64,000 nt of DNA from Candidatus Paraluminiphilus aquimaris (GTDB lineage Bacteria; Pseudomonadota; Gammaproteobacteria; Pseudomonadales; Halieaceae), in the NCBI RefSeq assembly GCF_026230195.1, contig NZ_CP036501.1, positions 806,001-870,000 on the forward strand, read 5' to 3'. The notes beneath the pieces are model-generated. The model did not search any database. It was not told the DNA's origin and saw nothing but the letters and a program-made list of their open reading frames with translations. Position 1 is the first letter of the stretch; each line of letters begins with the position of its first letter. Shown here one piece after another: positions 1-64,000 of this stretch. The position numbers were made by a program, and so were the translations under genes.

Positions 1-19
1 AGCAGGTTGAGGTGAACGG

Positions 20-232
20 ATGAAAGACCCAGATACGAAAGCGTCAGAGATTGACACCCCTGTTCTGACGCCAGAAGATCAGGCGCGAGTCGATCGCTTT
101 GTCAGTACGGGTGTGAACGCCACTGATAAAAAGCCGTTTCGCCCAATATTGTTGGTGATTCTGTTGGTGTCGGTGGTAACCGGGTTTTCTCTGCTCAGTC
201 AGTTGCTCGCAAAAACGGCGGGGGTCTACTAG
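20..232 (+). CDS. DUF3094-like small single-span membrane protein
   Basis: This 70-residue protein has a charged N-terminal half with a TPEDQARVDRF stretch, then KPFRP, then one hydrophobic segment at about residues 43-64. That layout resembles the DUF3094 family of short inner-membrane proteins found in Pseudomonas and other gammaproteobacteria, whose function is unknown. The ATG at 20 follows a GAGGTGA ribosome site at 9-15. It stands alone, ending 85 bases before a convergent gene. The family call is from memory of the motif, so moderately sure; that it is a real gene is likely. Confidence 0.7.
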   Translation: MKDPDTKASEIDTPVLTPEDQARVDRFVSTGVNATDKKPFRPILLVILLVSVVTGFSLLSQLLAKTAGVY

Positions 233-316
233 CGATACGGAGCGCGCTTAACGGTGAACACGCTAATCACTCGCCGTTAAGCCCTGCGTTTGTTGTTCCC
301 CGGTGCTTCAGGCCTT

Positions 317-862
317 TTAGTCGATAGCCAAAGCGGCCCTGTTTAATCTGCGTTCTTCGAGAATCACGATAATGAGAAGCGCTAATATGATCAGCAGATT
401 GGCAGCATAACTCCCAATAACAATAAGTCTGTCATCAGGAAGAGTACGCCACTGACGAATGACACCGCTGAAGATAAAATAGGTCTGAACCCATGCAATC
501 ACGGTAAATACGCGCTCAATTTGCCAGTTGAAATTAAGGGCTACTGTGCCGACAACTAGCATCGCAAATCCGATAAGGAAGCGGATTTGGTGAATCTGAT
601 AGTCAGCCGATTCACCGGTGACCGCAGCCGCCATGTAGGGCTTGAGAATGCCGGAGAACCATCCCATTAAATAAAGCGTCGTTAATAGCAGCAGCAGAAA
701 CCAGGATGTCCTAAATAACTTCGATTTTTGCTGTAGCGTCTGTCTCACGCCGTTCAGACCAAACAGTGGCATGTCCTTAAGGAGTACGTCGAGCTCTTCT
801 CGCGATGGTGCTAAATCCGCCTCACTGTTTTTGCGTTTCATCGCGTCGGATTCGTTAGGCAT
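317..862 (-). CDS. Four-span membrane protein, unknown function
   Basis: A 181-residue protein with a charged, probably cytoplasmic N-terminus of about 45 residues, followed by hydrophobic segments near residues 52-72, 93-112, 117-132 and 150-168. No enzymatic motif is visible. Its ATG (860-862) overlaps the stop of the upstream membrane-protein gene in a TAATG junction, so the two are translationally coupled and probably work together in the inner membrane. I do not recognise the family; a role as a paired membrane complex is inference only. Confidence 0.7.
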   Translation of the reverse strand: MPNESDAMKRKNSEADLAPSREELDVLLKDMPLFGLNGVRQTLQQKSKLFRTSWFLLLLLTTLYLMGWFSGILKPYMAAAVTGESADYQIHQIRFLIGFAMLVVGTVALNFNWQIERVFTVIAWVQTYFIFSGVIRQWRTLPDDRLIVIGSYAANLLIILALLIIVILEERRLNRAALAID

Positions 863-1263
863 TATGCGTCCTCCGACTCAAATTGTTTGAAGCAGATGTA
901 AGTCAGCGAGACCATGAAAAGGGGACGCATAACGACAGCGGCTTTTGCGAGGGGGTGCTCGGGAAGAAATAAGACTGAGTCGAGCACCATGTAGTCTTCA
1001 ATGAACATCACCCAGGCGAGTGCGCTCATGATGGCCATGGGCATCGCAAGCGGCGCCTTGCTCGCAAGGAGCCAACTGTAGGTGGCAAGACCCGCTACCA
1101 CGATCCAAATGCGGATTGCGGTTAAATCATAAAGCAGCGCCACGGATGAGGCGGAAGAAGGGTCAAGCTGCCCGGTTGATACGACAAGGGTGTACAAGCC
1201 TATCAATATCGCAGCGTACGAGAAGCTGATTGTTTGGGCGAGTGAGTATGAAAAATTGGGCAA
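862..1263 (-). CDS. Small membrane protein, unknown function
   Basis: A 133-residue, mostly hydrophobic protein with about four membrane segments (near residues 12-27, 40-65, 72-90 and 108-124). The only start that keeps the first membrane segment is the TTG at 1263; the next in-frame Met lies well inside the protein. Upstream spacing to a ribosome site is poor, so the start is uncertain. It is the first gene of a two-gene unit with the coupled gene ending at 317. Function not recognised. Confidence 0.6.
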   Translation of the reverse strand: MPNFSYSLAQTISFSYAAILIGLYTLVVSTGQLDPSSASSVALLYDLTAIRIWIVVAGLATYSWLLASKAPLAMPMAIMSALAWVMFIEDYMVLDSVLFLPEHPLAKAAVVMRPLFMVSLTYICFKQFESEDA

Positions 1264-1397
1264 TTGATGTTCTCATGCTTCGTTATTGGTCAGTCTTATT
1301 TACAAGACTTCTTTTAATTGCGTACGTCACTCACGTAACCGTGCTACATCGACGGAAATATGTCAATCCTGACAAAATCGTCAAAAATTTGGCGAAT

Positions 1398-1562
1398 TTA
1401 CTGAGGCTGTCCGCCGGCCGATCCACGACGTTTTAGTCGCACATCGCCCCCTTGCTCGGGGTTCTTTCGCCAAGGGGCGCCGTGACATTGCTCACGATTA
1501 GGGCAGGCGTCCGTGCATCCTCTACAAGGGAGCGGCGTGGGTCGCTGAATTTGTTCCGCCAT
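1398..1562 (-). CDS. Possible small Cys-rich protein, unknown
   Basis: A 54-residue reading frame starting at the ATG at 1562 carries a compact cysteine cluster, CRGCTDACPNREQC, that could bind a metal ion or iron-sulfur cluster, followed by a basic tail. The frame continues upstream to 1670, but those residues look unconstrained. No good ribosome site precedes either start. It lies between two minus-strand genes. The cysteine spacing is the only argument for it being real. Confidence 0.35.
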   Translation of the reverse strand: MAEQIQRPTPLPCRGCTDACPNREQCHGAPWRKNPEQGGDVRLKRRGSAGGQPQ

Positions 1563-1736
1563 ACTGTTCGCCGTGTCGCTATTGAAGACGCGTGAGTGTA
1601 GCGCGATGGCGCGGGGTGGAGAAACGATGTTGTATTTTTGACTCAGTCGGGTGTGGCCCCTTTTGTCCATGGTGCTGAAAAGTAGCTCAATGAATAATGT
1701 AATGAATAGCGCAATAAATAGTGGGACTCGACATCC

Positions 1737-2195
1737 TTACGAGGGCGTTAGCGAGTTGGTGGCCGCGATCTTTGCTTTGATGAACTCGGTGTGCGGGACG
1801 TACAGCAGCTCAGAAACCTTCCTGATGGCCGCCTCTTCGTATTTATCGATGATTCCATCCGCGTACGCGATTTGCCAGAGCTGTTTAACGAGGGAGCATC
1901 GATCTTCAATATTCATCTCGCTGCAGGCCAGTCGCGTGAATTCATAAAGGCCTGCGGAGTTCGCTTTGTCAGACCTAGCTGCAGCTAAAAGCGCTTCAGC
2001 CTCTTGCTCACTCTCTTGTGTATGACTGACTAAACCTGCCAACACGGTGCGAGTCTCGTCTTCGGTCTCAGAGAAGTCGCTTTGAGCCACCTCTAACATA
2101 AGCACCGCAATCGCGCGATTTAAGTCGACGCCGTCACCTTTCTTAGGGTGTAACCCCTCCGTGTCTGTTAGGCGCGTGAGCCATTTAAATGCCAC
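1737..2195 (-). CDS. TerB-like protein
   Basis: A 152-residue soluble, largely helical protein. Residues about 25-140 fit the TerB/DjlA N-terminal helical fold: an acidic first helix region (LNRAIAVLMLEVAQSD), and later LWQIAYADGIIDKYEEAAIRK, where the A-D-G-x-ID-xxE pattern is typical of the family's acidic metal-binding loop. TerB proteins are linked to tellurite resistance and membrane stress, but most homologues of this size are uncharacterised. Translation likely begins at the GTG at 2195, preceded by GAGGGA. It is divergent from the sensor gene starting at 2303. Confidence 0.7.
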   Translation of the reverse strand: MAFKWLTRLTDTEGLHPKKGDGVDLNRAIAVLMLEVAQSDFSETEDETRTVLAGLVSHTQESEQEAEALLAAARSDKANSAGLYEFTRLACSEMNIEDRCSLVKQLWQIAYADGIIDKYEEAAIRKVSELLYVPHTEFIKAKIAATNSLTPS

Positions 2196-2302
2196 GAGTA
2201 GTCCCTCAGTTGTCGATTGCTTAAAAGTCTGTGACCTGTCCTACGACCTCCGCTATTCTATCAGGCGAAAGCTTTCATCGTTATCAAAGACCGAATGCTC
2301 TA

Positions 2303-3931
2303 ATGAAGTTTATTCAGCGGCTCACTACCAATTTAGTATTCTTACTTCCAGTCGTTGCGCTGGTGGTAGGCCTCATCTCGGTCAGTATTGCGAATGACAA
2401 AGCGCAAGCGCGCTACAAGGAGCGATTCCAGTTGCGCTTTGAATCTGATGCGGCGCTCCGACTTCTCATTCGCAACTCGGCTGTCGAAGTGGCACAGCGG
2501 GATTTTGAAGAGCTGGTCTCCGTCATGAGTGCTCGATCTTATGCCGGAGCCAACATTTTTGAAGACAGCGTTACGAGATTCTTAGTCGACTCCTTTGGTG
2601 GCCAGCTCTCCGCTCGGGCTATGCATATCATTATCGGGTCAGTCTCCTCAGGAGGCGAAGTATTTGTTGAATACGCTTTTCCAGGCAAAGAGCTTGTTGG
2701 CAGAGACATATCACAGCACCCGATGCTTGCGGATTTTAACTTGGGTTTGACGCCACCGTTCACTGACCAAATTAATTATCGCGCGTCACTCAGTAACGAT
2801 CTGTCGTACACCAGTGATGGTGCGCTGGCCATTCGTCGGATGCTAATTAACATCCCCAACACGGATGATCCGTTGATCTTCATTTTAAAAGCTAATTCGA
2901 CAGAGGTTCAGAGAGCGACCGATGGTGTGTTGAGAGACCTGGGCCCGATTCCAAGCTTGATTTACACCGGCATTGACCCGCTATCGGGTAAGTGTATGTC
3001 GGTTTACTTAGCCGGGGAGGGCGAAAAACCCTGCGAGCTTGGTGGCCAGGATTTCCCCGGGGCAATTGTGTCTGAAAAGTTTGGTGTTTTGGCGTACGTA
3101 AGTCCGTCAGAGGCCTACATTGAGGAGTTTGAGGGGGGGCGACCCCGGGTCGCCTACTTGGAGCTTCTGGTGGTGTTGTCTGCCACCGCCCTCGCTTGGT
3201 TATTCGCAGTCCTTATTCGGCGCCGCTTGGGTGAGGCGGAGCGTCAGATGCTTAGCTATCAGGGAACGATAAGTAACAAGGATCAATTAACGGCTTCGTT
3301 GCATGCGATGGTGGTAGACAATCTTGAGCAGGTAAGTTCATTAGCTCAGCGGGTTAAAGGTGCTGACGGTATCGACAATGAAGAGCGTCGCTATCTCAAT
3401 ATTGCCTTATCAGAAATCGGACAGCTCCGCTTGAGTTTGGATGCCCAGATCATATTGGACAAGCTGGCCCGGGATGATGAAAAAAAGCCAATCAATGCCG
3501 GCGTTATGGATACGCGAGCCCTTTGTCGCAAGGTCCGTGGTGAGCTTGAGCGAATGGCTGAAGATGAGGGGTTGGAGTGTCGACTGCTCGCCGATGATGA
3601 GTTGCCTCCGTCCTTGGCCGGTTCTCAATATTGGATCGAATCGGCAATTATCGCTCTGATCAATGCATGCCAGTCATTTACCGACGAGGGGTTTATCGAG
3701 GTGTCCATCTGGGCTGAGGCGTCGATGCAGGGTGAGCCCGAGTTGTACGTTCGCGCTCGTGACACGGGACTTACTTGGTCCACTGACGATGACGCGGAGC
3801 ATGGGGCTGTTCGCATTTTGCGGGAAATACTTTCTGGTTTAGGTGCCGAACTGAAGAGCCAGCCTCTTAAGGCGGGTGGAGGGCAGGAGCACATCATTTA
3901 TTTCCCTGGACGGCGTCATTTTGAGAAATAA
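2303..3931 (+). CDS. Atypical membrane sensor histidine-kinase-like protein
   Basis: From the ATG at 2303 the protein is 542 residues. It has an N-terminal membrane segment (about 8-30), a periplasmic sensor region of roughly 250 residues, a second membrane segment (about 286-304), a helical DHp-like region and a C-terminal HATPase-like domain. The ATPase domain keeps an N-box-like ALINACQSFT and a G1-like RDTG, but the canonical H-E-x-x-x-P phospho-acceptor box is not seen; the nearest His lies in SLHAM. The phosphotransfer chemistry is therefore doubtful. It is convergent with, not co-transcribed with, the response-regulator-like gene at 4390-5139, so pairing with it is inference. The frame opens at 2231, but 2303 places the membrane segment at the N-terminus. 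Confidence 0.65.
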   Translation: MKFIQRLTTNLVFLLPVVALVVGLISVSIANDKAQARYKERFQLRFESDAALRLLIRNSAVEVAQRDFEELVSVMSARSYAGANIFEDSVTRFLVDSFGGQLSARAMHIIIGSVSSGGEVFVEYAFPGKELVGRDISQHPMLADFNLGLTPPFTDQINYRASLSNDLSYTSDGALAIRRMLINIPNTDDPLIFILKANSTEVQRATDGVLRDLGPIPSLIYTGIDPLSGKCMSVYLAGEGEKPCELGGQDFPGAIVSEKFGVLAYVSPSEAYIEEFEGGRPRVAYLELLVVLSATALAWLFAVLIRRRLGEAERQMLSYQGTISNKDQLTASLHAMVVDNLEQVSSLAQRVKGADGIDNEERRYLNIALSEIGQLRLSLDAQIILDKLARDDEKKPINAGVMDTRALCRKVRGELERMAEDEGLECRLLADDELPPSLAGSQYWIESAIIALINACQSFTDEGFIEVSIWAEASMQGEPELYVRARDTGLTWSTDDDAEHGAVRILREILSGLGAELKSQPLKAGGGQEHIIYFPGRRHFEK

Positions 3932-3932
3932 A

Positions 3933-3957
3933 TTGCAAATTGCAATTTAAATTGCAA
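3933..3957. repeat. Triple TTGCAA repeat cluster
   Basis: Immediately after the sensor stop codon, TTGCAA occurs at 3933-3938, 3940-3945 and 3952-3957. The first and third sit in the same AAATTGCAA or TAAATTGCAA context, and the middle part is palindromic (AAATTGCAATTT). It could be an operator cluster for the small frames downstream, or simply AT-rich spacer; no clear -10 box follows at normal spacing. Confidence 0.4.
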
Positions 3958-4124
3958 AAAAGTAGAGACTTAGTGCGGTCTTCTTGCTAAATTAGACTTG
4001 ACCGATTACTGGGATCTCATCATGCGGAATACTGAAAATCGACAGTTGGCTGCCATGGCTGCCCGTCGCAGCGCCAGTCGCAACTCAAGCGAGAAGCCTC
4101 TCAAGCAAAGACGTCTTTCTGCTG

Positions 4125-4400
4125 ATGCATCAATGTTACAGCCAAGTCTTGCAGCAAATGACCCGCTCTTTTGCACTGGAGGGCAGCGTGATTTCACTTA
4201 ATTCAGAGCAGCATCGTGGGCAATGGGCGAGCCCATTATCGGGGCGTGCGCAAGCTGTCTTTGCTGCAAGCCCGGCAAAACCTAAGCCGGGAGCAGTTGA
4301 AGACCCGGTAAGTCTCGAGTGCTGGTACCGGGAGCGAGGATTGCTGATCGAGATAAGCGACGCAGATTATGCAGAGCCAAAGTTAGCCGTTATTGGTTAA
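4125..4400 (+). CDS. Doubtful hypothetical protein
   Basis: The 459-base gap between the convergent sensor and regulator genes contains two overlapping small frames, 4022-4201 and this one of 91 residues. This frame is not hydrophobic and has no recognisable motif, though its C-terminal part (CWYRERGLLIEISDADYAEPKLAVIG) looks more protein-like than the first half. It overlaps the tail of the minus-strand regulator by 11 bases. No convincing ribosome site precedes 4125. The two frames could be one gene broken by a frameshift, but I could not place a join. Confidence 0.25.
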   Translation: MHQCYSQVLQQMTRSFALEGSVISLNSEQHRGQWASPLSGRAQAVFAASPAKPKPGAVEDPVSLECWYRERGLLIEISDADYAEPKLAVIG

Positions 4401-5139
4401 CCGCAATAATAGGCGCAGTAAACCGGTGCCCCTCTCCGTAGTGCGTGGTAATAGGGTCAACTGCACTAACGTTGGCAACAATTTTTTGTCGTAAGCGTTT
4501 AATCACGGCATCCAAGGCGCGATTAGCCGAAGAGTCAAACCGGCCATACAGCGCTCGAGTTAGCGCCTCTCGGTTAGTGGGTTCACTTGATGAGTCCGCC
4601 AGTGCGCAGCAAACTTTCACCTCATTGCGCGTTAGCGCGACGACTTGGCCGCTTGGTGCCACTAGTTCGCGTTGCAAGGCCTTTACTTGCCAAGGTACGT
4701 TTGTGCCACTCGTTTTTGAGGGGAAGCTGACGACAGATGCGCGTTTTGTCACGGGTGTCTGGGCAGGGGTCGCCATAGACGACATTGCAGCCACAATTTC
4801 AGCGGTGCCGTCGGGGTCCCTTAGGATTAGCGATACGCCAGCCTGATAGAGACTAAGGCGGTTCTCGGCATTGTCTAACTTCCCGAAAAGCACCACATTT
4901 TTTGCGCGGTTCTCAGCAAGGTACTTCGCAACCACTTGGCCTGGTTGATCCGCCAGGTGCTGGTCTATCAGACATATCGAGAATCGCTCGGGTGACGACC
5001 ATGCAGAGTAGCAATCGCGTGCAAGCGCAGCCCGAACAGTCTTGTAACCCAAAATATGAAGTGAATCAGTAAGCTGCTTTGCCAGAAAATTGTCTGACAC
5101 AACTAACAACGCACTTGGTTTATTGGATGACTGGTTCAT
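4390..5139 (-). CDS. OmpR-type response regulator with degenerate receiver
   Basis: A 249-residue protein read from the ATG at 5139. Residues about 10-115 form a receiver-like domain and about 150-245 a winged-helix DNA-binding domain (VALTRNEVKVCCAL, RALDAVIKRLRQKI, HYGEGHRF), as in OmpR/PhoB regulators. The acidic pocket is altered: Ser15-Asp16 replaces the usual acidic pair, Asp59 may be the phospho-acceptor, Gly86 stands where Thr/Ser is expected and Arg107 where Lys is expected. The domain may be phosphorylation-independent. It is convergent with the atypical sensor at 2303-3931. A longer frame to 5175 exists but adds no conserved sequence. Confidence 0.75.
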   Translation of the reverse strand: MNQSSNKPSALLVVSDNFLAKQLTDSLHILGYKTVRAALARDCYSAWSSPERFSICLIDQHLADQPGQVVAKYLAENRAKNVVLFGKLDNAENRLSLYQAGVSLILRDPDGTAEIVAAMSSMATPAQTPVTKRASVVSFPSKTSGTNVPWQVKALQRELVAPSGQVVALTRNEVKVCCALADSSSEPTNREALTRALYGRFDSSANRALDAVIKRLRQKIVANVSAVDPITTHYGEGHRFTAPIIAVNQ

Positions 5140-5299
5140 GATGTGTACCGAATACCGTACTCGCTCGCTGAGCACTTAGATTAACGTCTCAAACGTCACA
5201 AAGGTAGCTGCTATGACTCCTTTGTCGCATTTCTACGGACGACCCTTGGGTTGCTGTCACCGACCTAGCGTTAAGTCCGCCTTATTCAAGCGGTCGTCA

Positions 5300-6595
5300 T
5301 TAACGCCCGAGCTTATCGAGAAGGCTGTAAAACAGCATTCCAGCTACGAGGCTCGGGCGCCGAAGCAGAGGTCCGCCTGGAAACTTAAGTGTCTTCAAGC
5401 TTGCCATCAGGTCAAAGTCTGCACAGCTGTTTGAAATCGCCATCGCGATAAGTTTGCCGGCCAAGGTTGCCGTAGGTACGCCGTGCCCAGAGAACCCCTG
5501 TGCGTAGTAAATCACTCCGTTTTTAACGCCCATATCAGGCATCCGATTACGTGTAATCGCAAGTGTCCCACCCCAACCAAACTCGAGACGTGTATCGGCA
5601 AGCTCCGGATAAACACCCAAAAGTTGGGGGCGCACGAAGTCGGTAATTGAGTCGGGGAATTTGTCGCTGTAAGTCTCACCGCCACCGAAAATAAGTCTGC
5701 GGTCCTCACTAAGTTTCCAATAATTGATGACAAATAGACTGTCTGAGAGGGAGGCATCCAAGGGGTTGACCTGTCTGGCCATCGCTTCGCTGAGTGGCTC
5801 GGTCGCAACAATAAAATTATTGATGGGCATGATGTTGCTGGCAATTGGCGAATAGAGTTGGTCCAGATAACCATTACACGCGATCACAACTCGCTCTGCG
5901 TTGACTGAGCCCGTTGCGGTGGAGATTTCAACACCTCGCTCATTCACCTTCAGCCTAGTCGCCTTGCTGTGCTCATAGATAACGCTGCCGGCCTTCATCG
6001 CGGCCCGCGCAAGCCCCAAGCAGTATTTGAGCGGGTGCAAGTGCCTTGCCCCGTTATCCAGTACCCCGTAGTGAAATCCGCGCGCGGAGCCTAAGGAGTG
6101 CAGTTCGTTCTTATCGACCCCTGTGAGCTGGTCATAATCGTAGGCAGTTTCGAGATGCGCTATCTCCTCTTTTAGATCACGAACATGTGCGGCCTTCGCC
6201 GCAAAGTGAATGTTTCCTCGCCCGAACTCACACTCGATATTGTTTGCCTCTATGAGCGACTCGACGAGTTCGACAGCCTCTAAACCCAGTCGCCACAGGT
6301 CTTTAGCTGTGGATTTTCCGTACCACTTCTCCAATGCGAATTGATCGGCACGCTGCCCCGTGCCGACGTGTCCCCCGTTACGGCCCGAAGCGCCCCAGCC
6401 CACTCTTGCAGCCTCTAAAACGACAACGCGTTTTCCGGCCTTGGCAAGATGAAGAGCGGCTGAAAGACCCGTGTAGCCGGCGCCGATCACGCACACATCG
6501 GCCTGCACAGCACCCTTGAGAGAGCCTTGCTCAGGCAGCAGGGCTGTCGATGCGCAATACCAACTGTTTGGATATTCGGATTTTATTAACGTCAT
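5300..6595 (-). CDS. puuB: Gamma-glutamylputrescine oxidase-like FAD oxidoreductase
   Basis: A 431-residue member of the DAO/glycine-oxidase flavoprotein family. The N-terminal FAD-binding motif VCVIGAGYTGLSAALHLA (about residues 35-52) is followed by the VVVLEAARVGWGASGRNGG signature typical of PuuB-like enzymes; the C-terminus has QGFSGHGVP, the second FAD-contact motif. PuuB oxidises gamma-glutamylputrescine to an aldehyde with release of ammonia and hydrogen peroxide. It is divergent, across about 75 bases, from a glutamine-synthetase-family gene that fits PuuA, which supports the polyamine role; other amine substrates remain possible. Confidence 0.8.
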   Translation of the reverse strand: MTLIKSEYPNSWYCASTALLPEQGSLKGAVQADVCVIGAGYTGLSAALHLAKAGKRVVVLEAARVGWGASGRNGGHVGTGQRADQFALEKWYGKSTAKDLWRLGLEAVELVESLIEANNIECEFGRGNIHFAAKAAHVRDLKEEIAHLETAYDYDQLTGVDKNELHSLGSARGFHYGVLDNGARHLHPLKYCLGLARAAMKAGSVIYEHSKATRLKVNERGVEISTATGSVNAERVVIACNGYLDQLYSPIASNIMPINNFIVATEPLSEAMARQVNPLDASLSDSLFVINYWKLSEDRRLIFGGGETYSDKFPDSITDFVRPQLLGVYPELADTRLEFGWGGTLAITRNRMPDMGVKNGVIYYAQGFSGHGVPTATLAGKLIAMAISNSCADFDLMASLKTLKFPGGPLLRRPSLVAGMLFYSLLDKLGR

Positions 6596-6669
6596 GGGTG
6601 TAAGTATGAGGCTTGCGAGCAGTCTGGCGCCACACCATACTGGGGGTACCTAAGCAGAACGAAGGTTTT

Positions 6670-8097
6670 ATGAGTGAGTCGAAGGAGCTACCTGAGCACA
6701 GCTCAACTATTGTTTACACGCCTGCGGCAGATGCGGTCTCAAGCCAGCTCAATCAGAATGATGACGAGATTCGTAAGTGGCTCGAAGAAAACAATATCTC
6801 AGAGGTAGAGTGCCTCGTTCCTGATATGACAGGGAACGCGAGAGGGAAGTTTATTCCAGCACACCAATTTCTCTCGCGTTCGGATCTGAAGCTGCCTGAG
6901 TCAATCATGGTGCAAACGGTCACAGGCGAATATACGGACGAGCATTGGGACTTTGTCGAACCCACCGATACCGATATGTTGTTGGTGGCTGACCCAAAAA
7001 CGCTTAGAAAAGTTCCGTGGGCAAGAGAGCCCACGGCACAGGTTATTGCCGACTGTTACAGAGCTTCTGGAGAGCCTCATCCTTTATCCTCACGAAACGT
7101 GCTCAAGCATGTTTTGGCACTCTACGAAGCAGCGGGATTGCGCGCGCAGGTTGCGCCCGAAGTCGAATTTTTTCTCGTGCAAAAAAATACAGACCCAGAC
7201 TATGAGCTCATGCCGCCAAAAGGCCGTTCAGGGCGCCGAGAAGTGGCGCGCATGTCCTTTAGTATCGATGCCGTGGCTGAGTTTGAGGATTTTGTAGAGG
7301 ACATGTATGACTTCGCTGACGAACAGGCCCTCAGTGTCGATACCCTCATCCACGAGAACGGCGCGGCGCAATTGGAGATCAACTTCAATCATGGCGACCC
7401 ACTGGACATGGCTGATCAAGTCTTTGTCTTCAAGCGTACGGTCCGAGAAACCGCGCAGCGCCACGGTATGTATGCCACATTTATGGCAAAGCCTATGCAA
7501 AAAGAGCCTGGCTCAGCGCTTCATATTCATCAAAGCATTTTATCGGTAGAGACCGGGGAAAATATCTTTAATGGTGAGGATGGCGAGCCAACAGCTGAGC
7601 TTATGAACTACATCGCTGGGCTTCAGCGTTACACGCCGGATCTCATCAGTTTCTATGCGCCAAATGTGAATTCATATCGGCGCCTCGCGCCCGATATCTC
7701 GGCGCCGATCAATTTAAGTTGGGGATACGATAATCGCACAACGGCATTCAGAGTGCCGGATAGTTCGCCCGATAACCGGCGGGTGGAGAATCGTTTTCCC
7801 GGTGCGGATGCCAACCCCTATCTGGCTATTGCAGCATCATTGGCCAGTGGACTACTGGGTCTGAAGGGCAAGCTGCAGCCTACCGCACCTCACCAAGGCA
7901 CGGCTAACGATGACAATGTTGAAGTGGCAAGGTCCCTAGAAGAGGCGGTACGCCGCCTCAACGGTAACGCAGAATTAGCGCAAGTGATGGACGACTTATT
8001 CCTGCGCGCCTACGCGGCAGTCAAGCTTGATGAATTTGAAGAGTTCAATCGCGTCATCAGCTCTTGGGAACGAGAGCATTTGCTGCTGCAAGTTTGA
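6670..8097 (+). CDS. puuA: Glutamine-synthetase-family gamma-glutamylpolyamine synthetase
   Basis: A 475-residue glutamine synthetase homologue. The ATG at 6670 follows GAAGG (6661-6665); the frame extends to 6613 but without conserved sequence. Motifs of the family include the N-terminal beta-grasp region (VECLVPDMTGNARGKF), the ATP/metal region VAPEVEFFL, HENGAAQLEINF, SALHIHQSI and ENRFPGADANPYLAIAA. The DMTGNARGK segment is typical of PuuA-like rather than nitrogen-assimilating GS. It would ligate glutamate to putrescine or a related amine in the cytoplasm, supplying the substrate for the divergently encoded oxidase. No puuC or puuD is present nearby. Confidence 0.8.
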   Translation: MSESKELPEHSSTIVYTPAADAVSSQLNQNDDEIRKWLEENNISEVECLVPDMTGNARGKFIPAHQFLSRSDLKLPESIMVQTVTGEYTDEHWDFVEPTDTDMLLVADPKTLRKVPWAREPTAQVIADCYRASGEPHPLSSRNVLKHVLALYEAAGLRAQVAPEVEFFLVQKNTDPDYELMPPKGRSGRREVARMSFSIDAVAEFEDFVEDMYDFADEQALSVDTLIHENGAAQLEINFNHGDPLDMADQVFVFKRTVRETAQRHGMYATFMAKPMQKEPGSALHIHQSILSVETGENIFNGEDGEPTAELMNYIAGLQRYTPDLISFYAPNVNSYRRLAPDISAPINLSWGYDNRTTAFRVPDSSPDNRRVENRFPGADANPYLAIAASLASGLLGLKGKLQPTAPHQGTANDDNVEVARSLEEAVRRLNGNAELAQVMDDLFLRAYAAVKLDEFEEFNRVISSWEREHLLLQV

Positions 8098-8119
8098 ATT
8101 CAGGACACTGCACTAAACT

Positions 8120-8962
8120 ATGACCTCCTCCGCTGAAACGAGCAGCCTAACCCCATACCAGTTCCTGAAATACGGTGTTTATGTGGCGCTGCTTGCCAAC
8201 GTATTTTTATTTTTGGTTGAGGAGATTGATTCGGCGGGTGCGATGAATGCCTCAGTCATTGGTGTTGCGAGTTTCTTTCAGATTTTTTCAACGACCATTG
8301 ATACGGCAGCCTGGTTGGCCTTACTGATCTTTTTCGAGTTAGAAACTTACGTGTTGTCAGATAACACGCTGCGTGGCCGCACGGGTCGGCTTATCCACAT
8401 CGTTCGCGCTTTGTGTTTGGTGACTATCTCGATAGCTTGCTGGGGTTATTTTGCTGAGTTTGCAGGACTTTTGGGCGTCAGCTCAGTCAACGCCTCAACC
8501 TGCGGTGCGATTGATAGTAGCTGGTCCGTGCTTATAAATTTAGATAGGTTTGAGTCACTGACGATCGACCCCTGTCTCACTGGCGATTGGGTGGCGTTAA
8601 CTAACTATGAAAGGGTGATTGCGTCACCCGAGTCTTATCAACGGGCGGTTGTTCTGGCCGCCGTAGACTTTATTAATTCAGCAGCCTGGATTCTCGTCGT
8701 TGTAGTGTTGGAGTTGGAGGTGCGCTCACTGTTGGCGTCCTCTGACCGCACATTTCTTGGTCAAGCCGTTATAAGGCCCACCAAGGCATTCCTTTACTTA
8801 GTTTTATTCATGGCCGCGGTTTACTGGGGGTTTGAGGACGATTTTCTCGACTTTTGGGACGCTGTTTTGTGGTTGTTTGCCTTTTTTGTGATCGAGCGAA
8901 ATGTGGCTTCTTGGCGACAAGAAACCGCGGCAGATGAGATAACTTCAGTCACTAAAAACTGA
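8120..8962 (+). CDS. Multi-span membrane protein, unknown
   Basis: A 280-residue integral membrane protein beginning 22 bases after puuA on the same strand. Hydrophobic segments lie near residues 17-35, 47-73, 93-122, 175-200, 222-237 and 243-257. Two similar halves are suggested by the repeated patterns AAWLALLIFFELE and AAWILVVVVLELE, each ending in a glutamate-rich motif at the end of a membrane helix. A Cys pair (about 128 and 150) in the loop between the halves might be periplasmic. No family is recognised. Its stop overlaps the convergent small gene by 11 bases. Confidence 0.7.
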   Translation: MTSSAETSSLTPYQFLKYGVYVALLANVFLFLVEEIDSAGAMNASVIGVASFFQIFSTTIDTAAWLALLIFFELETYVLSDNTLRGRTGRLIHIVRALCLVTISIACWGYFAEFAGLLGVSSVNASTCGAIDSSWSVLINLDRFESLTIDPCLTGDWVALTNYERVIASPESYQRAVVLAAVDFINSAAWILVVVVLELEVRSLLASSDRTFLGQAVIRPTKAFLYLVLFMAAVYWGFEDDFLDFWDAVLWLFAFFVIERNVASWRQETAADEITSVTKN

Positions 8963-9173
8963 AATCTTCATCGCCTAATTCTTCCCGTAGGCGTCTTGCC
9001 TCAAGCATATCCTCAGCCCTACGCCGCCTCGCCAAAAGGTCCGCGGGTGACGTCTTCGCTTTGTTCGGTATTTGAAGAAAATCAAAGTCGAGCTCGTCGG
9101 AATCATCGAGCATGACCAGCTCAATATCGTCCGAGCTCGATGGATCACGGTTGTCAGCAATATCAAACTGCAT
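8952..9173 (-). CDS. Small acidic protein, unknown
   Basis: A 73-residue protein whose ATG at 9173 is preceded by an excellent ribosome site, GGAGGTGACT, which decides the start over the upstream frame to 9194. The N-terminal half is strongly acidic (DDIELVMLDDSDELDFDFLQ), and the C-terminal half is a charged helix (LLARRRRAEDMLEARRLREELGDEDF). The layout resembles short acidic/basic proteins of unknown role found in many gammaproteobacteria. Convergent with the membrane protein gene ending at 8962. Confidence 0.65.
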   Translation of the reverse strand: MQFDIADNRDPSSSDDIELVMLDDSDELDFDFLQIPNKAKTSPADLLARRRRAEDMLEARRLREELGDEDFSF

Positions 9174-9302
9174 AGTCACCTCCAGAGAAGCCAAAGGTAC
9201 AACGGTTCGAACATCTGTTAGCTGGACTTTCTACTGAGTTCGAGCGATTGGCAAGTGTTTTTGCGCATTTTTTGTAGCCGATTTAAGGGTGTTAGCGAAC
9301 CA

Positions 9303-9355
9303 CTCCCGCCACCGCATCCCTGCAGTGGTTCAACGTCCTTGTTGAGGGGCGGGAG
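9303..9355. other. Nested inverted repeat in a 334-base gene-free gap
   Basis: Between 9174 and 9507 no convincing gene is seen. It holds an 8-bp perfect inverted repeat, CTCCCGCC (9303-9310) with GGCGGGAG (9348-9355), enclosing a smaller hairpin TCAAC/GTTGA (9330-9334 with 9341-9345). No T-run follows on either side, so it is not a classical intrinsic terminator. It could be a structured RNA or a protein-binding site. Confidence 0.4.
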
Positions 9356-9507
9356 CTCACTAAAGTTTGCAATACACGTGCCAAAAATAGGCCTCGATTA
9401 CGGCGCCCGTGCTGCAGTGCCTTATGGGGGTTGTTGGTATGATTTGGATGTGAGGTTCGATACAGCGCCAAAGCGGATTATCGTGGCATGGACGCGTCCG
9501 GAGGCTG

Positions 9508-10023
9508 TCAGAGAGCGTCCAATAACGACTTGATGTGTCCGGCTATGATCTCGGGGTCGTCAGCGTCTACATCGACCGTGATGTTTGCGTATCGCTCATA
9601 CAGAGGCACTCGCTCGTTATAAACGTCTTCCAACGTGTGATTACCGGGAGAGGCAATTCCTCGGTCTGGTGCCAGAGAGATTCTGTAATCAACGGTCGAT
9701 AATTGCGCCCTGAGATAAACCACGATCGACGCCTTCGCGAGGCGCTGCATAATCGCTTCGCTGTAAACCACCGAGCCCCCGGTGGAGACGATGGCTGGAT
9801 AAATGGTCATATCCAGCAAGACTTGCTCTTCGATATCACGCAGCGCTTCGTGGCCTTTTGCGGCGATGATCTCAGCGAGTGTCGCACGCTCCTGCTCCTG
9901 AATGAGTAGGTCGGTGTCGACAAATGCCAGTCCAAGTCGTTTCGCAAGTAAAACGCCGACCGTGCTTTTGCCGCTGCCTGGCATTCCTATCAAACTGATT
10001 ACGCTTGTGGAGTGACTCGCCAT
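9508..10023 (-). CDS. Shikimate kinase-type P-loop kinase
   Basis: A 171-residue kinase. The Walker A motif GMPGSGKST lies at about residues 13-21, the shikimate-kinase DTD motif in FVDTDLLIQ, the STGGSVVYS glycine pair in mid-protein and an R-rich lid region after YLRA. It probably phosphorylates shikimate in the aromatic amino-acid pathway, but in gammaproteobacteria AroK is normally paired with aroB, which is absent here, so this may be a second AroL-like copy or a relative with another substrate. The start at 10023 is chosen because GAAGG precedes it by eight bases; the frame also has an ATG at 10038. Divergent from gcvT. Confidence 0.75.
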   Translation of the reverse strand: MASHSTSVISLIGMPGSGKSTVGVLLAKRLGLAFVDTDLLIQEQERATLAEIIAAKGHEALRDIEEQVLLDMTIYPAIVSTGGSVVYSEAIMQRLAKASIVVYLRAQLSTVDYRISLAPDRGIASPGNHTLEDVYNERVPLYERYANITVDVDADDPEIIAGHIKSLLDAL

Positions 10024-10121
10024 GGTAATGTCCTTCATACTCTACTTTTCTTTTTCATCATCTCGGCATCATGCCAGTCATCAGTCACAAAGAGCCGAGG
10101 TCCATACGCTGGGAGGCGTAA

Positions 10122-11231
10122 ATGTCGCTTGAAACACCCCTGACACAATTGCACGTTCGACTTGGTGCGAAATTAGTTGAGTTCGCGGGCTATACGATGC
10201 CCATCAGTTATCCGAACGGCATTATTGCAGAACATCAACATACGCGCTCTAAAGCGGGTCTTTTTGATGTCTCGCACATGGGGCAGGTCCTAGTAAGTGG
10301 GTCTAATGTGGCTAAATTGCTTGAGTCAGTTATGCCTGCTGACCTCGTGGCGCTCGCGCCAAATCGAAGCACCTACGCATTGCTTACAAATGACATGGGG
10401 GGCGTACGGGATGATCTCATTGCCACGAAGTTAGAAGATGGTCGATTCTTCTTGGTGCTGAATGCTTCCAATAAGCACGCTGATCTTGCCTACCTGAGGC
10501 AGGCGCTTCCTGAATTAACCTTCGAGCTATTGGACGATCGAGCGCTCTTGGCACTGCAGGGGCCTGAAGCAAGAGCGGTACTGTCTCGGCTGGGTAAGAA
10601 TACTGAAAGTCTTGGGTTCATGAGCGCACGCGAGTGCAGCGTCAACGATATTCCTTGCTTTGTCACTTGCTCGGGGTACACGGGCGAAGACGGTTTCGAG
10701 CTTTCAGTCAATGCGAGTCAAGCTGAGCACCTAGCCGAGCTGTTATTGGCGGAGACTGGGGTTGCACCCATTGGGCTTGGTGCACGCGACTCGCTCAGAC
10801 TGGAGGTTGGGCTGTGCTTGCATGGGCATGAGCTGTCACCGGAGATAACGCCCCTAGAGGCCCGGCTCAAATGGGCAATTGCGCCCTCTAGAAGGGCGGG
10901 AGGGGATCGCGAGGGTGGCTACCCAGGTGCGGCTATTCTCAACGAGCAAATGAGTAATGGCGTTAACCGCGTGCGCATTGGCTTGAGAGTGCTCGGGCGG
11001 CGTCCGGTACGAGCCGGGCAGCCGTTGCTCAATGCGGACGGTCTCGAGGTGGGCAGTATTTGCTCTGATGCGTTTGGCGCGAGTGTTGGGGGTCCAATTG
11101 CGATGGGCTTTGTGCGCCCAGACTTTTCGCAAGTAGGTGCGATCCTCAAAGCCGATGTGCGTGGGAAGTTCATTGATTTGGAAGTTGTCGCGCTGCCTAT
11201 GTTACCCCAACGCTATTACCGGACTGACTAA
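10122..11231 (+). CDS. gcvT: Aminomethyltransferase, glycine cleavage T protein
   Basis: A 369-residue tetrahydrofolate-dependent T protein. It shows the family landmarks LGAKLVEFAGYTMPISYPNGI at the N-terminus, GLFDVSHMGQ, RDDLIATKL, the Asp-containing SGYTGEDGFE, and the LEVGLCLHGHEL region followed by the C-terminal barrel. It transfers the aminomethyl carbon of glycine to tetrahydrofolate. The ATG at 10122 follows GGGAGG. Unlike most gcvT genes it is not beside gcvH or gcvP, so those partners must lie elsewhere if it works in the cleavage system; a GcvT-like folate enzyme with another substrate is less likely because the length and motifs are standard. Confidence 0.85.
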   Translation: MSLETPLTQLHVRLGAKLVEFAGYTMPISYPNGIIAEHQHTRSKAGLFDVSHMGQVLVSGSNVAKLLESVMPADLVALAPNRSTYALLTNDMGGVRDDLIATKLEDGRFFLVLNASNKHADLAYLRQALPELTFELLDDRALLALQGPEARAVLSRLGKNTESLGFMSARECSVNDIPCFVTCSGYTGEDGFELSVNASQAEHLAELLLAETGVAPIGLGARDSLRLEVGLCLHGHELSPEITPLEARLKWAIAPSRRAGGDREGGYPGAAILNEQMSNGVNRVRIGLRVLGRRPVRAGQPLLNADGLEVGSICSDAFGASVGGPIAMGFVRPDFSQVGAILKADVRGKFIDLEVVALPMLPQRYYRTD

Positions 11232-11256
11232 AGAGCACGCTTTCAACATTTGGCGT

Positions 11257-11281
11257 CCTTCTAGGTCTCGATCTTAGAAGG
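11257..11281 (+). terminator. Weak hairpin after gcvT
   Basis: A 7-bp perfect stem, CCTTCTA (11257-11263) with TAGAAGG (11275-11281), and an 11-base loop lie 26 bases after the gcvT stop, between convergent genes. There is no downstream T-run, so terminator function is uncertain. Confidence 0.35.
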
Positions 11282-11322
11282 CCTTATCCAGCACATTTTT
11301 CAGAACTTATTCAGCGGAGGGT

Positions 11323-11874
11323 CTAATGTGCCCAATGTCGATCCGCTCTGAACTGCGTTGATAAGTACTCCATTTGGTCCGCGAGGACACGTTCCTTAGC
11401 AAGAAAGTGCCACTCATAGGCGTTGGGCCGGAAAGGCACAGCAAGAAGTGGCATTTTTGCTTCTTCTGGGGTTCGACAGTCTTTTAGCCAATTGCACCGT
11501 TTGCACGCGGCAACCACGTTTTCCCAGTTATTCCGCCCTCCTCGCGAAGTGGGCACTACGTGGTCGCGAGTCAGCTCGTGCCTTGCAAACTGATGACCAC
11601 AATAGAGGCACCGGTGGTCGTCCCGTCGAAACAAAGTGCGGTTACTGAGCGGCGGCGTAAACTCGTCGAACACCCGACCGTTTAGCGCAATGATGGGCTG
11701 TAGCGTGAGGGCTGATCGCTGCCCTGTGAGTCGTTGTATGCCGCCAAACACGGTGGGAAGGGGGTCGCCAATGCCGTAGACGACGTCATTTCGGGCATAC
11801 GCAGATATAGCCTCCTGCAGGCTCAACCAGCCCCGAGGTTGCCCTGCTACATCCAGTTTTAGGATCGCTTGCAT
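11323..11874 (-). CDS. HNH endonuclease family protein
   Basis: A 183-residue protein with a C-terminal HNH domain: the first zinc pair CLYCGHQF, the catalytic stretch LTRDHVVPTSRGGRNNWENVV, and the second pair AACKRCN. The N-terminal half (about 1-75) has no recognisable fold but is shared by a widespread chromosomal HNH family (mcrA-like, HNHc_5). It stands alone with no methylase or phage genes nearby, which argues against a restriction system or mobile element. The start at 11874 (MQAILKLD) fits that family's N-terminus; the frame also opens at a GTG at 11889. Confidence 0.75.
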   Translation of the reverse strand: MQAILKLDVAGQPRGWLSLQEAISAYARNDVVYGIGDPLPTVFGGIQRLTGQRSALTLQPIIALNGRVFDEFTPPLSNRTLFRRDDHRCLYCGHQFARHELTRDHVVPTSRGGRNNWENVVAACKRCNWLKDCRTPEEAKMPLLAVPFRPNAYEWHFLAKERVLADQMEYLSTQFRADRHWAH

Positions 11875-12010
11875 GGCCTTCGCTCTCACGTTTTGACAAC
11901 GCTACTGTCTTTGCCGGGAGAATACAATGTCGAGCCGAAATGAGTCGGTGGGCACACCTTACGTGCTTGAATTTCCATTCTCTCAATTAAAGGGTGACTA
12001 AAATAAATTT

Positions 12011-12039
12011 TTGCAATTGAAGACAGGCACGAATAATGT
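12011..12039 (+). promoter_or_regulatory. Candidate sigma-70 promoter of the TonB receptor
   Basis: TTGCAA (12011-12016) and TAATGT (12034-12039) are separated by 17 bases, about 75 bases before the receptor ATG. Both boxes are only partial matches. The receptor itself has a strong ribosome site (AAGGAG) just before its ATG. Confidence 0.3.
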
Positions 12040-12114
12040 TGTACTCGATCAGGCGTGATAATTCATAACAACACGTTTGTGATTAAGACATTCTAATTAT
12101 TATAAGGAGCAGTA

Positions 12115-14811
12115 ATGAAGCGGATTACTCCGATTGGCATGGGTGGTAAGGCACTGCCATTTGCATTGAGTCTGTTGACGGCAAACCTGTTGGTTGCCAA
12201 CACGGTGCTTGCGCAGGACGACAACAAAAATCTAGAAGAAGTCGTCATTACAGGTTCATACATCAAAGGCACAGGTACAGACGAGGCAACACCCGTTGAC
12301 GTACTCAACAGCGACTACATTCAAAAGCAGGGTGCTTTGACAATCGGTGAGCTCACACAAAAGCTTGCAGTGAGCTCGGGTACTGAAAACAATCCTGACA
12401 GTTTTACGGCGGGTTCAACGCAGGGAACGTCGAACGTAAACCTCAGAGGCTTAGGTCTCACGTCGACCCTAGTTCTCGTTAACGGCAAGCGTCAGACTAT
12501 TGCAGCGGCTGTGGCAAACGATGGTTCGGTCTTCGTCGATACGGCGACCATTCCTATGGCGGCGCTTGAGCGCGTAGAAATCCTCAAAGAGGGTGCGACG
12601 GCGACTTATGGATCTGACGCTGTTGCAGGCGTTGTGAACTTTATCTTGCGCGACGACTTTGAAGGCTTAGAGGTGTCCCTCGGTCATCAAACGACTGCGA
12701 CCAGCAGCCAAGATACAAACGACGTCAGTATCTTAGCGGGTACCAACTTGAGCGATAAAACCAATTTGATGGTTGCTGCCAGTTTCTTGCAGCAGGACCC
12801 CATGAGCTCTGCTGAGCGGCCTTATACGACGATCAACGCTGTGAGCACATTGGGTCGTAGCTTCTTGAACTTGGGTGGTCTGGCTCCCGGTTTGCCGCCT
12901 GTTATTGATGGTGGCACGGGTGCCTATGCAGGTACCTATGGTCCTGGTGAGACAATTCCCGATGCGAATTGTGAGGCCAACGGCGGTATTCTCTCAGGTG
13001 GTTTTGTTCCTTCATTGGGTGGCCAAAAATGTGGATTCTTGTACGGTCCAAGGTTTAACTTGGTCAACGAGGAAGAGCGAACAAACGTTTTTGCCGTTCT
13101 GACACATGAGATGGATAACGGTATCTCGGTCAAAGGGGAAATCGGCTTTGCGAAGAACGAAGTACTCGATAACCCTCAGTCACCCTCGTACCCTAATCTG
13201 TCATTCCCGACTATTTTGCCGGGTCAGGCAGGAAGCCCTTTCAACGGGTTTGTACGCTGGTACGGTCGTCCGCTCGGTTCAGAGGCACCATCGCCTTTAG
13301 CGCCACGTAACTCCGAGACGCTTAGAGCATCGCTCGATCTATCGGGTACGCTTGATGACGGTGCTTGGGACTGGAAGGCCTCGTTAACGTATTCGGAAAA
13401 CGAGCGTGACGGCACACAGCCTGACACCATCAAGTCGCGTCTTGATGCGGCACTTGTGGGTGCCGGTGGCGAGAGCGGTACCGAAACATTCAACATTTTC
13501 GACCCGAGTCAGAACTCAGCGAGCCTGATCGATTACATCAGTGCGGAGACCTATACAAAGACCACAACAGATCTCACCGTGGCGGATTTGGTGGTTTCGG
13601 GGCCATGGTTTGAGTTAGACGGCTTTGGCACCGTCAATTTGGCTTACGGCGCTCAGTTCCGTAACGAGAGTTTCTCCATTGCTAGAAATGATATTTCCAC
13701 TCAGCGGCCTGATCCCATAACAGGTGTGTTGCAGGATGTGGATTTGATCTTCTTGGGTGGTGGAACAGAGCCTTCTGCATCGCGTGATTCATTTGCGGCG
13801 TTTGCGGAAGTCTCAATGCCGCTTAACGACTCCGTTGAGTTGAATGTGGCGGCTCGCTATGAGTCCTTGGAAACTGAAAGCAGTCTTGACCCTAAGGTCG
13901 CGCTTCGCTGGCAGGTATCAGACGACGTGGTCGTACGGGGTTCAATGTCGACCGCTTTCCGTGAAGCATCTCTGATCCAGCAATTTAACCGCGGAACTTC
14001 ACTCCAGGGCTTGGTTGATCCATTGGCTGGCAGTGGAGCGCTGTTCATTCGCGTATTGACTGAAGGTAACCGCGATCTCAAACCTGAGACGTCTACTAAC
14101 ACCAACCTTGGTGTGGTTTGGACGCCAAGCGATAACTTCAACATGCGAGTTGATTGGTGGCAGTTTGATTACGAGGACGTGATCACGATCGAGAACGCTC
14201 AGGGTAAGTTGAATACAGATCCTAATGGTCCGGATATTCGTCGCAATGACTCAGGTCAGCTGCAAGGTGTTTCTACCAACTTCATTAACGCAGCGTCAGT
14301 TGAAACGGACGGCTTTGATGTCTCAGCTGATTGGAATCTGCCTGCGGGTGATGCCGGAGACTTCGGTGTTCAGTTGGCATACAGCCGCTTCAATAGCTAT
14401 GAGATTCCAGATGGCAACGGTGGTTCGCGTGATGTAGTCGGCTCGTTCAATCACGATAACTTTGTCCGCTCAATGCCTGAGGCGAAGTGGAATTTGACGG
14501 CTGATTGGGAACGTGGCAACCACAGTGCTGCCGTGGTCCTTTATCACGTCGACTCATACACCACGAGCCGAGCCGTACCTGCCTCAGCGGTGGGCTTTGA
14601 TAGCAACATTGACTCTTGGCGCACAATTGACGCGCGTTATAACTTCAACTTTAACGTTGGAGACACCCAAGCTGTCTTAACCTTGGGTGGTAAGAACCTT
14701 ACCGATGAGGAAGCACCTCGTGTGTATGACGCGGCCAACTTCAGCTACGATCCTAAGCAACATGATCCACGTGGCCGTATCTACTACGCTCGTGTGAAGT
14801 TCGCGCTCTAA
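12115..14811 (+). CDS. TonB-dependent outer-membrane receptor
   Basis: An 898-residue receptor. Residues 1-34 are a signal peptide ending in VLAQ; a TonB-box-like region leads into the plug domain (EEVVITGSY, then LRGLGLTSTLVLVNGKRQ, IPMAALERVEILKEGATATYGSDAVAGVVNFI, about residues 42-180). The rest is a 22-strand-type barrel ending in RIYYARVKFAL with the terminal aromatic/hydrophobic pattern needed for outer-membrane insertion. It imports an unknown substrate using the TonB system; the plug resembles the large OmpA-related/oligosaccharide-type receptors of marine gammaproteobacteria rather than siderophore receptors. It is monocistronic, closed by a strong terminator. Confidence 0.92.
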   Translation: MKRITPIGMGGKALPFALSLLTANLLVANTVLAQDDNKNLEEVVITGSYIKGTGTDEATPVDVLNSDYIQKQGALTIGELTQKLAVSSGTENNPDSFTAGSTQGTSNVNLRGLGLTSTLVLVNGKRQTIAAAVANDGSVFVDTATIPMAALERVEILKEGATATYGSDAVAGVVNFILRDDFEGLEVSLGHQTTATSSQDTNDVSILAGTNLSDKTNLMVAASFLQQDPMSSAERPYTTINAVSTLGRSFLNLGGLAPGLPPVIDGGTGAYAGTYGPGETIPDANCEANGGILSGGFVPSLGGQKCGFLYGPRFNLVNEEERTNVFAVLTHEMDNGISVKGEIGFAKNEVLDNPQSPSYPNLSFPTILPGQAGSPFNGFVRWYGRPLGSEAPSPLAPRNSETLRASLDLSGTLDDGAWDWKASLTYSENERDGTQPDTIKSRLDAALVGAGGESGTETFNIFDPSQNSASLIDYISAETYTKTTTDLTVADLVVSGPWFELDGFGTVNLAYGAQFRNESFSIARNDISTQRPDPITGVLQDVDLIFLGGGTEPSASRDSFAAFAEVSMPLNDSVELNVAARYESLETESSLDPKVALRWQVSDDVVVRGSMSTAFREASLIQQFNRGTSLQGLVDPLAGSGALFIRVLTEGNRDLKPETSTNTNLGVVWTPSDNFNMRVDWWQFDYEDVITIENAQGKLNTDPNGPDIRRNDSGQLQGVSTNFINAASVETDGFDVSADWNLPAGDAGDFGVQLAYSRFNSYEIPDGNGGSRDVVGSFNHDNFVRSMPEAKWNLTADWERGNHSAAVVLYHVDSYTTSRAVPASAVGFDSNIDSWRTIDARYNFNFNVGDTQAVLTLGGKNLTDEEAPRVYDAANFSYDPKQHDPRGRIYYARVKFAL

Positions 14812-14829
14812 GTAAAACGCGTATGATTA

Positions 14830-14855
14830 AAGCCGCCTACGGGCGGCTTTTTTTT
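14830..14855 (+). terminator. Rho-independent terminator of the TonB receptor
   Basis: A perfect 8-bp stem AAGCCGCC/GGCGGCTT (14830-14837 with 14842-14849), a TACG loop and a run of Ts to 14855 follow the receptor stop by 18 bases. Confidence 0.92.
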
Positions 14856-14871
14856 GTCTTAAGGAATGACG

Positions 14872-15912
14872 ATGCCGGCAAATTTTGGTTCAGATAATGG
14901 AGCGGGAGCGCACCCCCTTATTCTTGACGCGCTTTTGCACGCCTCACAAGGAAGCGTTGCTGCATATGGAAATGATGACCTAACGACCGACGTTGAACGT
15001 CAATTGGCCGAGCTATTTGACTGCGACATCACAGTGCTCCTCTTGGGCACGGGGACGGCGGCAAACTGCGTGGGACTTGCGACACTCTGTTCCGCTTTTG
15101 GTGGTATTTACGCCCACCAAGAGGCGCACATTGTTAACGATGAGTCGACAGCACCGGAGTTTTATACAAGTGGCGCTCGACAGATCACCGTAGGGGGCTT
15201 GGCCGCCAAGCCCGACCTAACTGAACTTACTCGCACTATCGAGGTGTCCGGGGCCAGAGGTGTTCACTCGGTAAAACCGTCTGTGCTGGCACTCTCTAAC
15301 CTCACTGAACTGGGTGCCCGGCTCTCGGCTACTGAAATTGCAGCCTATGCGGAGCTCGCGAAGTCCAAAGGAATGAAATTATTTGTCGACGGGGCCCGGT
15401 TTGCCAATGCTGTTGCAGCCGGGAGCGAAAGCCCAGCTGATTTAACCTGGCGGTCGGGTGTTGATGCGCTGAGCTTTGGCGCAACCAAAAACGGTGCACT
15501 GGCGGCCGAAGCATTAGTCTTCTTCAATCCCAAGGATGCAGAGCTTGCGCCGTACCACAGAAAGCGAGGTGGGCATTTATGGTCAAAACAACGTTTCCTT
15601 GCTGCCCAGTTTGATGCTTATCTGAACGACCACTTATGGCTTAAGTTGGCCACACACGCCAATGAGAAAATGCGTTATCTCCGTAGCGAGCTTGAGGCTG
15701 TGACGGGTGTTACCGTTTTGTCAGGTGGTGATGGCAACGAGCTTTTTGTATCGATGGACGACGCACTTGCTGAGGCACTACACGCAAAAGGACATACCTT
15801 TTACGCTTGGCCATCGTTACCAAAGGCCTTTCGCTTAGTGACCTCATTTATCACAGAGCAGGAAGAGATCGATGAATTCGTTGTAGATATTCAGACCTAT
15901 TCAAAGGCCTAA
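14872..15912 (+). CDS. Low-specificity L-threonine aldolase family protein
   Basis: A 346-residue PLP enzyme of the beta-eliminating lyase/threonine aldolase family. The N-terminus FGSDNGAGAHP, the GTGTAANC phosphate-binding turn, FVDGARFAN (PLP-ring Asp and Arg) and SFGATKNG with the Schiff-base Lys are all in place. It would cleave L-threonine or allo-threonine to glycine and acetaldehyde. The start at 14872 is preferred over 14866 because AAGGA (14861-14865) sits six bases upstream of it. It begins right after the receptor terminator, so it needs its own promoter or read-through. Confidence 0.85.
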   Translation: MPANFGSDNGAGAHPLILDALLHASQGSVAAYGNDDLTTDVERQLAELFDCDITVLLLGTGTAANCVGLATLCSAFGGIYAHQEAHIVNDESTAPEFYTSGARQITVGGLAAKPDLTELTRTIEVSGARGVHSVKPSVLALSNLTELGARLSATEIAAYAELAKSKGMKLFVDGARFANAVAAGSESPADLTWRSGVDALSFGATKNGALAAEALVFFNPKDAELAPYHRKRGGHLWSKQRFLAAQFDAYLNDHLWLKLATHANEKMRYLRSELEAVTGVTVLSGGDGNELFVSMDDALAEALHAKGHTFYAWPSLPKAFRLVTSFITEQEEIDEFVVDIQTYSKA

Positions 15913-15969
15913 GCGTTCGCTCGTCACCACAGGAGCGGGGCCATGAGCCATGGCAGATCGGAGGGGGTG

Positions 15970-16581
15970 TTATTGAGCTACCCAGGATGCCGAGGTGAGC
16001 TCGTTCTCATTATCTAGAATCCGGGCATGAAACCGGCTACCCGCGATGACGGGGCCCACACCTGAGGGGGTGCCGGTCATTATGATGTCGCCATCTTCCA
16101 AGGTGACAAAGTGGTTAAGCGCTTGGAGAATAACGTCGGGCGGATAAAGCATTTGTCGTGGCCCACCTCTTTGTCTTAGCTCCCCGTCGATGAAAAGCTC
16201 GAGCGTCAGATTCGCTAGGTCATCAGGGGCGTCAACGAATTCACTGAACATCGCTGCGCCGTCGAAAGCTTTGGCCCGCTCCCAAGGTAGACCGGCATCT
16301 TTCAGCTTTCCCTGCAGCTGCCGCTTAGTGAGATCAAGACCGAACCCCACGCCCGACACCCTACCTCGGTCAATAAGAAGACAGATTTCACCTTCAAAAT
16401 GGATTGGCTCATCGCGAGTCGCTATAAGGTCCTTGGAGATGGATGTTGCGGGCTTCATGAAGACCGTCATTTCCTCCGACGGCACGCTGTTCATTTCCTC
16501 AATGTGGGCCGAGTAGTTCTTTCCAATGCAAATAATTTTATTGGGCCGAATAGGGCTCCCATTGAATGAAACTGTTGTCAT
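15970..16581 (-). CDS. Fumarylacetoacetate hydrolase family protein
   Basis: A 203-residue single-domain FAH enzyme. Conserved landmarks are KIICIGKNYSAHIEEM at the N-terminus, the metal-binding acidic motif HFEGEICLLI, and MTGTPSGVGPV near the C-terminus. Members act as acylpyruvases, oxaloacetate decarboxylases or hydratases of aromatic ring-cleavage products; the exact substrate cannot be read from sequence. It is convergent with the threonine aldolase gene and divergent from the sulfatase. Confidence 0.85.
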   Translation of the reverse strand: MTTVSFNGSPIRPNKIICIGKNYSAHIEEMNSVPSEEMTVFMKPATSISKDLIATRDEPIHFEGEICLLIDRGRVSGVGFGLDLTKRQLQGKLKDAGLPWERAKAFDGAAMFSEFVDAPDDLANLTLELFIDGELRQRGGPRQMLYPPDVILQALNHFVTLEDGDIIMTGTPSGVGPVIAGSRFHARILDNENELTSASWVAQ

Positions 16582-16798
16582 GACAAACTCATTAATGCGC
16601 CTTTAATAGGTTGTCATTGTTTCATGTCGTCCCGTGACTGTCAGGCGCCTACGGTTCCTTTAAAAGCCAAAGGGTAAATTCGAATTAATAACAACGAACA
16701 TTCGTCTAATTGAGTAATATATTTCCCAATCGGATCTCGCCAAGCGCAGGTTCTCGAAGTAGTCTTGAGCGACTCTAACAATAAACGGCGGTATTAAA

Positions 16799-18331
16799 AT
16801 GCGGTTGTTCCTTTTCCTCTTAACCCTTGTGTTTGCCGGCAATGCAATGGCGCAAGAAAAACCCAATATGCTCATTATTTGGGGTGATGACATTGGTTTT
16901 TGGAACTTATCGACCAACAACATGGGGATGATGGGGTACGAAACACCCAACATCGATCGAATTGCCAACGAGGGCGCAAAATTTACCGATTACTACGGGC
17001 AGCAGAGTTGCACGGCAGGTCGATCAGCCTTCATTCTGGGGCAGTCACCCATCAGGACAGGCCTCACCAAAGTAGGTTCACCGGGCGCTGACCTCGGTAT
17101 TCGACCTGAAGACGTTACCTTGGCATCGCTTCTCAAGGACGAAGGTTATGTGACCGCACAGTTTGGCAAAAATCACTTGGGTGACAAGGACGAGTTTCTA
17201 CCCACCAACCATGGTTTCGATGAGTTTTTTGGCAACCTCTATCATCTGAACGCTGAGGAAGAGCCGGAGGACCCTGACTACCCCTCTGACAATGCATTAC
17301 TCGTTAAGCTCTTTTCACCGCGTGGCGTGATTCACAGCTTCGCAGATGGAGACATCGTCGATACCGGTCCGTTGACTCGTGAGCGCATGAAAACGGTCGA
17401 TCGGGAGTTTAAGCTTGCCGCACTCGATTTCATGACTCGTGCGGTCGACCAAGGTAAGCCCTTTTTCCTTTGGTACAACACCACGAGAATGCACTTCTTT
17501 ACCCACACTGCTGATGACGAGCGCGGACTCTCTGGTCAAGGTTTCTATAACGACGCTATGGTCGGACACGACATGATGGTGGGTGAGCTTCTCGATCACC
17601 TTGATGCCTTAGGCGTCGCCGACAACACTATTGTGATGTATTCCACGGACAACGGTCCGCATTACAACACATGGCCGGATGCAGCTATTACCCCCTTTAG
17701 GAGCGAAAAGAATACGAATTGGGAGGGGGGCTTTCGTGTTCCCGCCATGGTGCGATGGCCGGGTAAGATTAAAGAGGGGCAGATCATCAATGAGATCATG
17801 TCGCACGAAGATTGGGTGCCGACACTGCTCGCTGCAGCGGGTCGTCCTAACGTGAAAGAGGAGTTGAAGGCGGGTGTCACGGTCGACGGGAAGCCCTATA
17901 AAAATCATCTAGACGGATTCGATTTTCTGCCGTTGCTCACGGGGAAGACTGACGTGGGGCCACGTAAGTCGTTTTTTTATTGGAGCGACGATGGCGTATT
18001 GACGGCGATTCGGACGGGTGATTGGAAAGTCGTTTTTGCAGAGCAGCGTGCAAAAGGATTTGCTGTTTGGCGTGAGCAGTTCGATGAGGTACGTATTCCC
18101 AAATTGTTCCATTTGCGCCGCGACCCGTTTGAGCGCGCCGATGAGAATGCAGACAATTACGAAGACTGGTGGGTGCGAAAAGTGCCGCCGCGAATTGCAG
18201 TTGCGCGCATGGAACTTCAGAAGTTTTTGATGACCTTGGCGCAGTTCCCACCGCGTCAACGGCCTGCAACGTTTGGTGTCGATCAAATGATGGAGCCGCT
18301 GTATAACCAGCAAAAGTCAAAAAATCAGTAG
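16799..18331 (+). CDS. Secreted arylsulfatase-type sulfatase
   Basis: A 510-residue sulfatase with a signal peptide (MRLFLFLLTLVFAGNAMA, about residues 1-18), so it acts in the periplasm or outside. Metal-binding D30-D31 lie in IIWGDDIG, and C71-TAGR is the formylglycine-forming motif, with Cys71 the residue to be oxidised. Later motifs GKNHLGD and YSTDNGPHYNTWPD contribute the other active-site side chains. It would hydrolyse a sulfate ester, probably of algal origin given the marine setting. It needs a formylglycine-generating enzyme, not found in the window. It is not in a polysaccharide-degradation locus, so the substrate is open. Confidence 0.88.
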   Translation: MRLFLFLLTLVFAGNAMAQEKPNMLIIWGDDIGFWNLSTNNMGMMGYETPNIDRIANEGAKFTDYYGQQSCTAGRSAFILGQSPIRTGLTKVGSPGADLGIRPEDVTLASLLKDEGYVTAQFGKNHLGDKDEFLPTNHGFDEFFGNLYHLNAEEEPEDPDYPSDNALLVKLFSPRGVIHSFADGDIVDTGPLTRERMKTVDREFKLAALDFMTRAVDQGKPFFLWYNTTRMHFFTHTADDERGLSGQGFYNDAMVGHDMMVGELLDHLDALGVADNTIVMYSTDNGPHYNTWPDAAITPFRSEKNTNWEGGFRVPAMVRWPGKIKEGQIINEIMSHEDWVPTLLAAAGRPNVKEELKAGVTVDGKPYKNHLDGFDFLPLLTGKTDVGPRKSFFYWSDDGVLTAIRTGDWKVVFAEQRAKGFAVWREQFDEVRIPKLFHLRRDPFERADENADNYEDWWVRKVPPRIAVARMELQKFLMTLAQFPPRQRPATFGVDQMMEPLYNQQKSKNQ

Positions 18332-18369
18332 TTCAGGACGTTTCACGGTCCGTTATTTGCGCAAGATAC

Positions 18370-18404
18370 AAAAAAGCCCCGATCATAATGATCGGGGCTT
18401 TTTT
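18370..18404. terminator. Bidirectional rho-independent terminator
   Basis: A perfect 16-bp inverted repeat (18370-18385 with 18389-18404), GC-rich in the middle (GCCCCGATCA) and flanked by an A-run on the left and a T-run on the right. It sits between the convergent sulfatase and SDR genes, so it can end both transcripts. Confidence 0.93.
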
Positions 18405-18430
18405 ATGGACTGACCTTTATTCGCTAGGAA

Positions 18431-19219
18431 TCAGGGGCTGATGGTCTCGGCGGCGTGGCCGTAAACAACACCGCCGTCAACGGCAATGGTCTCCCCAACA
18501 ACGTAGTCGCCACTGCGCGCTGCGAGATAAATGGCGACCGCTGCCATATCTTCATCGTGGCCAATACGACCCGCTGGGACACCGCTTCCTACAGCGTCAC
18601 CAAAATCGCGTGCCGCTTTATTCATCTCCGATGCAAAGGCGCCGGGCGCGATAGCGGTAACGTTGATGCTGTCCTTTATGAGTCGAGTCGCCATACGACG
18701 GGTTAGTTGAATGACAGCAGCCTTCGATGCTTGATAACTGTAAGTCTCCCACGGGTTGATACGGATACCATCGATGGAGGCAATGTTAATGACTTTGCCG
18801 GGCTGTGCATGTGAGGCGGCCGCTTTCAGTGGTCCGTGCAAAGCTTGTGTCAAAAAGAACAGCGACTTTACGTTGAGGTCCATGACCTTGTCCCAGCCGG
18901 CCTCTGGGAACGTAGCAAAGTCCTCACCCCATGCGGCGCCCGCGTTGTTTACAAGGATATCGAGTGACTTCTCATGTTCGAAATAGGCATCGGCGAGCAT
19001 CTGACAGCCTGCGACTGTGCTGACATCTTGGGGCAGTGAGATACAGTTAGGGCCCAACTCTTCAGCGACGGCGTCGCACACATCGGCCTTGCGTGACGAG
19101 ATATAAACTTTGGCTCCTTGCGCAATAAAGCCTGCCGCAATCATTTTGCCGATGCCACGAGATCCACCCGTTACCAGCGCTGTTCGTCCTTTCAAAGAAA
19201 AAAGAGTTGATGTATCCAT
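18431..19219 (-). CDS. Short-chain dehydrogenase/reductase
   Basis: A 262-residue classical SDR. It has the cofactor motif TGGSRGIG (about residues 17-24), NNAG (about 91-94), a Ser in NIASIDG, the catalytic YQASK (Y about 161) and the family-typical C-terminal DGG. It oxidises or reduces a hydroxyl/keto group with NAD(P). It resembles the RhlG/FabG-like group but the substrate cannot be assigned. It lies 77 bases downstream of the MFS transporter gene on the same strand and may be co-transcribed with it. Confidence 0.88.
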   Translation of the reverse strand: MDTSTLFSLKGRTALVTGGSRGIGKMIAAGFIAQGAKVYISSRKADVCDAVAEELGPNCISLPQDVSTVAGCQMLADAYFEHEKSLDILVNNAGAAWGEDFATFPEAGWDKVMDLNVKSLFFLTQALHGPLKAAASHAQPGKVINIASIDGIRINPWETYSYQASKAAVIQLTRRMATRLIKDSINVTAIAPGAFASEMNKAARDFGDAVGSGVPAGRIGHDEDMAAVAIYLAARSGDYVVGETIAVDGGVVYGHAAETISP

Positions 19220-19296
19220 TGAGTACCTGTCCCAGATTGTTTTATTAATGATGGAGAGTTATCTAACCACGGATCATTTCTAGAGACACCACATAG

Positions 19297-20433
19297 CTAA
19301 CGAATAACCGACATTTCTCTTGCTCGAGACTGTGTGCGAAGCATGATAAGCACCGAGCTGATACTGACGCCCGTGAGGGTTAGCAAGACAGCGGTATCGC
19401 CGAAGATTGGCCATATCCAGCCCAAAATCCACGGCCCGATCGTTGCTCCCGTTATGGCGCTTAGTAAAACCTTTGCGCCCAATGCGGTTCCACCATGTCC
19501 TGTCATAAGCATCCACGCATACGCGTTTGGGAATATCAGCCCCATAAAGGCGCCTATAAATGTGGTCTCCGATAACGGGATGACGCCCGCCGTCACCAAC
19601 AGCAGTGATACACACACTCCGCTCAGCCCAATAAGCGCAAATCCAAGCGTGGTAATCCATCGCGCTAGGGCCGCGGCCCCCAGTCGTACGACAACGAACC
19701 AGGCAAAAAAAGCAGCCATATAATTGGCACCAATGAGCTCGTTGTCAGAAGTTTCAACCAACAGCGATGGCATCCAATAGGTGAGACCGGCCTCAAGAAA
19801 GAGAATGAAAAAGGCTGTAACAAGAAGGGGCGTCACATTCTGAGCGCGGCGATCAGTTGTCTGCGTTTCAGGTAGTGTGCTTGGCACCCGATCATCGACG
19901 CCCCACGCGCCCAACATCACAACGCACGAGAGTGCCGCAATAGCGATGAAAATCTCCTCGCCCGAATAAATGCCCGTGCTGACTAGCCACGGTGCGGCCA
20001 CGGCCCCCAGTCCATAGGTCGCATTCAAAACATTGAGCAGACCCGCATTTTTCTGAGAAAAATGGGTGACGAATAGGGTATTAAAAGACATTGATAGTCC
20101 GCCAAACCCCGCGCCCAAGAGGGGCGCCGCAAGGAGCTTTATTAACCACGAATCGCCCGCGACGACCATGGCGGCCCCGAGACTTAGGGAAAGGCTGGCC
20201 ATGGCAATGCGCTTGGCATTTCGCCTCTCAAGCCGGCCGATAAGTGCAGAGCCGGTTACGATTGCCGACCCCACCCCGTGAAGGGCAAAGAATAAACCGA
20301 GCTCTTCAGGAGAGCGATCGAGCTGCGCCCCCATTTCTGCAACAAATAGCCCTAAGATTCCCTGCTCGAGCCCGATGAGCACGAAGGCGAGAAAGCCAAA
20401 CGCTAAAATTCGACGAGTAGGAAGCGTTGGCAT
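19297..20433 (-). CDS. MFS transporter
   Basis: A 378-residue integral membrane protein with about twelve hydrophobic segments and the loop 2-3 MFS signature region (ALIGRLERRNAKRIAM). It is of the short, single-domain-pair type found in sugar or drug transporters (FucP/YbjJ-like). The substrate is unknown. Its neighbours are an SDR downstream and a divergent arsenate reductase 75 bases away; it is not of the ArsB/Acr3 type, so a direct link with arsenic is not indicated. Confidence 0.82.
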   Translation of the reverse strand: MPTLPTRRILAFGFLAFVLIGLEQGILGLFVAEMGAQLDRSPEELGLFFALHGVGSAIVTGSALIGRLERRNAKRIAMASLSLSLGAAMVVAGDSWLIKLLAAPLLGAGFGGLSMSFNTLFVTHFSQKNAGLLNVLNATYGLGAVAAPWLVSTGIYSGEEIFIAIAALSCVVMLGAWGVDDRVPSTLPETQTTDRRAQNVTPLLVTAFFILFLEAGLTYWMPSLLVETSDNELIGANYMAAFFAWFVVVRLGAAALARWITTLGFALIGLSGVCVSLLLVTAGVIPLSETTFIGAFMGLIFPNAYAWMLMTGHGGTALGAKVLLSAITGATIGPWILGWIWPIFGDTAVLLTLTGVSISSVLIMLRTQSRAREMSVIR

Positions 20434-20508
20434 AAGGCTCTATAGTCGATCATCTGTAATATTTTTTCGTTACAGTTAGGGATTAAGGGGAAGGAAGAGT
20501 ACAGCCCG

Positions 20509-20937
20509 TTGGAAAAACGCTCAAAGATTTTATTTGTTTGTACGCACAATCGCTGTCGAAGTGTGCTTGGAGAGGTTATTGCAAACGCACGACACGGCGA
20601 TGTTTTTGAGGCCTTTAGCGCGGGGAGCGCACCGGTCGGCGAGGTGCACCCGCTAACACTTCAATACCTAAAAGCCCGTGGGTTACCGACTGACGGGCTT
20701 GTGAGCCAGTCTTGGCAAGACTTCTCAGACCAACATTTGGACCTTGTCATAACCGTTTGTGACAGTGCGGCAAACGAGGCCTGTCCTCTCTGGATGGGAG
20801 AAACCCCTCGGTTGCACTGGGGAATGCCGGACCCCTCAAGAGTCGAGGGCCCTGAGCATAAAGTTCAACAAGCCTTTTTCGATGTTATGGACGCGTTAAA
20901 CGAGAAATTATTGGAACTTCGCCTATCGGGCGTCTAG
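20509..20937 (+). CDS. arsC: Thioredoxin-type arsenate reductase (LMW phosphatase fold)
   Basis: A 142-residue protein of the low-molecular-weight tyrosine phosphatase fold. The P-loop CTHNRCR (Cys11 to Arg17) and the catalytic acid Asp108 in MPDPS are present. Cys84 and Cys92 in CDSAANEAC match the redox cysteine pair of thioredoxin-coupled ArsC, although they are one residue further apart than in the Staphylococcus aureus enzyme. It would reduce arsenate to arsenite. Translation starts at a TTG (20509) preceded by AAGGAAGAG. No ars regulator or efflux pump adjoins it, so a phosphatase role cannot be fully excluded. Confidence 0.75.
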   Translation: MEKRSKILFVCTHNRCRSVLGEVIANARHGDVFEAFSAGSAPVGEVHPLTLQYLKARGLPTDGLVSQSWQDFSDQHLDLVITVCDSAANEACPLWMGETPRLHWGMPDPSRVEGPEHKVQQAFFDVMDALNEKLLELRLSGV

Positions 20938-20997
20938 CAGCGCCTACTCACATAAGCCCGTTTTTAGGCTTTCCTGCGGGTATTTACTTGAAGGCAT

Positions 20998-21903
20998 TTA
21001 CTTGAAGACATCGGGATTCGAGACGCTCGATGTGACCGCCCCCACAATGGGGCTTCTTTCGGCGCTTTCGAAGCAGCGATCGATCATCGCATAACGCTCA
21101 CCCACTCCTGATCGGAAAGAGGGGTGTGTGAAGATGTAAAGGTCTCCTGCACGCAGCGACTCTATGACTCGGGCTGCCAATACGTCAGCATCAATCCCGT
21201 TTTTAACTTCATTGGATATACCGACTGACATTGTCTCTTGATCGAGGTCCTCATCCGACATGACGAGTTCTCTATGGCTGGCATCATAATCTGAGGGGCG
21301 CACGCGATCAGACAAATAAATACGCGTTTTCACAAAGCCCGGGCAGAGTGTTGCGACTTGAATGCCAGACGGTGCGAGCTCCATTGCCCAGCCTTCTGAT
21401 AGCCCGGCAACAGCAAGCTTCGTGGCATTGTACGCGCCGCCGAAGGGGAAGCCATTCATACCTGCCATGGATGCGACATTGAGAATCCAGCCGCCACCTG
21501 CTTCTTTAATGTGGGGCACCATGGTCTTAACGCCAAAAACCACTCCCATTAAATTCACGTCGATCGTCCAACGCCAGTCCTCTGCAGACTGTTCCTCAAT
21601 AGGACCGCTCGAACCGCCACCACCAACCCCTGCGTTATTCATGACGGCATGAATAGCACCAAATTTATCTAATGCTGCGCTTGCAACCCGCTCCCAATCA
21701 CTCTCTTTGCGCGCATCGGCTTCCATGGCTAGTACGTGAATACCCTGCTCAGAGAGGCGTGCTTCGGCCACGCTCAACGTATCGGTCGATACATCAGTAA
21801 TGACAACATTCATACCTTCGCGTCCAACAGCCTGAGCTACTGCAAAGCCGATGCCCTCAGCACCACCCGATACGACGACTGTTTTTCCCGAAAATAACTC
21901 CAT
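20998..21903 (-). CDS. Short-chain dehydrogenase/reductase
   Basis: A 301-residue SDR with the glycine motif SGGAEGIG, NNAG, NVASMAG and catalytic YNATK. The C-terminal extension beyond the usual 250 residues (about 245-301) is not conserved in classical SDRs and may cap the active site. The start at 21903 is favoured by GGGAGCG just upstream and by placing the cofactor motif at residue 12; the frame continues to 21966 without conserved residues. It follows putA by 73 bases on the same strand. The substrate is unknown. Confidence 0.85.
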   Translation of the reverse strand: MELFSGKTVVVSGGAEGIGFAVAQAVGREGMNVVITDVSTDTLSVAEARLSEQGIHVLAMEADARKESDWERVASAALDKFGAIHAVMNNAGVGGGGSSGPIEEQSAEDWRWTIDVNLMGVVFGVKTMVPHIKEAGGGWILNVASMAGMNGFPFGGAYNATKLAVAGLSEGWAMELAPSGIQVATLCPGFVKTRIYLSDRVRPSDYDASHRELVMSDEDLDQETMSVGISNEVKNGIDADVLAARVIESLRAGDLYIFTHPSFRSGVGERYAMIDRCFESAERSPIVGAVTSSVSNPDVFK

Positions 21904-21976
21904 TTCACGCTCCCAAGTGTGTTGTATTTTTGTACGACTTACGCACTGCAGAGTAACGCACTGCAAACGATTTCAT

Positions 21977-24900
21977 TCAATTAAGATTAAATAAATCGGT
22001 GTTCCCGCCGAGCGCTGTGATGTTGTCGGTAATGGTATGTTCGCGAACCAGACGCTTTAAATAGTCCGGCCCGCCCGCCTTGGGCCCTGTTCCTGATAGC
22101 CCATGTCCACCAAAGGGGTTGCTCCCAACGACGGCGCCTACTGTGTCGCGATTGATATATAGATTGCCAATAAGTGCCTCGTCCTCCAGGCGTTTATGGA
22201 GACCGTGAAGTCGACTGTGGACACCCATTGTCAGGGCAAAATCGGAAGCGCGGATGTCTTCGATAATGGCCTGTAGTTCCTCGGCGCGATAGCGAATAAC
22301 ATGCAAAATTGGGCCAAATACCTCATTGGAAAGCCTTTTGAGCGAATCGATTTCCCAGGCCTGTGGTGCAACAAAAAAGCCGGTTCCCTGTTTTGAGTGC
22401 ATCGGTGCTTTTGCGATACATTTGGCACGTGTTTCCAAGTCGGCAATGTGCTGTTTAATCGCATGTTGGGCCTCTCCATCAATTACCGGCCCAATATCGC
22501 TCGAGAGCGCTTGCGGGTCGCCTAGGACAAGCTCCGCCATAGCCCCTCGAAGTAGTTCAATCATTTTGTCAGCTACATCTTCTTGCAGGTAGAGAACGCG
22601 CAGCGCAGAGCACCGCTGTCCCGCCGAGCGAAATGCCGAGGTAATAACGTCATCAACCACTTGTTCGGGAAGCGCAGTCGAATCGACGATCATGCAGTTA
22701 ATGCCCCCGGTTTCAGCGACCAGCGGCACAATGGCGCCTGGGCGTGCCGCGAGCGCGCGATTAATGGTGACCGCCGCTGCATGGCTGCCGGTAAAGGAGA
22801 CTCCTTTAATTCTGCTGTCCGGTAACAGCTGTTCGCCAAGTTGAGGGCCATCTCCGTTCAATATCTGCAAGACACCCGGAGGGAACCCTGCCTTGATAAA
22901 AAGTGTTTGGGCAAAGAGGGCCACAAGTGGCGTCTGCTCTGCCGGCTTGGCAATCACCGTGTTGCCCACCGCCAAATTTGCGGTGATTTGACCGATAAAT
23001 ATTGCCAATGGGAAGTTCCAGGGGCTTATGCAGAGCCAGGGGCCACTCGCGTGGTGTTGCAGTCGGTTTGTCTCGCCCGTGACCCCCGGAAGGGCAGTCT
23101 CTGAGTCTATCAACGCCTCAGCATTCGCCGCGTAATACCGGCAGAAGTCGACCGCCTCACGTACCTCGTCAACACCGTCATTGAGTGTCCGTCCGGCTTC
23201 TAGGGCTATGAGCGCCGCAAGATCTATGGTGTGATTTTCTAGAAGCGTCGCGAGACTCCTCAGCAAGTCGCCACGGTGCATGGCGGTGAGCCGCGACCAG
23301 TTTGGAAACGCCTCGTACGTGGCGGCGACGGCGTGTTCAACATCCTCTGGTGTGGCGAGGGTGAACGTGCCAATAGGGTCTGCGTTAGTGGGTGAATACG
23401 AGGTACCGATGGTTGAGCTTGCAGTAGGGGGTGTGATGGCGCGTATGCAGTCTTGAGCTCTTGCCGCGATCTCGTCTGTGCGCATCTGCCTGATTAAATC
23501 ACGATCGTCCAAATCAAAACCTTGTGACGCCTTCCAAGGAATGGCTGCATTAAAAAAGATCGCTTCGGGCAGTGGAATAGCCGACGGCAGAGGTGCGTCC
23601 GAATTGTTTTGCTTAGCAAAGGGGTCAACGATTAGATCATCGACAGGAAGCTGTTCGTCTAAAAATCGGTTAACGAATGAACTGTTTGCCCCATTCTCCA
23701 AAAGACGTCTCACGAGATAAGGCAATAGATCCTCGTGTTGTCCCACGGGTGCGTAGGTCCTTACACAAATATGAGGGTGTTGTTCGCAAACCAGGGTGTA
23801 AAGCAGGTCACCCATGCCGTGCAGCTTTTGAAGCTCGAAAGATGTCTCGCGATTCTCCGTCGCCTCAATGACTTGAGCTACGGAGCGCGCGTTGTGAGTA
23901 GCGAACTGGCAGAAGATGCTTGGACTCGCCAGTAAGGTGTGCATGCAGGCCTCATACGATAGATCGGTGTGCGATTTATCGGTAAATACCGGGTAGTCAT
24001 CGAGACCTTGTTGCTGAGCAATTTTTATTTCTGTATCCCAGTAGGCGCCTTTGACAAGTCGAACCATGAAGCCTGATTGACGCGATGCGGCTAATGCCAC
24101 GAGCCACTTGGCCACCTCCATGGATCGTTTTTGATAAGCCTGAAGGACAAAGCCTAATCCATTCCAATCAGTCAGTTCCGGGTGGCTGCAAAGCCACTGG
24201 AAAACATCCATGGACAACTCAAGGCGAGAGCACTCCTCAGCATCTAGACTCATCCCCATGCCGTAACCTTTGGCGAGTTTGGCAAGTATCAATACCTTCT
24301 CTTGAAGAGCGGGCAGGCAACGCGCGCTTTGGCTCTCTGTGAACCGGGGGTGCAAAGCTGACAGTTTGACTGACACGTTGTGGTTGTGGCGTACATCCGA
24401 TCCCATGCAGCCCTCGCCGACACGGTGTATTGCGCTTTGATAGCTCTTGAAATAGCGTTCAGCGTCCTCAGCTGTGCGAGCACCCTCGCCCAACATATCG
24501 AAGCTGCACAGTGTGTTTTGACGCTTCGCACGTTTGAGAGCGGATTGGATATCTCGCCCCAGTACAAACTGGCCGCCTAAAATTTTCATCGCTTGAAGTG
24601 TTGCGAGGCGAACTGTTGGTTCGCCAACGCGCGAGACAAGATTGGCCAGCCAATGGGTCGGAAATGCCTGACTCGTGGACGATTTGCCTACAAGCTTTCC
24701 TGCCAGCATTAGCCCCCATACGGAGGCGTTTACAAGCTGCGAGTCAGAGGCACTCTCGTGAGCTCCCCAGTTTCCGTCACTGATCTTTTCAGCAATCAGG
24801 GCATCCAATGTCGCATCATCTGGGACTCTGAGCAGCGCCTCAGCGAGACACATCAGGGCAATGCCTTCACTGTTAGACAGGCCGAATTCGCGTAAAAAGG

Positions 24901-25081
24901 CATCGAGCGTACCTGACTCATCGGATCGTTTGCGGCTGTTTATTACAAAGTCTCGAGCAATTCCGGTGACACTTTGACGCCGATCATTGTCGTGTATGAG
25001 TCCGGCACAGGCGACCTCTAACGCTGAGGCAGAGGTTGCATAGTGCATTGCGCGAATGCTCGCTCTGTCGATAGCAGCCAT
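21977..25081 (-). CDS. putA: Bifunctional proline dehydrogenase / P5C dehydrogenase
   Basis: A 1034-residue PutA that oxidises proline to glutamate in two steps, passing electrons to quinone through FAD and then to NAD. The proline dehydrogenase barrel covers roughly residues 190-460 (RLVKGAYWDTEIK, EARS-type end motifs) and the aldehyde dehydrogenase about 560-1010, with the catalytic Glu in VAETGG and Cys in SAGQRCSA. There is no N-terminal ribbon-helix-helix repressor domain and no extra C-terminal domain, so it is the short, purely enzymatic form rather than the 1320-residue Escherichia coli type. GAGGATAACG precedes the ATG. Confidence 0.93.
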   Translation of the reverse strand: MAAIDRASIRAMHYATSASALEVACAGLIHDNDRRQSVTGIARDFVINSRKRSDESGTLDAFLREFGLSNSEGIALMCLAEALLRVPDDATLDALIAEKISDGNWGAHESASDSQLVNASVWGLMLAGKLVGKSSTSQAFPTHWLANLVSRVGEPTVRLATLQAMKILGGQFVLGRDIQSALKRAKRQNTLCSFDMLGEGARTAEDAERYFKSYQSAIHRVGEGCMGSDVRHNHNVSVKLSALHPRFTESQSARCLPALQEKVLILAKLAKGYGMGMSLDAEECSRLELSMDVFQWLCSHPELTDWNGLGFVLQAYQKRSMEVAKWLVALAASRQSGFMVRLVKGAYWDTEIKIAQQQGLDDYPVFTDKSHTDLSYEACMHTLLASPSIFCQFATHNARSVAQVIEATENRETSFELQKLHGMGDLLYTLVCEQHPHICVRTYAPVGQHEDLLPYLVRRLLENGANSSFVNRFLDEQLPVDDLIVDPFAKQNNSDAPLPSAIPLPEAIFFNAAIPWKASQGFDLDDRDLIRQMRTDEIAARAQDCIRAITPPTASSTIGTSYSPTNADPIGTFTLATPEDVEHAVAATYEAFPNWSRLTAMHRGDLLRSLATLLENHTIDLAALIALEAGRTLNDGVDEVREAVDFCRYYAANAEALIDSETALPGVTGETNRLQHHASGPWLCISPWNFPLAIFIGQITANLAVGNTVIAKPAEQTPLVALFAQTLFIKAGFPPGVLQILNGDGPQLGEQLLPDSRIKGVSFTGSHAAAVTINRALAARPGAIVPLVAETGGINCMIVDSTALPEQVVDDVITSAFRSAGQRCSALRVLYLQEDVADKMIELLRGAMAELVLGDPQALSSDIGPVIDGEAQHAIKQHIADLETRAKCIAKAPMHSKQGTGFFVAPQAWEIDSLKRLSNEVFGPILHVIRYRAEELQAIIEDIRASDFALTMGVHSRLHGLHKRLEDEALIGNLYINRDTVGAVVGSNPFGGHGLSGTGPKAGGPDYLKRLVREHTITDNITALGGNTDLFNLN

Positions 25082-25125
25082 CGTTATCCTCGGTAATGTA
25101 ATAGGGTAATGGTTCTGTTTAAATA

Positions 25126-25144
25126 TAGGCCGAAGAGAGGCCTA
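25126..25144. promoter_or_regulatory. Inverted repeat in the putA/crotonase divergent region
   Basis: A perfect 6-bp repeat TAGGCC (25126-25131) and GGCCTA (25139-25144) with a 7-base spacer lies between the two divergent start codons. It could be an operator or a 5'-leader hairpin of the crotonase gene; too short to be sure. Confidence 0.3.
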
Positions 25145-25175
25145 GCCAATAACACTAAATAGGTAAGGAGCTGCG

Positions 25176-25841
25176 ATGTCACTCACATTGGATTTTCAAG
25201 ATAATGTTGCGGTATTGACGCACGACGATGGGAAACGGAATGCTTTTTCACCCGATTGCATCCGTGATTTCAACTCGGCCCTAGATGAAGTTGAAGCGAA
25301 ATCTGCTGCACTGGTGTGGGTTGGCCGTGAAGGCTGTTTTTCTGCAGGTTTTGATTTGAAAGTCATGTCGGGGGGAGGCGCTGATGCGGCTGCCGCCATG
25401 GTTAAAGCGGGCGGTGAACTAGCGTTACGTGTTTTCACTTTTCCCCACCCCGTAGTCTGTGCGGTGACAGGGCACTGTCTGGCCTTGGGCTCAGTCATGT
25501 TGGTATGCGCAGACAAGCGCATCGGTATTGAGGGAGATTTCAAATACGGACTCAACGAAACCGCTATCGATATGGATCTACCGGCCTTTGGCTATGAGCC
25601 TGCGGTCTATCGACTTGCCGAGGCGCACCGGTTCGAGTCGATTGTAGCGGCACAAATTCACTCCCCAGAATCGGCAATGGCTGCCGGCTTTTTGGATGAG
25701 GTCGTGGCACCAGATGACCTCATGGATCGTGCCATGGCGCATGCGTCTCGTTTAGGATCACTCCCTCAGCGAGCGTTCGCGTCGAACAAGTTGTTGAGCC
25801 GCTCAATCCCGATAGAGCGAATCCGCGCCGCAATGTCCTGA
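25176..25841 (+). CDS. Crotonase / enoyl-CoA hydratase family protein
   Basis: A 221-residue crotonase-fold protein, short compared with the usual 255-260, with the C-terminal helices reduced. The oxyanion-hole segments are SAGFDLKVMSGGG and AVTGHCLALGSVMLVCADKRIG. Glutamates at the usual hydratase positions are not obvious, so the reaction (hydration, isomerisation or hydrolysis of an acyl-CoA) is open. A strong AAGGAG precedes the ATG. It may start a short operon with the small membrane protein and desaturase downstream. Confidence 0.8.
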   Translation: MSLTLDFQDNVAVLTHDDGKRNAFSPDCIRDFNSALDEVEAKSAALVWVGREGCFSAGFDLKVMSGGGADAAAAMVKAGGELALRVFTFPHPVVCAVTGHCLALGSVMLVCADKRIGIEGDFKYGLNETAIDMDLPAFGYEPAVYRLAEAHRFESIVAAQIHSPESAMAAGFLDEVVAPDDLMDRAMAHASRLGSLPQRAFASNKLLSRSIPIERIRAAMS

Positions 25842-25873
25842 GTGGGAATACCCAGAGAATAAGAGTAAGAACG

Positions 25874-26071
25874 ATGCTTGGGAAAATAATAGAGCGGTTT
25901 TTGGGGGCTTTGCCTTTTTTCTTCGGTTTAGCCTTTTTGGCTCCACTCGCGGTTCAGGTTATGGCAGAGTTTGGAGTCAACGCCATTGGTGGTGTTGATA
26001 TGTGGACGGTGGCACTCATCATTTTTGGTGCCTGGGGAGGCGTAGCGTCATGGACGGGACGATGGATTTAA
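25874..26071 (+). CDS. Small membrane protein upstream of desaturase
   Basis: A 65-residue protein with two hydrophobic segments (about 9-30 and 43-61). It begins 33 bases after the crotonase gene and its end overlaps the start of the desaturase gene by 22 bases, which suggests translational coupling. No family recognised; it could be an accessory subunit of the desaturase, but that is inference from position. Confidence 0.55.
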   Translation: MLGKIIERFLGALPFFFGLAFLAPLAVQVMAEFGVNAIGGVDMWTVALIIFGAWGGVASWTGRWI

Positions 26072-26925
26072 CAGGCAAAACAGAACTTGAGCTCCGCGCG
26101 ATGGAGCGGGCAATAGCGAAACAGCATCTCGATAAATTTCCCTATCTTTCCCTCGCATGGGCCTTTGGCAATTTAGCGTGTTGGATCGCTGTTTGGGTGC
26201 TTTGCCTCAACGGTGTGATGCCGCTCTGGTTGGGCTTTATCATTGCGACAGTCAACGTTGCCGCGTCCTACCTGCCATCTCATGAAGCTCAGCACTCCAT
26301 ATTTGCAATGCCTGGCAAACCAAAGCGCTGGCTTAACGAGTTGGTGGGCTGGCTGAGCCCCATTCCTTTGGTCATGCCTTTTTCTGTATTGCGTGCAACG
26401 CATATGGAGCACCACAAGCATGCGAACAATCCAGAGCTTGATCCAGATTACAGCGAACATTACGCCACGATAGGCGGCTTTTTTTGGTCGAGCGTGCAAT
26501 GGCGCCAACCCAAACCTCGCGGGGGAGAGCATCCCTATGTGCGCTGTTTGAAGCGTATTGGTCGTGAAGATCTTATTCTTCACTCGGTGGCTTATCAGCT
26601 CGTTTATATGGGTGTCCTGTGTGGTATGGCACTCAATGGCTTGGCGATTGAGGCCGCACTACTGTGGTGGCTACCGAGAGTCGTCGCGGTGTTCTATGTC
26701 CAGTTTTATCTATCGTGGGCGCCGCATTACCCAGATTGCGGTACCGACCGATATAACGACACGCAAAGCTTTAAGTCGCGGTTTGGCAATATCTGGTCTT
26801 CAGGTATGCAGTATCACGTTATTCACCATTTATACCCTCGGATCCCGCTGGTTCGAACACCCCAGGCTTACCGTCAGATGAAGCCAATTCTCCAAGCTCA
26901 GGGTGCGCGGGTCGATGCGATCTAA
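26050..26925 (+). CDS. Membrane fatty acid desaturase / hydroxylase family
   Basis: A 291-residue membrane di-iron enzyme. The three histidine boxes are visible: HEAQH (about residue 78), HMEHHKH (about 118) and HVIHH (about 257). Hydrophobic segments surround them in the usual two-pair layout. The ATG at 26050 is preceded by GGAGG nine bases upstream and lies inside the previous gene. It would insert a double bond or hydroxyl into an acyl chain or carotenoid ring, using electrons from a ferredoxin or similar. The family is shared by acyl-lipid desaturases and carotene hydroxylases; I cannot choose between them. Confidence 0.82.
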   Translation: MDGTMDLTGKTELELRAMERAIAKQHLDKFPYLSLAWAFGNLACWIAVWVLCLNGVMPLWLGFIIATVNVAASYLPSHEAQHSIFAMPGKPKRWLNELVGWLSPIPLVMPFSVLRATHMEHHKHANNPELDPDYSEHYATIGGFFWSSVQWRQPKPRGGEHPYVRCLKRIGREDLILHSVAYQLVYMGVLCGMALNGLAIEAALLWWLPRVVAVFYVQFYLSWAPHYPDCGTDRYNDTQSFKSRFGNIWSSGMQYHVIHHLYPRIPLVRTPQAYRQMKPILQAQGARVDAI

Positions 26926-26989
26926 GGTGTTATAGATCTCCAGATGCTGTAGGACTAAGCTTGCTGAAATGTGATCGAGTGGGGGCTTG

Positions 26990-28426
26990 ATGATGTCTTC
27001 TCAGGAGTTAAGTTTTACAGCTAATGTTGACCGGCAGTTTCTGCGGGCCGCTAACCTCCTTGATCTGCCCCCCGGTCTGGCTCAACAAATTCGGACCTGT
27101 AACGCTACGTATACGGTCAGGTTTCCCGTGCGCCTCCGAGAGAGGATTCACGTGTTTACAGGTTATCGCTCTGTACATTCCGATCACATTTCGCCAGTTA
27201 AAGGCGGCATCCGGTATTCGCTGGCAGTAAATCAGGACGAGGTCGAGGCGCTTGCTGCTTTGATGAGCTACAAGTGTGCCGTGGTCGATGTCCCATTCGG
27301 TGGCTCAAAAGGGGGGCTTTGTATAAACCCCAATGACTACGACGACCACGAAATAGAGCAAATAACCCGTAGGTTCGCTTACGAGCTAATTAAGCGCGAT
27401 TTGATTCATCCGAGCCAGAATGTCCCGGCACCCGACATGGGTACGTCGGCAACTGAGATGGCCTGGATTGCAGATGAGTATCAGCGGTTACATCCAACCG
27501 AGATGGATGCATTGGCCTGTGTCACGGGTAAGCCCGTTTACAAATCGGGAATCGCCGGCAGGGTAGAGGCAACAGGTCGTGGGATTCAGTTTGCGTTGAG
27601 AGAGTTTTTCCGTGAGCCACTGGACGTCAGACGCGCATCCCTCGAGGGCAGCTTGGATGGTCAGCGCGTTATTGTTCAGGGCTTGGGTAATGTCGGTTTC
27701 CACGTAACAAAATTTCTATCACTGGAGGATGGCGCCAAGGTCATAGGGGTTATCGAGCGGGACGGAGCACTAACGAGCGATGAGGGGCTTGATGTTGTCG
27801 CGGTCAAAGACTGGATAAAGACCACAGGTGGTGTTCAGGGTTTCCCCGGTGCCACGTTCGTTGCAAATGGTGGCTCAGTTCTTGAATCCGATTGCGATAT
27901 TCTCATCCCTGCGGCGCTGGAAGGCGTTATTCATGCCCAGAACGCGGCTCAGATTAAAGCAAAGCTCATTATCGAAGCGGCCAATGGGCCCATTACGGCA
28001 GCTGCGGATGAGGTGCTAAGGACTCGCGGTGTGGTAGTGATTCCCGATCTTTACGCCAATGCGGGTGGTGTGACAGTCTCCTACTTTGAGTGGGTAAAAA
28101 ACTTGTCGCATATTCGTTTTGGTCGAATGGAGCGCCGTGCACAAGAGGCTACTCAGGCGCTCATGCTGACCGAAATGGAGCGTTTAAGTGCCTTCGTAGG
28201 TTCCGATAAGTGGGCGCCAACGGAGAATTTCCGAACGAATTACGCGAAAGGTGCAGATGAGCTCGAGTTAGTGCGGTCGGGTCTGGACGACACGATGCGG
28301 GACGCGCTTCAGGCTATGCGAGAGCGATGGCACGAGGACGAGAAGGTGGATGACCTCCGACTCTCGGCCTACTTGATTGCGATTCAGAAAATTGCGCTCA
28401 GCTACCAGTCAAAATCTCTCGGGTAA
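26990..28426 (+). CDS. Glu/Leu/Phe/Val dehydrogenase (glutamate dehydrogenase type)
   Basis: A 478-residue amino-acid dehydrogenase. The substrate-binding segment VKGGIRY, the catalytic Lys in ALMSYKCAVVDVPFGGSKGG, ending in a glycine-rich loop, the P-A-P-D-M-G motif and the NAD domain VQGLGNVGFHV are all conserved. Its residues and length are those of the NAD-linked glutamate dehydrogenase group. It would deaminate glutamate to 2-oxoglutarate, following proline oxidation by PutA encoded nearby. Several starts are possible (TTG 26987, ATG 26990, ATG 26993) after a GGGGG ribosome site. Confidence 0.88.
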   Translation: MMSSQELSFTANVDRQFLRAANLLDLPPGLAQQIRTCNATYTVRFPVRLRERIHVFTGYRSVHSDHISPVKGGIRYSLAVNQDEVEALAALMSYKCAVVDVPFGGSKGGLCINPNDYDDHEIEQITRRFAYELIKRDLIHPSQNVPAPDMGTSATEMAWIADEYQRLHPTEMDALACVTGKPVYKSGIAGRVEATGRGIQFALREFFREPLDVRRASLEGSLDGQRVIVQGLGNVGFHVTKFLSLEDGAKVIGVIERDGALTSDEGLDVVAVKDWIKTTGGVQGFPGATFVANGGSVLESDCDILIPAALEGVIHAQNAAQIKAKLIIEAANGPITAAADEVLRTRGVVVIPDLYANAGGVTVSYFEWVKNLSHIRFGRMERRAQEATQALMLTEMERLSAFVGSDKWAPTENFRTNYAKGADELELVRSGLDDTMRDALQAMRERWHEDEKVDDLRLSAYLIAIQKIALSYQSKSLG

Positions 28427-28494
28427 CTGAACGCACACCTATTTTCAGTCAGACGTCTGCCCTATTTCATAGGGGTGGTTCTGGTGTGGAAGTC

Positions 28495-29151
28495 TCAGTC
28501 GGCGTCTGTCTTTAAACTCTCGGCTGACGCCGTTTCAAAGGTCGCTACAAACACCTCGCCCATTGCAATAGCCAAAATTGGAAGCACCCAGATTAAGCCA
28601 ATGAACAGCGGTATCGTGCCGACAATGCAAAGCAGCACTGCGATCAGAAGCAGCCCAAAATAACGCCACCAACAGGTCGTGATGGCTTTTCGAGACGTCT
28701 CGAGCGCTTCCCAGACCCCCATATTTTTTTCGACAATTAAATAAGGTGCAAATGAGTAGGCTACCGCTAGGTAGATACCCGGTAAAACGAGCAAGAAAAA
28801 GCCGCCGACAATGAGAAGTCCCATCAAGACAAGCATGACGATGAGAGGAATGAGTTGACTGTATGGTTCCCAAAGCGTGCTGAGCGGGGTGTCTTTTCCT
28901 GCAGCGCGCCTAATTCCCAAAAGACCGAGTCCAATCCCAAGTGGATACACGAGGATGTTAACAATGATCTGGGTTAATGTGGCGGCTACGCCTTCTCCCG
29001 TTCCGACTGTGGCGTCCTGCACGACTGCAATGATACCGGTGATTATGAGGTAGATGAGAAAGGGTCCGTTGTAGCTCCACTTGAACCCTACTTGTTTCTG
29101 CATAGAGGTTTTCAATACCTGGCCAATTTGCCAATCGGTATCCGTCGACAT
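28495..29151 (-). CDS. Multi-span membrane protein, unknown
   Basis: A 218-residue membrane protein with about six hydrophobic segments from residue 28 to 195 and a conserved-looking cytoplasmic loop ([29 protein letters not shown]). That loop pattern occurs in a broad family of bacterial membrane proteins related to the membrane domain of glycerophosphodiester phosphodiesterases; function unknown. It is convergent with the dehydrogenase gene and divergent from the nitroreductase, whose frame extends back into it but is best started later. Confidence 0.7.
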
Positions 29152-29299
29152 GATTTACTCCCGAAAAGGTGTTTTGGACATTCAGCATGGTCTTTCAGAC
29201 TGGAAACTTCAAGGTTCTATCATTGAGCTGCCCAAGCGCTCGGTAATTGCCGCGGGTGTTACAGTGTCAAAGTTACCGGCCTACAATCCGCACAAGACC

Positions 29300-29980
29300 A
29301 TGAAATACGATTACGACCCCATTCCCCTTAACCACTTAGATGCCTATGGGTCAGCCGAAATGCTAGTCCGAGCAAGGGATTATGCTGACGTGATATCTCA
29401 GCGCAGATCAGTTCGCCATTTTTCCAACAAGCCCATACCTCGGGAGGTTATTGAGGCATGTATCAGAGCCGCAGGTTCTGCGCCGTCAGGCGCTAATCAC
29501 CAGCCCTGGCACTTCGTGTGTATAAGCGATCCGACGATTAAGCGTGAGATTCGGCTCGCCGCAGAGGAAGAAGAGCGCGCTTTTTATGAGGGTCGGGCTG
29601 GCGATCAATGGCTCGATGACTTGCAGGGTCTAGGAACAGACGCTCAAAAGCCCTTTTTGGAGACGGCGCCGTGGCTGATCGCGATCTTCGCAGAGCGGTA
29701 TGGTTTTGATGATAACGGTGAGAAACAAAAAAACTATTATGTCCCCGAATCTGTCGGTATTGCCACGGGCCTCCTTATTAACGCGCTACATAATATTGGT
29801 CTGGCCACACTGACACACACGCCCAACCCGATGAAGTTTTTGAGCAAGATCTTGGGTCGTCCAGCGAACGAGCGGCCTATGGTCTTGTTAGTCGTAGGCC
29901 ATCCGGCTCCCGATGCCAAAGTACCCAGGGCTGCGACAGTGAAAAAGCCGCTTGATCAGATTTCCTCGTTTTTTGAATAA
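29300..29980 (+). CDS. Iodotyrosine deiodinase-like nitroreductase
   Basis: A 226-residue FMN protein of the nitroreductase superfamily. Counting from the ATG at 29300, QRRSVRHFS (34-42) is the FMN-phosphate motif and [10 protein letters not shown] (61-70) the second. Glu92, Tyr96 and Lys117 reproduce the spacing of the substrate-clamping Glu/Tyr/Lys triad of iodotyrosine deiodinase, and the THTPNPM segment supplies the Thr that hydrogen-bonds the flavin N5 in that enzyme. It probably catalyses reductive removal of halogen from a halotyrosine or a related halophenol. The frame extends to 29081 but overlaps the divergent gene there. Confidence 0.8.
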
Positions 29981-30000
29981 GCGAGCAGCTTTTTAGCCAC

Positions 30001-30567
30001 TCAATGACAGTCCATGTCTGTCAACAACTGACGCATCAAGGGAATATGTGCGCGTCCCATAAACATGTGCTCCTCGATAAAAAATGTGGGCGCATCAAAT
30101 AACCCCCTAGCGACGGCCTGGCTTTCCAATGAATCGAGATCGATAGCTTCCTGCCTTATCGATAACCCACAATCAGCAGTGAGCTCCTGTAACACAGCCG
30201 AGTCATTGATATCTGTTTGGTCGATCCAATGGGCGGAAAACGCGCGCTTTACAAACAATGAGCTATCGCCTTCAAGGCCTGCAAGCCAGCGCAATGCAGC
30301 CGAGGTGTCCACTTGTGCGCGGCTAGGATCAATGTTGAGCCCTCGTATGTCCGCATAATGCCGTTGCAGGTGCCGTTCTGATTCGGTCCTGACATGATGA
30401 TGGCTTTGAGTGACTGACTCGCTGGCTACCTGTGTGGGTAATGCTCGCTCTTTGGTACGAAAGGGTTGCCAGCTCACGTTGACACGGCAGTCTTCTGCAA
30501 GCCTTAGAATGGGATCAAGGGCAAGAAAGCAATCGAGCGACTTAAAGTCGATGTAGGCGGTAATCAT
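30001..30567 (-). CDS. DsbA-fold HCCA isomerase-like protein
   Basis: A 188-residue thioredoxin-fold protein of the DsbA/2-hydroxychromene-2-carboxylate isomerase (kappa GST) group. The active-site region near residue 10 reads KSLDCFLA, with Cys where the next gene has Ser-Pro-Tyr; the cis-Pro region is DAPTFFIEEHMFMGRAHIPLM. It lacks a CXXC pair, so it is not an ordinary disulfide oxidase. Its ATG overlaps the stop of the upstream paralogue (ATGA). The pair is likely a heteromeric or two-step enzyme in aromatic or glutathione chemistry; this is inference. Confidence 0.72.
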   Translation of the reverse strand: MITAYIDFKSLDCFLALDPILRLAEDCRVNVSWQPFRTKERALPTQVASESVTQSHHHVRTESERHLQRHYADIRGLNIDPSRAQVDTSAALRWLAGLEGDSSLFVKRAFSAHWIDQTDINDSAVLQELTADCGLSIRQEAIDLDSLESQAVARGLFDAPTFFIEEHMFMGRAHIPLMRQLLTDMDCH

Positions 30568-31241
30568 ACAGTCAACTCATTACAGACGTCGGGCGGCGTT
30601 CCCCGTTTGCCAGTCAGACTCCAGCGAATATAGGGTAAGTGCTCGCGGCCAAAGAAGACCTCCTCCTCCAATACATAGGTGGGGACACCATACATTCCAA
30701 CATCGAAGCGATGCGTGAGAATCTGATCGTGCATGGTTTTGCCATTTCCGCTTACGAAATCATCAAACCCTGACGAGTCCACCTCGGCATTTTCTAAACA
30801 CCCTTTAACGACATCGATGTCCTCTATGTCGAGTTCCCGGCGCCAGAAGGGCGGATAGACGGCCTCAAGGTACTGGGGCAAGCGATCCCGAAAATAGAGA
30901 TTCACAAACAATATCCCCATATTGGCAATACTTGAATCCCAGATTTTTTCTGTACCTTTAAGGATATAGCCCTGTTGCTCTGCGTAACGCCGAGCATCTT
31001 TGTAGGCATAGCGGATCGCATTCCATATCGTAGGGCTTCTACCGCTGGACTCCACCACCGCCCCCTTTTCTTTTCGCGCTGAACCCAGATAACTGGGTAT
31101 ATCCAGCGTGTAAGGGCGCCAGTCGAATTCCAATCCAAGCTCACGTTCTAGCGCTAGAGCGGGCTTCACGGAGACAAAGGCGTAGGGGCTTTTGACGTCG
31201 AGATAGACAATAAGAGGACTATCGGTTTTGAGTGGATGCAT
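30564..31241 (-). CDS. 2-hydroxychromene-2-carboxylate isomerase-like protein
   Basis: A 225-residue kappa-GST-fold protein. The N-terminal YLDVKSPYAFVSVKPAL places Ser at the glutathione-activating position as in HCCA isomerases, and GVPTYVLEEEVFFGREHLPYI is the cis-Pro and C-terminal signature. HCCA isomerase takes part in naphthalene-type degradation, but many homologues act on other glutathione conjugates. It is the first gene of a coupled pair with the paralogue ending at 30001 and is divergent from the FadH-like gene. Confidence 0.75.
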   Translation of the reverse strand: MHPLKTDSPLIVYLDVKSPYAFVSVKPALALERELGLEFDWRPYTLDIPSYLGSARKEKGAVVESSGRSPTIWNAIRYAYKDARRYAEQQGYILKGTEKIWDSSIANMGILFVNLYFRDRLPQYLEAVYPPFWRRELDIEDIDVVKGCLENAEVDSSGFDDFVSGNGKTMHDQILTHRFDVGMYGVPTYVLEEEVFFGREHLPYIRWSLTGKRGTPPDVCNELTV

Positions 31242-31273
31242 TTAACGCGTCGCTTATTCTTCTTCTGTCCTAG

Positions 31274-33436
<2,163 letters not shown>

Positions 33437-33451
33437 GCGGGGTAGTTACAG

Positions 33452-33820
33452 ATGGCATTCTGGTATCTCAATGCAGCGGCGTTCATCGCAGCGGTTGGCG
33501 CCGTGTTTCACGGCTACGTGGGTGGTCGCATTTATCTGGGCCACATCAACGGTAGTGATCTTGAAGACCTGACTAAGTCATTGAGCGTCGTCTCGTGGCA
33601 GGTGTTCACCATCTGGCTTGCCGTGAGCGCGGGCGTGCTGGTCTGCGTCTCGCTCGACGCCAGTTTGGGGCTCATGGCCTATCCCATCATTGCAGTGAAC
33701 GCGTTATGCGCGCTGCTCTTTGTATACCTTGGTGTAACGGGACACGGGCAGCTACTGAAGTTACCGGGTGCTTACCTCACGGGCGCAACCGCGTGCTTGG
33801 CGTATCTAGGGGTAGGATGA
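33452..33820 (+). CDS. Four-span membrane protein, unknown
   Basis: A 122-residue hydrophobic protein with about four membrane segments (6-20, 49-68, 72-90 and 102-120). It begins 15 bases after the FadH-like gene on the same strand, so the two are probably co-transcribed. No family recognised. Its stop is 11 bases from the stop of the convergent GST gene. Confidence 0.65.
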   Translation: MAFWYLNAAAFIAAVGAVFHGYVGGRIYLGHINGSDLEDLTKSLSVVSWQVFTIWLAVSAGVLVCVSLDASLGLMAYPIIAVNALCALLFVYLGVTGHGQLLKLPGAYLTGATACLAYLGVG

Positions 33821-33831
33821 GTCTGTGATCT

Positions 33832-34470
33832 TTAGGACGGAAAAGGAATGGCTGGGTCGCCCTCCTGCCATCTAGGATACTTTTTCATCACACCTTTGAA
33901 GAGGTCACCTTCAAGAAGTTGTTCTAACCAAGTGGCGACTTGCGGATACGGTCTCTCTGACCACCAGTTGGTATCGACCCCTGCAAATTGCCTGACAAAG
34001 GGCATCACGGCGACATCCACTGCGGACAGCGAATCGCTCCTTAAGTAACGATGATGAGTCAGTAGTTGCTCAAGCTCATCAAGAAAAAGCTCACCTTGCT
34101 CGCGGTACCACTGTTCGTTTTGCTCCGGGAACCGAACCGCATACTTATAGCGATCGAGCCAGTGTTTGAATTCATCATCACAGGTCAAAATAAGAGGGTC
34201 ATCAAGACCCAAGCCGTCTAGCCAGTTTTCGGGGTCATTTTGAGCGAGCGCCCATCGCATGACGTCAAGACTCTCTTCGATGACAGTACCGTCGATGTCG
34301 ATCAATACGGGAACGGTACCTTTTGGCGACACCTCGAGCATGGCTGTCGGTTTATCTTTGAGCACTACCTCGCGAAGTCCGACCTGCGCACCCGAGTAAG
34401 CAATACTCACGCGCGCGCGCATTGCGTAAGGACAGCGCCGAAAGGAATAAAGAATGGGTGTGTCTGTCAT
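33832..34470 (-). CDS. Glutathione S-transferase family protein
   Basis: A 212-residue GST. The N-terminal thioredoxin fold has YSFRRCPYAMRARV, with Cys in a CPYA motif typical of the omega/zeta-like bacterial group, then the cis-Pro KGTVPVLI and the ESLDVMRWAL glutathione-contact segment; the C-terminal helical domain has SAVDVAVMPFVRQF. The Cys suggests thiol-transferase or dehalogenase-type chemistry rather than classical conjugation. Substrate unknown. Confidence 0.85.
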   Translation of the reverse strand: MTDTPILYSFRRCPYAMRARVSIAYSGAQVGLREVVLKDKPTAMLEVSPKGTVPVLIDIDGTVIEESLDVMRWALAQNDPENWLDGLGLDDPLILTCDDEFKHWLDRYKYAVRFPEQNEQWYREQGELFLDELEQLLTHHRYLRSDSLSAVDVAVMPFVRQFAGVDTNWWSERPYPQVATWLEQLLEGDLFKGVMKKYPRWQEGDPAIPFPS

Positions 34471-34528
34471 TTCCGCAGTGTACGGATGCTCGCTCGCTGA
34501 ACCAAATCGAATGACATGTATTCAGTCA

Positions 34529-34553
34529 AATGATGCACACGAGTCGCATCATT
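34529..34553. promoter_or_regulatory. Perfect inverted repeat upstream of the aminotransferase
   Basis: AATGATGC (34529-34536) and GCATCATT (34546-34553) form a perfect 8-bp dyad with a 9-base spacer, 43 bases before the aminotransferase ATG. The geometry suits a dimeric repressor or activator site; no T-run follows, so it is not a terminator. Confidence 0.45.
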
Positions 34554-34595
34554 ACTTTGCTTAGTGCATTATTTCGTCCCTAGTTTGGAGGCCGT

Positions 34596-35729
34596 ATGTC
34601 ACGATCAAAAGCAAAGTCATCTACTTTTCATCCACCGGTACGTACCTTAATGGGCCCAGGTCCCTCGGATGTTTCACCTCGGGTACTCGCGGCGTCGGCA
34701 CGTCCAACCATCGGCCACTTGGATCCGCTTTTTGTGGAGCTCATGGATGATGTAAAGGGTTTGCTGCAATACGCCTTTCAAACGGAAAACGAATTGACGA
34801 TTCCACTGTCAGCTCCGGGCTCCGCCGGCATGGAGGCTGCTTTCGTCAATCTGGTGGAGTGCTCAGATAAAGTGATCGTGTGCCAGAACGGCGTGTTTGG
34901 CGGTCGTATGAAAGAGAATGTCGAGCGTTGTGGTGCGACCGCTGTCATGGTGATGGATCGTTGGGGCGATCCGGTCGACCCTGAGAAGCTCGAGGCTGCA
35001 ATTAAAGAGCACCCCGATGCAAAAGTCGTTGCCTTTGTCCATGCGGAGACCTCTACCGGTGTCAGAAGCGACGCTGAGACACTGTGCCGGCTGGCAAAAG
35101 ACGCGGGCATGTTGGTGATTGTCGATGCGGTGACGTCACTGGCAGGCATCGAGCTAAAGGCCGACGAGTGGGGTGCGGATGTGGTGTACTCGGGAACCCA
35201 GAAATGTCTATCGGGCTTGCCTGGCATCTCACCAATCACCTTCTCCAATGATGCCGTCGCCGCGATTCACGCAAGAAAGCATAAGGTTCAGAGTTGGTTT
35301 TTGGACATGAACCTCATCATGGGTTATTGGGGTGAGGGGGCAAAGCGGTCTTATCACCACACCGCTCCGGTGAACGCGGTTTATGCCCTTCACGAAGCGC
35401 TCTTGATGCTCGAGGAAGAAGGACTGGACGCAAGTTTCGCTCGGCATAAAGCGAACCACCTTAAGCTCGCCGCAGGTCTTTCAAAACTCGGTCTTGAAAT
35501 GGCTGTCGCTGAAGAATGGCGCCTACCTCAGCTTAATTCTGTTTTGATCCCCGAGGGCTTGGACGACGCCCTTATCCGGGGTCGACTCCTCAATGAGTTC
35601 GACCTTGAGATCGGCGCAGGCCTTGGTGAGCTTGCAGGAAAGCAATGGCGTATTGGTCTTATGGGAACAAGTAGCAATACGGTGAATATGAATCGGTGTT
35701 TGACGGCTTTCGAAGCGGTGCTTGCGTAG
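34596..35729 (+). CDS. Class V aminotransferase, serine/alanine-glyoxylate type
   Basis: A 377-residue PLP enzyme. The N-terminal GPGPSDVSPRVL motif, SGSAG-like PLP turn (APGSAGMEAAF), the PLP-ring Asp in VIVDAVTSLAG, and the Schiff-base Lys in SGTQKCLSG match alanine-glyoxylate and serine-glyoxylate aminotransferases. It would convert glyoxylate to glycine with alanine or serine as donor, linking to the glycine and threonine enzymes elsewhere in the window. A GGAGG ribosome site precedes the ATG. Confidence 0.85.
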   Translation: MSRSKAKSSTFHPPVRTLMGPGPSDVSPRVLAASARPTIGHLDPLFVELMDDVKGLLQYAFQTENELTIPLSAPGSAGMEAAFVNLVECSDKVIVCQNGVFGGRMKENVERCGATAVMVMDRWGDPVDPEKLEAAIKEHPDAKVVAFVHAETSTGVRSDAETLCRLAKDAGMLVIVDAVTSLAGIELKADEWGADVVYSGTQKCLSGLPGISPITFSNDAVAAIHARKHKVQSWFLDMNLIMGYWGEGAKRSYHHTAPVNAVYALHEALLMLEEEGLDASFARHKANHLKLAAGLSKLGLEMAVAEEWRLPQLNSVLIPEGLDDALIRGRLLNEFDLEIGAGLGELAGKQWRIGLMGTSSNTVNMNRCLTAFEAVLA

Positions 35730-35804
35730 AGGGTGTGGGTGGCCCTGTGGCGCCCCCACCATTTCCTTGTTGAGTTGGGCTATCAGTTCAACTGAAGCGA
35801 GCTC

Positions 35805-35833
35805 GGGCGCCGACATATCTACTATCGGCGCCT
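35805..35833. repeat. Hairpin between convergent genes
   Basis: A perfect 8-bp stem GGCGCCGA/TCGGCGCC (35806-35813 with 35825-35832), extended by a G-T pair, with an 11-base loop. A short A-run follows on the plus strand, so for either direction it is not a textbook intrinsic terminator, but its position between convergent stops suggests a role in 3'-end formation. Confidence 0.4.
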
Positions 35834-35898
35834 AAAAAATAGGTGTTTGCAGACTGAGGCTTGGCTGAAACACAGAGAGGGGTAGCACCCGAAAGCGG

Positions 35899-37452
35899 TT
35901 AGTTGACCTGCCGATCTAATGCTTCCCAGAAGGGTTTTCGAAGTTCGGTTTTCAGGACTTTACCCGCTCCAGAGAGCGGCATAGGCTCGTCCCTGAACGT
36001 AAAGCTTTTTGGAATCTTGTACCCAGCGATACTTGCGCGGCAGTGGGCAGTAAGATCATCCTCGCTCGCTGACGATCCTGCGTGAAGTATCACAATGGCA
36101 TGGACGGCCTCGCCCCATTCGTCGTGTGGAATGCCAATAACAGACACATCTTGCACCGCTTCGTGACTGATTAAGGCGTTCTCCACTTCGGTGGTAAAGA
36201 CATTTTCGCCGCCGGTTACCACCATGTCTTTGAGTCGGTCGACAATGTAGAGATAGCCGTTTTTATCAAAAAGTCCTGCATCCCCCGTGTAAACCCAGCC
36301 GTCTTTTAGTGCTTTTTGAGTCTCAACCGGCTTGTTCCAGTACCCCATCATTGTATGGGGGCCTTTAACAACCACTTCGCCCGACACGCCAACGGCACAA
36401 TCAGCGCCGTCGTCACTCACCACACGCACGTCGTTGATGGGCGTAGGTCTGCCGGCTGATTTCAGGATTTGGCCACCAGCGCGATGATCTTCAGGCGAGA
36501 GCATGGTTGCGACCGGTGCGAGTTCTGTTTGCCCGTAGGCCTGAACAAGGCCAATGTGTGGCCATAATGCCATGCAACGCTCGAGAGTGGCGGCCGGCAT
36601 CGGAGAGGCGCCATAAATAATTTTTTCCATGCTCGACATGTCCGCGGTCGCAGCATTTGGGTGATCTAACAGCACCTTAATCATTGCTGGTACCAGCAGA
36701 GCGTGTGTGACTTTCTCTGCGGCAATGGTTTGGTAGACCGCTGTCGGATCGAAACTTTGCATGACAATATTGCTCGCCGCCGATAGCGTTGCGGCCATAC
36801 CCCCCGCGAAGTCTGCCATGTGGAACATAGGAGCAACGTGGAGATAGCGAGAGGAGCGATCCATACCAAACATGGGTAGTGAGCCCATGCCGCTAGCCCA
36901 TATAGCCCAATGCGACTGCATCACGCCTTTTGGAAAACCGGTTGTACCACCCGTGTAGAAAACGCCCGCCATCTCCTCGCCGCCCCGCGATGACGGCGTA
37001 GAGACGGGGTGATCACGAATGAGGGTTTCTGCATCGAGAGCCCAGGTTGGGCAGTCTCCCTCGCCAATGAAAATACACTGCTCGAGACTATTAACCCGCT
37101 CCCGTAACTCCCTTACCTGTTCAGTGAAGGCGTCATCAAATAAGACAACACGTGTTCCGGAGTCAGAAATAGCGTACTCATTTTCCGGTACCGCCCATCG
37201 CGTATTCAACGGTACGACACACAGTCCTGCCCAGGGAATGGCGAAGAGCGCTTCGTAGTAGTTAGCGCTATTAAGACTCAGAATTCCGACACGATCCCCC
37301 GGCGACAAGCCAAGACTTTGAAGACTTGAAGCAAGGCCGCCAACGCGTTGCGCTGTTGTGTTCCAAGTTCTCTCATTCCCTTTATAGCAGGTGGCCACGC
37401 TCTCACCATTGAGGCGAGCTGCGCGCTCTATGAGTGACTGAAGTGAAATCAT
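35899..37452 (-). CDS. AMP-forming acyl-CoA synthetase
   Basis: A 517-residue adenylating ligase. The AMP-binding signature YTGGTTGFPKGVM (about residues 169-181), the A5 region YGQTEL, GWVYTGDAG, and the C-terminal RLKDMVVTGGENVFTTEVEN hinge and GAGKVLKTELRK with the catalytic Lys are present. It activates a fatty or aromatic carboxylic acid as CoA thioester. The chain-length preference cannot be read. It is a single gene, with AGGAG upstream of the ATG. Confidence 0.88.
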   Translation of the reverse strand: MISLQSLIERAARLNGESVATCYKGNERTWNTTAQRVGGLASSLQSLGLSPGDRVGILSLNSANYYEALFAIPWAGLCVVPLNTRWAVPENEYAISDSGTRVVLFDDAFTEQVRELRERVNSLEQCIFIGEGDCPTWALDAETLIRDHPVSTPSSRGGEEMAGVFYTGGTTGFPKGVMQSHWAIWASGMGSLPMFGMDRSSRYLHVAPMFHMADFAGGMAATLSAASNIVMQSFDPTAVYQTIAAEKVTHALLVPAMIKVLLDHPNAATADMSSMEKIIYGASPMPAATLERCMALWPHIGLVQAYGQTELAPVATMLSPEDHRAGGQILKSAGRPTPINDVRVVSDDGADCAVGVSGEVVVKGPHTMMGYWNKPVETQKALKDGWVYTGDAGLFDKNGYLYIVDRLKDMVVTGGENVFTTEVENALISHEAVQDVSVIGIPHDEWGEAVHAIVILHAGSSASEDDLTAHCRASIAGYKIPKSFTFRDEPMPLSGAGKVLKTELRKPFWEALDRQVN

Positions 37453-37595
37453 GGACGGGAAACTCCTATTTGCCGCTCTAACATTTTTATTATTCGAGCA
37501 TTAAAGCTATTCATTGATTAGTTCTACGTCAATCGCTGCTAGCCCTGCACCCGTCACGCAATGCGATCTTTTGGTAAAGGGCGACTGGTATTATT

Positions 37596-38234
37596 TTAGC
37601 GCCACGCGAAGGGGGGTTGATCGTAGTGTGCTACTCGCGTGTCTCTTCCCATCAAAACCACTTCACGAAACTGATAAAGGACTGCGGCGGTAGGCGCAAA
37701 TATCTGATCAAGGGTCAGTTGTAGTGAGAGAATTTCGGTACCTTCATCACTGTTTACATGGAACTTGGCAACATGATCCTTGGCGAGGTCTGAAAACGTT
37801 GCACTGTGTATTGAAGCTACTTCGCTAGGGTTGGGTTTGAGTCCACGTGTGTCGCGATCAGCCCACACCACCACGGGTGTAATTCGAAACCCGGATCGCG
37901 TGATGTAATCGTCGAGCACCCCAAGAATACTGTTTGCTGGGAGTAAAAGATTCACTTCTTCCTCGAGCTCACGAAGTGCCGCGTCCATGGCACTTTCTCC
38001 CGGATCCAAGCGACCACCCGGCAAAGCCCATTGACCACTGTGAGCTCGAAGTGACTTGGCTCGTCGCGTGAGAAGGACTGAACCTAATCCATCATAAGAG
38101 CTGAGCACCACCGCCACCGCTGCCGCTTTTAAGTCACCCAGTGGCTGGGCGATCCTCTCAAAGCTCGCGAGTTGCCCACGGGCATAATCGCGAAGACGCT
38201 CGTCGTACGCGAATCGAGTAAGTGGTGTAGCCAC
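37596..38234 (-). CDS. Nudix hydrolase, CoA pyrophosphatase-like
   Basis: A 212-residue Nudix protein. The Nudix box is read as GGRLDPGESAMDAALRELEEEVNL, broken here only for position: it spans about residues 72-95, with the metal-binding REL-EEE core intact and Asn where the box usually has Gly. The upstream LLTRRAKSLRAHSGQWALPGG matches the extra CoA-pyrophosphatase motif. It probably hydrolyses CoA or its derivatives, or is a housecleaning enzyme. Translation starts at a GTG (38234) preceded by GGAG. Confidence 0.82.
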   Translation of the reverse strand: MATPLTRFAYDERLRDYARGQLASFERIAQPLGDLKAAAVAVVLSSYDGLGSVLLTRRAKSLRAHSGQWALPGGRLDPGESAMDAALRELEEEVNLLLPANSILGVLDDYITRSGFRITPVVVWADRDTRGLKPNPSEVASIHSATFSDLAKDHVAKFHVNSDEGTEILSLQLTLDQIFAPTAAVLYQFREVVLMGRDTRVAHYDQPPFAWR

Positions 38235-38308
38235 TATCCAAACTCCACTGCCATCTAGTCATCCGCCAAGACGACGTTTTGTTGCGCCGTACGCCCCCAG
38301 ACGTGCCT

Positions 38309-39469
38309 TTAATAGCTGTCTACTGCCGTTAACATGCGTGTTGCCAGTGTTTGCTCGGCCTCAGTCAGTTCTGGGCGCCAGACTTCGAAGATCAATACAA
38401 ATCGATCTTCGTTTGAATCGTTCCACGCTTCGTGCTCGATTGTGTCATCAAAGAGGAAGGCTTCACCGACGTTCCAAGACCGTGTGGTATTCCCAACTCT
38501 AAACCCGCAGTTTTCCGGGATAATGAGTGGTAGGTGGCCAATTAAACGTGTGTTGATCATGCCGTTGTGAGGGGGGATTTTGGCCCCTGGGCGAAGACGT
38601 GAAAATAAAATGTTGGGGCATCGCTGGCCCGAAAAGACGAGCGGTAGCGCATTCATTGCGGCCGTTGTCACAGGGCAGAGAGCTTGGTTCTCGGGCACAG
38701 GCTCTCCGTTGCGCCACAGATAGAGGGCGCCCCAATCATCGTTGTCCGCCATGCCGTGAGAATCGAAGGCGGGGCGGTCTGTGTTGCTTTCCAGATAAGC
38801 GTTAAAAGTACTACCTCCGCTGATCAAGCCCTTCAGCTCTTCGAGGATGGCCTCTGTTTGCCCTTCGAGCGTTTCTAACCATGGGAAAGACTCGCGTGGA
38901 TGAAATTCATGGATGGGTAATCCGGGGTACATAATGTGGCGCGGCTGCGGATAGTATTGCTTGCGCTTACCAAGCAAGAGATCGACCGCTGCCTGCATGC
39001 GCGGTGTGCTCTGTGCCTCGTCCAGCAGAGGTTGAACTTCTCGCGTCATATGGTCTGCAAAGGCTTGTTGCAGCGCTTGGACACGGGTTTGCGCCCGTAA
39101 GAATTCGACTCGTATCTCTTGCACCATATCGGGGTGCAGCGGATTAATGATGAGGGCTTGCCGATAAAACGCGGCAGCTGCTTTCATATTCTCTTGAGCA
39201 TAGAAGACGTCTGCTTTGACAATGTATGCGCGTGCATTTCGAGGGTCACGCGCAATGGCACGGTCGGCCGCGAGTTGCGCATTTTCATAGTCAGCAAGGT
39301 CACGATTAGCGAGAGCGATCACGCCCCAAACAGTTGTATCGTCGAGCCCCAATTCGACGGCTCGTTGCGCTAGATTCCGGGCCGCTTCAGGCTGGTTTTC
39401 GCGCAAGATGACAATAGCTTCCCCAAGACATTTTTGAGGATCCGTCATTGATAATGGGTTACGGCTCAT
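38309..39469 (-). CDS. TPR protein with aspartyl/asparaginyl beta-hydroxylase domain
   Basis: A 386-residue protein read from the ATG at 39469. The first 130 residues hold tetratricopeptide-like helices (AARNLAQRAVELG, AQLAADRAIARDP, AAAFYRQALIINP). Residues about 185-375 form an aspartyl/asparaginyl beta-hydroxylase domain: PPHNGMINTRL supplies the first iron His, IEHEAWN the second, and RFVLIFEVWRP the downstream Arg region. Such enzymes hydroxylate Asp, Asn or related residues using Fe(II) and 2-oxoglutarate. It lies just beyond the terminator of a TonB-dependent receptor and mirrors the TPR-oxygenase on the receptor's other side. Confidence 0.85.
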   Translation of the reverse strand: MSRNPLSMTDPQKCLGEAIVILRENQPEAARNLAQRAVELGLDDTTVWGVIALANRDLADYENAQLAADRAIARDPRNARAYIVKADVFYAQENMKAAAAFYRQALIINPLHPDMVQEIRVEFLRAQTRVQALQQAFADHMTREVQPLLDEAQSTPRMQAAVDLLLGKRKQYYPQPRHIMYPGLPIHEFHPRESFPWLETLEGQTEAILEELKGLISGGSTFNAYLESNTDRPAFDSHGMADNDDWGALYLWRNGEPVPENQALCPVTTAAMNALPLVFSGQRCPNILFSRLRPGAKIPPHNGMINTRLIGHLPLIIPENCGFRVGNTTRSWNVGEAFLFDDTIEHEAWNDSNEDRFVLIFEVWRPELTEAEQTLATRMLTAVDSY

Positions 39470-39510
39470 GATGGTTTCCAAAGTGAGAAATTAACGGCGT
39501 TAATTATGCA

Positions 39511-39541
39511 AAAAAAAGGGAGGCTTTCGCCCCCCTTTTTT
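39511..39541 (-). terminator. Rho-independent terminator of the second TonB receptor
   Basis: Read on the minus strand, a G-rich stem with one mismatch, a GAAA-type loop and a run of Ts follow the receptor stop by about 23 bases. It separates the receptor transcript from the TPR-hydroxylase gene downstream. Confidence 0.85.
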
Positions 39542-39563
39542 CTGTTAGGTACTAAACGATTGT

Positions 39564-42500
39564 TTAGAACTTAACGGTTACACCTGCGAACAGGTATGTG
39601 CTCACATCAAACAGACCTGGGTAAGTGTTGTTGTTACCTGTACCCGTACCTGAAGAGGTAGTTACAGGAGCATCATCACCCAAGACGTTTTGTGCGCCCA
39701 CGCGTACGCTTACGTTCTCATTGACGTCATATGTTGCCGACAAGTCGAGGTAGTTACGCTCTTCCATTGCGTCTTCGAGGTAACCCTGTGGATCTTCCAA
39801 TCCGTAGAGGTCAGTCTCGCCAATGTGACGCCATGTTGCCGAAACAACAACGTCGTATGGCGTTACCCAAGTCGCGAGGAAGCGGTGATTGTACTCAGGA
39901 GCAGGCAGACCACATGGACCTGCGTATGCGCCAGCACACTCAACCTTGTTATCACCTGGGATAGCAATCGAGTAGTTGGTATCCAGGAACGTCGCCGCGT
40001 AATCGAAGTTAAGCGTACCCATGTCGTTCAAGTCGTACGAGTAGGTTACGTTAAGGTCGACACCCTCAGTTGCGAATGTAGCAACGTTGACGTTCTGTGT
40101 ACTAATACCCGCGAGGCCACCGTCAGGTGCTTCGTTGAGTAAGTGCAGAGTACCTGCTGTATCACGCTGAATGTTCCCACAGAACGCTGGGTCACCTGTC
40201 TCAAGACAGCGATCCAATGAAGTCTGCGCAGGAACTGAACCAATTGCGTCGGTTACTTCAATGTCGAAGTAGTCGATGGCAATAGAGAGGTTCTCGATCA
40301 TGCTTGGCGTAATAACAACACCGAAGGTAGTTGTCTCGCCTTCTTCAGCAACAAGGTTAGGGTTACCACCCGTGATCAGGTTGAACTGACCAGCCGCACT
40401 TGGGTCAACTGTACCGTACTGCGATGCAGAAAGACCTGTGTTAGCACACGCCTGCTGTGAAGCAGAAGGCGTAGGTCCTGAACATGGGTCACCGTCACCG
40501 TTTACAGGTGCTAGCTCAACAAGGCCAGTGTTGATACCTACGTAGAGGTCGAACACGTTTGGCGCACGGATCGCAACAGACTGGTTCAAACGGAAGCGAA
40601 CTTCGTCGTTTGGTGCCCAGCTGATACCAGCGAAGTAAGTGTCAGCGTCGAACGAGTTAGAAACGCCGTTACCGTTAGTTGTGTAATCAGAGTAACGATA
40701 ACCTGCTGTCAGACCGAGTTCTTGAGCCATTGGCGCGCCCGTGATGAGCGGCAATGAAATCTCCATGAACACTTCTTCAACTTCAATCTCACCGGCGATT
40801 GGCAGAGTCGCACCACCGGTACCAGTCAGACCACGTCCGCCTGATACTTTGGAGATGTCATCTGACAAACGAGCCAGCATATCTTCACGGTATTCGAAGC
40901 CGATCAGACCAGACAGACCGGAGTCCGCCATTGGGCTCTTGAAGCCCATGCTAGTGAGATCACCTTCGATGGTGCCGCCAAAGACTGTCTGCTCAGTTTC
41001 ACCGGTTACGATACCAACACCTGCGATGAACGCAGCTGCTTCGTCAGTGACCGCAGTTGAACCGTCAGCGTTACGTGTGAAGATGTTCCATGGCTCACAA
41101 CCACCGCTGGTGTCACGACAAACGGGGTTGTCGAAGGTACCAGTAACGTACAACGCTTGCTGTACACGGTTGAAGTTCAAATCGTTCTGAGAGATACGTG
41201 TACCTTCAGTCGCAGCGAACTGGCCGAAGATATCAAACGCAAAGTTCTCGTTGATGTCGCCACGGAAACCGAAGATTGCACGCCATGAGCTGTTCTCGTA
41301 AGTACTTACACGAGGACCGCCTTCAACGTTACGGTGCGAGTTAATGAACTGAACATCGATAGACTCATTACCAGCGGCCATCCAATCGAGACAGCTGATG
41401 AAGTCACCGTTGTCATCGAATGTACCTGTGATGTCACCCAAACGAATACCGTCACCGTTTGGACCAGCACCGCCTGCAAGCAATGGGTTGTCACAGTTGG
41501 TCTGGAAAGGACGGTTGAACGACGCAGATTCCGCGATCTGAGCGGCAGTCTTGTTGTTCATGTACGTTGTATCGAAGTACGCTTCGACGTCATCAGTGAT
41601 CTCGTAGTGACCACTTGCGCCAAGGTTCCAACGCTCAACTGGACGCTGGTAGTGGTTTACCGCGCCGTAGTTGTAGAACACGTCACTTCGGCTGAAGTCG
41701 ATTGGTACGATTGTGCCGTCGAGCTCTTGGAATACAGTACCAGCAACGCCGTTACCGATTGTTCCGTTGAAACGACGGAAGTTAGATGAGCCACCACAGA
41801 AGGGAGCTGAAGAGCCGAACAGAGTACATGCGCCTGTGTCACGGTCACGACCGATCATAGACTCCATGTCTTCGTATGTTCCGAAGAGCGTGATGTTGCC
41901 ACGGCCATCTTCGCTGTTTACACCCATCAATACAGACATAAGGCTAGCTTCACCGGCTGTGTTTGAACCCGGGTCAAAAAACTCTGCGTCCGCGAGCTTC
42001 TCTTGCATGTAGCCATTGTCGTTTGCGTTGTAGTTCGTGCTGTACTGGTAGTCGAACTCAAAACCTTCGAAGTCTTTCTTGGTAATGAAGTTCACAACAC
42101 CGGCAACCGCGTCAGAACCGTATACCGCAGATGCACCTGCAGTTACGACATCGACACGCTCAACCATGCGAGCAGGAACCATGTCTACGTTAGCTGATGA
42201 TGAGAATGGGCTACCGAAAGGCAGACGCTTACCATCGATCAGTACCAGTGTACGCTGTGAACCCAAACCACGAAGGTTCAGAGTTGACGTACCGCTAGCG
42301 CCGTTTGCAACTTCCGCTGTCTGCGAAACGAATACGTTTGGCAGAATGTTGACCACGTCTTCGACACGAGCAACACCACGGCTGTTAATTTCTTCTGCAC
42401 CGATCTGCACGAGTGGTACAGATGAAGTAACGTTTGACTTGGTCAAACGAGTACCCGTAACCACAACCTCTTCGAGGTCAGCTGATTCGTCCTGGGCAGA

Positions 42501-42575
42501 AACGAGTGTGGGCAGTGTTGAAGCAACTGCCGCGGCTACCGCAGAACTGAGGTAGCGTGTTTTAAAAGATTTCAT
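39564..42575 (-). CDS. TonB-dependent outer-membrane receptor
   Basis: A 1003-residue receptor with a signal peptide (about 1-27, ending VSAQ), a TonB box-like LEEVVVTGTRL, a plug domain (about 40-170, with LRGLGSQRTLVLIDGKRLP and VERVDVVTAGASAVYGSDAVAGVVNFI) and a large barrel ending in FAGVTVKF. Cysteine pairs scattered in the barrel loops (CTLFGSSAPFC, CSGPTPSASQQAC) suggest disulfide-braced extracellular loops. The type is the large marine/Xanthomonas-like receptor for oligosaccharides, peptides or other dissolved organic matter. GGGGAGG precedes the ATG. It is flanked on both sides by TPR-oxygenase genes, which is the chief hint at its role. Confidence 0.92.
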   Translation of the reverse strand: MKSFKTRYLSSAVAAAVASTLPTLVSAQDESADLEEVVVTGTRLTKSNVTSSVPLVQIGAEEINSRGVARVEDVVNILPNVFVSQTAEVANGASGTSTLNLRGLGSQRTLVLIDGKRLPFGSPFSSSANVDMVPARMVERVDVVTAGASAVYGSDAVAGVVNFITKKDFEGFEFDYQYSTNYNANDNGYMQEKLADAEFFDPGSNTAGEASLMSVLMGVNSEDGRGNITLFGTYEDMESMIGRDRDTGACTLFGSSAPFCGGSSNFRRFNGTIGNGVAGTVFQELDGTIVPIDFSRSDVFYNYGAVNHYQRPVERWNLGASGHYEITDDVEAYFDTTYMNNKTAAQIAESASFNRPFQTNCDNPLLAGGAGPNGDGIRLGDITGTFDDNGDFISCLDWMAAGNESIDVQFINSHRNVEGGPRVSTYENSSWRAIFGFRGDINENFAFDIFGQFAATEGTRISQNDLNFNRVQQALYVTGTFDNPVCRDTSGGCEPWNIFTRNADGSTAVTDEAAAFIAGVGIVTGETEQTVFGGTIEGDLTSMGFKSPMADSGLSGLIGFEYREDMLARLSDDISKVSGGRGLTGTGGATLPIAGEIEVEEVFMEISLPLITGAPMAQELGLTAGYRYSDYTTNGNGVSNSFDADTYFAGISWAPNDEVRFRLNQSVAIRAPNVFDLYVGINTGLVELAPVNGDGDPCSGPTPSASQQACANTGLSASQYGTVDPSAAGQFNLITGGNPNLVAEEGETTTFGVVITPSMIENLSIAIDYFDIEVTDAIGSVPAQTSLDRCLETGDPAFCGNIQRDTAGTLHLLNEAPDGGLAGISTQNVNVATFATEGVDLNVTYSYDLNDMGTLNFDYAATFLDTNYSIAIPGDNKVECAGAYAGPCGLPAPEYNHRFLATWVTPYDVVVSATWRHIGETDLYGLEDPQGYLEDAMEERNYLDLSATYDVNENVSVRVGAQNVLGDDAPVTTSSGTGTGNNNTYPGLFDVSTYLFAGVTVKF

Positions 42576-42647
42576 TAGAAACCTCCCCTAGTTTTATATA
42601 AAAGTTCAAGGACTCCTTGTGGCGCCTTTTGTATACCTGCACGCCGA

Positions 42648-42670
42648 TGCAGTGCGATCGCACAACTGCA
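42648..42670. promoter_or_regulatory. Palindromic operator-like site upstream of the receptor
   Basis: The 434-base gap between the receptor and the divergent TPR-oxygenase has no convincing gene. It contains a perfect 12-bp palindrome GTGCGATCGCAC (42652-42663), extended outward by TGCA and ACTGCA halves. A smaller repeat CAAGGA-C-TCCTTG lies at 42607-42619 nearer the receptor start. Either could bind a regulator shared by the two divergent genes. Confidence 0.4.
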
Positions 42671-43009
42671 CCTCGGGACCTTATCGAATGTTGGGTATTG
42701 CGCGATAGTCATTAGTGATAAATGTTAGGTAATTTGAGACGTAATGTGACTTATTTACACTAAAGTTATTGAACTTTTTGCCCAGAGGGCTGGTGAGGTT
42801 TCACTAATCTGTGCGGCGTTTTCGCGAATTCCTCTGAAAATCGTTAACTGACTTCGCTCCTTCGCCTGTGTTGAGCGCAGCGTGAAATCTAAGGTTACAC
42901 TTAGCGACACAAAGACCCGCAAGCAGTGAATGAAGACGCCCATGTGCCGTATAACCGTAATCATCAAAACTGCGTCCGCACGCTCTTTTGCAAGCGCTGA
43001 CGTCAAGCT

Positions 43010-44845
43010 ATGAAACCGAACTTAAGACAAGACCTTGAAACGATACAGCGCCAACTCATGGCAGGTCAGTTTCAGGAAGGTATAGCGACCTGTCGGAAGG
43101 TCTTGTCATACGCACCCAAAGAGCCTAATGCCTTGTACATGATGGGGGTCGCCGCGGCTCAGTTGGGTGACGCGAACACCACCCAAGTGGCCTTCGACGC
43201 GGCGCTGAAGGTAACCCCAGATCGGGTCGATCTTTTGATGAACTACGGTAACTTTCTTCGTGAAACCGGCGCCTTAGATCGGGCTCAGGCGCTTTTGCAG
43301 CGCGCATCAGAGCTCGCACCGAAAACCGCGGGTGTTTGGCAGGCCTTGTCTTCCACTCAATTGAGGCTGGAACGATTCGACGCGGCGCTCGTCAGTGCTG
43401 AAAGATTCATCGCTTTAGCCCCCAAAGCGGCAGCGGCATGGGAATTAGCGGCGGGGGCAGCGCAGCGGCTGGGTAATCGTGATCGTGCACTTGGCATCAT
43501 CAAGGAGGGGCTCGAAAGTCTGCCCGAGTCCCCCTCACTCCACTATGCTCTGGGTCAGCTCAACCGCGAGAGTGGTGAGTTCGCGGCAGCAAGTACGGCC
43601 TATGAACGAGCCCGCCAGCTCGGTTTTCAGTCCGCAGACTTGTATCGCAACAATGCAGAGTCGCTACTTGAGGAGGGGCGGCCGCTGGACGCAGCGGCTT
43701 TTGCTCGAATAGGGCTTGCCCGTTTCCCTTCAGACATCGCGCTTCATCAAGTGGCGACACGACTCCATGTTGAAAGTAAGTCGCCCGGTGATCCCGTGGG
43801 CGAGCTAATAAAAGCGGCTCGATCGGAACGTACGAATGCCACATTGTGGGAGACGGCAATCGGCTTTCTCAAATATCTCGATCGGCAAGAGGATGAGCGA
43901 CGGCTGCTCGAGGAAGCTCTGTCATCAGGTAGCCCTAAAACGCCGCGCCTTCTGAGTCTCCAGGCGATAGCCATGGCTGATGCGGGCGATACCAAGCGAA
44001 TGGTGGCGACATACGAGAATCTTTTAAAACGGTTTCCTGATGATGCAGGTGTCAAATTTGACTTCGCGATTCAGCTACTAAAGATGTCAGAGCCCCAACG
44101 CGCCGACCGATTATTCGATGAGGTGCTGAAGAACAGCCCCCTTGATCAAATGGCACTGGGTTTTAAAAGCACGGCGTTGCGTTTGATGGGTGATGATCGA
44201 TTAAATGATCTAGTGGACCATAATGACATGGTCTTTGAGGTGGAAATCCCCGTGCCCAACGGCTACTCCTCGCGCTCTGCGTATTTCGCTGAGGTGGCAG
44301 CGGTACTTGAGACACTTCACCACACCCGTGCGCACCCGATTGATCAGAGCGTGCGTGGTGGCACACAAACCAATGGTTTCTTGTTCCGAATTGCCCACCC
44401 GATGATTGCTCAGCTCGAACAGCAAATTCGCCTTGCGATTGTCGATGCGCTTCATCGGTTTCCTACTGACAGCAAACATCCCTTTTGGCGACGAAATACG
44501 GTCGATACCGGGGCTGCAGATATTGTGTTTTCAGGCGCATGGTCAGTGCGACTGAGTGCGCAAGGTTTTCATACAAATCACATGCACCCTAAGGGCTGGA
44601 TAAGCTCTGCGCTTTACATTGCCGTCCCGGATGAGGTGACTGGCGCGAGTGACGATGCCGGATACATTCAGTTTGGGGCGCCAGAGGAGAAGTTGGGTCT
44701 GAATTTGCCGCCGATTCGGACAATAAAGCCCCAAGTCGGAAACCTGGTGCTTTTCCCCTCTTATATGTGGCACGGCACAATACCCTTTAGTTCAAAGCAG
44801 CCAAGAATCACGGTTGCCTTCGATATTGTTCCGCATACCGAGTGA
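43010..44845 (+). CDS. TPR protein with C-terminal 2OG-Fe(II) oxygenase domain
   Basis: A 611-residue protein without a signal peptide. Residues about 1-370 are tetratricopeptide repeats (PKEPNALYMMGVAAAQLG, and similar motifs roughly every 34 residues). Residues about 400-611 resemble the 2OG-FeII_Oxy_5 family: the iron site is in GFHTNHMHPKGW (His524/His526 region), the distal His588 in YMWHGT and the 2-oxoglutarate Arg599 in PRITVAFD. It probably hydroxylates a protein or peptide captured by the repeats. It is divergent from the TonB receptor across 434 bases. Confidence 0.82.
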   Translation: MKPNLRQDLETIQRQLMAGQFQEGIATCRKVLSYAPKEPNALYMMGVAAAQLGDANTTQVAFDAALKVTPDRVDLLMNYGNFLRETGALDRAQALLQRASELAPKTAGVWQALSSTQLRLERFDAALVSAERFIALAPKAAAAWELAAGAAQRLGNRDRALGIIKEGLESLPESPSLHYALGQLNRESGEFAAASTAYERARQLGFQSADLYRNNAESLLEEGRPLDAAAFARIGLARFPSDIALHQVATRLHVESKSPGDPVGELIKAARSERTNATLWETAIGFLKYLDRQEDERRLLEEALSSGSPKTPRLLSLQAIAMADAGDTKRMVATYENLLKRFPDDAGVKFDFAIQLLKMSEPQRADRLFDEVLKNSPLDQMALGFKSTALRLMGDDRLNDLVDHNDMVFEVEIPVPNGYSSRSAYFAEVAAVLETLHHTRAHPIDQSVRGGTQTNGFLFRIAHPMIAQLEQQIRLAIVDALHRFPTDSKHPFWRRNTVDTGAADIVFSGAWSVRLSAQGFHTNHMHPKGWISSALYIAVPDEVTGASDDAGYIQFGAPEEKLGLNLPPIRTIKPQVGNLVLFPSYMWHGTIPFSSKQPRITVAFDIVPHTE

Positions 44846-44894
44846 AAGGCCTAGTCGGCTTACACTCGTTGCCATGAGACGGCCGAATAGCGAT

Positions 44895-45521
44895 CTACTT
44901 AACTTTCGAAACGAGCACTGACTTACCGCTAGAGACAACGGTCATCTCCCAGCCACCCATCCAGTTTTTATCAAATTTAACGCGGTAATCATCGCCGCGA
45001 TGACGGTATTGTGACGACGATCGCTGACGCCAAATCTGACCATTGTCGAGCCTGAAAACGGTCTTGCCTCGCCAGCCGGTGAAATCGCCTGTCAGCATCG
45101 CATCAAAGGGACCGCGATTTGCGTTGGCTTTACTGTCTTGTTCTTTACGCGTGGCTAACTCCTCTGCCACACGCCGTTCAATCTCCTCGTCGATTGCCGT
45201 TTGCTTGCTCGGCTTGGGGGTACTATTCGTGCGGGTAGTAACGCGTTCTTGTGAATCCACGCTAGCCGCCTTACCGTAGCGCGCTTTCAACCAATCATTT
45301 AAGTACTGGCGCTGTTTAGACGTCAGCGAGTCAACACCGGATCGAACGCGCTCCTCTTCGGTCATTGCGCGCTCGAGGGGTTGGTATGCTGTATCGGCGC
45401 TGGCTATTGTAGCGGTTAGAAGCGGCGCAACCAAGGCGAGCTTAGCCAGATATCGCCAAAATGACCTGCTTGGCTTGTCAGAGCGATGGTCCTGGCTAAT
45501 CCGTTTTAGGTGGGTGTACAT
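44895..45521 (-). CDS. Secreted or membrane-anchored protein, unknown
   Basis: A 208-residue protein. Residues about 25-45 form a signal peptide or anchor (LAKLALVAPLLTATIASA), then a charged linker and a C-terminal beta-rich domain (about 140-208) with FTGWRGKTVFRLDNGQIWRQRSS and a terminal VVSSGKSVLVSKVK. That last domain looks like the short barrel seen in periplasmic proteins of unknown role in gammaproteobacteria. The ATG at 45521 has GAGGAG seven bases upstream, which decides it over the TTG at 45536. Confidence 0.65.
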   Translation of the reverse strand: MYTHLKRISQDHRSDKPSRSFWRYLAKLALVAPLLTATIASADTAYQPLERAMTEEERVRSGVDSLTSKQRQYLNDWLKARYGKAASVDSQERVTTRTNSTPKPSKQTAIDEEIERRVAEELATRKEQDSKANANRGPFDAMLTGDFTGWRGKTVFRLDNGQIWRQRSSSQYRHRGDDYRVKFDKNWMGGWEMTVVSSGKSVLVSKVK

Positions 45522-45677
45522 GAGCAGACTCCTCAAAGAATGTGGTTAGGTCAGACATTGGCCATCCTCAAGCGTGTAATGTATGCCTTTCGGATACATG
45601 GGTTCAATCCACTCATGGATTGTAAAGGCCCTTGCGGGCGGTAGTCAGATGGCGAAACGCGACTGTCGAGTGGTCAA

Positions 45678-47513
45678 TTGGGAGGTGGCATTATCAATTC
45701 AACTAACGCCAAAAAATCGTCATGGCCCCGTACGCAACGTCAAGGTTTGATACTCAATGTATTGTTGGTCACGGCCGGTTATTGCCTCAGCGCATCAGCG
45801 AATGCGAGTGGCAACGAACGACCGGGACCAGAAGGCGCTGCACGATCGGCAGTGAGTGAGGACTCTTCGTGTCAGAGTGCTGATTTACTCTTGCACAACG
45901 CACGCGTTTATACCCCCATCGACTACACGGTCCATGAAAGCGAGCCGGTGATAGAGCGTTTTGAGGCTGTTGCGATTAAAGACGGAACATTTGTTTTTGT
46001 GGGTTCCAACGCCTCGGCGGAGGCTTGGCGGTGCGGCGCATCTGAAGTGATCGACCTCAAGGAAAGTGCGGTCTATCCAGGCTTTACAGACAGTCACCAA
46101 CACCTTGAGGGCGTCGGGCGCCGAACCAAGACTTTGAGCCTTTTTGGGATTGCGACGCTTGAAGAGACCGTAGCGCAGATACGCGGGTGGTCTAAGGGAG
46201 TCGCTGAAGGCGACTGGGTGATGGGCCGGGGCTGGATAGAGCGCGAGTGGGAAGATGAGCAGCGTTTTTTAACGCGCTGGGATGTCGATGCATTCACTGA
46301 GAGTAAGCCGTTGTTCATGCCAAGAGCAGACGGCGTGTCGGCACTGGTTAATTCGAAAGCGCTCTCGCTTGCGGGAGTCACTCGGGATACCCCTGACCCT
46401 GTTGGGGGTCGATTCGACCGCGATGCCGAGGGCGAGCTTACGGGTTATGTACTGGGTCGGGCGATGGACCCTTTCCGTGCAATTTTGCCTCCCGAGACGA
46501 ACACGTACATCAAAGACAACTTGTTGCGAGGTATGCGGGCCAATGCCTCGCTGGGTTGGACTGCGACACACGATGCGGGTATGTCGTGGCGCGAGTTGAA
46601 TCTGCTGCAGGAGCTCCATCAGGAAGGTCAGATGGCGCATCGCGTGTATGTCGCGGTGCCGATATCAGAGGCAGGACCGCTTATCGCGCAGGGACCCGAG
46701 CAGACGGAGGACGGTTGGATCGCGCTGAACGCCATAAAGGTTTTCATCGATGGCACCTTGGGCTCGCGCGGCGCGGCACTGCTGGAGCCGTACGCAGATG
46801 CCGATCACACTGGCTTTATGAATCGGACAACGAAAGAGGCGCTCATGCCCGTCTTGGCGGGTGCATTGGCAAAAGGTCTCCAAATAATGACGCATGTCAT
46901 CGGCGACCGTGCGCTGAGGACGACGTTGGATTGGTACGAAGAGGCTTGGGACGCATTGCCATCGGGTGAATGGGCCAAAACAGACCTTCGGTGGCGACTT
47001 GAGCATGCGCAAATCATTCCAGCGCAAGACCAGGAAAGGATAGCCAGAATGAATGTCACATTGTCGATGCAGCCAAGTCACGCCATCGGTGATCTAAACT
47101 TTGCGCCCGCGAGGCTTGGTGACGATCGCTTGGCGCTTGCTTACCCCTGGCGTCCTCTTATCAAGCAAGGTATACCGGTAGTGGCTGGTTCGGACGCACC
47201 CGTGGAAGCCGGCGATCCGCGCATCGAATTTTACGCCGCCATTACACGTCAGCGGTTAGACGGCAGCTCAGGTGAGGGCTGGCATCCCGAGTTTGCTGTG
47301 TCGCGCGCGCAGGCGTTAAAAATGTTTACGGTTTGGCCTGCTTATAGCGCTTTTCAGGAAATTGATCGAGGCAGTATTCAAGTCGGTAAGCGTGCTGATC
47401 TGACCATTTTCGATACGGACTTTATGACAGCGACACCCGCGCAAATACTCAAGTCTCGGGCGATAATGACGATTGTCGATGGGAAAATTATCTTTAAGGT
47501 GTGGCCCGTTTAA
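45678..47513 (+). CDS. Secreted amidohydrolase, YtcJ-like
   Basis: A protein of up to 611 residues of the amidohydrolase-3/YtcJ family. A signal peptide-like stretch (LILNVLLVTAGYCLSASANA) precedes the metal site: SHQH in GFTDSHQHLEGVG, then DGTLGSRGAALLE, HVIGDRAL, EHAQII and GSDAPVEAGDP carry the other metal and catalytic residues. It hydrolyses an unknown amide or cyclic compound in the periplasm. The only recognised start codon upstream of the signal peptide is the TTG at 45678, which overlaps a strong GGGAGGTGG ribosome-site sequence, so the true start is unclear. Confidence 0.8.
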   Translation: MGGGIINSTNAKKSSWPRTQRQGLILNVLLVTAGYCLSASANASGNERPGPEGAARSAVSEDSSCQSADLLLHNARVYTPIDYTVHESEPVIERFEAVAIKDGTFVFVGSNASAEAWRCGASEVIDLKESAVYPGFTDSHQHLEGVGRRTKTLSLFGIATLEETVAQIRGWSKGVAEGDWVMGRGWIEREWEDEQRFLTRWDVDAFTESKPLFMPRADGVSALVNSKALSLAGVTRDTPDPVGGRFDRDAEGELTGYVLGRAMDPFRAILPPETNTYIKDNLLRGMRANASLGWTATHDAGMSWRELNLLQELHQEGQMAHRVYVAVPISEAGPLIAQGPEQTEDGWIALNAIKVFIDGTLGSRGAALLEPYADADHTGFMNRTTKEALMPVLAGALAKGLQIMTHVIGDRALRTTLDWYEEAWDALPSGEWAKTDLRWRLEHAQIIPAQDQERIARMNVTLSMQPSHAIGDLNFAPARLGDDRLALAYPWRPLIKQGIPVVAGSDAPVEAGDPRIEFYAAITRQRLDGSSGEGWHPEFAVSRAQALKMFTVWPAYSAFQEIDRGSIQVGKRADLTIFDTDFMTATPAQILKSRAIMTIVDGKIIFKVWPV

Positions 47514-47700
47514 ATCCTGTGCGAAAAAACCGAGATCCAAAGGCGAGAATGTAAGGGGGCGAGCCGGTGAACGTGAGGACGCGATTTTGATGGGTGACAC
47601 TCGCCATTGGGCGAAGCTCGCTGGTCGTCACGGTCCAGAAGACGTTTAAAAGCAGCAGCAGTTTATAAATAGAACGCTTAAGAATCCGCGGTGATTGATC

Positions 47701-48585
47701 ATGAGACGACCATCCATAAGAACGCTCCTTTTTGCGCCTGCAATCCTATTTACCCTTTTTTACCTGACGGGCGTCGTTATGTTTGCAACTGAAGATCGGA
47801 CGGTTGACGCGCTTGAGGGACGGGAGTCAGCACCCGATGTAATAGCGATATTTGGCGCAAGCGGTACGGCAGGCGACGGTATTTTAAAAGCGGCGCTCGC
47901 TGACCCTGATATTCAAAAGATTCATGTCATTACTCGTCGTTCTACCCCACGAATCGAGGAGGGTATTGCGTCGGGCAAGGTACAGATGACACGGCACATG
48001 GATTACCTCAATTACGCGAGTATCCAAGAGCAGATAGCAGAGGTGGATACTGTCTACTGGGCGATTGGTATCAGTTCCGTCGGTGCTGACGAGGAGACCT
48101 ACGGCCGGATTCACGTCGATTTTCCGATGCAGTTCGTGCGTTTATGGACCCGTATCAACACCGCGTCTGATCTGTCATTCCACTTCATCAGTTCGAGCGA
48201 TATTTCAGAGGATTCCAGCGTAATGTGGGTGCGTGAGAAAATCCGGGCTGAAAAGTCGCTATTTAACTTTGCCGAGGGATCGAACCTTCGTGTGATTGCC
48301 TACCGGCCTGACTACATTGGTCCGACAAAAGAAGAGGCGCACCTCGGACAAGACCTGCTGTACTGGTTCTTCCGACCAGTGGGGGCTGCGGTGAAGGCGA
48401 CCGAAATTGGCCGAGCAATGATAGCCCTATCGTCGCGCGGACCGCGCATCGCAAATGGGATGACAATCAGCACATCCCGCATCATCCGCTTAAGCGATGC
48501 GTATGGCCGTCGGCACTCTAGAGACAAGACGGGACTTATTCCTTTCATGCCCGAAGATGAAGTAAGGAAAGTAGTGAGCCGATGA
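47701..48585 (+). CDS. NAD(P)-binding protein with N-terminal membrane anchor
   Basis: A 294-residue protein from the ATG at 47701. Residues about 8-28 are a membrane segment or uncleaved signal; the cofactor motif FGASGTAGDGIL (about 50-61) and the general NAD(P)-binding fold of atypical SDRs follow (VDTVYWAIGISSVG, FHFISSSDISED). The YRPDYIGPT segment is a typical reductase feature. Substrate unknown. It lies 181 bases after the amidohydrolase gene, and that gap shows no clear gene. Confidence 0.7.
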   Translation: MRRPSIRTLLFAPAILFTLFYLTGVVMFATEDRTVDALEGRESAPDVIAIFGASGTAGDGILKAALADPDIQKIHVITRRSTPRIEEGIASGKVQMTRHMDYLNYASIQEQIAEVDTVYWAIGISSVGADEETYGRIHVDFPMQFVRLWTRINTASDLSFHFISSSDISEDSSVMWVREKIRAEKSLFNFAEGSNLRVIAYRPDYIGPTKEEAHLGQDLLYWFFRPVGAAVKATEIGRAMIALSSRGPRIANGMTISTSRIIRLSDAYGRRHSRDKTGLIPFMPEDEVRKVVSR

Positions 48586-48805
48586 GGGTGAGGCTGGCGC
48601 CAACACGATGTTGGTGGATCGCGCAGCCCATGGATGGGCGAGAGCGATCAGGGAATTCGATTCGGCGCTGAATCCGAAAGGATAGTGGTGGGCCCAGTAG
48701 GGTGAGACCGGGGTTTCGACGAGCACTGCTCGTCGCCGGACGAACGACCGAGCGTCTCGCGAGGGCTGGGGTAGTCCGATGACGTCCATCACAAACGAAG
48801 TGAAG
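48586..48805. other. Gene-free, hairpin-rich stretch between coding gene and tRNA
   Basis: No gene is seen here. Several short perfect dyads occur: CCAACA/TGTTGG (48600-48605 with 48609-48614), GCCCA/TGGGC (48626-48630 with 48635-48639) and GACGAGCA-C-TGCTCGTC (48718-48734). None has a T-run. The stretch also contains a copy of the tRNA 3' end, listed separately. Confidence 0.5.
48684..48701. repeat. Second copy of the tRNA 3' end (possible attachment-site scar)
   Basis: These 18 bases are identical to 48804-48821, which covers the 3' end of the tRNA gene (CCA, acceptor strand and start of the T arm). The copy has the same orientation as the tRNA and lies downstream of its 3' end, exactly 120 bases away. 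That is the geometry left when an element integrates at a tRNA 3' end, but only 102 bases lie between the copies, so any element has been lost. A chance or tandem duplication is also possible. Confidence 0.6.
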
Positions 48806-48821
48806 TGGTGGGCCCAGTAGG
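48804..48821. repeat. tRNA-proximal copy of the 18-base direct repeat
   Basis: Partner of the repeat at 48684-48701; the core is the encoded CCA plus the acceptor-stem 3' strand of the CAU tRNA. Confidence 0.6.
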
Positions 48822-48882
48822 ACTTGAACCTACGACCAATCGATTATGAGTCGACTGCTCTAACCAACTGAGCTATGGGCCC
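48806..48882 (-). tRNA. tRNA with CAU anticodon, probably tRNA-Ile2
   Basis: A 77-base tRNA with an encoded CCA. The acceptor stem GGGCCCA/TGGGCCC, D stem, anticodon stem GTCGA/TCGAT with loop CTCATAA, and T stem GTAGG/CCTAC all pair. The overall sequence is close to the Escherichia coli ileX/ileY type rather than elongator methionine tRNA, so the C34 is probably converted to lysidine for AUA codons; elongator Met is the alternative. Confidence 0.9.
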
Positions 48883-49036
48883 CAAATTCGCAACTAATTT
48901 GCGGGGTCGCGAGTGTAACATGGTGAAATCTGAAAAAGTCGGGGTGAGCGTCATTTCTTGATATCCCGTTCACTTTGAAATCACAAAGTGATAGCGTGCA
49001 TGGCAATCCTTCAGAACTAAGAATAAGAAGACAACA

Positions 49037-49414
49037 ATGAAGATTCTCAAGGTTTTTTTCGCCCTAACGTTGGGGCTTGTTAGTTCCTGTGCAGTGACTG
49101 AGTTCGACCTCGACCGAGAGGTCTACGAGCGACAGATAAAGCAAGTGCGCTTGGGTATGTCGTTTGACGAATTTCAAAACCTTTTTCCACAACGTATTTC
49201 TCGAGGCGCTATCAAGAGCAATGTGGGAACCATCGCGGCTTATGAGGTGGCCTACGCTTACTACTCTTTTGCCGCGACGGGTGTCGAGCGTCGCAATACG
49301 ATCACAGGCACTGAACGGGTCGTCACTTGGTTTTTCTTTGCGAATGATCGCCTCATCAAGACCGGCGAGGTCGATGCTTGGCCTACCGAGGCTGAGCTGA
49401 ACGTGGCGCGCTAG
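49037..49414 (+). CDS. Putative lipoprotein, unknown
   Basis: A 125-residue protein with a short hydrophobic N-terminus and a lipobox-like LVSSC (Cys about residue 18), so it is probably lipid-anchored. The mature part has VRLGMSFDEFQNLFP, a pattern seen in SmpA/BamE-like outer-membrane lipoproteins, then a beta-rich end (TERVVTWFFFANDRLIKTGEV). BamE proper is not implied. The ATG follows AAGAAG. It is isolated, between the tRNA and a convergent flavin enzyme gene. Confidence 0.7.
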   Translation: MKILKVFFALTLGLVSSCAVTEFDLDREVYERQIKQVRLGMSFDEFQNLFPQRISRGAIKSNVGTIAAYEVAYAYYSFAATGVERRNTITGTERVVTWFFFANDRLIKTGEVDAWPTEAELNVAR

Positions 49415-49450
49415 TCACTTCGTCTTGAAAGCATCAGTTCGCTCTCTGTA

Positions 49451-50737
49451 CTAAGCGCGATTTTTTCGAGCCGTCATCCACGCTGACGCGGCCTTTTGTT
49501 GAGCCAGTGTTGCTCTGAAAACAGTAAGCTGTGGGTCAGGTTTCCCTGTGCGCCCAATGTTAGCTATTTGCTCATAGAACCAGAACTGGGTTGCGAAAGA
49601 ATTAATGGTCCTCACCGCATTCAGTTTGGTGAGCCACATAAGCCACCTTGGAAGAAGTGAAAGGTTGTCCTCGTAGCGCGTCAGCTCGTCAGCTCCGTCT
49701 AACAATTGGTTGGGTCCCTCTGCATCAACACACAAGGGGCGCCCCACGCCAATCATGTCAGCACCACCGGTCTCTAACACATGATTCATCACTTCTTTTC
49801 GGCGCAAACCGCCCGTCACCATAATGGGAATGGATAATTGCTCACGCATTGCCTTTGCAAAATCGACAAAATACGCTTCGCGCGCAAGCGTGCTGCGCGC
49901 CAACGACTGCTCTTCAATGGGTTCAACACCATCGAGATTAAGTAACCGCGGTTGCTCGTAAGTTCCGCCCGAGATTTCTAGTAAGTCAACGCCCGCCTCA
50001 GCTAACCACTGGGCAACGGTTAACGAGTCATTGAAGTCGAATCCGCCTTTTTGGAAATCGGCGCTATTGAGTTTTACCGAAATTGGGAAGTCGTCTCCCA
50101 ATGCCTCTCGCGCTTTCGTTACGACTGAGACGAGTGCACGAGCACGATTCTCAAGTTCGCCACCCCACTCGTCGTCCCGCTGGTTGGTAAGGGGGCTTAA
50201 GAACTGAGAGAGTAAATAACCGTGTGCGGCGTGAAATTGAACACCGGTAAAGCCTGCTTCTTTGCAGGTGACAGCGCAGTCTACAAAGCGATCAATTAGG
50301 GTTGTGATCTCTTCCGATGTGAGTGCGACGGGTTCACCAAACTGACTCTGTGGCAGTCGCAGTCGCACGGCGGAAGGCGCCTTTGGCGAGGGGTTAACAA
50401 TTTTCTGAGTTTGTCTTCCTGCGTGGCTAATCTGAGCCCACAAATGGTTGCCGTGACGCGTGCCCGCCGATGCCATTTTCTCAAGGGCTTTGAAGGCGCT
50501 CGTAGAGAGTTTGCCGTCAACTATGACGTTCCCTGGGCGTTCCAGATGGTCACCATCCACTTGAATATTGCCAGAGAGTAAGATGCCCGAACCGCCATCG
50601 CTCCATATTCCGTAGAGGCGCTCCAGTTCCTCGGAGGCCGTTCCATCGGGGTGAGCCAAACCCTCTGTCATAGCCGCCTTGCATAGACGGTTGGGTACCA
50701 CCGCACCGCATGGCAGTGTGAGGGGTTGGTCGAGCAT
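49451..50737 (-). CDS. Old yellow enzyme family NADH:flavin oxidoreductase
   Basis: A 428-residue FMN TIM-barrel enzyme, with NRLCKAAMTEGLA at the N-terminus, HLWAQISHAGRQ with the substrate-binding His, FHAAHGYLLSQFLSPLTNQRDDEWGG and VTGGLRR near the FMN phosphate. It lacks the FAD/NAD domains of the FadH-like protein at 31349-33436. It would reduce an activated alkene. AGGAG precedes the ATG. It lies 20 bases after the thioesterase gene on the same strand and is probably co-transcribed with it. Confidence 0.87.
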   Translation of the reverse strand: MLDQPLTLPCGAVVPNRLCKAAMTEGLAHPDGTASEELERLYGIWSDGGSGILLSGNIQVDGDHLERPGNVIVDGKLSTSAFKALEKMASAGTRHGNHLWAQISHAGRQTQKIVNPSPKAPSAVRLRLPQSQFGEPVALTSEEITTLIDRFVDCAVTCKEAGFTGVQFHAAHGYLLSQFLSPLTNQRDDEWGGELENRARALVSVVTKAREALGDDFPISVKLNSADFQKGGFDFNDSLTVAQWLAEAGVDLLEISGGTYEQPRLLNLDGVEPIEEQSLARSTLAREAYFVDFAKAMREQLSIPIMVTGGLRRKEVMNHVLETGGADMIGVGRPLCVDAEGPNQLLDGADELTRYEDNLSLLPRWLMWLTKLNAVRTINSFATQFWFYEQIANIGRTGKPDPQLTVFRATLAQQKAASAWMTARKNRA

Positions 50738-50756
50738 GTTTATCTCCTGAGTCTCA

Positions 50757-51317
50757 TTATTCTTCGGGTTCGAGGGTCACATGACAGCGTTGATCCTGCA
50801 GTAACTCTGCCGAGGCAAGATCATAAACGAAATTCTGCCGATATTTATCCATGAACTCGTTATCTTGAGTACGCAGGCGCTTGCGCTGAAGTGCGCTCAA
50901 ATATCGGCGCACATCATCCTGTGTTTTCAAGATGAGGGCCGGCACCTCTGCAGTCTTGCCGTCGGGACTCTTTGCCACCATGGTGAAGTAGCACGTGTTC
51001 GTGTGTTTACTCACACCTGCCTGCAAATCTTCGGCAACGACTTTGATGCCGACCACGAGCGACTTACGTCCCACATAGTTGACTGACCCCATGAGTTTGA
51101 TAACTTCGCCCACCTCCACCGGCTGTAGGAACTCTACGTTATCGACGGAGACTGTGACGCAGTAGTTTCCCGCGTGTTTGCTGGCGCAAACGTAGGCCAC
51201 CTTGTCCATTAACGACATGAGTGTTCCGCCGTGAACCTTGCCACCAAAGTTGGCGTAACTCGGCACCATAAGTTCAATAATAGTACTCTGCGAGTAAGCG
51301 ACTGTGTGTCCTTCCAC
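50757..51317 (-). CDS. Hotdog-fold acyl-CoA thioesterase
   Basis: A 186-residue thioesterase of the YciA/cytosolic acyl-CoA hydrolase group. The hotdog motif is NFGGKVHGGTLMSLMDKVAY (about residues 22-41), followed by the VTVSVDNVEFLQPV strand and VGRKSLVV. It releases free acid and CoA from acyl-CoAs. The GTG at 51317 is preceded by AAGGA. The C-terminal 50 residues (after KTAEVPAL) extend beyond the fold and contain a charged helix. Confidence 0.87.
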   Translation of the reverse strand: MEGHTVAYSQSTIIELMVPSYANFGGKVHGGTLMSLMDKVAYVCASKHAGNYCVTVSVDNVEFLQPVEVGEVIKLMGSVNYVGRKSLVVGIKVVAEDLQAGVSKHTNTCYFTMVAKSPDGKTAEVPALILKTQDDVRRYLSALQRKRLRTQDNEFMDKYRQNFVYDLASAELLQDQRCHVTLEPEE

Positions 51318-51371
51318 GATGGATTCCTTGCGAGGATAGAGCTGTTTTTACCGACCCGGTTGAGGTCTGGA

Positions 51372-52577
51372 TCAGCGCTCATCCTCACTTGGAGTGAGCC
51401 CATAGGGCTCAGCTAGCTTCCATACGTGTGCCGGCACCATCGTACGAAGTCGCTTGGGTGCGGCGCGGCGCAGGTGAAGTATCGACTCAGCGGCCTTCAT
51501 CTCCAACCGCGTGCGCGCGAATTCAAGTCCTTTGGGACCGGTAAGCGGCATTATTTTACCTACGATAGGACGCAGCCATTGCGGCATTCGTCGAAGCGGA
51601 AGTCCACCTGTCGCGCGGCGGGTATTTTCAATGAAGCCCTTCACTGCGCTATGGCGTTTACCTCCGCTCGAGGGCGCTTTTAACGACAGCTCTGAACGAA
51701 TTGAATTTAGGGCGTTTTGACCTTTCTGGTTGCGCACCAACAGCCATTGCTCACCGCGGCCGCCCATGTAGCCAACGGTTATGTCAGACAGCGTGTTGAC
51801 GTAATCAACACAAGTGCGACAGGTGAGAGGAAAGAAATCATCTCTCAAGTCAGCGATCGGCAGCTGGAGGAAAGGGATGCGCCGTGTCTTTCCACCGTGG
51901 AACCGCAGCTCTACGTGAAAGTCAGGCATAAACTCCAAGTAGTTAATGCGCTCCGGGTTGTCGTCGAGAAGTGACAAAAACTCGTGGAAATTTTCCGTGG
52001 TAGTGTTATCCGAACAGGGTGTCCCGATAACCACTAAATGCTCTAAATCCAGTTCGTTCTCGAGGGCTCGCAGTGCATAGATTTGACAAGGTATACCGAT
52101 AACAGCAAGTCGCTTATGACCCGCGGCGATGGCAGGCTCTAATTGTTCCAGAAGCGGCGCGTATCCCATGCGCATACCGCGGCAACTCGCCATGTCCTCG
52201 GCCGCTGTGACTAGTCGCGGCACGGGCTTCCAAGGGTCGTGTTCGTCAGGTCCCACGCAGAGAACGGCCGATACTTCACCAGAGGTTAATAAAGCTTCAC
52301 CCAGTCGTGTGGTAATTCCTGTCCACTGGGCGCCGTCGCGTCGTGGCTTGAGCGCTGCTTGATGCATTTCCTGGATAACACCAAAGAAGGGTTCGATCTC
52401 ACCGTCGGTCTGACGCACGCGACCGTGCACTGCACTCTCAAGCCGGGCGTAATCGGGATTGATAAATTGGCAGGCATAACCACAGCGACCGGGATCGCTG
52501 GTGCGGCTGATACCGCAATCCGTGCAAAGCTTACGATGCGGTGCGACGTCTTGTTCCTGCACCGCTATGAGGGTCAT
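51372..52577 (-). CDS. FrhB/BciB-like iron-sulfur flavoprotein
   Basis: A 401-residue member of the coenzyme F420 hydrogenase beta-subunit family, closest in pattern to the ferredoxin-dependent divinyl-chlorophyllide 8-vinyl reductase BciB and the related 7-hydroxymethyl chlorophyll reductase. Cysteines 18, 21, 32 and 36 (CTDCGISRTSDPGRCGYAC) and later CRTC probably hold iron-sulfur clusters; CRGMRMGYAPLLE and GIPCQIYALRALE are the N- and C-domain signatures. Its ATG overlaps the preceding stop (ATGA), so it belongs to the cytochrome operon. No other bacteriochlorophyll gene is in the window, so the substrate is open. Confidence 0.8.
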   Translation of the reverse strand: MTLIAVQEQDVAPHRKLCTDCGISRTSDPGRCGYACQFINPDYARLESAVHGRVRQTDGEIEPFFGVIQEMHQAALKPRRDGAQWTGITTRLGEALLTSGEVSAVLCVGPDEHDPWKPVPRLVTAAEDMASCRGMRMGYAPLLEQLEPAIAAGHKRLAVIGIPCQIYALRALENELDLEHLVVIGTPCSDNTTTENFHEFLSLLDDNPERINYLEFMPDFHVELRFHGGKTRRIPFLQLPIADLRDDFFPLTCRTCVDYVNTLSDITVGYMGGRGEQWLLVRNQKGQNALNSIRSELSLKAPSSGGKRHSAVKGFIENTRRATGGLPLRRMPQWLRPIVGKIMPLTGPKGLEFARTRLEMKAAESILHLRRAAPKRLRTMVPAHVWKLAEPYGLTPSEDER

Positions 52578-54019
52578 CCGTCTAGACCCAACATGTATTT
52601 CGCGACCAGTAAGCGCATATCCTCAGAGACATGTCCTTGAGGCGGCATGGAAGGGAAGTCTGGCCGTCGTTTTACGGGGTTCGCCACATACTCGGCGAGC
52701 GCTTCTGCGTCATCACCGTACTGCGCCTGAATCACAAGCGCAGGTGGACCGATCAGACGTACGTTGTAGGCATGACAGCCTGCACAGATGCCGTTATAGA
52801 CAACCTCGGCACCGTTCGCATCTGCTGTAATTACCCTTGGATCAGCGGGTGCCTCTAACATTTTCGTGATGAGCTGCCGCGATGTCCCTATATCGTCTGC
52901 CGTCGCTACCGCGTCCGCGGCGCGTACGGTAGGCGCATCACAGTCGGCCCATTCCTCAAGACCGTAAGACCGGTAGGCCTCTCGCCGAGAGATACAGCTG
53001 CCACGCGCCTTATCGGCGGCGCTCTGATAGGCCAGTATGTCCGGACCTTTGGTGCTGAACTTACTCAGCATCAACAACTTCATCTCTCCATCGGGGTCGT
53101 TACCATTATCGAACATCACATTGTTGCGGATCTCGACATTGTCAGAGTGCGGGTCTGAATCGCGGTCACTGGCCACTTCGGTGACAAAGTCACCACTGGT
53201 AACAATGATGCCGCCTGTATTATTTCCCGTGATGATGTTGTCTTCGATGATGACTCGATCTCCTGACATCACAAGGACACCGGTGCCCGACGGAATACCT
53301 GCGACCAATGAACCGGGGATCGCAAAGTTGGGCGTGTTGTTGCTGGTTACAAAATTACGACGGATAACGGCGTCATAGGATGACTTAATGGGTAGGCCTG
53401 GGGTGATGAAGACCAATATCCCACCAGTATTATTTCTGGCGACGTTGCCTTCGACGAGAACATGCCGACTGTTTTCAACTTCGATACCCGCTACGTTATC
53501 GAATACCTGATTGTTTCGAACATCGATGTAGTCAGACATGCCGACATAGATGGCGGCGTCCTCAATTTCGCTTAGTATGTTGTTCTCGATAAGACCGTTA
53601 TGACCGAACTCGGGGAAAATGCCATAAAGGCCGGTATCGATGACCCAGTTGTTTCTGATCGAGAAGTTATTTCCCGACTGCCCCATGATGGCATTGCCTT
53701 TGTACTTCGTGATTTTGAACCACTCGACGCTGAAGCCGTTTCCCGAATACAAAATGGCATCGTTAAGCACTTTTTCGCCATCGAGATGTGGCCACTCGCC
53801 GTCCTCAACGACACCAATCAATGAGATATCGTCCTTATCGACGAACACCGTCTCGTTATAGGTGCCCGGGTAAACCCTGATCGTGTCCCCAGCTTTTGCT
53901 TGCGTGACTGCTGCCTGGATCGACTCGCCTTCTTTCACTTCGAGCGTAGCGGCTTGTGCCACCCCTGTCGGTAGCGACGCCATCAGAATCCATAAAAATA
54001 GGCTGAGTTTTATTTTCAT
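52574..54019 (-). CDS. Parallel beta-helix protein fused to a c-type cytochrome
   Basis: A 481-residue secreted protein. Residues 1-23 are a signal peptide; residues about 30-310 are right-handed parallel beta-helix repeats with Asn ladders (NNWVID, NNILSE, RNNQVFDN, DNIITGNNTGG), as in the NosD-like beta_helix_1 family; residues about 395-481 are a cytochrome c domain with C412-AGC-H416 and Met458 as probable axial ligand. The join of the two domains is unusual. It sits between a MauG-like peroxidase gene (TAATG overlap) and the FrhB-like gene (ATGA overlap). Confidence 0.85.
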   Translation of the reverse strand: MKIKLSLFLWILMASLPTGVAQAATLEVKEGESIQAAVTQAKAGDTIRVYPGTYNETVFVDKDDISLIGVVEDGEWPHLDGEKVLNDAILYSGNGFSVEWFKITKYKGNAIMGQSGNNFSIRNNWVIDTGLYGIFPEFGHNGLIENNILSEIEDAAIYVGMSDYIDVRNNQVFDNVAGIEVENSRHVLVEGNVARNNTGGILVFITPGLPIKSSYDAVIRRNFVTSNNTPNFAIPGSLVAGIPSGTGVLVMSGDRVIIEDNIITGNNTGGIIVTSGDFVTEVASDRDSDPHSDNVEIRNNVMFDNGNDPDGEMKLLMLSKFSTKGPDILAYQSAADKARGSCISRREAYRSYGLEEWADCDAPTVRAADAVATADDIGTSRQLITKMLEAPADPRVITADANGAEVVYNGICAGCHAYNVRLIGPPALVIQAQYGDDAEALAEYVANPVKRRPDFPSMPPQGHVSEDMRLLVAKYMLGLDG

Positions 54020-55218
54020 TATTGTGACCTCGAAGTCAGCTTTTGATCGTTTATTACTCGCCCTGGCGTCAGGCCGGACGGAACGCGCTCAGGTATGCGG
54101 GGCATAAAACCCTCATCGGTTAAAGCGTGGAGGAAATCGACCAATCTGTCGAGTTCTTCGTCACGCAGATTGGGTTCCCAGATATGCCAATGGATCAGGA
54201 GGTTCTCGTCCTTTGGCACTGCATGCCCTCTACCCCCGTTATAAAACGCCACGGTATCGCGCAGGGTCTTAAAGTTTCCCTGGTGCATATAAGGCGCCGT
54301 TTTTGCAATGTTACGAAGACTCGGCACCCTGAAGCCACCGTGCTGGCTGGGTATGCCTGATGTTGCGCCGGCTCCAGGGTCAAAGGGTCGGCCTTCTGGC
54401 TCCGGGACGCCAATAATGGCGATTTCCTGATTACTAAAGAGCGGGGGTGTATGACACTCCCCACAGCGAGAGACAAATGAGCGAAAGACGTTGAGGCCTT
54501 CTAACTCGCTCGGGGACAGGCTGTTGTGCAGGCCATGTGCGTAGAAATCATACCGACTGTTGAGTGAAATCAGCGAAGCCTCAAAGGCGCTCAGTGCTGC
54601 GTAGACCTGGTTTAGACTGATGTTTGGTGTTCCGAACGCGTCCGAGAAAAGCCGTAGGTAGGTTTCGTTACTTGAGAGATCTTCGAGCAGTTGCTCAGGC
54701 GTATTACCCATTTCATTCGACGCATACAAAGGTCCGAGTAGCTGGGTTTCAAGAGAGGCTTTACTGCCATCCCAAAGTAAGGTGTCAAAGAAACCTATAT
54801 TCCAAAGACTGGGGGCCGAGCGATCGAGGCTTACACCATTGATGCCAACCGCGCGACCTCGGCCGTCTGCGAAGCCATGGTCAGGGTCGTGGCAGCTAGA
54901 ACAGGCCATTGTATTGTCGCCTGAGAGCAATGGATCAAAGAAAAGGTAACGTCCAAGGTCAATTACCTGCGGACTGAATCCGTCACGCAGCTCGGGGAGC
55001 CCCGCGCGAGGGCCGCCGACGCCGCTGTTGTGAGGTGAGCCGTAATGGTTATAGAGGCTGTCGAGTTTGCAGACCGACTGCTCATTAATTTTGAAACCCG
55101 CTGGGCAGTTATCGACTAGAGCGAATTCACCGGCCTCGCCTTTTGCGATGGCGGCGGAGATCAGCCAAAGCAAAAGTAATAGGTTGGCGCCAAATTTACT
55201 CAGCGATGGAAACCACAT
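54019..55218 (-). CDS. MauG/CcpA-like di-haem cytochrome c peroxidase
   Basis: A 399-residue secreted di-haem protein: signal peptide about residues 1-25, haem motifs CSSCH (106-110) and CGECH (252-256), and the family segments LGRYLFFDPLLSG, TAPYMHQGNFKTL and DFLHALTD. It either removes hydrogen peroxide or oxidises a partner as MauG does. Its start overlaps the upstream cytochrome c4-like stop by 23 bases, and its stop overlaps the next start, so all are translated as one unit. Confidence 0.88.
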   Translation of the reverse strand: MWFPSLSKFGANLLLLLWLISAAIAKGEAGEFALVDNCPAGFKINEQSVCKLDSLYNHYGSPHNSGVGGPRAGLPELRDGFSPQVIDLGRYLFFDPLLSGDNTMACSSCHDPDHGFADGRGRAVGINGVSLDRSAPSLWNIGFFDTLLWDGSKASLETQLLGPLYASNEMGNTPEQLLEDLSSNETYLRLFSDAFGTPNISLNQVYAALSAFEASLISLNSRYDFYAHGLHNSLSPSELEGLNVFRSFVSRCGECHTPPLFSNQEIAIIGVPEPEGRPFDPGAGATSGIPSQHGGFRVPSLRNIAKTAPYMHQGNFKTLRDTVAFYNGGRGHAVPKDENLLIHWHIWEPNLRDEELDRLVDFLHALTDEGFMPRIPERVPSGLTPGRVINDQKLTSRSQ

Positions 55219-55810
55219 AAGCCGTCACGTCGTCGATAAGCTGTGGGTCTTTTAACGCTTTGGATAGCCTTGCCATCTGTTGACCATACTTGTCGTTGGG
55301 GTGAGTACCGCGTTTACCCTTTGCAAACTCACCATACTGACGCGTCAGGTAGTCACTACTAAGTCCTAGCAAATTGGGGGCGCCCAGCGCATCGTTCCCG
55401 TTTGCACCCGTTCCGTGACAGGCGCCACAGTAGGCGGTGTACAAATCTTTACCCCGGGCAACATCGCCATTTCTTGGCACCGGCGACATGACGTTGCTGT
55501 CAGGCAGTTCGCTAATGGCCATCGTTGCACTGCTCAGAGTTCGCGTGTCGAGCGTCGCAATCGCGGCGGTCATCGACTGCGCGTAGTGATTATCTTTGCT
55601 GCGCCAGCCTTCTTTGAAGCCCTGCAGTTGCCGCTTGATATAGGATTCAGATAGGCGAGTCAGGTTGGGCGCACCCAGCGTATCGTTGCCCGCCCCAGTC
55701 GCGCCGTGACAGTGTGCGCAATGGGTCTGATAGCCGTCGTCAGCGGTAGCTGGCATCGTCGCCGCGACGAGGGTCATCAACGCCGCGCATATCCAGTTAG
55801 TAAGGCTCAT
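55196..55810 (-). CDS. Cytochrome c4-like di-haem electron carrier
   Basis: A 204-residue periplasmic cytochrome with a signal peptide (about 1-23) and two similar halves, each with CXXCH (Cys31-His35 and Cys128-His132), a GAPNL segment and a Met that can be the sixth ligand (QSM about 80, QQM about 181). It is the first gene of the four-gene redox operon and would carry electrons to or from the peroxidase-like protein. Confidence 0.87.
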   Translation of the reverse strand: MSLTNWICAALMTLVAATMPATADDGYQTHCAHCHGATGAGNDTLGAPNLTRLSESYIKRQLQGFKEGWRSKDNHYAQSMTAAIATLDTRTLSSATMAISELPDSNVMSPVPRNGDVARGKDLYTAYCGACHGTGANGNDALGAPNLLGLSSDYLTRQYGEFAKGKRGTHPNDKYGQQMARLSKALKDPQLIDDVTAYVVSIAE

Positions 55811-55955
55811 CTTATTATTTTAATTCTTTTGATTTATAAGTCCCAAGTATAAACCTGAGGATGACGGGGATAAAGAAACTAGGAATTAGAGAGTAAAAGG
55901 GGCAGTCGTTCTTTTTCGATAAGCGCGCTAAACTCAACGCAGCAGGGGGTAGGGT

Positions 55956-56420
55956 ATGGAATTCTTGAAACCGGATTGTCGTGCAACCCTAAGAGAGGGG
56001 CTCGACGAACTCTACCGCTTCGCGCCAGAGGTGGCAGAGGTATCTGAGCGCAAAGGCAAAAGCTTCAGAGATCACGACCTCACCCACGTGCTATTTGGTT
56101 GTGATACGTCGCTAAAAGGCGAGATTTTACTGAAGCCTTGGATCTTGTTTGGCACGACCATTACGCTTGATGAAATAAAAGCCTACCAAAGAGACCCCGA
56201 GGTTCAGCGGTTGAATCAAGAGGGTGTTGACATGCTGGGGGGGCGAATCAAAGCCTACCTATTGGCTTTTGTTTACTTTACCCCACTGTTTTTCTGGATT
56301 TGGGTTCGCCGTGTCCGGCGCATGTCAGCCAAATGGCCTCACTCGGAGGTGAGCGAGGCGATGTTAGACACACCGCTCGATGAGCTGCGAAGAACTTACA
56401 GAATTGAGCTATACCACTAA
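55956..56420 (+). CDS. Coq4-family protein
   Basis: A 154-residue protein with the Coq4 zinc motif HDxxH-x11-E exactly kept: His40, Asp41, His44 and Glu56. Residues about 96-113 are a membrane segment, near the C-terminus. Coq4 acts in ubiquinone biosynthesis (C1 decarboxylation and hydroxylation) or organises the enzyme complex; bacterial homologues are uncommon in the textbook pathway. GGGGG precedes the ATG. It is isolated, between the cytochrome operon and rpoD. Medium confidence that it acts in quinone synthesis. Confidence 0.72.
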   Translation: MEFLKPDCRATLREGLDELYRFAPEVAEVSERKGKSFRDHDLTHVLFGCDTSLKGEILLKPWILFGTTITLDEIKAYQRDPEVQRLNQEGVDMLGGRIKAYLLAFVYFTPLFFWIWVRRVRRMSAKWPHSEVSEAMLDTPLDELRRTYRIELYH

Positions 56421-56457
56421 GCTAAATGGGCTCAAGAAGGGGCGGCGCCCGCCCAAC

Positions 56458-58263
56458 TTACTCGTCTAGGAAGCTGCGCAGATAATCAGAGCGCGTGGGG
56501 TGGCGAAGCTTGCGCAACGCTTTAGCCTCGATCTGTCGTATCCGCTCTCGCGTGACATCGAACTGCTTACCCACTTCTTCAAGCGTGTGATCCGTGTTCA
56601 TGTCGATGCCGAATCGCATTCTCAACACCTTTGCTTCACGCGCTGTGAGACCGCCGAGTACTTCTCTCGTCGCCTCGGTCAAGCCTTCTTCAGTTGCCGA
56701 TTCGACGGGGCTTGCGATGGTCACGTCTTCGATGAAGTCACCAAGGCTTGAATCCTCGTCGTCACCGATCGGTGTTTCCATAGAAATAGGTTCTTTCGCG
56801 ATCTTGAGGACCTTGCGAACTTTGTCCTCGGGCATATCCATACGCTCACCCAGTTCTTCCGGCGTGGGCTCACGTCCCATTTCCTGAAGCATCTGCCGGG
56901 AAATACGGTTCAGCTTGTTGATGGTCTCAATCATGTGAACGGGGATTCGAATTGTGCGCGCCTGATCCGCGATAGATCGGGTAATTGCCTGTCGAATCCA
57001 CCATGTAGCGTACGTGGAGAACTTGTAACCGCGGCGATATTCAAATTTATCAACCGCCTTCATCAAGCCGATATTGCCTTCCTGAATAAGGTCCAGGAAT
57101 TGGAGCCCGCGATTGGTGTACTTTTTCGCAATAGAGATAACGAGGCGGAGGTTTGCCTCAACCATTTCCTTTTTCGCACGACGCGCCCGGGCTTCACCCA
57201 TGCTCATCCGGCGATTAATTTCTTTGATCTCACCCGTCTTAAGGCCCACTTCATCCTCAATCACGGCGATGCGTTTTTGCAGTCGGATGATGTCTTCGCG
57301 GTAGTTGGCAAGTCGCTCATTGACGTCTGCTTTTTTGGTCGCGCCATCAATCCAGTCGAGCTTGCTCTCGGAACCCTGGAAGCTCTTTATGAACTCCTTA
57401 CGGTCCATACGGCACTCTCTGACAACCAGCCGCATGATTTCACGCTCTGACTCACGCACAACGGCCAGTACGGCTCGGGGTGTCTCAACGAGCGGGTCGA
57501 ATACGCGGGGTGTTAACTTGAAGAACTTAAAGAGCTCACCCAGTTTCGTCATTTCTTTCTGGGCTTCTTTGCTGGTGTAGCCCTTTTCTTCAAGTACCTT
57601 TTCAGTCTTGGTGCACTGACGCTTTAATGCGGTAAAGCGCTTCTTCGCCTCGACGGGATCAGGACCCGTTTCGGTTTCTTCTGAATCGTCGCTGGCGTTG
57701 TTCGCATTCTGCTCTGCGATCTCTTGTGCTGATGGCACATGATCGGCTGGGTCAAGGTAGCCCACTAATATGTCAGACAGCTTTCGTTCTTCTCTCGCTA
57801 CCGCGTCATATTCGTCGGCGAGCCTTCGTGCAATGCGAGGATAAAACGCCAGCGCGGCCATCAACTCGCGAATACCTTCTTCGATGCGCTTGGCAATAAC
57901 AATCTCGCCCTCGCGCGTTAGAAGCTCAACCGTTCCCATCTCCCGCATGTACATGCGCACGGGATCTGTCGTTCTGCCGGCCTCGTTCTCAACCGCTGCC
58001 AAGGCAGCGGCTGCTTCGGCTGCTGCGATTTCATCTGCTGAGCGATCTCCCTCAGTGAGGATTAACTCATCGGCATCAGGGGCTTGCTCAAAGACTTGTA
58101 TGCCCATGTCGTTAATCATCTGAATGATGTCTTCGACTTGATCGGGCTCAGAAATGTCCTGCGGGAGGTGATCGTTCACCTCTGCGTAAGTCAGATAGCC
58201 TTGTTCTTTGCCCTTGGCAATTAATTGCTTCAAGAGCGATTGTTGTTGTAGCGAATCAGACAT
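56458..58263 (-). CDS. rpoD: RNA polymerase sigma-70 factor
   Basis: A 601-residue housekeeping sigma factor. Region 1.1 is at the N-terminus, region 1.2 starts at [11 protein letters not shown], the non-conserved insert is followed by regions 2 ([34 protein letters not shown]), 3 and 4.2 ([27 protein letters not shown]). The start at 58263 (MSDSLQQQ) fits RpoD better than the longer frame to 58308. It closes the rpsU-yqeY-dnaG-rpoD macromolecular synthesis operon. Confidence 0.97.
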
Positions 58264-58307
58264 GAAAGGATCCGGAGTAGAGACGGTCGGAAAAAATTTA
58301 GCGGGCA

Positions 58308-58342
58308 ATTATAGTGCTCGCAGGTCTAATAAGCCATGTCAA
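58308..58342 (-). promoter_or_regulatory. Perfect -10 and -35 hexamers with 23-base spacing upstream of rpoD
   Basis: On the minus strand, TTGACA (58337-58342) and TATAAT (58308-58313) are both exact consensus but 23 bases apart, six more than optimal. The -10 box may work alone or with another -35. It would let rpoD be made independently of the dnaG transcript. Confidence 0.4.
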
Positions 58343-58404
58343 AACTCGGACTTTGGCGTATTTATGCAATTTTGACGAATCCGTCGTTTCTGGTGAGTTG
58401 CGCG

Positions 58405-60273
58405 TCAGTCTCTGCCAGAAAGCTGTCGTATTTCAGTTGTTAGCGATACGAGCTCGCGCTTTTGCTCGTTATTGAGCTCGGTGTAACTCACCGATTTGAG
58501 CTCATGAGCACGTGTACGCAACAAAGCAACACGCCGATCTCTCGATAATTTATTCAACAGGGCAACGAGGTGCTCGTTGATCTCTTGTTCTGTATCGATG
58601 ACTTCTTTGGCGGCGGCCGCGCTTAAGGCTTCTCCTTCTTCGGTATTGGTCCAGTACCCGAGCAGTGCCGCTGTACTCATGTCGGGTGTCTCTTGTACCA
58701 GCGCCACAACGTCTCTCAGTAAGTTGGCGGTTCGATCTGAGTTGTCGGGGAGCATTTCGTCTGCCACCAGAAGCGCGGCGGGCGGATGAAGTGCTATTAA
58801 GCCCAGTGCCCGCATTAATACGTTGTCGTTAAATCCCGAGTCTGGGGAGCGCAAGGCCGATGAATCGGCGTGAGCGCCTGTGTCTTGGAAACCCTCTGCA
58901 AACTGGTCGTAATCATCCTCAAAGTGGGGCGGTGCGCCATCGCTTTCCTCATGAAAATCGGGCGCCGTGCTCTCGGATTTTTCCTGCACTTCGCGCAAGC
59001 GCCGAAGGCTATCGACGTCCATATCGGTCCGCTCGGCTAGCGACTTGAACAGTAATGTTTTAAATACGCCATCCGGGATTTGGTTGAGGTAGGGTGCCAC
59101 CAACTTTGAGAGCCTTGCTTTTCCGTCCATCGTGGCGAGGTCGATGCCCAGTCCCATTTGCTCAAACAGGAAGGTTTCGAGCGGCGCAGCCGTATCAAAT
59201 AGGTGCTCCAGATGCTGTGCGCCTTTATTTCGAACTACGGTATCGGGGTCTTCGCCCTCGGGTAGGAACAAAAATTTAACCTGTCGACCGTCTTCCATCA
59301 TCGGTAGTGCAGCTTCCATTCCCCGAAAGGCCGCTTTTCGGCCCGCTTCGTCACCGTCAAAGCAAAAGACGACTTGTTCGACACGACGGAATAACGTTTC
59401 TAAGTGGGGCTTACCGACTGAGGTTCCCAGCGTTGCGACCGCGTAATGAATGCCAAACTGCGCCAAGGCGATAACGTCCATGTAGCCTTCGACAACAACA
59501 ATGCGGTTCAAGTTTTTTGAGAACTTACGGATATGGTGGAGTCCATAAAGCTCATGTGATTTGGAAAACAGGGGGGTTTCGGGTGAGTTTAAGTATTTGG
59601 GCTTGCCGTCGCCCAACACCCTGCCGCCCATGGCAATGACTTTGCCGCGCTGATTCACAATGGGAAAAATTACACGATCTCTAAACCGGTCGTATTTTCG
59701 ACCTTTGTCGTTTTCAATGAGTAGGCCGACCGTTAACGCATGCTCAATACTTTCCTCGTCAGCAAGCGTTTGCATCAGGTTGTCCCAACCCTCGGGGGCA
59801 AAGCCAAGCCGAAAATCCCGCGCAATCTCACCCGATAACCCGCGGCGCTTGAGATAGTCCACTACGCTCTTGCGGTCCTTATGTTGGCGCAAGAACCCTT
59901 CATAGAGCTTTGTGGCGCGCTCCATCGATTCATAAAGTGGCTTTTGGTTATCCACTTGCGGTGCGTTATCGGCCTCCTCGGGAGGCATTTCAATTCCGGC
60001 TGAGTGAGCAAGTAGCTCGATGGCTTCTCTGAAGTCCATTCGCTCGTATTCCATGATGAATCCGAGCGCGTTACCACCGGCCCCACAGCCGAAGCAATAA
60101 TAAAATTGCTTGTCTGGGTTGACGGAAAAGGAAGGGGTCTTTTCTTGGTGGAAAGGGCAGCAGGCTGAATAGTTTTTACCGGCCTTTTTAAGCTTCACAC
60201 GACGATCCACAACATCGACGATGTCAGTTCGATCGAGGACTTGGTCTATGAATGCCTGTGGAAGTCGGGCCAT
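58405..60273 (-). CDS. dnaG: DNA primase
   Basis: A 622-residue primase. The zinc-binding domain is at the N-terminus (Cys39, His42, Cys60 and Cys63), followed by the RNA-polymerase/TOPRIM core (VVVEGYMDVIALAQ, then FCFDGDEAGRKAA with the metal-binding Asp residues) and a C-terminal DnaB-interacting region (about 470-622). Lays down RNA primers at the replication fork. Confidence 0.97.
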   Translation of the reverse strand: MARLPQAFIDQVLDRTDIVDVVDRRVKLKKAGKNYSACCPFHQEKTPSFSVNPDKQFYYCFGCGAGGNALGFIMEYERMDFREAIELLAHSAGIEMPPEEADNAPQVDNQKPLYESMERATKLYEGFLRQHKDRKSVVDYLKRRGLSGEIARDFRLGFAPEGWDNLMQTLADEESIEHALTVGLLIENDKGRKYDRFRDRVIFPIVNQRGKVIAMGGRVLGDGKPKYLNSPETPLFSKSHELYGLHHIRKFSKNLNRIVVVEGYMDVIALAQFGIHYAVATLGTSVGKPHLETLFRRVEQVVFCFDGDEAGRKAAFRGMEAALPMMEDGRQVKFLFLPEGEDPDTVVRNKGAQHLEHLFDTAAPLETFLFEQMGLGIDLATMDGKARLSKLVAPYLNQIPDGVFKTLLFKSLAERTDMDVDSLRRLREVQEKSESTAPDFHEESDGAPPHFEDDYDQFAEGFQDTGAHADSSALRSPDSGFNDNVLMRALGLIALHPPAALLVADEMLPDNSDRTANLLRDVVALVQETPDMSTAALLGYWTNTEEGEALSAAAAKEVIDTEQEINEHLVALLNKLSRDRRVALLRTRAHELKSVSYTELNNEQKRELVSLTTEIRQLSGRD

Positions 60274-60295
60274 ATTTGGCAGCCTAAGCCGTTGC

Positions 60296-60754
60296 TCAAG
60301 CCGTCAGTTTAGCCTTAACAATCTTGGAAACGGCACCCATATCTGCACGGCCTTGCAGTTTAGGTTTGATAACGCCCATTAATGAGCCCATTGCAGCCAT
60401 ACCTGTTGCATCTATGCCTGCTAGTGCCTCGTCAATAATTACAACGATTTCGGCTTCGCTAAGCTGCTGTGGAAGGAATTCTTGAATAACGGCGATTTCG
60501 GCCAGTTCGATAGCGGCCAACTCATCGCGACCCGCGTTTTGAAACTGTGTTACTGAATCGCGGCGCTGCTTGACCATCTTATCCATGATGGCCAAGGCGC
60601 GGGGGTCGTCGATTTCGATTCGCTCATCGACTTCAACGCGCTTAAATTCTGCCTGGATAAGCCGGATGGTTGAGAGACGTGCCTTCTCGCGCGCTTTCAT
60701 CGCCGCCTTCATGGCAGCTTTGATTGTAGCGACTAGACTTTCGGCTTCGGACAT
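60296..60754 (-). CDS. GatB/YqeY domain protein
   Basis: A 152-residue YqeY protein with KARLSTIRLIQAEFKRVEVD and the C-terminal helical domain AMGSLMGVIKPKLQGRADMGAVSKIVKAKL, as in the tail of GatB. The family is thought to bind tRNA-like substrates, but its role is not settled. It lies between rpsU and dnaG, its usual place in many gammaproteobacteria, and is probably part of the operon. Confidence 0.9.
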   Translation of the reverse strand: MSEAESLVATIKAAMKAAMKAREKARLSTIRLIQAEFKRVEVDERIEIDDPRALAIMDKMVKQRRDSVTQFQNAGRDELAAIELAEIAVIQEFLPQQLSEAEIVVIIDEALAGIDATGMAAMGSLMGVIKPKLQGRADMGAVSKIVKAKLTA

Positions 60755-60772
60755 CTCGCGACCCCGTGGGAA

Positions 60773-60988
60773 TTAATACAGACGCTGACGCTTGCGGTTT
60801 TCCCGAGACATTTTCTTGAGATGGCGCTTAACAGCGGCAGCAGCGGCGCGCTTACGCACAGTCGTTGGCTTCTCGTAGTGTTCGCGCTTACGCACTTCTG
60901 CAAGTAGCCCTGCTTTCTCGCATGAGCGCTTGAAACGGCGCAGGGCAACGTCAAAGGGCTCGTTTTCTTTTACCTTAACTGAAGGCAT
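60773..60988 (-). CDS. rpsU: 30S ribosomal protein S21
   Basis: A 71-residue S21 with the expected [21 protein letters not shown] start and basic [18 protein letters not shown] tail. AGGAAG precedes the ATG. First gene of the rpsU-yqeY-dnaG-rpoD operon. Confidence 0.98.
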
Positions 60989-61014
60989 TCAAATCTTCCT
61001 GTCTAACTGAGGGC

Positions 61015-61073
61015 GCAAAAACGCCGCACTAAAAATAAGGGCGCGCAGTATAGGTAGGGGAGCGGCGTTTTGC
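61015..61073. repeat. 12-bp inverted repeat spanning the rpsU promoter
   Basis: GCAAAAACGCCGC (61015-61027) and GCGGCGTTTTGC (61062-61073) are inverted copies with one bulged base and a 34-base spacer. The right arm overlaps the rpsU -35 box and spacer; the left arm lies in the transcribed leader. Confidence 0.6.
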
Positions 61074-61075
61074 AA
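61047..61075 (-). promoter_or_regulatory. Sigma-70 promoter of rpsU
   Basis: On the minus strand, TTGCAA (61070-61075), a 17-base spacer and TATACT (61047-61052, five of six matching the consensus) lie about 60 bases before the rpsU start codon. Confidence 0.65.
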
Positions 61076-61122
61076 AGGCTAACAACGTGCTAAGTTCCAG
61101 ATTTTTCCAAGGATGCCCCGAT

Positions 61123-62175
61123 TTGCGAGTATTAGGCATAGAAACGAGCTGCGATGAGACGGGGGTTGCCCTCTACGATACTGAGCGAGGGTTGCTTGCC
61201 GATGCCCTGTATTCGCAGATCGCGGTCCATGCCGAATACGGTGGCGTGGTTCCTGAGTTGGCTTCACGCGACCATATACGCAAGACCTTACCGTTAGTGG
61301 ATGAGGTGATAAAAACTGCTGGATTGGTTAAGCAGGATATCGATGCGGTTGCCTATACCTCTGGGCCGGGACTCTTAGGCGCCTTAATCGTGGGTGCAAC
61401 GATGGCAAGGTCGATAGCTGCGGGCCTCGGCGTGCCATCACTCGGTATACATCATATGGAAGGGCATCTCATGGCGCCGCTATTGTCCGATGAGCCGCCT
61501 GATTACCCCTTTGTGGCACTTTTGGTGTCCGGAGGGCACACGCAGCTAATCCGTGCCAACGCGTTCGGCGATTACTGCTTACTTGGTGAGTCGTTAGATG
61601 ATGCGGCTGGTGAGGCCTTCGACAAGACGGCTAAGCTCCTGGGATTGCCTTATCCCGGTGGGCCGCAGGTGGCGCGGCTTGCTGAGCAGGGAAATCCGGA
61701 TCGCTTTTCATTTCCGCGGCCTATGGTTAAACACCCGGGGCTGGATTTCAGTTTCTCGGGATTAAAAACCCACGTTGGTACCTGCATACGCGATCTGAGT
61801 TCGGAGGGCGCCTTGAGTCCTAAAGACAAAGCGGATGTCGCGCGCTGCTTCGAAGAGGCGGTCGTGGATACGTTGGTGATCAAGTGCAAACGTGCGCTTA
61901 AGCAAGAGAATGTCCGTACCCTCGTTATGGCGGGAGGCGTGAGCGCTAACAAAAGATTGCGAGAGCGACTGCAGAGCGCCCTCGGGCAATTGGGTGCAGA
62001 GGTGCTCTATCCTGAGCCCAAGCTGTGTACTGACAACGGCGCGATGATTGCCTTTGCCGGTGCCTTGAGACTCGCTGCGGGAGAAAGCGATCCCGACGCA
62101 CCCGAAGTGCGAGCGAGATGGCCCATTACCGAGCTGGAGCCTCCGACGGCGTCCAAAAAAGGGAACCAATTATGA
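61123..62175 (+). CDS. tsaD: tRNA threonylcarbamoyladenosine synthase subunit
   Basis: A 350-residue TsaD (Gcp/YgjD). A TTG start at 61123, preceded by AAGGA nine bases upstream, gives the exact family N-terminus [13 protein letters not shown]; the ATG at 61087 would add twelve unconserved residues. The metal-binding HHMEGH and the VSGGHTQL nucleotide segments are present. It makes the t6A modification of ANN-decoding tRNAs. Divergent from rpsU; its stop overlaps folB in an ATGA junction. Confidence 0.96.
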
Positions 62176-62543
62176 AGGGGGTGGTGACAATTAAGGGGCT
62201 AGAGCCTGAGGCGGTCATTGGGTGTTACGACTGGGAGCGCGAGATCAAACAGCGGTTAATTATTGATCTGGCCATGACGACAGATTTCGCGGCCGCGGCA
62301 AAAAGCGATGACTTACCCGATGCACTCGACTACGCGGCAATCTCGCAGCAAGTCATCTCCTTTGTAGAGCAGACAGAGTTTCAGCTACTCGAAGCGTTGT
62401 CGGCGGCGATTGCTACTGAGATTTTCCAGTCTTGGCCAGTCTCTGAGTTGCGCATTGATATTGATAAACCCAATGCGGTGCCCGCAGCGGCGTCTGTCGG
62501 TGTGTCGCTGAACGTCAATCGAGCGCAATGTTTGAGAGATTGA
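62172..62543 (+). CDS. folB: Dihydroneopterin aldolase
   Basis: A 123-residue FolB with [23 protein letters not shown] at the N-terminus (the conserved Glu and Tyr of the family) and the catalytic Lys region INPD-like [10 protein letters not shown] near the end. It makes 6-hydroxymethyl-dihydropterin for folate. Start at 62172 is coupled to tsaD by ATGA overlap. Short GATTGA repeats occur over its stop codon. Confidence 0.92.
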
Positions 62544-62644
62544 GATTGAGATTGCGAGGGCGTGACATGCTGAGTTGCCAGGCGTCATCAGACGCGATTT
62601 CTTCCTGCCCCTGCCGCGAATTGTGTCGCCACGCGAGATTCATG

Positions 62645-63742
62645 TCAGAAAAGATGTTTTGTCGCGTCGACACGCTCTTTTTGAATCGCTAACTTTACGT
62701 CTTTGCCTGTCAGTCCTTGAGCGGCGAACGCTTTTCCGCCAATCGATGCAGCGATAGTTCGTATCGTCTGGATTCGCAAAATATCGGCGGCCTCAAATCG
62801 GGTATCTATGCAGTCGATTACATCTAACACTGCCTCGAAAAGCGACCCCTGACGAAACGCATCTAACCGATCGAGTAAGTCCAATGCATCGGACGCTGAC
62901 CGAGGTTTTTCTCGTAACAATAGGTCTGCGGTAAGCCTCGATATGGCCAAATGCCGTTTAGGGATAACGGCGCGATGCGCAAGCTCAAGCGAAAAGTCAT
63001 CAGCGGTAAGCACCGCCCAGCGACGCAAACTATCGCCAAACTGATTTCGCACAGAGGCGAGCCGCTCGATCGCCTTTTGACTGAGGGTAAATGGGTACAT
63101 AGGAGTATCCAGTCCCAGCGAATGCAAGAGGCTAAAGAAAACCTCTGGATGTCGCTCAGTCAGTGCACGTTCAGTCTCTCGCCATAAGCGATCTGGGGCG
63201 AGCTCCGCGAGTTCTCCTCTCTTCACCATTAACCCCATGAGGTCCATGGTTTCGTCTGCCACTTCGAATCGCAGATGATGATACCGAGCGGCGAAACGAC
63301 ATACTCTCAATACCCTCAAGGGGTCTTCTATGAAACTGTCTGAAACGTGACGCAGTCTTCGCGCGCGTAAATCCTTTTCACCACCGTACGGATCGATGAG
63401 CTCGCCTTGTGCTGAGCGGGCCATTGCATTGATGGTTAAGTCCCTGCGCCGGAGATCCTCTTCGAGTGTCACTGTGGGATCTGCGTGCACAGTGAAGCCG
63501 TTGTATCCTCTCCCGACCTTGCGCTCCGTCCGGGCTAGCGCGTACTCCTCACCGGTTGTTGGGTGAAGAAACACGGGGAAGTCGTTGCCAACTTGTTTGA
63601 AGCCTGCATTTAACAGGTCATCGGGGTTGGCGCCAACAACGACCCAGTCAACTTCATCAAAAGCATAGCCCAAGAGCTCATCGCGAACGGCACCCCCGAC
63701 TCTGAGTATGTCGATATCCTCCTTGAAGGATAAGACGCTCAT
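62645..63742 (-). CDS. cca: tRNA nucleotidyltransferase (CCA-adding)
   Basis: A 365-residue class II enzyme: [11 protein letters not shown] and the metal motif [10 protein letters not shown] at the N-terminus, [10 protein letters not shown], and [15 protein letters not shown]. It lacks the C-terminal HD phosphohydrolase domain of the Escherichia coli protein, which fits its shorter length. The ATG at 63742 overlaps the apaH stop (ATGA), so the frame's extension to 63811 is not used. Adds or repairs the CCA end of tRNAs. Confidence 0.93.
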
Positions 63743-64000
63743 TTGCACCGACACCTGTGCAAGGTGCGTGCATCCAGATCGAGCATTGTCATCTTGTTGC
63801 CCCAAACACATCCGGTATCCAGAGCTATGGCATTGGGGGAATCTGTCACCCCTTCAAGCGACGCCCAATGACCAAATATAATAGTGTCTGCGGCGGCTCG
63901 ACGTTCTTCGTGAGAGAACCAAGGTGCCACTTTCTTTCCTTTGAGCGCATCTGTTTTGGGTTTAGGGCCTTTGTTGATTAAGTCGAGCTTGCCCTTTTTG
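63739..64000 (-). CDS. apaH: Symmetrical Ap4A hydrolase, C-terminal part (cut by the window)
   Basis: The open frame runs off the right edge at 64000, so the N-terminal two thirds are missing. The visible 86 residues contain [23 protein letters not shown] and [19 protein letters not shown], the C-terminal metal and substrate motifs of ApaH. It splits Ap4A into two ADP. Translationally coupled to cca. Confidence 0.92.

Follow-up and report, generated by a model that had tools for sequence, protein, structure and literature searches.

A conserved haem/beta-helix gene trio across bacterial phyla, and a separate, probable pigment gene of FrhB type attached to it in one genus

Four overlapping genes on the minus strand (51372-55810) of the window, the whole 64-kb stretch of DNA analysed here, constitute two units: a periplasmic haem/beta-helix trio and a separate FrhB-type gene, most likely for pigment synthesis. 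The trio, composed of a c4-like cytochrome, a di-haem enzyme and a beta-helix cytochrome, is a widespread periplasmic haem system organised around a beta-helix protein, and the FrhB gene tracks phototrophy, not the trio. A sequence-only reading of this DNA had proposed one four-gene system and had held that restriction of the gene order to close relatives would speak against it; with the FrhB gene included, the order is indeed confined to a single genus, where it accounts for 10 of the 80 best trio loci, and the proposal falls. Recurrence in distant lineages, which that reading had named as support for a system, is seen for the haem/beta-helix genes, which span phyla, but not with the FrhB gene included.

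Results

Gene layout and transcription

The reading frames and their junctions are exactly as previously described (Table 1). Genes 1 and 2 overlap by 23 bases (55196-55218), genes 2 and 3 meet in a TAATG with one base common to both at 54019, and genes 3 and 4 overlap in a 4-base ATGA (52574-52577). CxxCH motifs number two in gene 1 (positions 31 and 128), two in gene 2 (106 and 252), one in gene 3 (412) and none in gene 4; the N-terminal signal of gene 1, judged by eye, makes export of its product likely.

Table 1. Features of the gene cluster and its downstream neighbours (coordinates in the window)
Feature	Coordinates	Strand	Length	Domain or family
Gene 1: c4-like di-haem c-type cytochrome	55196..55810	-	204 aa	Cytochrom_C/CBB3 domains
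Gene 2: CCP/MauG/MbnH-superfamily di-haem enzyme	54019..55218	-	399 aa	PF03150 (CCP_MauG)
Gene 3: right-handed beta-helix protein with C-terminal cytochrome c domain	52574..54019	-	481 aa	TIGR03805, Beta_helix/NosD
Gene 4: FrhB-domain iron-sulfur flavoprotein, probable BciB 8-vinyl reductase	51372..52577	-	401 aa	FrhB_FdhB N and C
4HBT thioesterase, possibly same transcript	50757..51317	-		PF03061, 71 bits
Old-yellow-enzyme-type (OYE-type) NADH:flavin oxidoreductase, possibly same transcript	49451..50737	-		PF00724, 158 bits

At all 15 loci where genes 3 and 4 adjoin, the two share an [AG]TGA, and the conserved overlaps make co-transcription of the haem trio with the FrhB gene likely inside this lineage. 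One transcript may hold six genes, from the c4 cytochrome through the OYE-type flavoenzyme, since the thioesterase gene begins 54 bases past the FrhB gene and the OYE-type gene 19 bases beyond the thioesterase on the same strand, and a search for a terminator-like site in the minus-strand gap between FrhB and thioesterase found none. Across the lineage with FrhB-trio adjacency, both genes follow FrhB wherever the contig continues; no thioesterase was seen beside the FrhB gene of genome G053 (locus L071).

Conservation of the haem/beta-helix module

The di-haem gene lies directly upstream of the beta-helix gene at 77 of the 80 best loci (E 1e-5; 76 at E 1e-30). Each of the three misses (L136, L146 and L150) begins no more than a few hundred bases from the end of its contig. 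The only weak case is L149, which has a run of Ns, although the C-terminus of the di-haem protein can still be read. Among these 80 loci, the pair ranges over proteobacteria, Bacteroidota and a Myxococcaceae record. Across 44 loci, L070 being excluded, the more alike two di-haem proteins are, the more alike their beta-helix partners tend to be (pairwise identities, r 0.60, reached by none of 2000 permutations), a correlation that could also arise from shared ancestry alone. We regard the pair as almost certainly a real conserved unit. An apparent fusion of the two genes in L141 and L157, suggested by frame extension, was rejected on finding stops between the frames.

A c4-type gene stands upstream of the pair at 63 of the 80 loci (tblastn); 12 of the 17 misses lie away from contig ends, and most of these 12 are Bacteroidota records. 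At 17 of the 52 loci outside the genus, the gene immediately next to the module on the same strand encodes a TonB receptor, and at six loci within the genus such a gene lies upstream of the c4 gene; no such neighbour is present at the window locus or at the remaining 35 of the 52. TonB-receptor-like reading frames are common in general, two being recognizable by eye in the 64-kb window. Of four receptors scanned, the matches were to siderophore-type models, below cut-off, and in one case to the TonB-copper model (25.6 of 472 bits), while the PDB matches of one receptor comprised siderophore, cobalamin, haem and colicin receptors at modest scores; neither the family models (four receptors) nor the PDB matches (one receptor) identified a substrate. 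The other Pfam-named neighbours (DUF2804, a histidine kinase, a subtilase, a LytTR regulator and a SusC-like receptor) point to no single common pathway.

A text search, with small coverage of the subscription literature, found no published description of the trio. Passages of PMC8756737 deal with a left-handed beta-helix that is unrelated to the trio and list MauG in a table.

The di-haem enzyme

That gene 2 is MauG-like, as had been suggested, is borne out by family-model matches placing it in the MauG superfamily, though below the cut-off of MauG itself (TIGR03791, 155.8 bits against 443.85). The closest NCBIfam model is MbnH (TIGR04039, 202.4 bits, under the cut-off of 362.85), and the best PDB sequence match is the MbnH structure 6e1c, whose title refers to an association with microbial copper homeostasis. 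The predicted model has the CCP/MacA/MbnH/MauG fold, with classical peroxidases ranking as high as MbnH; the viral structure library gave no match at E 0.001 or better.

In an alignment of 45 di-haem sequences, Glu169 is invariant (45/45), Met311 of the PYMH site is kept in 44, the haem sites are retained and an HWH motif is invariant. Classical bacterial CCPs carry a functional His in their IGH motif (1zzh, 1iqc); this residue is replaced in 42 of the 45 sequences (Ile in 19, Val in 6). The aligned position, 126, is Ile in the window and His in three sequences, with a His at the next position in five, and 6e1c likewise has no IGH His. The conserved Glu of peroxidases is catalytic, and in MauG a Tyr is the axial ligand of the six-coordinate haem; by analogy, Met311 would take that axial place here. 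Marked by Met311, Glu169, Trp149 and HWH 343-345, gene 2 belongs to a subfamily of its own within the CCP/MauG/MbnH superfamily.

The beta-helix cytochrome

Gene 3 matches TIGR03805 at 190.3 bits, over the cut-off of 141.5, and its AF2 model has a pLDDT of 82.2. NosD membership was rejected (TIGR04247, 57.7 bits against a cut-off of 300). The C-terminal cytochrome scores under the Pfam cut-off (18.9 of 27 bits), and its C412, C415, H416 and M458 are each present in 49 of 49 aligned relatives. On the helix, a conserved face is formed by Y132, Y158, M161, E180, E182 and N183. Met161 is invariant (49/49), Met112 and Met251 are kept in 48 and 46 of the 49 module proteins, and His186 is nearly invariant; outside the haem site, the beta-helix domain has no fully invariant Cys or His. 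In the 12 sister beta-helices, position 161 is Gln in 11 and position 112 is Lys in nine.

MauG and MbnH chemistry acts on a Trp of the partner protein. The conserved reaction here is probably a different one, because no Trp is invariant in the 49 beta-helix sequences, the best being W76 with 41; a Trp-derived cofactor was discarded as the conserved reaction on these grounds. Structural searches with Foldseek returned mostly lyases, epimerases and hydrolases, with one dehydratase, as best matches, and these are mostly carbohydrate-active; they score low (TMq 0.20-0.45 among the 50 listed) and are what this fold generally attracts.

The FrhB gene as a probable BciB reductase

Gene 4 is very probably bciB, the gene for the 8-vinyl reductase of bacteriochlorophyll synthesis. 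Its product carries PF04422 and PF04432 and resembles plant HCAR (5dqr) over its full length (residues 13-394, E 1.2e-67); by sequence alone it may also suit an HCAR-type activity. Eight Cys are invariant in 13 FrhB sequences, and BciB has two 4Fe-4S clusters as cofactors (PMC13297055, section 4.5).

In a phylum sample of 398 genomes, 31 of which have the reaction-centre genes (PF00124), all 15 FrhB carriers are among the latter, and all 17 carriers among 97 relatives likewise have PF00124. Fifteen of these 17 genes adjoin the trio, that of G019 lies at a contig edge and that of G053 stands apart; gene 4 itself sits outside the photosynthesis cluster. FrhB and BciA-like reductase genes occur together in none of the 97 relatives. 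Weak matches of the BciA-like query in the FrhB carriers G191, G429 and G480 (E about 1e-14, 28-30% identity) are taken for other reductases. We take loci L178 and L183 to be BciA-like from a motif, from their distribution and from their position near pufLM (about 7 kb away in G114 and 1 kb in G466); no NCBIfam or PDB match of the two names BciA. As a point against the BciB assignment, neither reductase type is found in 6 of the 31 phototrophs of the phylum sample and 5 of the 44 among the relatives.

Discussion

From the observed conservation, linkage, residue patterns and association with phototrophy, we infer catalysis, electron direction, substrate and BciB activity as follows. The MbnH-like di-haem enzyme would react with peroxide to reach a high-valent haem state and would then oxidize either the beta-helix cytochrome at the Y132/Y158/M161/E180/E182/N183 face or a ligand that sits on this face. 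Electrons would pass into or out of the respiratory chain by way of the c4 cytochrome and the beta-helix protein's C-terminal haem, with a TonB receptor possibly bringing in the ligand in several lineages. The gene of a cytoplasmic BciB 8-vinyl reductase would have become translationally coupled downstream of this old module in one lineage of the genus. We give this whole explanation, a di-haem enzyme oxidizing its beta-helix partner plus an attached BciB gene, a probability of roughly 40%. Its extension to a cross-phylum system, in which an MbnH-type oxidase puts a Tyr- or Met-derived modification or a metal site on the Y158/M161/E180/E182 face and so turns the beta-helix into a redox enzyme for a TonB-imported substrate, is speculative and rather unlikely.

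Several other readings address the same trio. A periplasmic dehydrogenase, whose beta-helix face oxidizes an imported sugar acid or lipid and whose own haem hands the electrons on to the di-haem protein (a wire, not an oxidant), then to c4 and a terminal oxidase, is doubtful: the module and sister beta-helices have a Tyr/Glu patch in common, the best structural matches are mostly lyases, epimerases and hydrolases besides a dehydratase, TonB or SusC-type receptors adjoin the module in several lineages, and the first gene is c4-like. Those structural matches are, however, weak and fold-generic, the peroxidase Glu is kept throughout the di-haem alignment, and we know of no beta-helix that carries an organic redox cofactor. 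Somewhat less likely is peroxide defence, in which the trio would be a cytochrome c peroxidase of variant type that brings its electron donors along, the beta-helix merely tethering the donor haem domain. The CCP fold and the peroxidase Glu would fit, and c4 and Met-ligated c domains are ordinary electron donors of peroxidases, but this leaves unexplained the strongly conserved beta-helix face and the TonB linkage, and the IGH His of CCPs is mostly gone. Metal (copper) handling, in which the MbnH-like enzyme would prepare a metal site on the NosD-like beta-helix and a TonB receptor would supply it, is improbable. In its favour, sequence searches of both NCBIfam and PDB place MbnH nearest, the title of 6e1c names copper homeostasis, and Met112, Met161, Met251 and His186 are invariant or nearly so; against this stand the want of a fully invariant Cys or His beyond the haem site, the low NosD score and the fact that, of four receptors, only one matched the TonB-copper model, at a very low score.

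The sequence-only reading had also wired the periplasmic chain to a cytoplasmic FrhB reductase on the same electron path. Although the 4-base overlap is kept at every adjacent locus of the lineage, FrhB distribution follows phototrophy and not the trio, the gene is not beside the beta-helix gene at 70 of the 80 best trio loci (two of which, L114 and L115, are cut at a contig end), G053 carries it away from any trio, and the four genes include no membrane component linking the two sides. Because FrhB tracks phototrophy and fits best as an enzyme of bacteriochlorophyll synthesis, the link is unsupported, and we hold it to be very improbable.

Comparison with known systems

The two-unit arrangement invites comparison with several known systems. 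The nearest parallel on the beta-helix side is the TIGR03805/TIGR03806 pair of a beta-helix and an SO2930-type di-haem cytochrome. The beta-helices are homologous and have the same conserved face, with Y132, D154, Y158, E180, E182 and N183 kept in 11 or 12 of 12 sister proteins, 11 of which have a TIGR03806 match as a neighbour or within the same protein. The partner, however, belongs to another haem family, and the sister beta-helix is without the C-terminal cytochrome of the trio and has mostly Lys and Gln at positions 112 and 161. Both systems are present in G083 and G090; the window's own genome (G000) has no TIGR03806 partner.

On the enzyme side, the di-haem MbnH pairs with the copper-binding MbnP encoded next to it. 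MbnH is the closest sequence family of gene 2, and enzyme and partner genes adjoin in both systems, but gene 2 falls under the family cut-off, its subfamily has the invariant HWH, and the trio's partner is a beta-helix cytochrome with no invariant Trp. MauG has in common with gene 2 the fold, the two c haems and the peroxidase-type Glu, whereas the Tyr of MauG would be Met at the axial position of gene 2, the presumed beta-helix partner has no conserved Trp, and gene 2 scores far under TIGR03791. To our knowledge, few MauG/MbnH-type enzymes have known targets; the present work contributes a pair of enzyme and partner that is conserved across several phyla, and singles out a candidate face and two methionines specific to the subfamily.

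Gene 4 resembles BciB and plant HCAR in its full-length similarity to HCAR, its eight Cys and its carriers, which are phototrophs throughout in both samples; unlike them, it lies outside the photosynthesis cluster and is coupled to haem genes unrelated to it. What looks like a system of four genes can thus turn out to be an independent module with a pigment gene joined on, and BciA-like and BciB-like genes undergo a clean swap inside one marine genus.

Results

Re-reading the sequence bore out the strand, the coordinates and the three overlaps of the four ORFs described in the sequence-only reading: a c4-like cytochrome bearing two haem sites, a di-haem member of the CCP/MauG superfamily, a TIGR03805 beta-helix (190.3 bits against a cut-off of 141.5) that runs on into a cytochrome c domain, and a protein carrying both FrhB domains. 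The four-gene system proposed from them did not survive, as FrhB adjoins the beta-helix gene at just 10 of the 80 best loci of the first three genes (the trio) in named genomes; the four-gene order is local, and the trio is the real system here. Conserved synteny, to which the same reading had looked for support, was found for the trio part in distant lineages (proteobacteria, Flavobacteriia and a Myxococcaceae record). The window genome is a single contig of 2.72 Mb, and the records of loci close to that of the window are titled Luminiphilus sp., Halieaceae bacterium and the like. No terminator-like site was found between the FrhB and thioesterase genes on their strand.

Features of the window, of related loci (L numbers) and of the sister family
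Feature	Position	Strand	Detail
c4-like cytochrome	window 55196-55810	-	
di-haem enzyme	window 54019-55218	-	
beta-helix cytochrome	window 52574-54019	-	
FrhB protein, probable BciB	window 51372-52577	-	
4HBT thioesterase	54 bases after FrhB gene	as trio	
OYE-type flavoenzyme	19 bases after 4HBT thioesterase	as trio	
small Coq4-like protein	window 55956-56420	+	divergent from trio; PF05019 21.0 bits, slightly below cut-off 22.9
sister beta-helix + TIGR03806-type haem protein, one ORF	L233 1105-3507		800 aa
sister beta-helix + TIGR03806-type haem protein, one ORF	L228 1325-3703		792 aa
sister beta-helix + TIGR03806-type haem protein, one ORF	L229 1460-3982		840 aa
sister beta-helix + TIGR03806-type haem protein, one ORF	L230 1391-4531		1046 aa
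two ORFs adjoining photosynthesis genes	L055 924-2327 and 2324-3799		matched in genomes G016 and G053

Relatives of the beta-helix protein are encoded at 395 places in the named genomes scanned. Of these, the best 80 were examined; they include Spongiibacteraceae, Zhongshania, Aliikangiella, Colwellia, Simiduia, Oxalobacteraceae, several Flavobacteriia and one Myxococcaceae record, and some metagenome bins among them may carry wrong names. The di-haem gene lies directly upstream at 76 of these best 80 loci at E 1e-30 and at 77 at E 1e-5. Because the misses (L136, L146 and L150) start a few hundred bases or less from a contig end, and the end of the di-haem protein is still legible beside the N run of L149, no testable locus of the best 80 lacks the gene. 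A c4-type gene lies upstream at 63 of the 80; five of the 17 misses are cut by a contig end, the other twelve are mostly Bacteroidota records, and such a gene is present at some Flavobacteriales loci. Pairwise identities of the di-haem and beta-helix proteins are correlated (r 0.60, 0/2000 permutations, 44 loci, the divergent L070 left out, uncorrected for relatedness), which shared ancestry alone could explain.

Seventeen of 97 relatives, members of a single genus, carry FrhB, which adjoins the beta-helix gene in 15; in the carrier G019 a contig end interrupts the region. In G053, FrhB follows rpoD immediately and the trio is not there; a di-haem/beta-helix pair found at another place in that genome is divergent (44%/42% identity). 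The trio also lies behind rpoD in genus members lacking FrhB (L074, L075 and L076), and in another, L072, a TonB receptor stands between rpoD and the trio. Most simply read, these arrangements share one spot behind rpoD, at which each part was gained or lost. A Coq4-like homologue sits between rpoD and the trio in six of the seven FrhB-lineage regions fetched. Since the 4-base [AG]TGA overlap is retained in 15/15 adjacent loci, FrhB and the beta-helix gene are likely to be translated jointly in the window's lineage.

The story of FrhB is separate from that of the trio. Among solved structures the FrhB protein best matches Arabidopsis 7-hydroxymethyl chlorophyll a reductase (E 1.2e-67, residues 13-394), with an F420 family protein next (E 7.7e-17). 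The reaction-centre family PF00124 is present in all 17 carriers and in 44 of the 97 relatives overall; in a phylum sample of 398 genomes, FrhB (E 1e-20 or better) occurs in 15, all among the 31 with PF00124 (Fisher p 5e-19, uncorrected for relatedness). In genome G336 it adjoins a phytoene-synthase-like gene (388 bits, under the 500-bit cut-off), with pufLM about 8 kb off.

BciA-like and BciB-like 8-vinyl reductases substitute for each other among the relatives, with no co-occurrence. Queried from phototrophs without FrhB and counted at E 1e-25 or better, the BciA-like reductase occurs in 31 of the 97 and in none of the FrhB carriers (hypergeometric 9e-8 within the genus, 56 genomes, uncorrected for relatedness); it is found in 22 of the 27 phototrophs lacking FrhB, and neither type was detected in five of the 44 phototrophic relatives (G021, G023, G024, G025 and G034). 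In nine genomes the BciA-like gene was found but PF00124 was not (G013, G015, G026, G029, G031, G040, G043, G050 and G059), which may reflect missing sequence, because their listed completeness is only 54 to 88%. In the phylum sample, 10 of 31 phototrophs, no FrhB carrier among them, give strong BciA-like matches (E below 1e-60); three carriers give weak ones (E near 1e-14), and six of the 31 have neither type. The two L055 ORFs had no match within the 60 kb of the window genome fetched.

At 17 of 52 loci beyond the genus the gene next door on the same strand, on either side, encodes a TonB receptor; these loci belong to the Spongiibacter/Zhongshania group, Aliikangiella, a groundwater gammaproteobacterium and two more proteobacterial records. 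The adjacency in L127, where ORF calling was confused, was taken from a separate scan of the loci; in L160 the receptor is next door but divergent. Within the genus, six loci have a TonB receptor upstream of c4. A SusC-like receptor follows the di-haem/beta-helix pair in Cellulophaga (L154) and, judged by eye, in Flagellimonas (L148). No receptor adjoins the trio in the window. Because relatives inflate the 17 and such ORFs are common generally (two in the 64-kb window, by eye), the linkage is only a lead. Named by eye, an SDR-like gene follows the trio in L131, L145 and L155, and L145 also has a fatty-acid-oxidation-type and a phytoene-dehydrogenase-like gene.

Discussion

The linkage, conservation and residue patterns of the trio are established. 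Across 45 di-haem sequences (the window, 38 of the 80 loci and six further genome loci), the first haem site, C252 and H256 of the second, Trp139, Glu169 and His-Trp-His 343-345 are invariant, and C255 (44/45, the remaining one X), Met311 (44/45) and Trp149 (43/45) nearly so, while the IGH-motif His of solved peroxidases is substituted in 42. At E 1e-10, the MbnH, MauG and His-Xaa-Ser MauG-like models pick up every one of the 45; the window protein falls under the cut-off of each, and its AF2 model (pLDDT 86.7) matches CCP, MacA, MbnH and MauG alike. The enzyme is best called a separate subfamily within the CCP/MauG superfamily.

The AF2 model of the third protein (pLDDT 82.2) shows a beta-helix and a C-terminal helical domain, the latter partly of low confidence. 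In 49 sequences (the window, 42 of the 80 loci and six genome loci), M112, F135, Y158 and E180 and their neighbours Q114, M161, E182 and N183 are each kept in 48 or 49, and by sequence and DSSP they are provisionally assigned to one outward row. No Trp is invariant in the 49, the best reaching 41.

MauG and MbnH oxidise their own partner proteins. We prefer the reading that the di-haem enzyme would likewise oxidise its beta-helix partner, other than via a conserved Trp. The trio might instead act as a dehydrogenase with electrons running outward, in plain peroxide removal or in metal handling; chemistry, direction and substrate are what we infer.

Searches of a literature collection with few subscription papers brought up no description of the trio, the one hit that might have been relevant proving unrelated; the beta-helix family (TIGR03805) and the enzyme's superfamily are already known. 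Eleven of twelve sister beta-helices from relatives of the window lie beside or are fused with a TIGR03806 match (the exception is L235), and the single-ORF cases point to cooperation of the beta-helix with the haem protein in the sister system. The sisters share Y132, D154, Y158, E180, E182 and N183 (11 or 12 of 12) but, unlike the trio's proteins, carry Gln at position 161 (11/12) and at 112 mostly Lys (9/12). One kind of beta-helix face thus pairs with two kinds of haem protein, Met112 and Met161 being the marks of the beta-helix that pairs with the MbnH-like enzyme.
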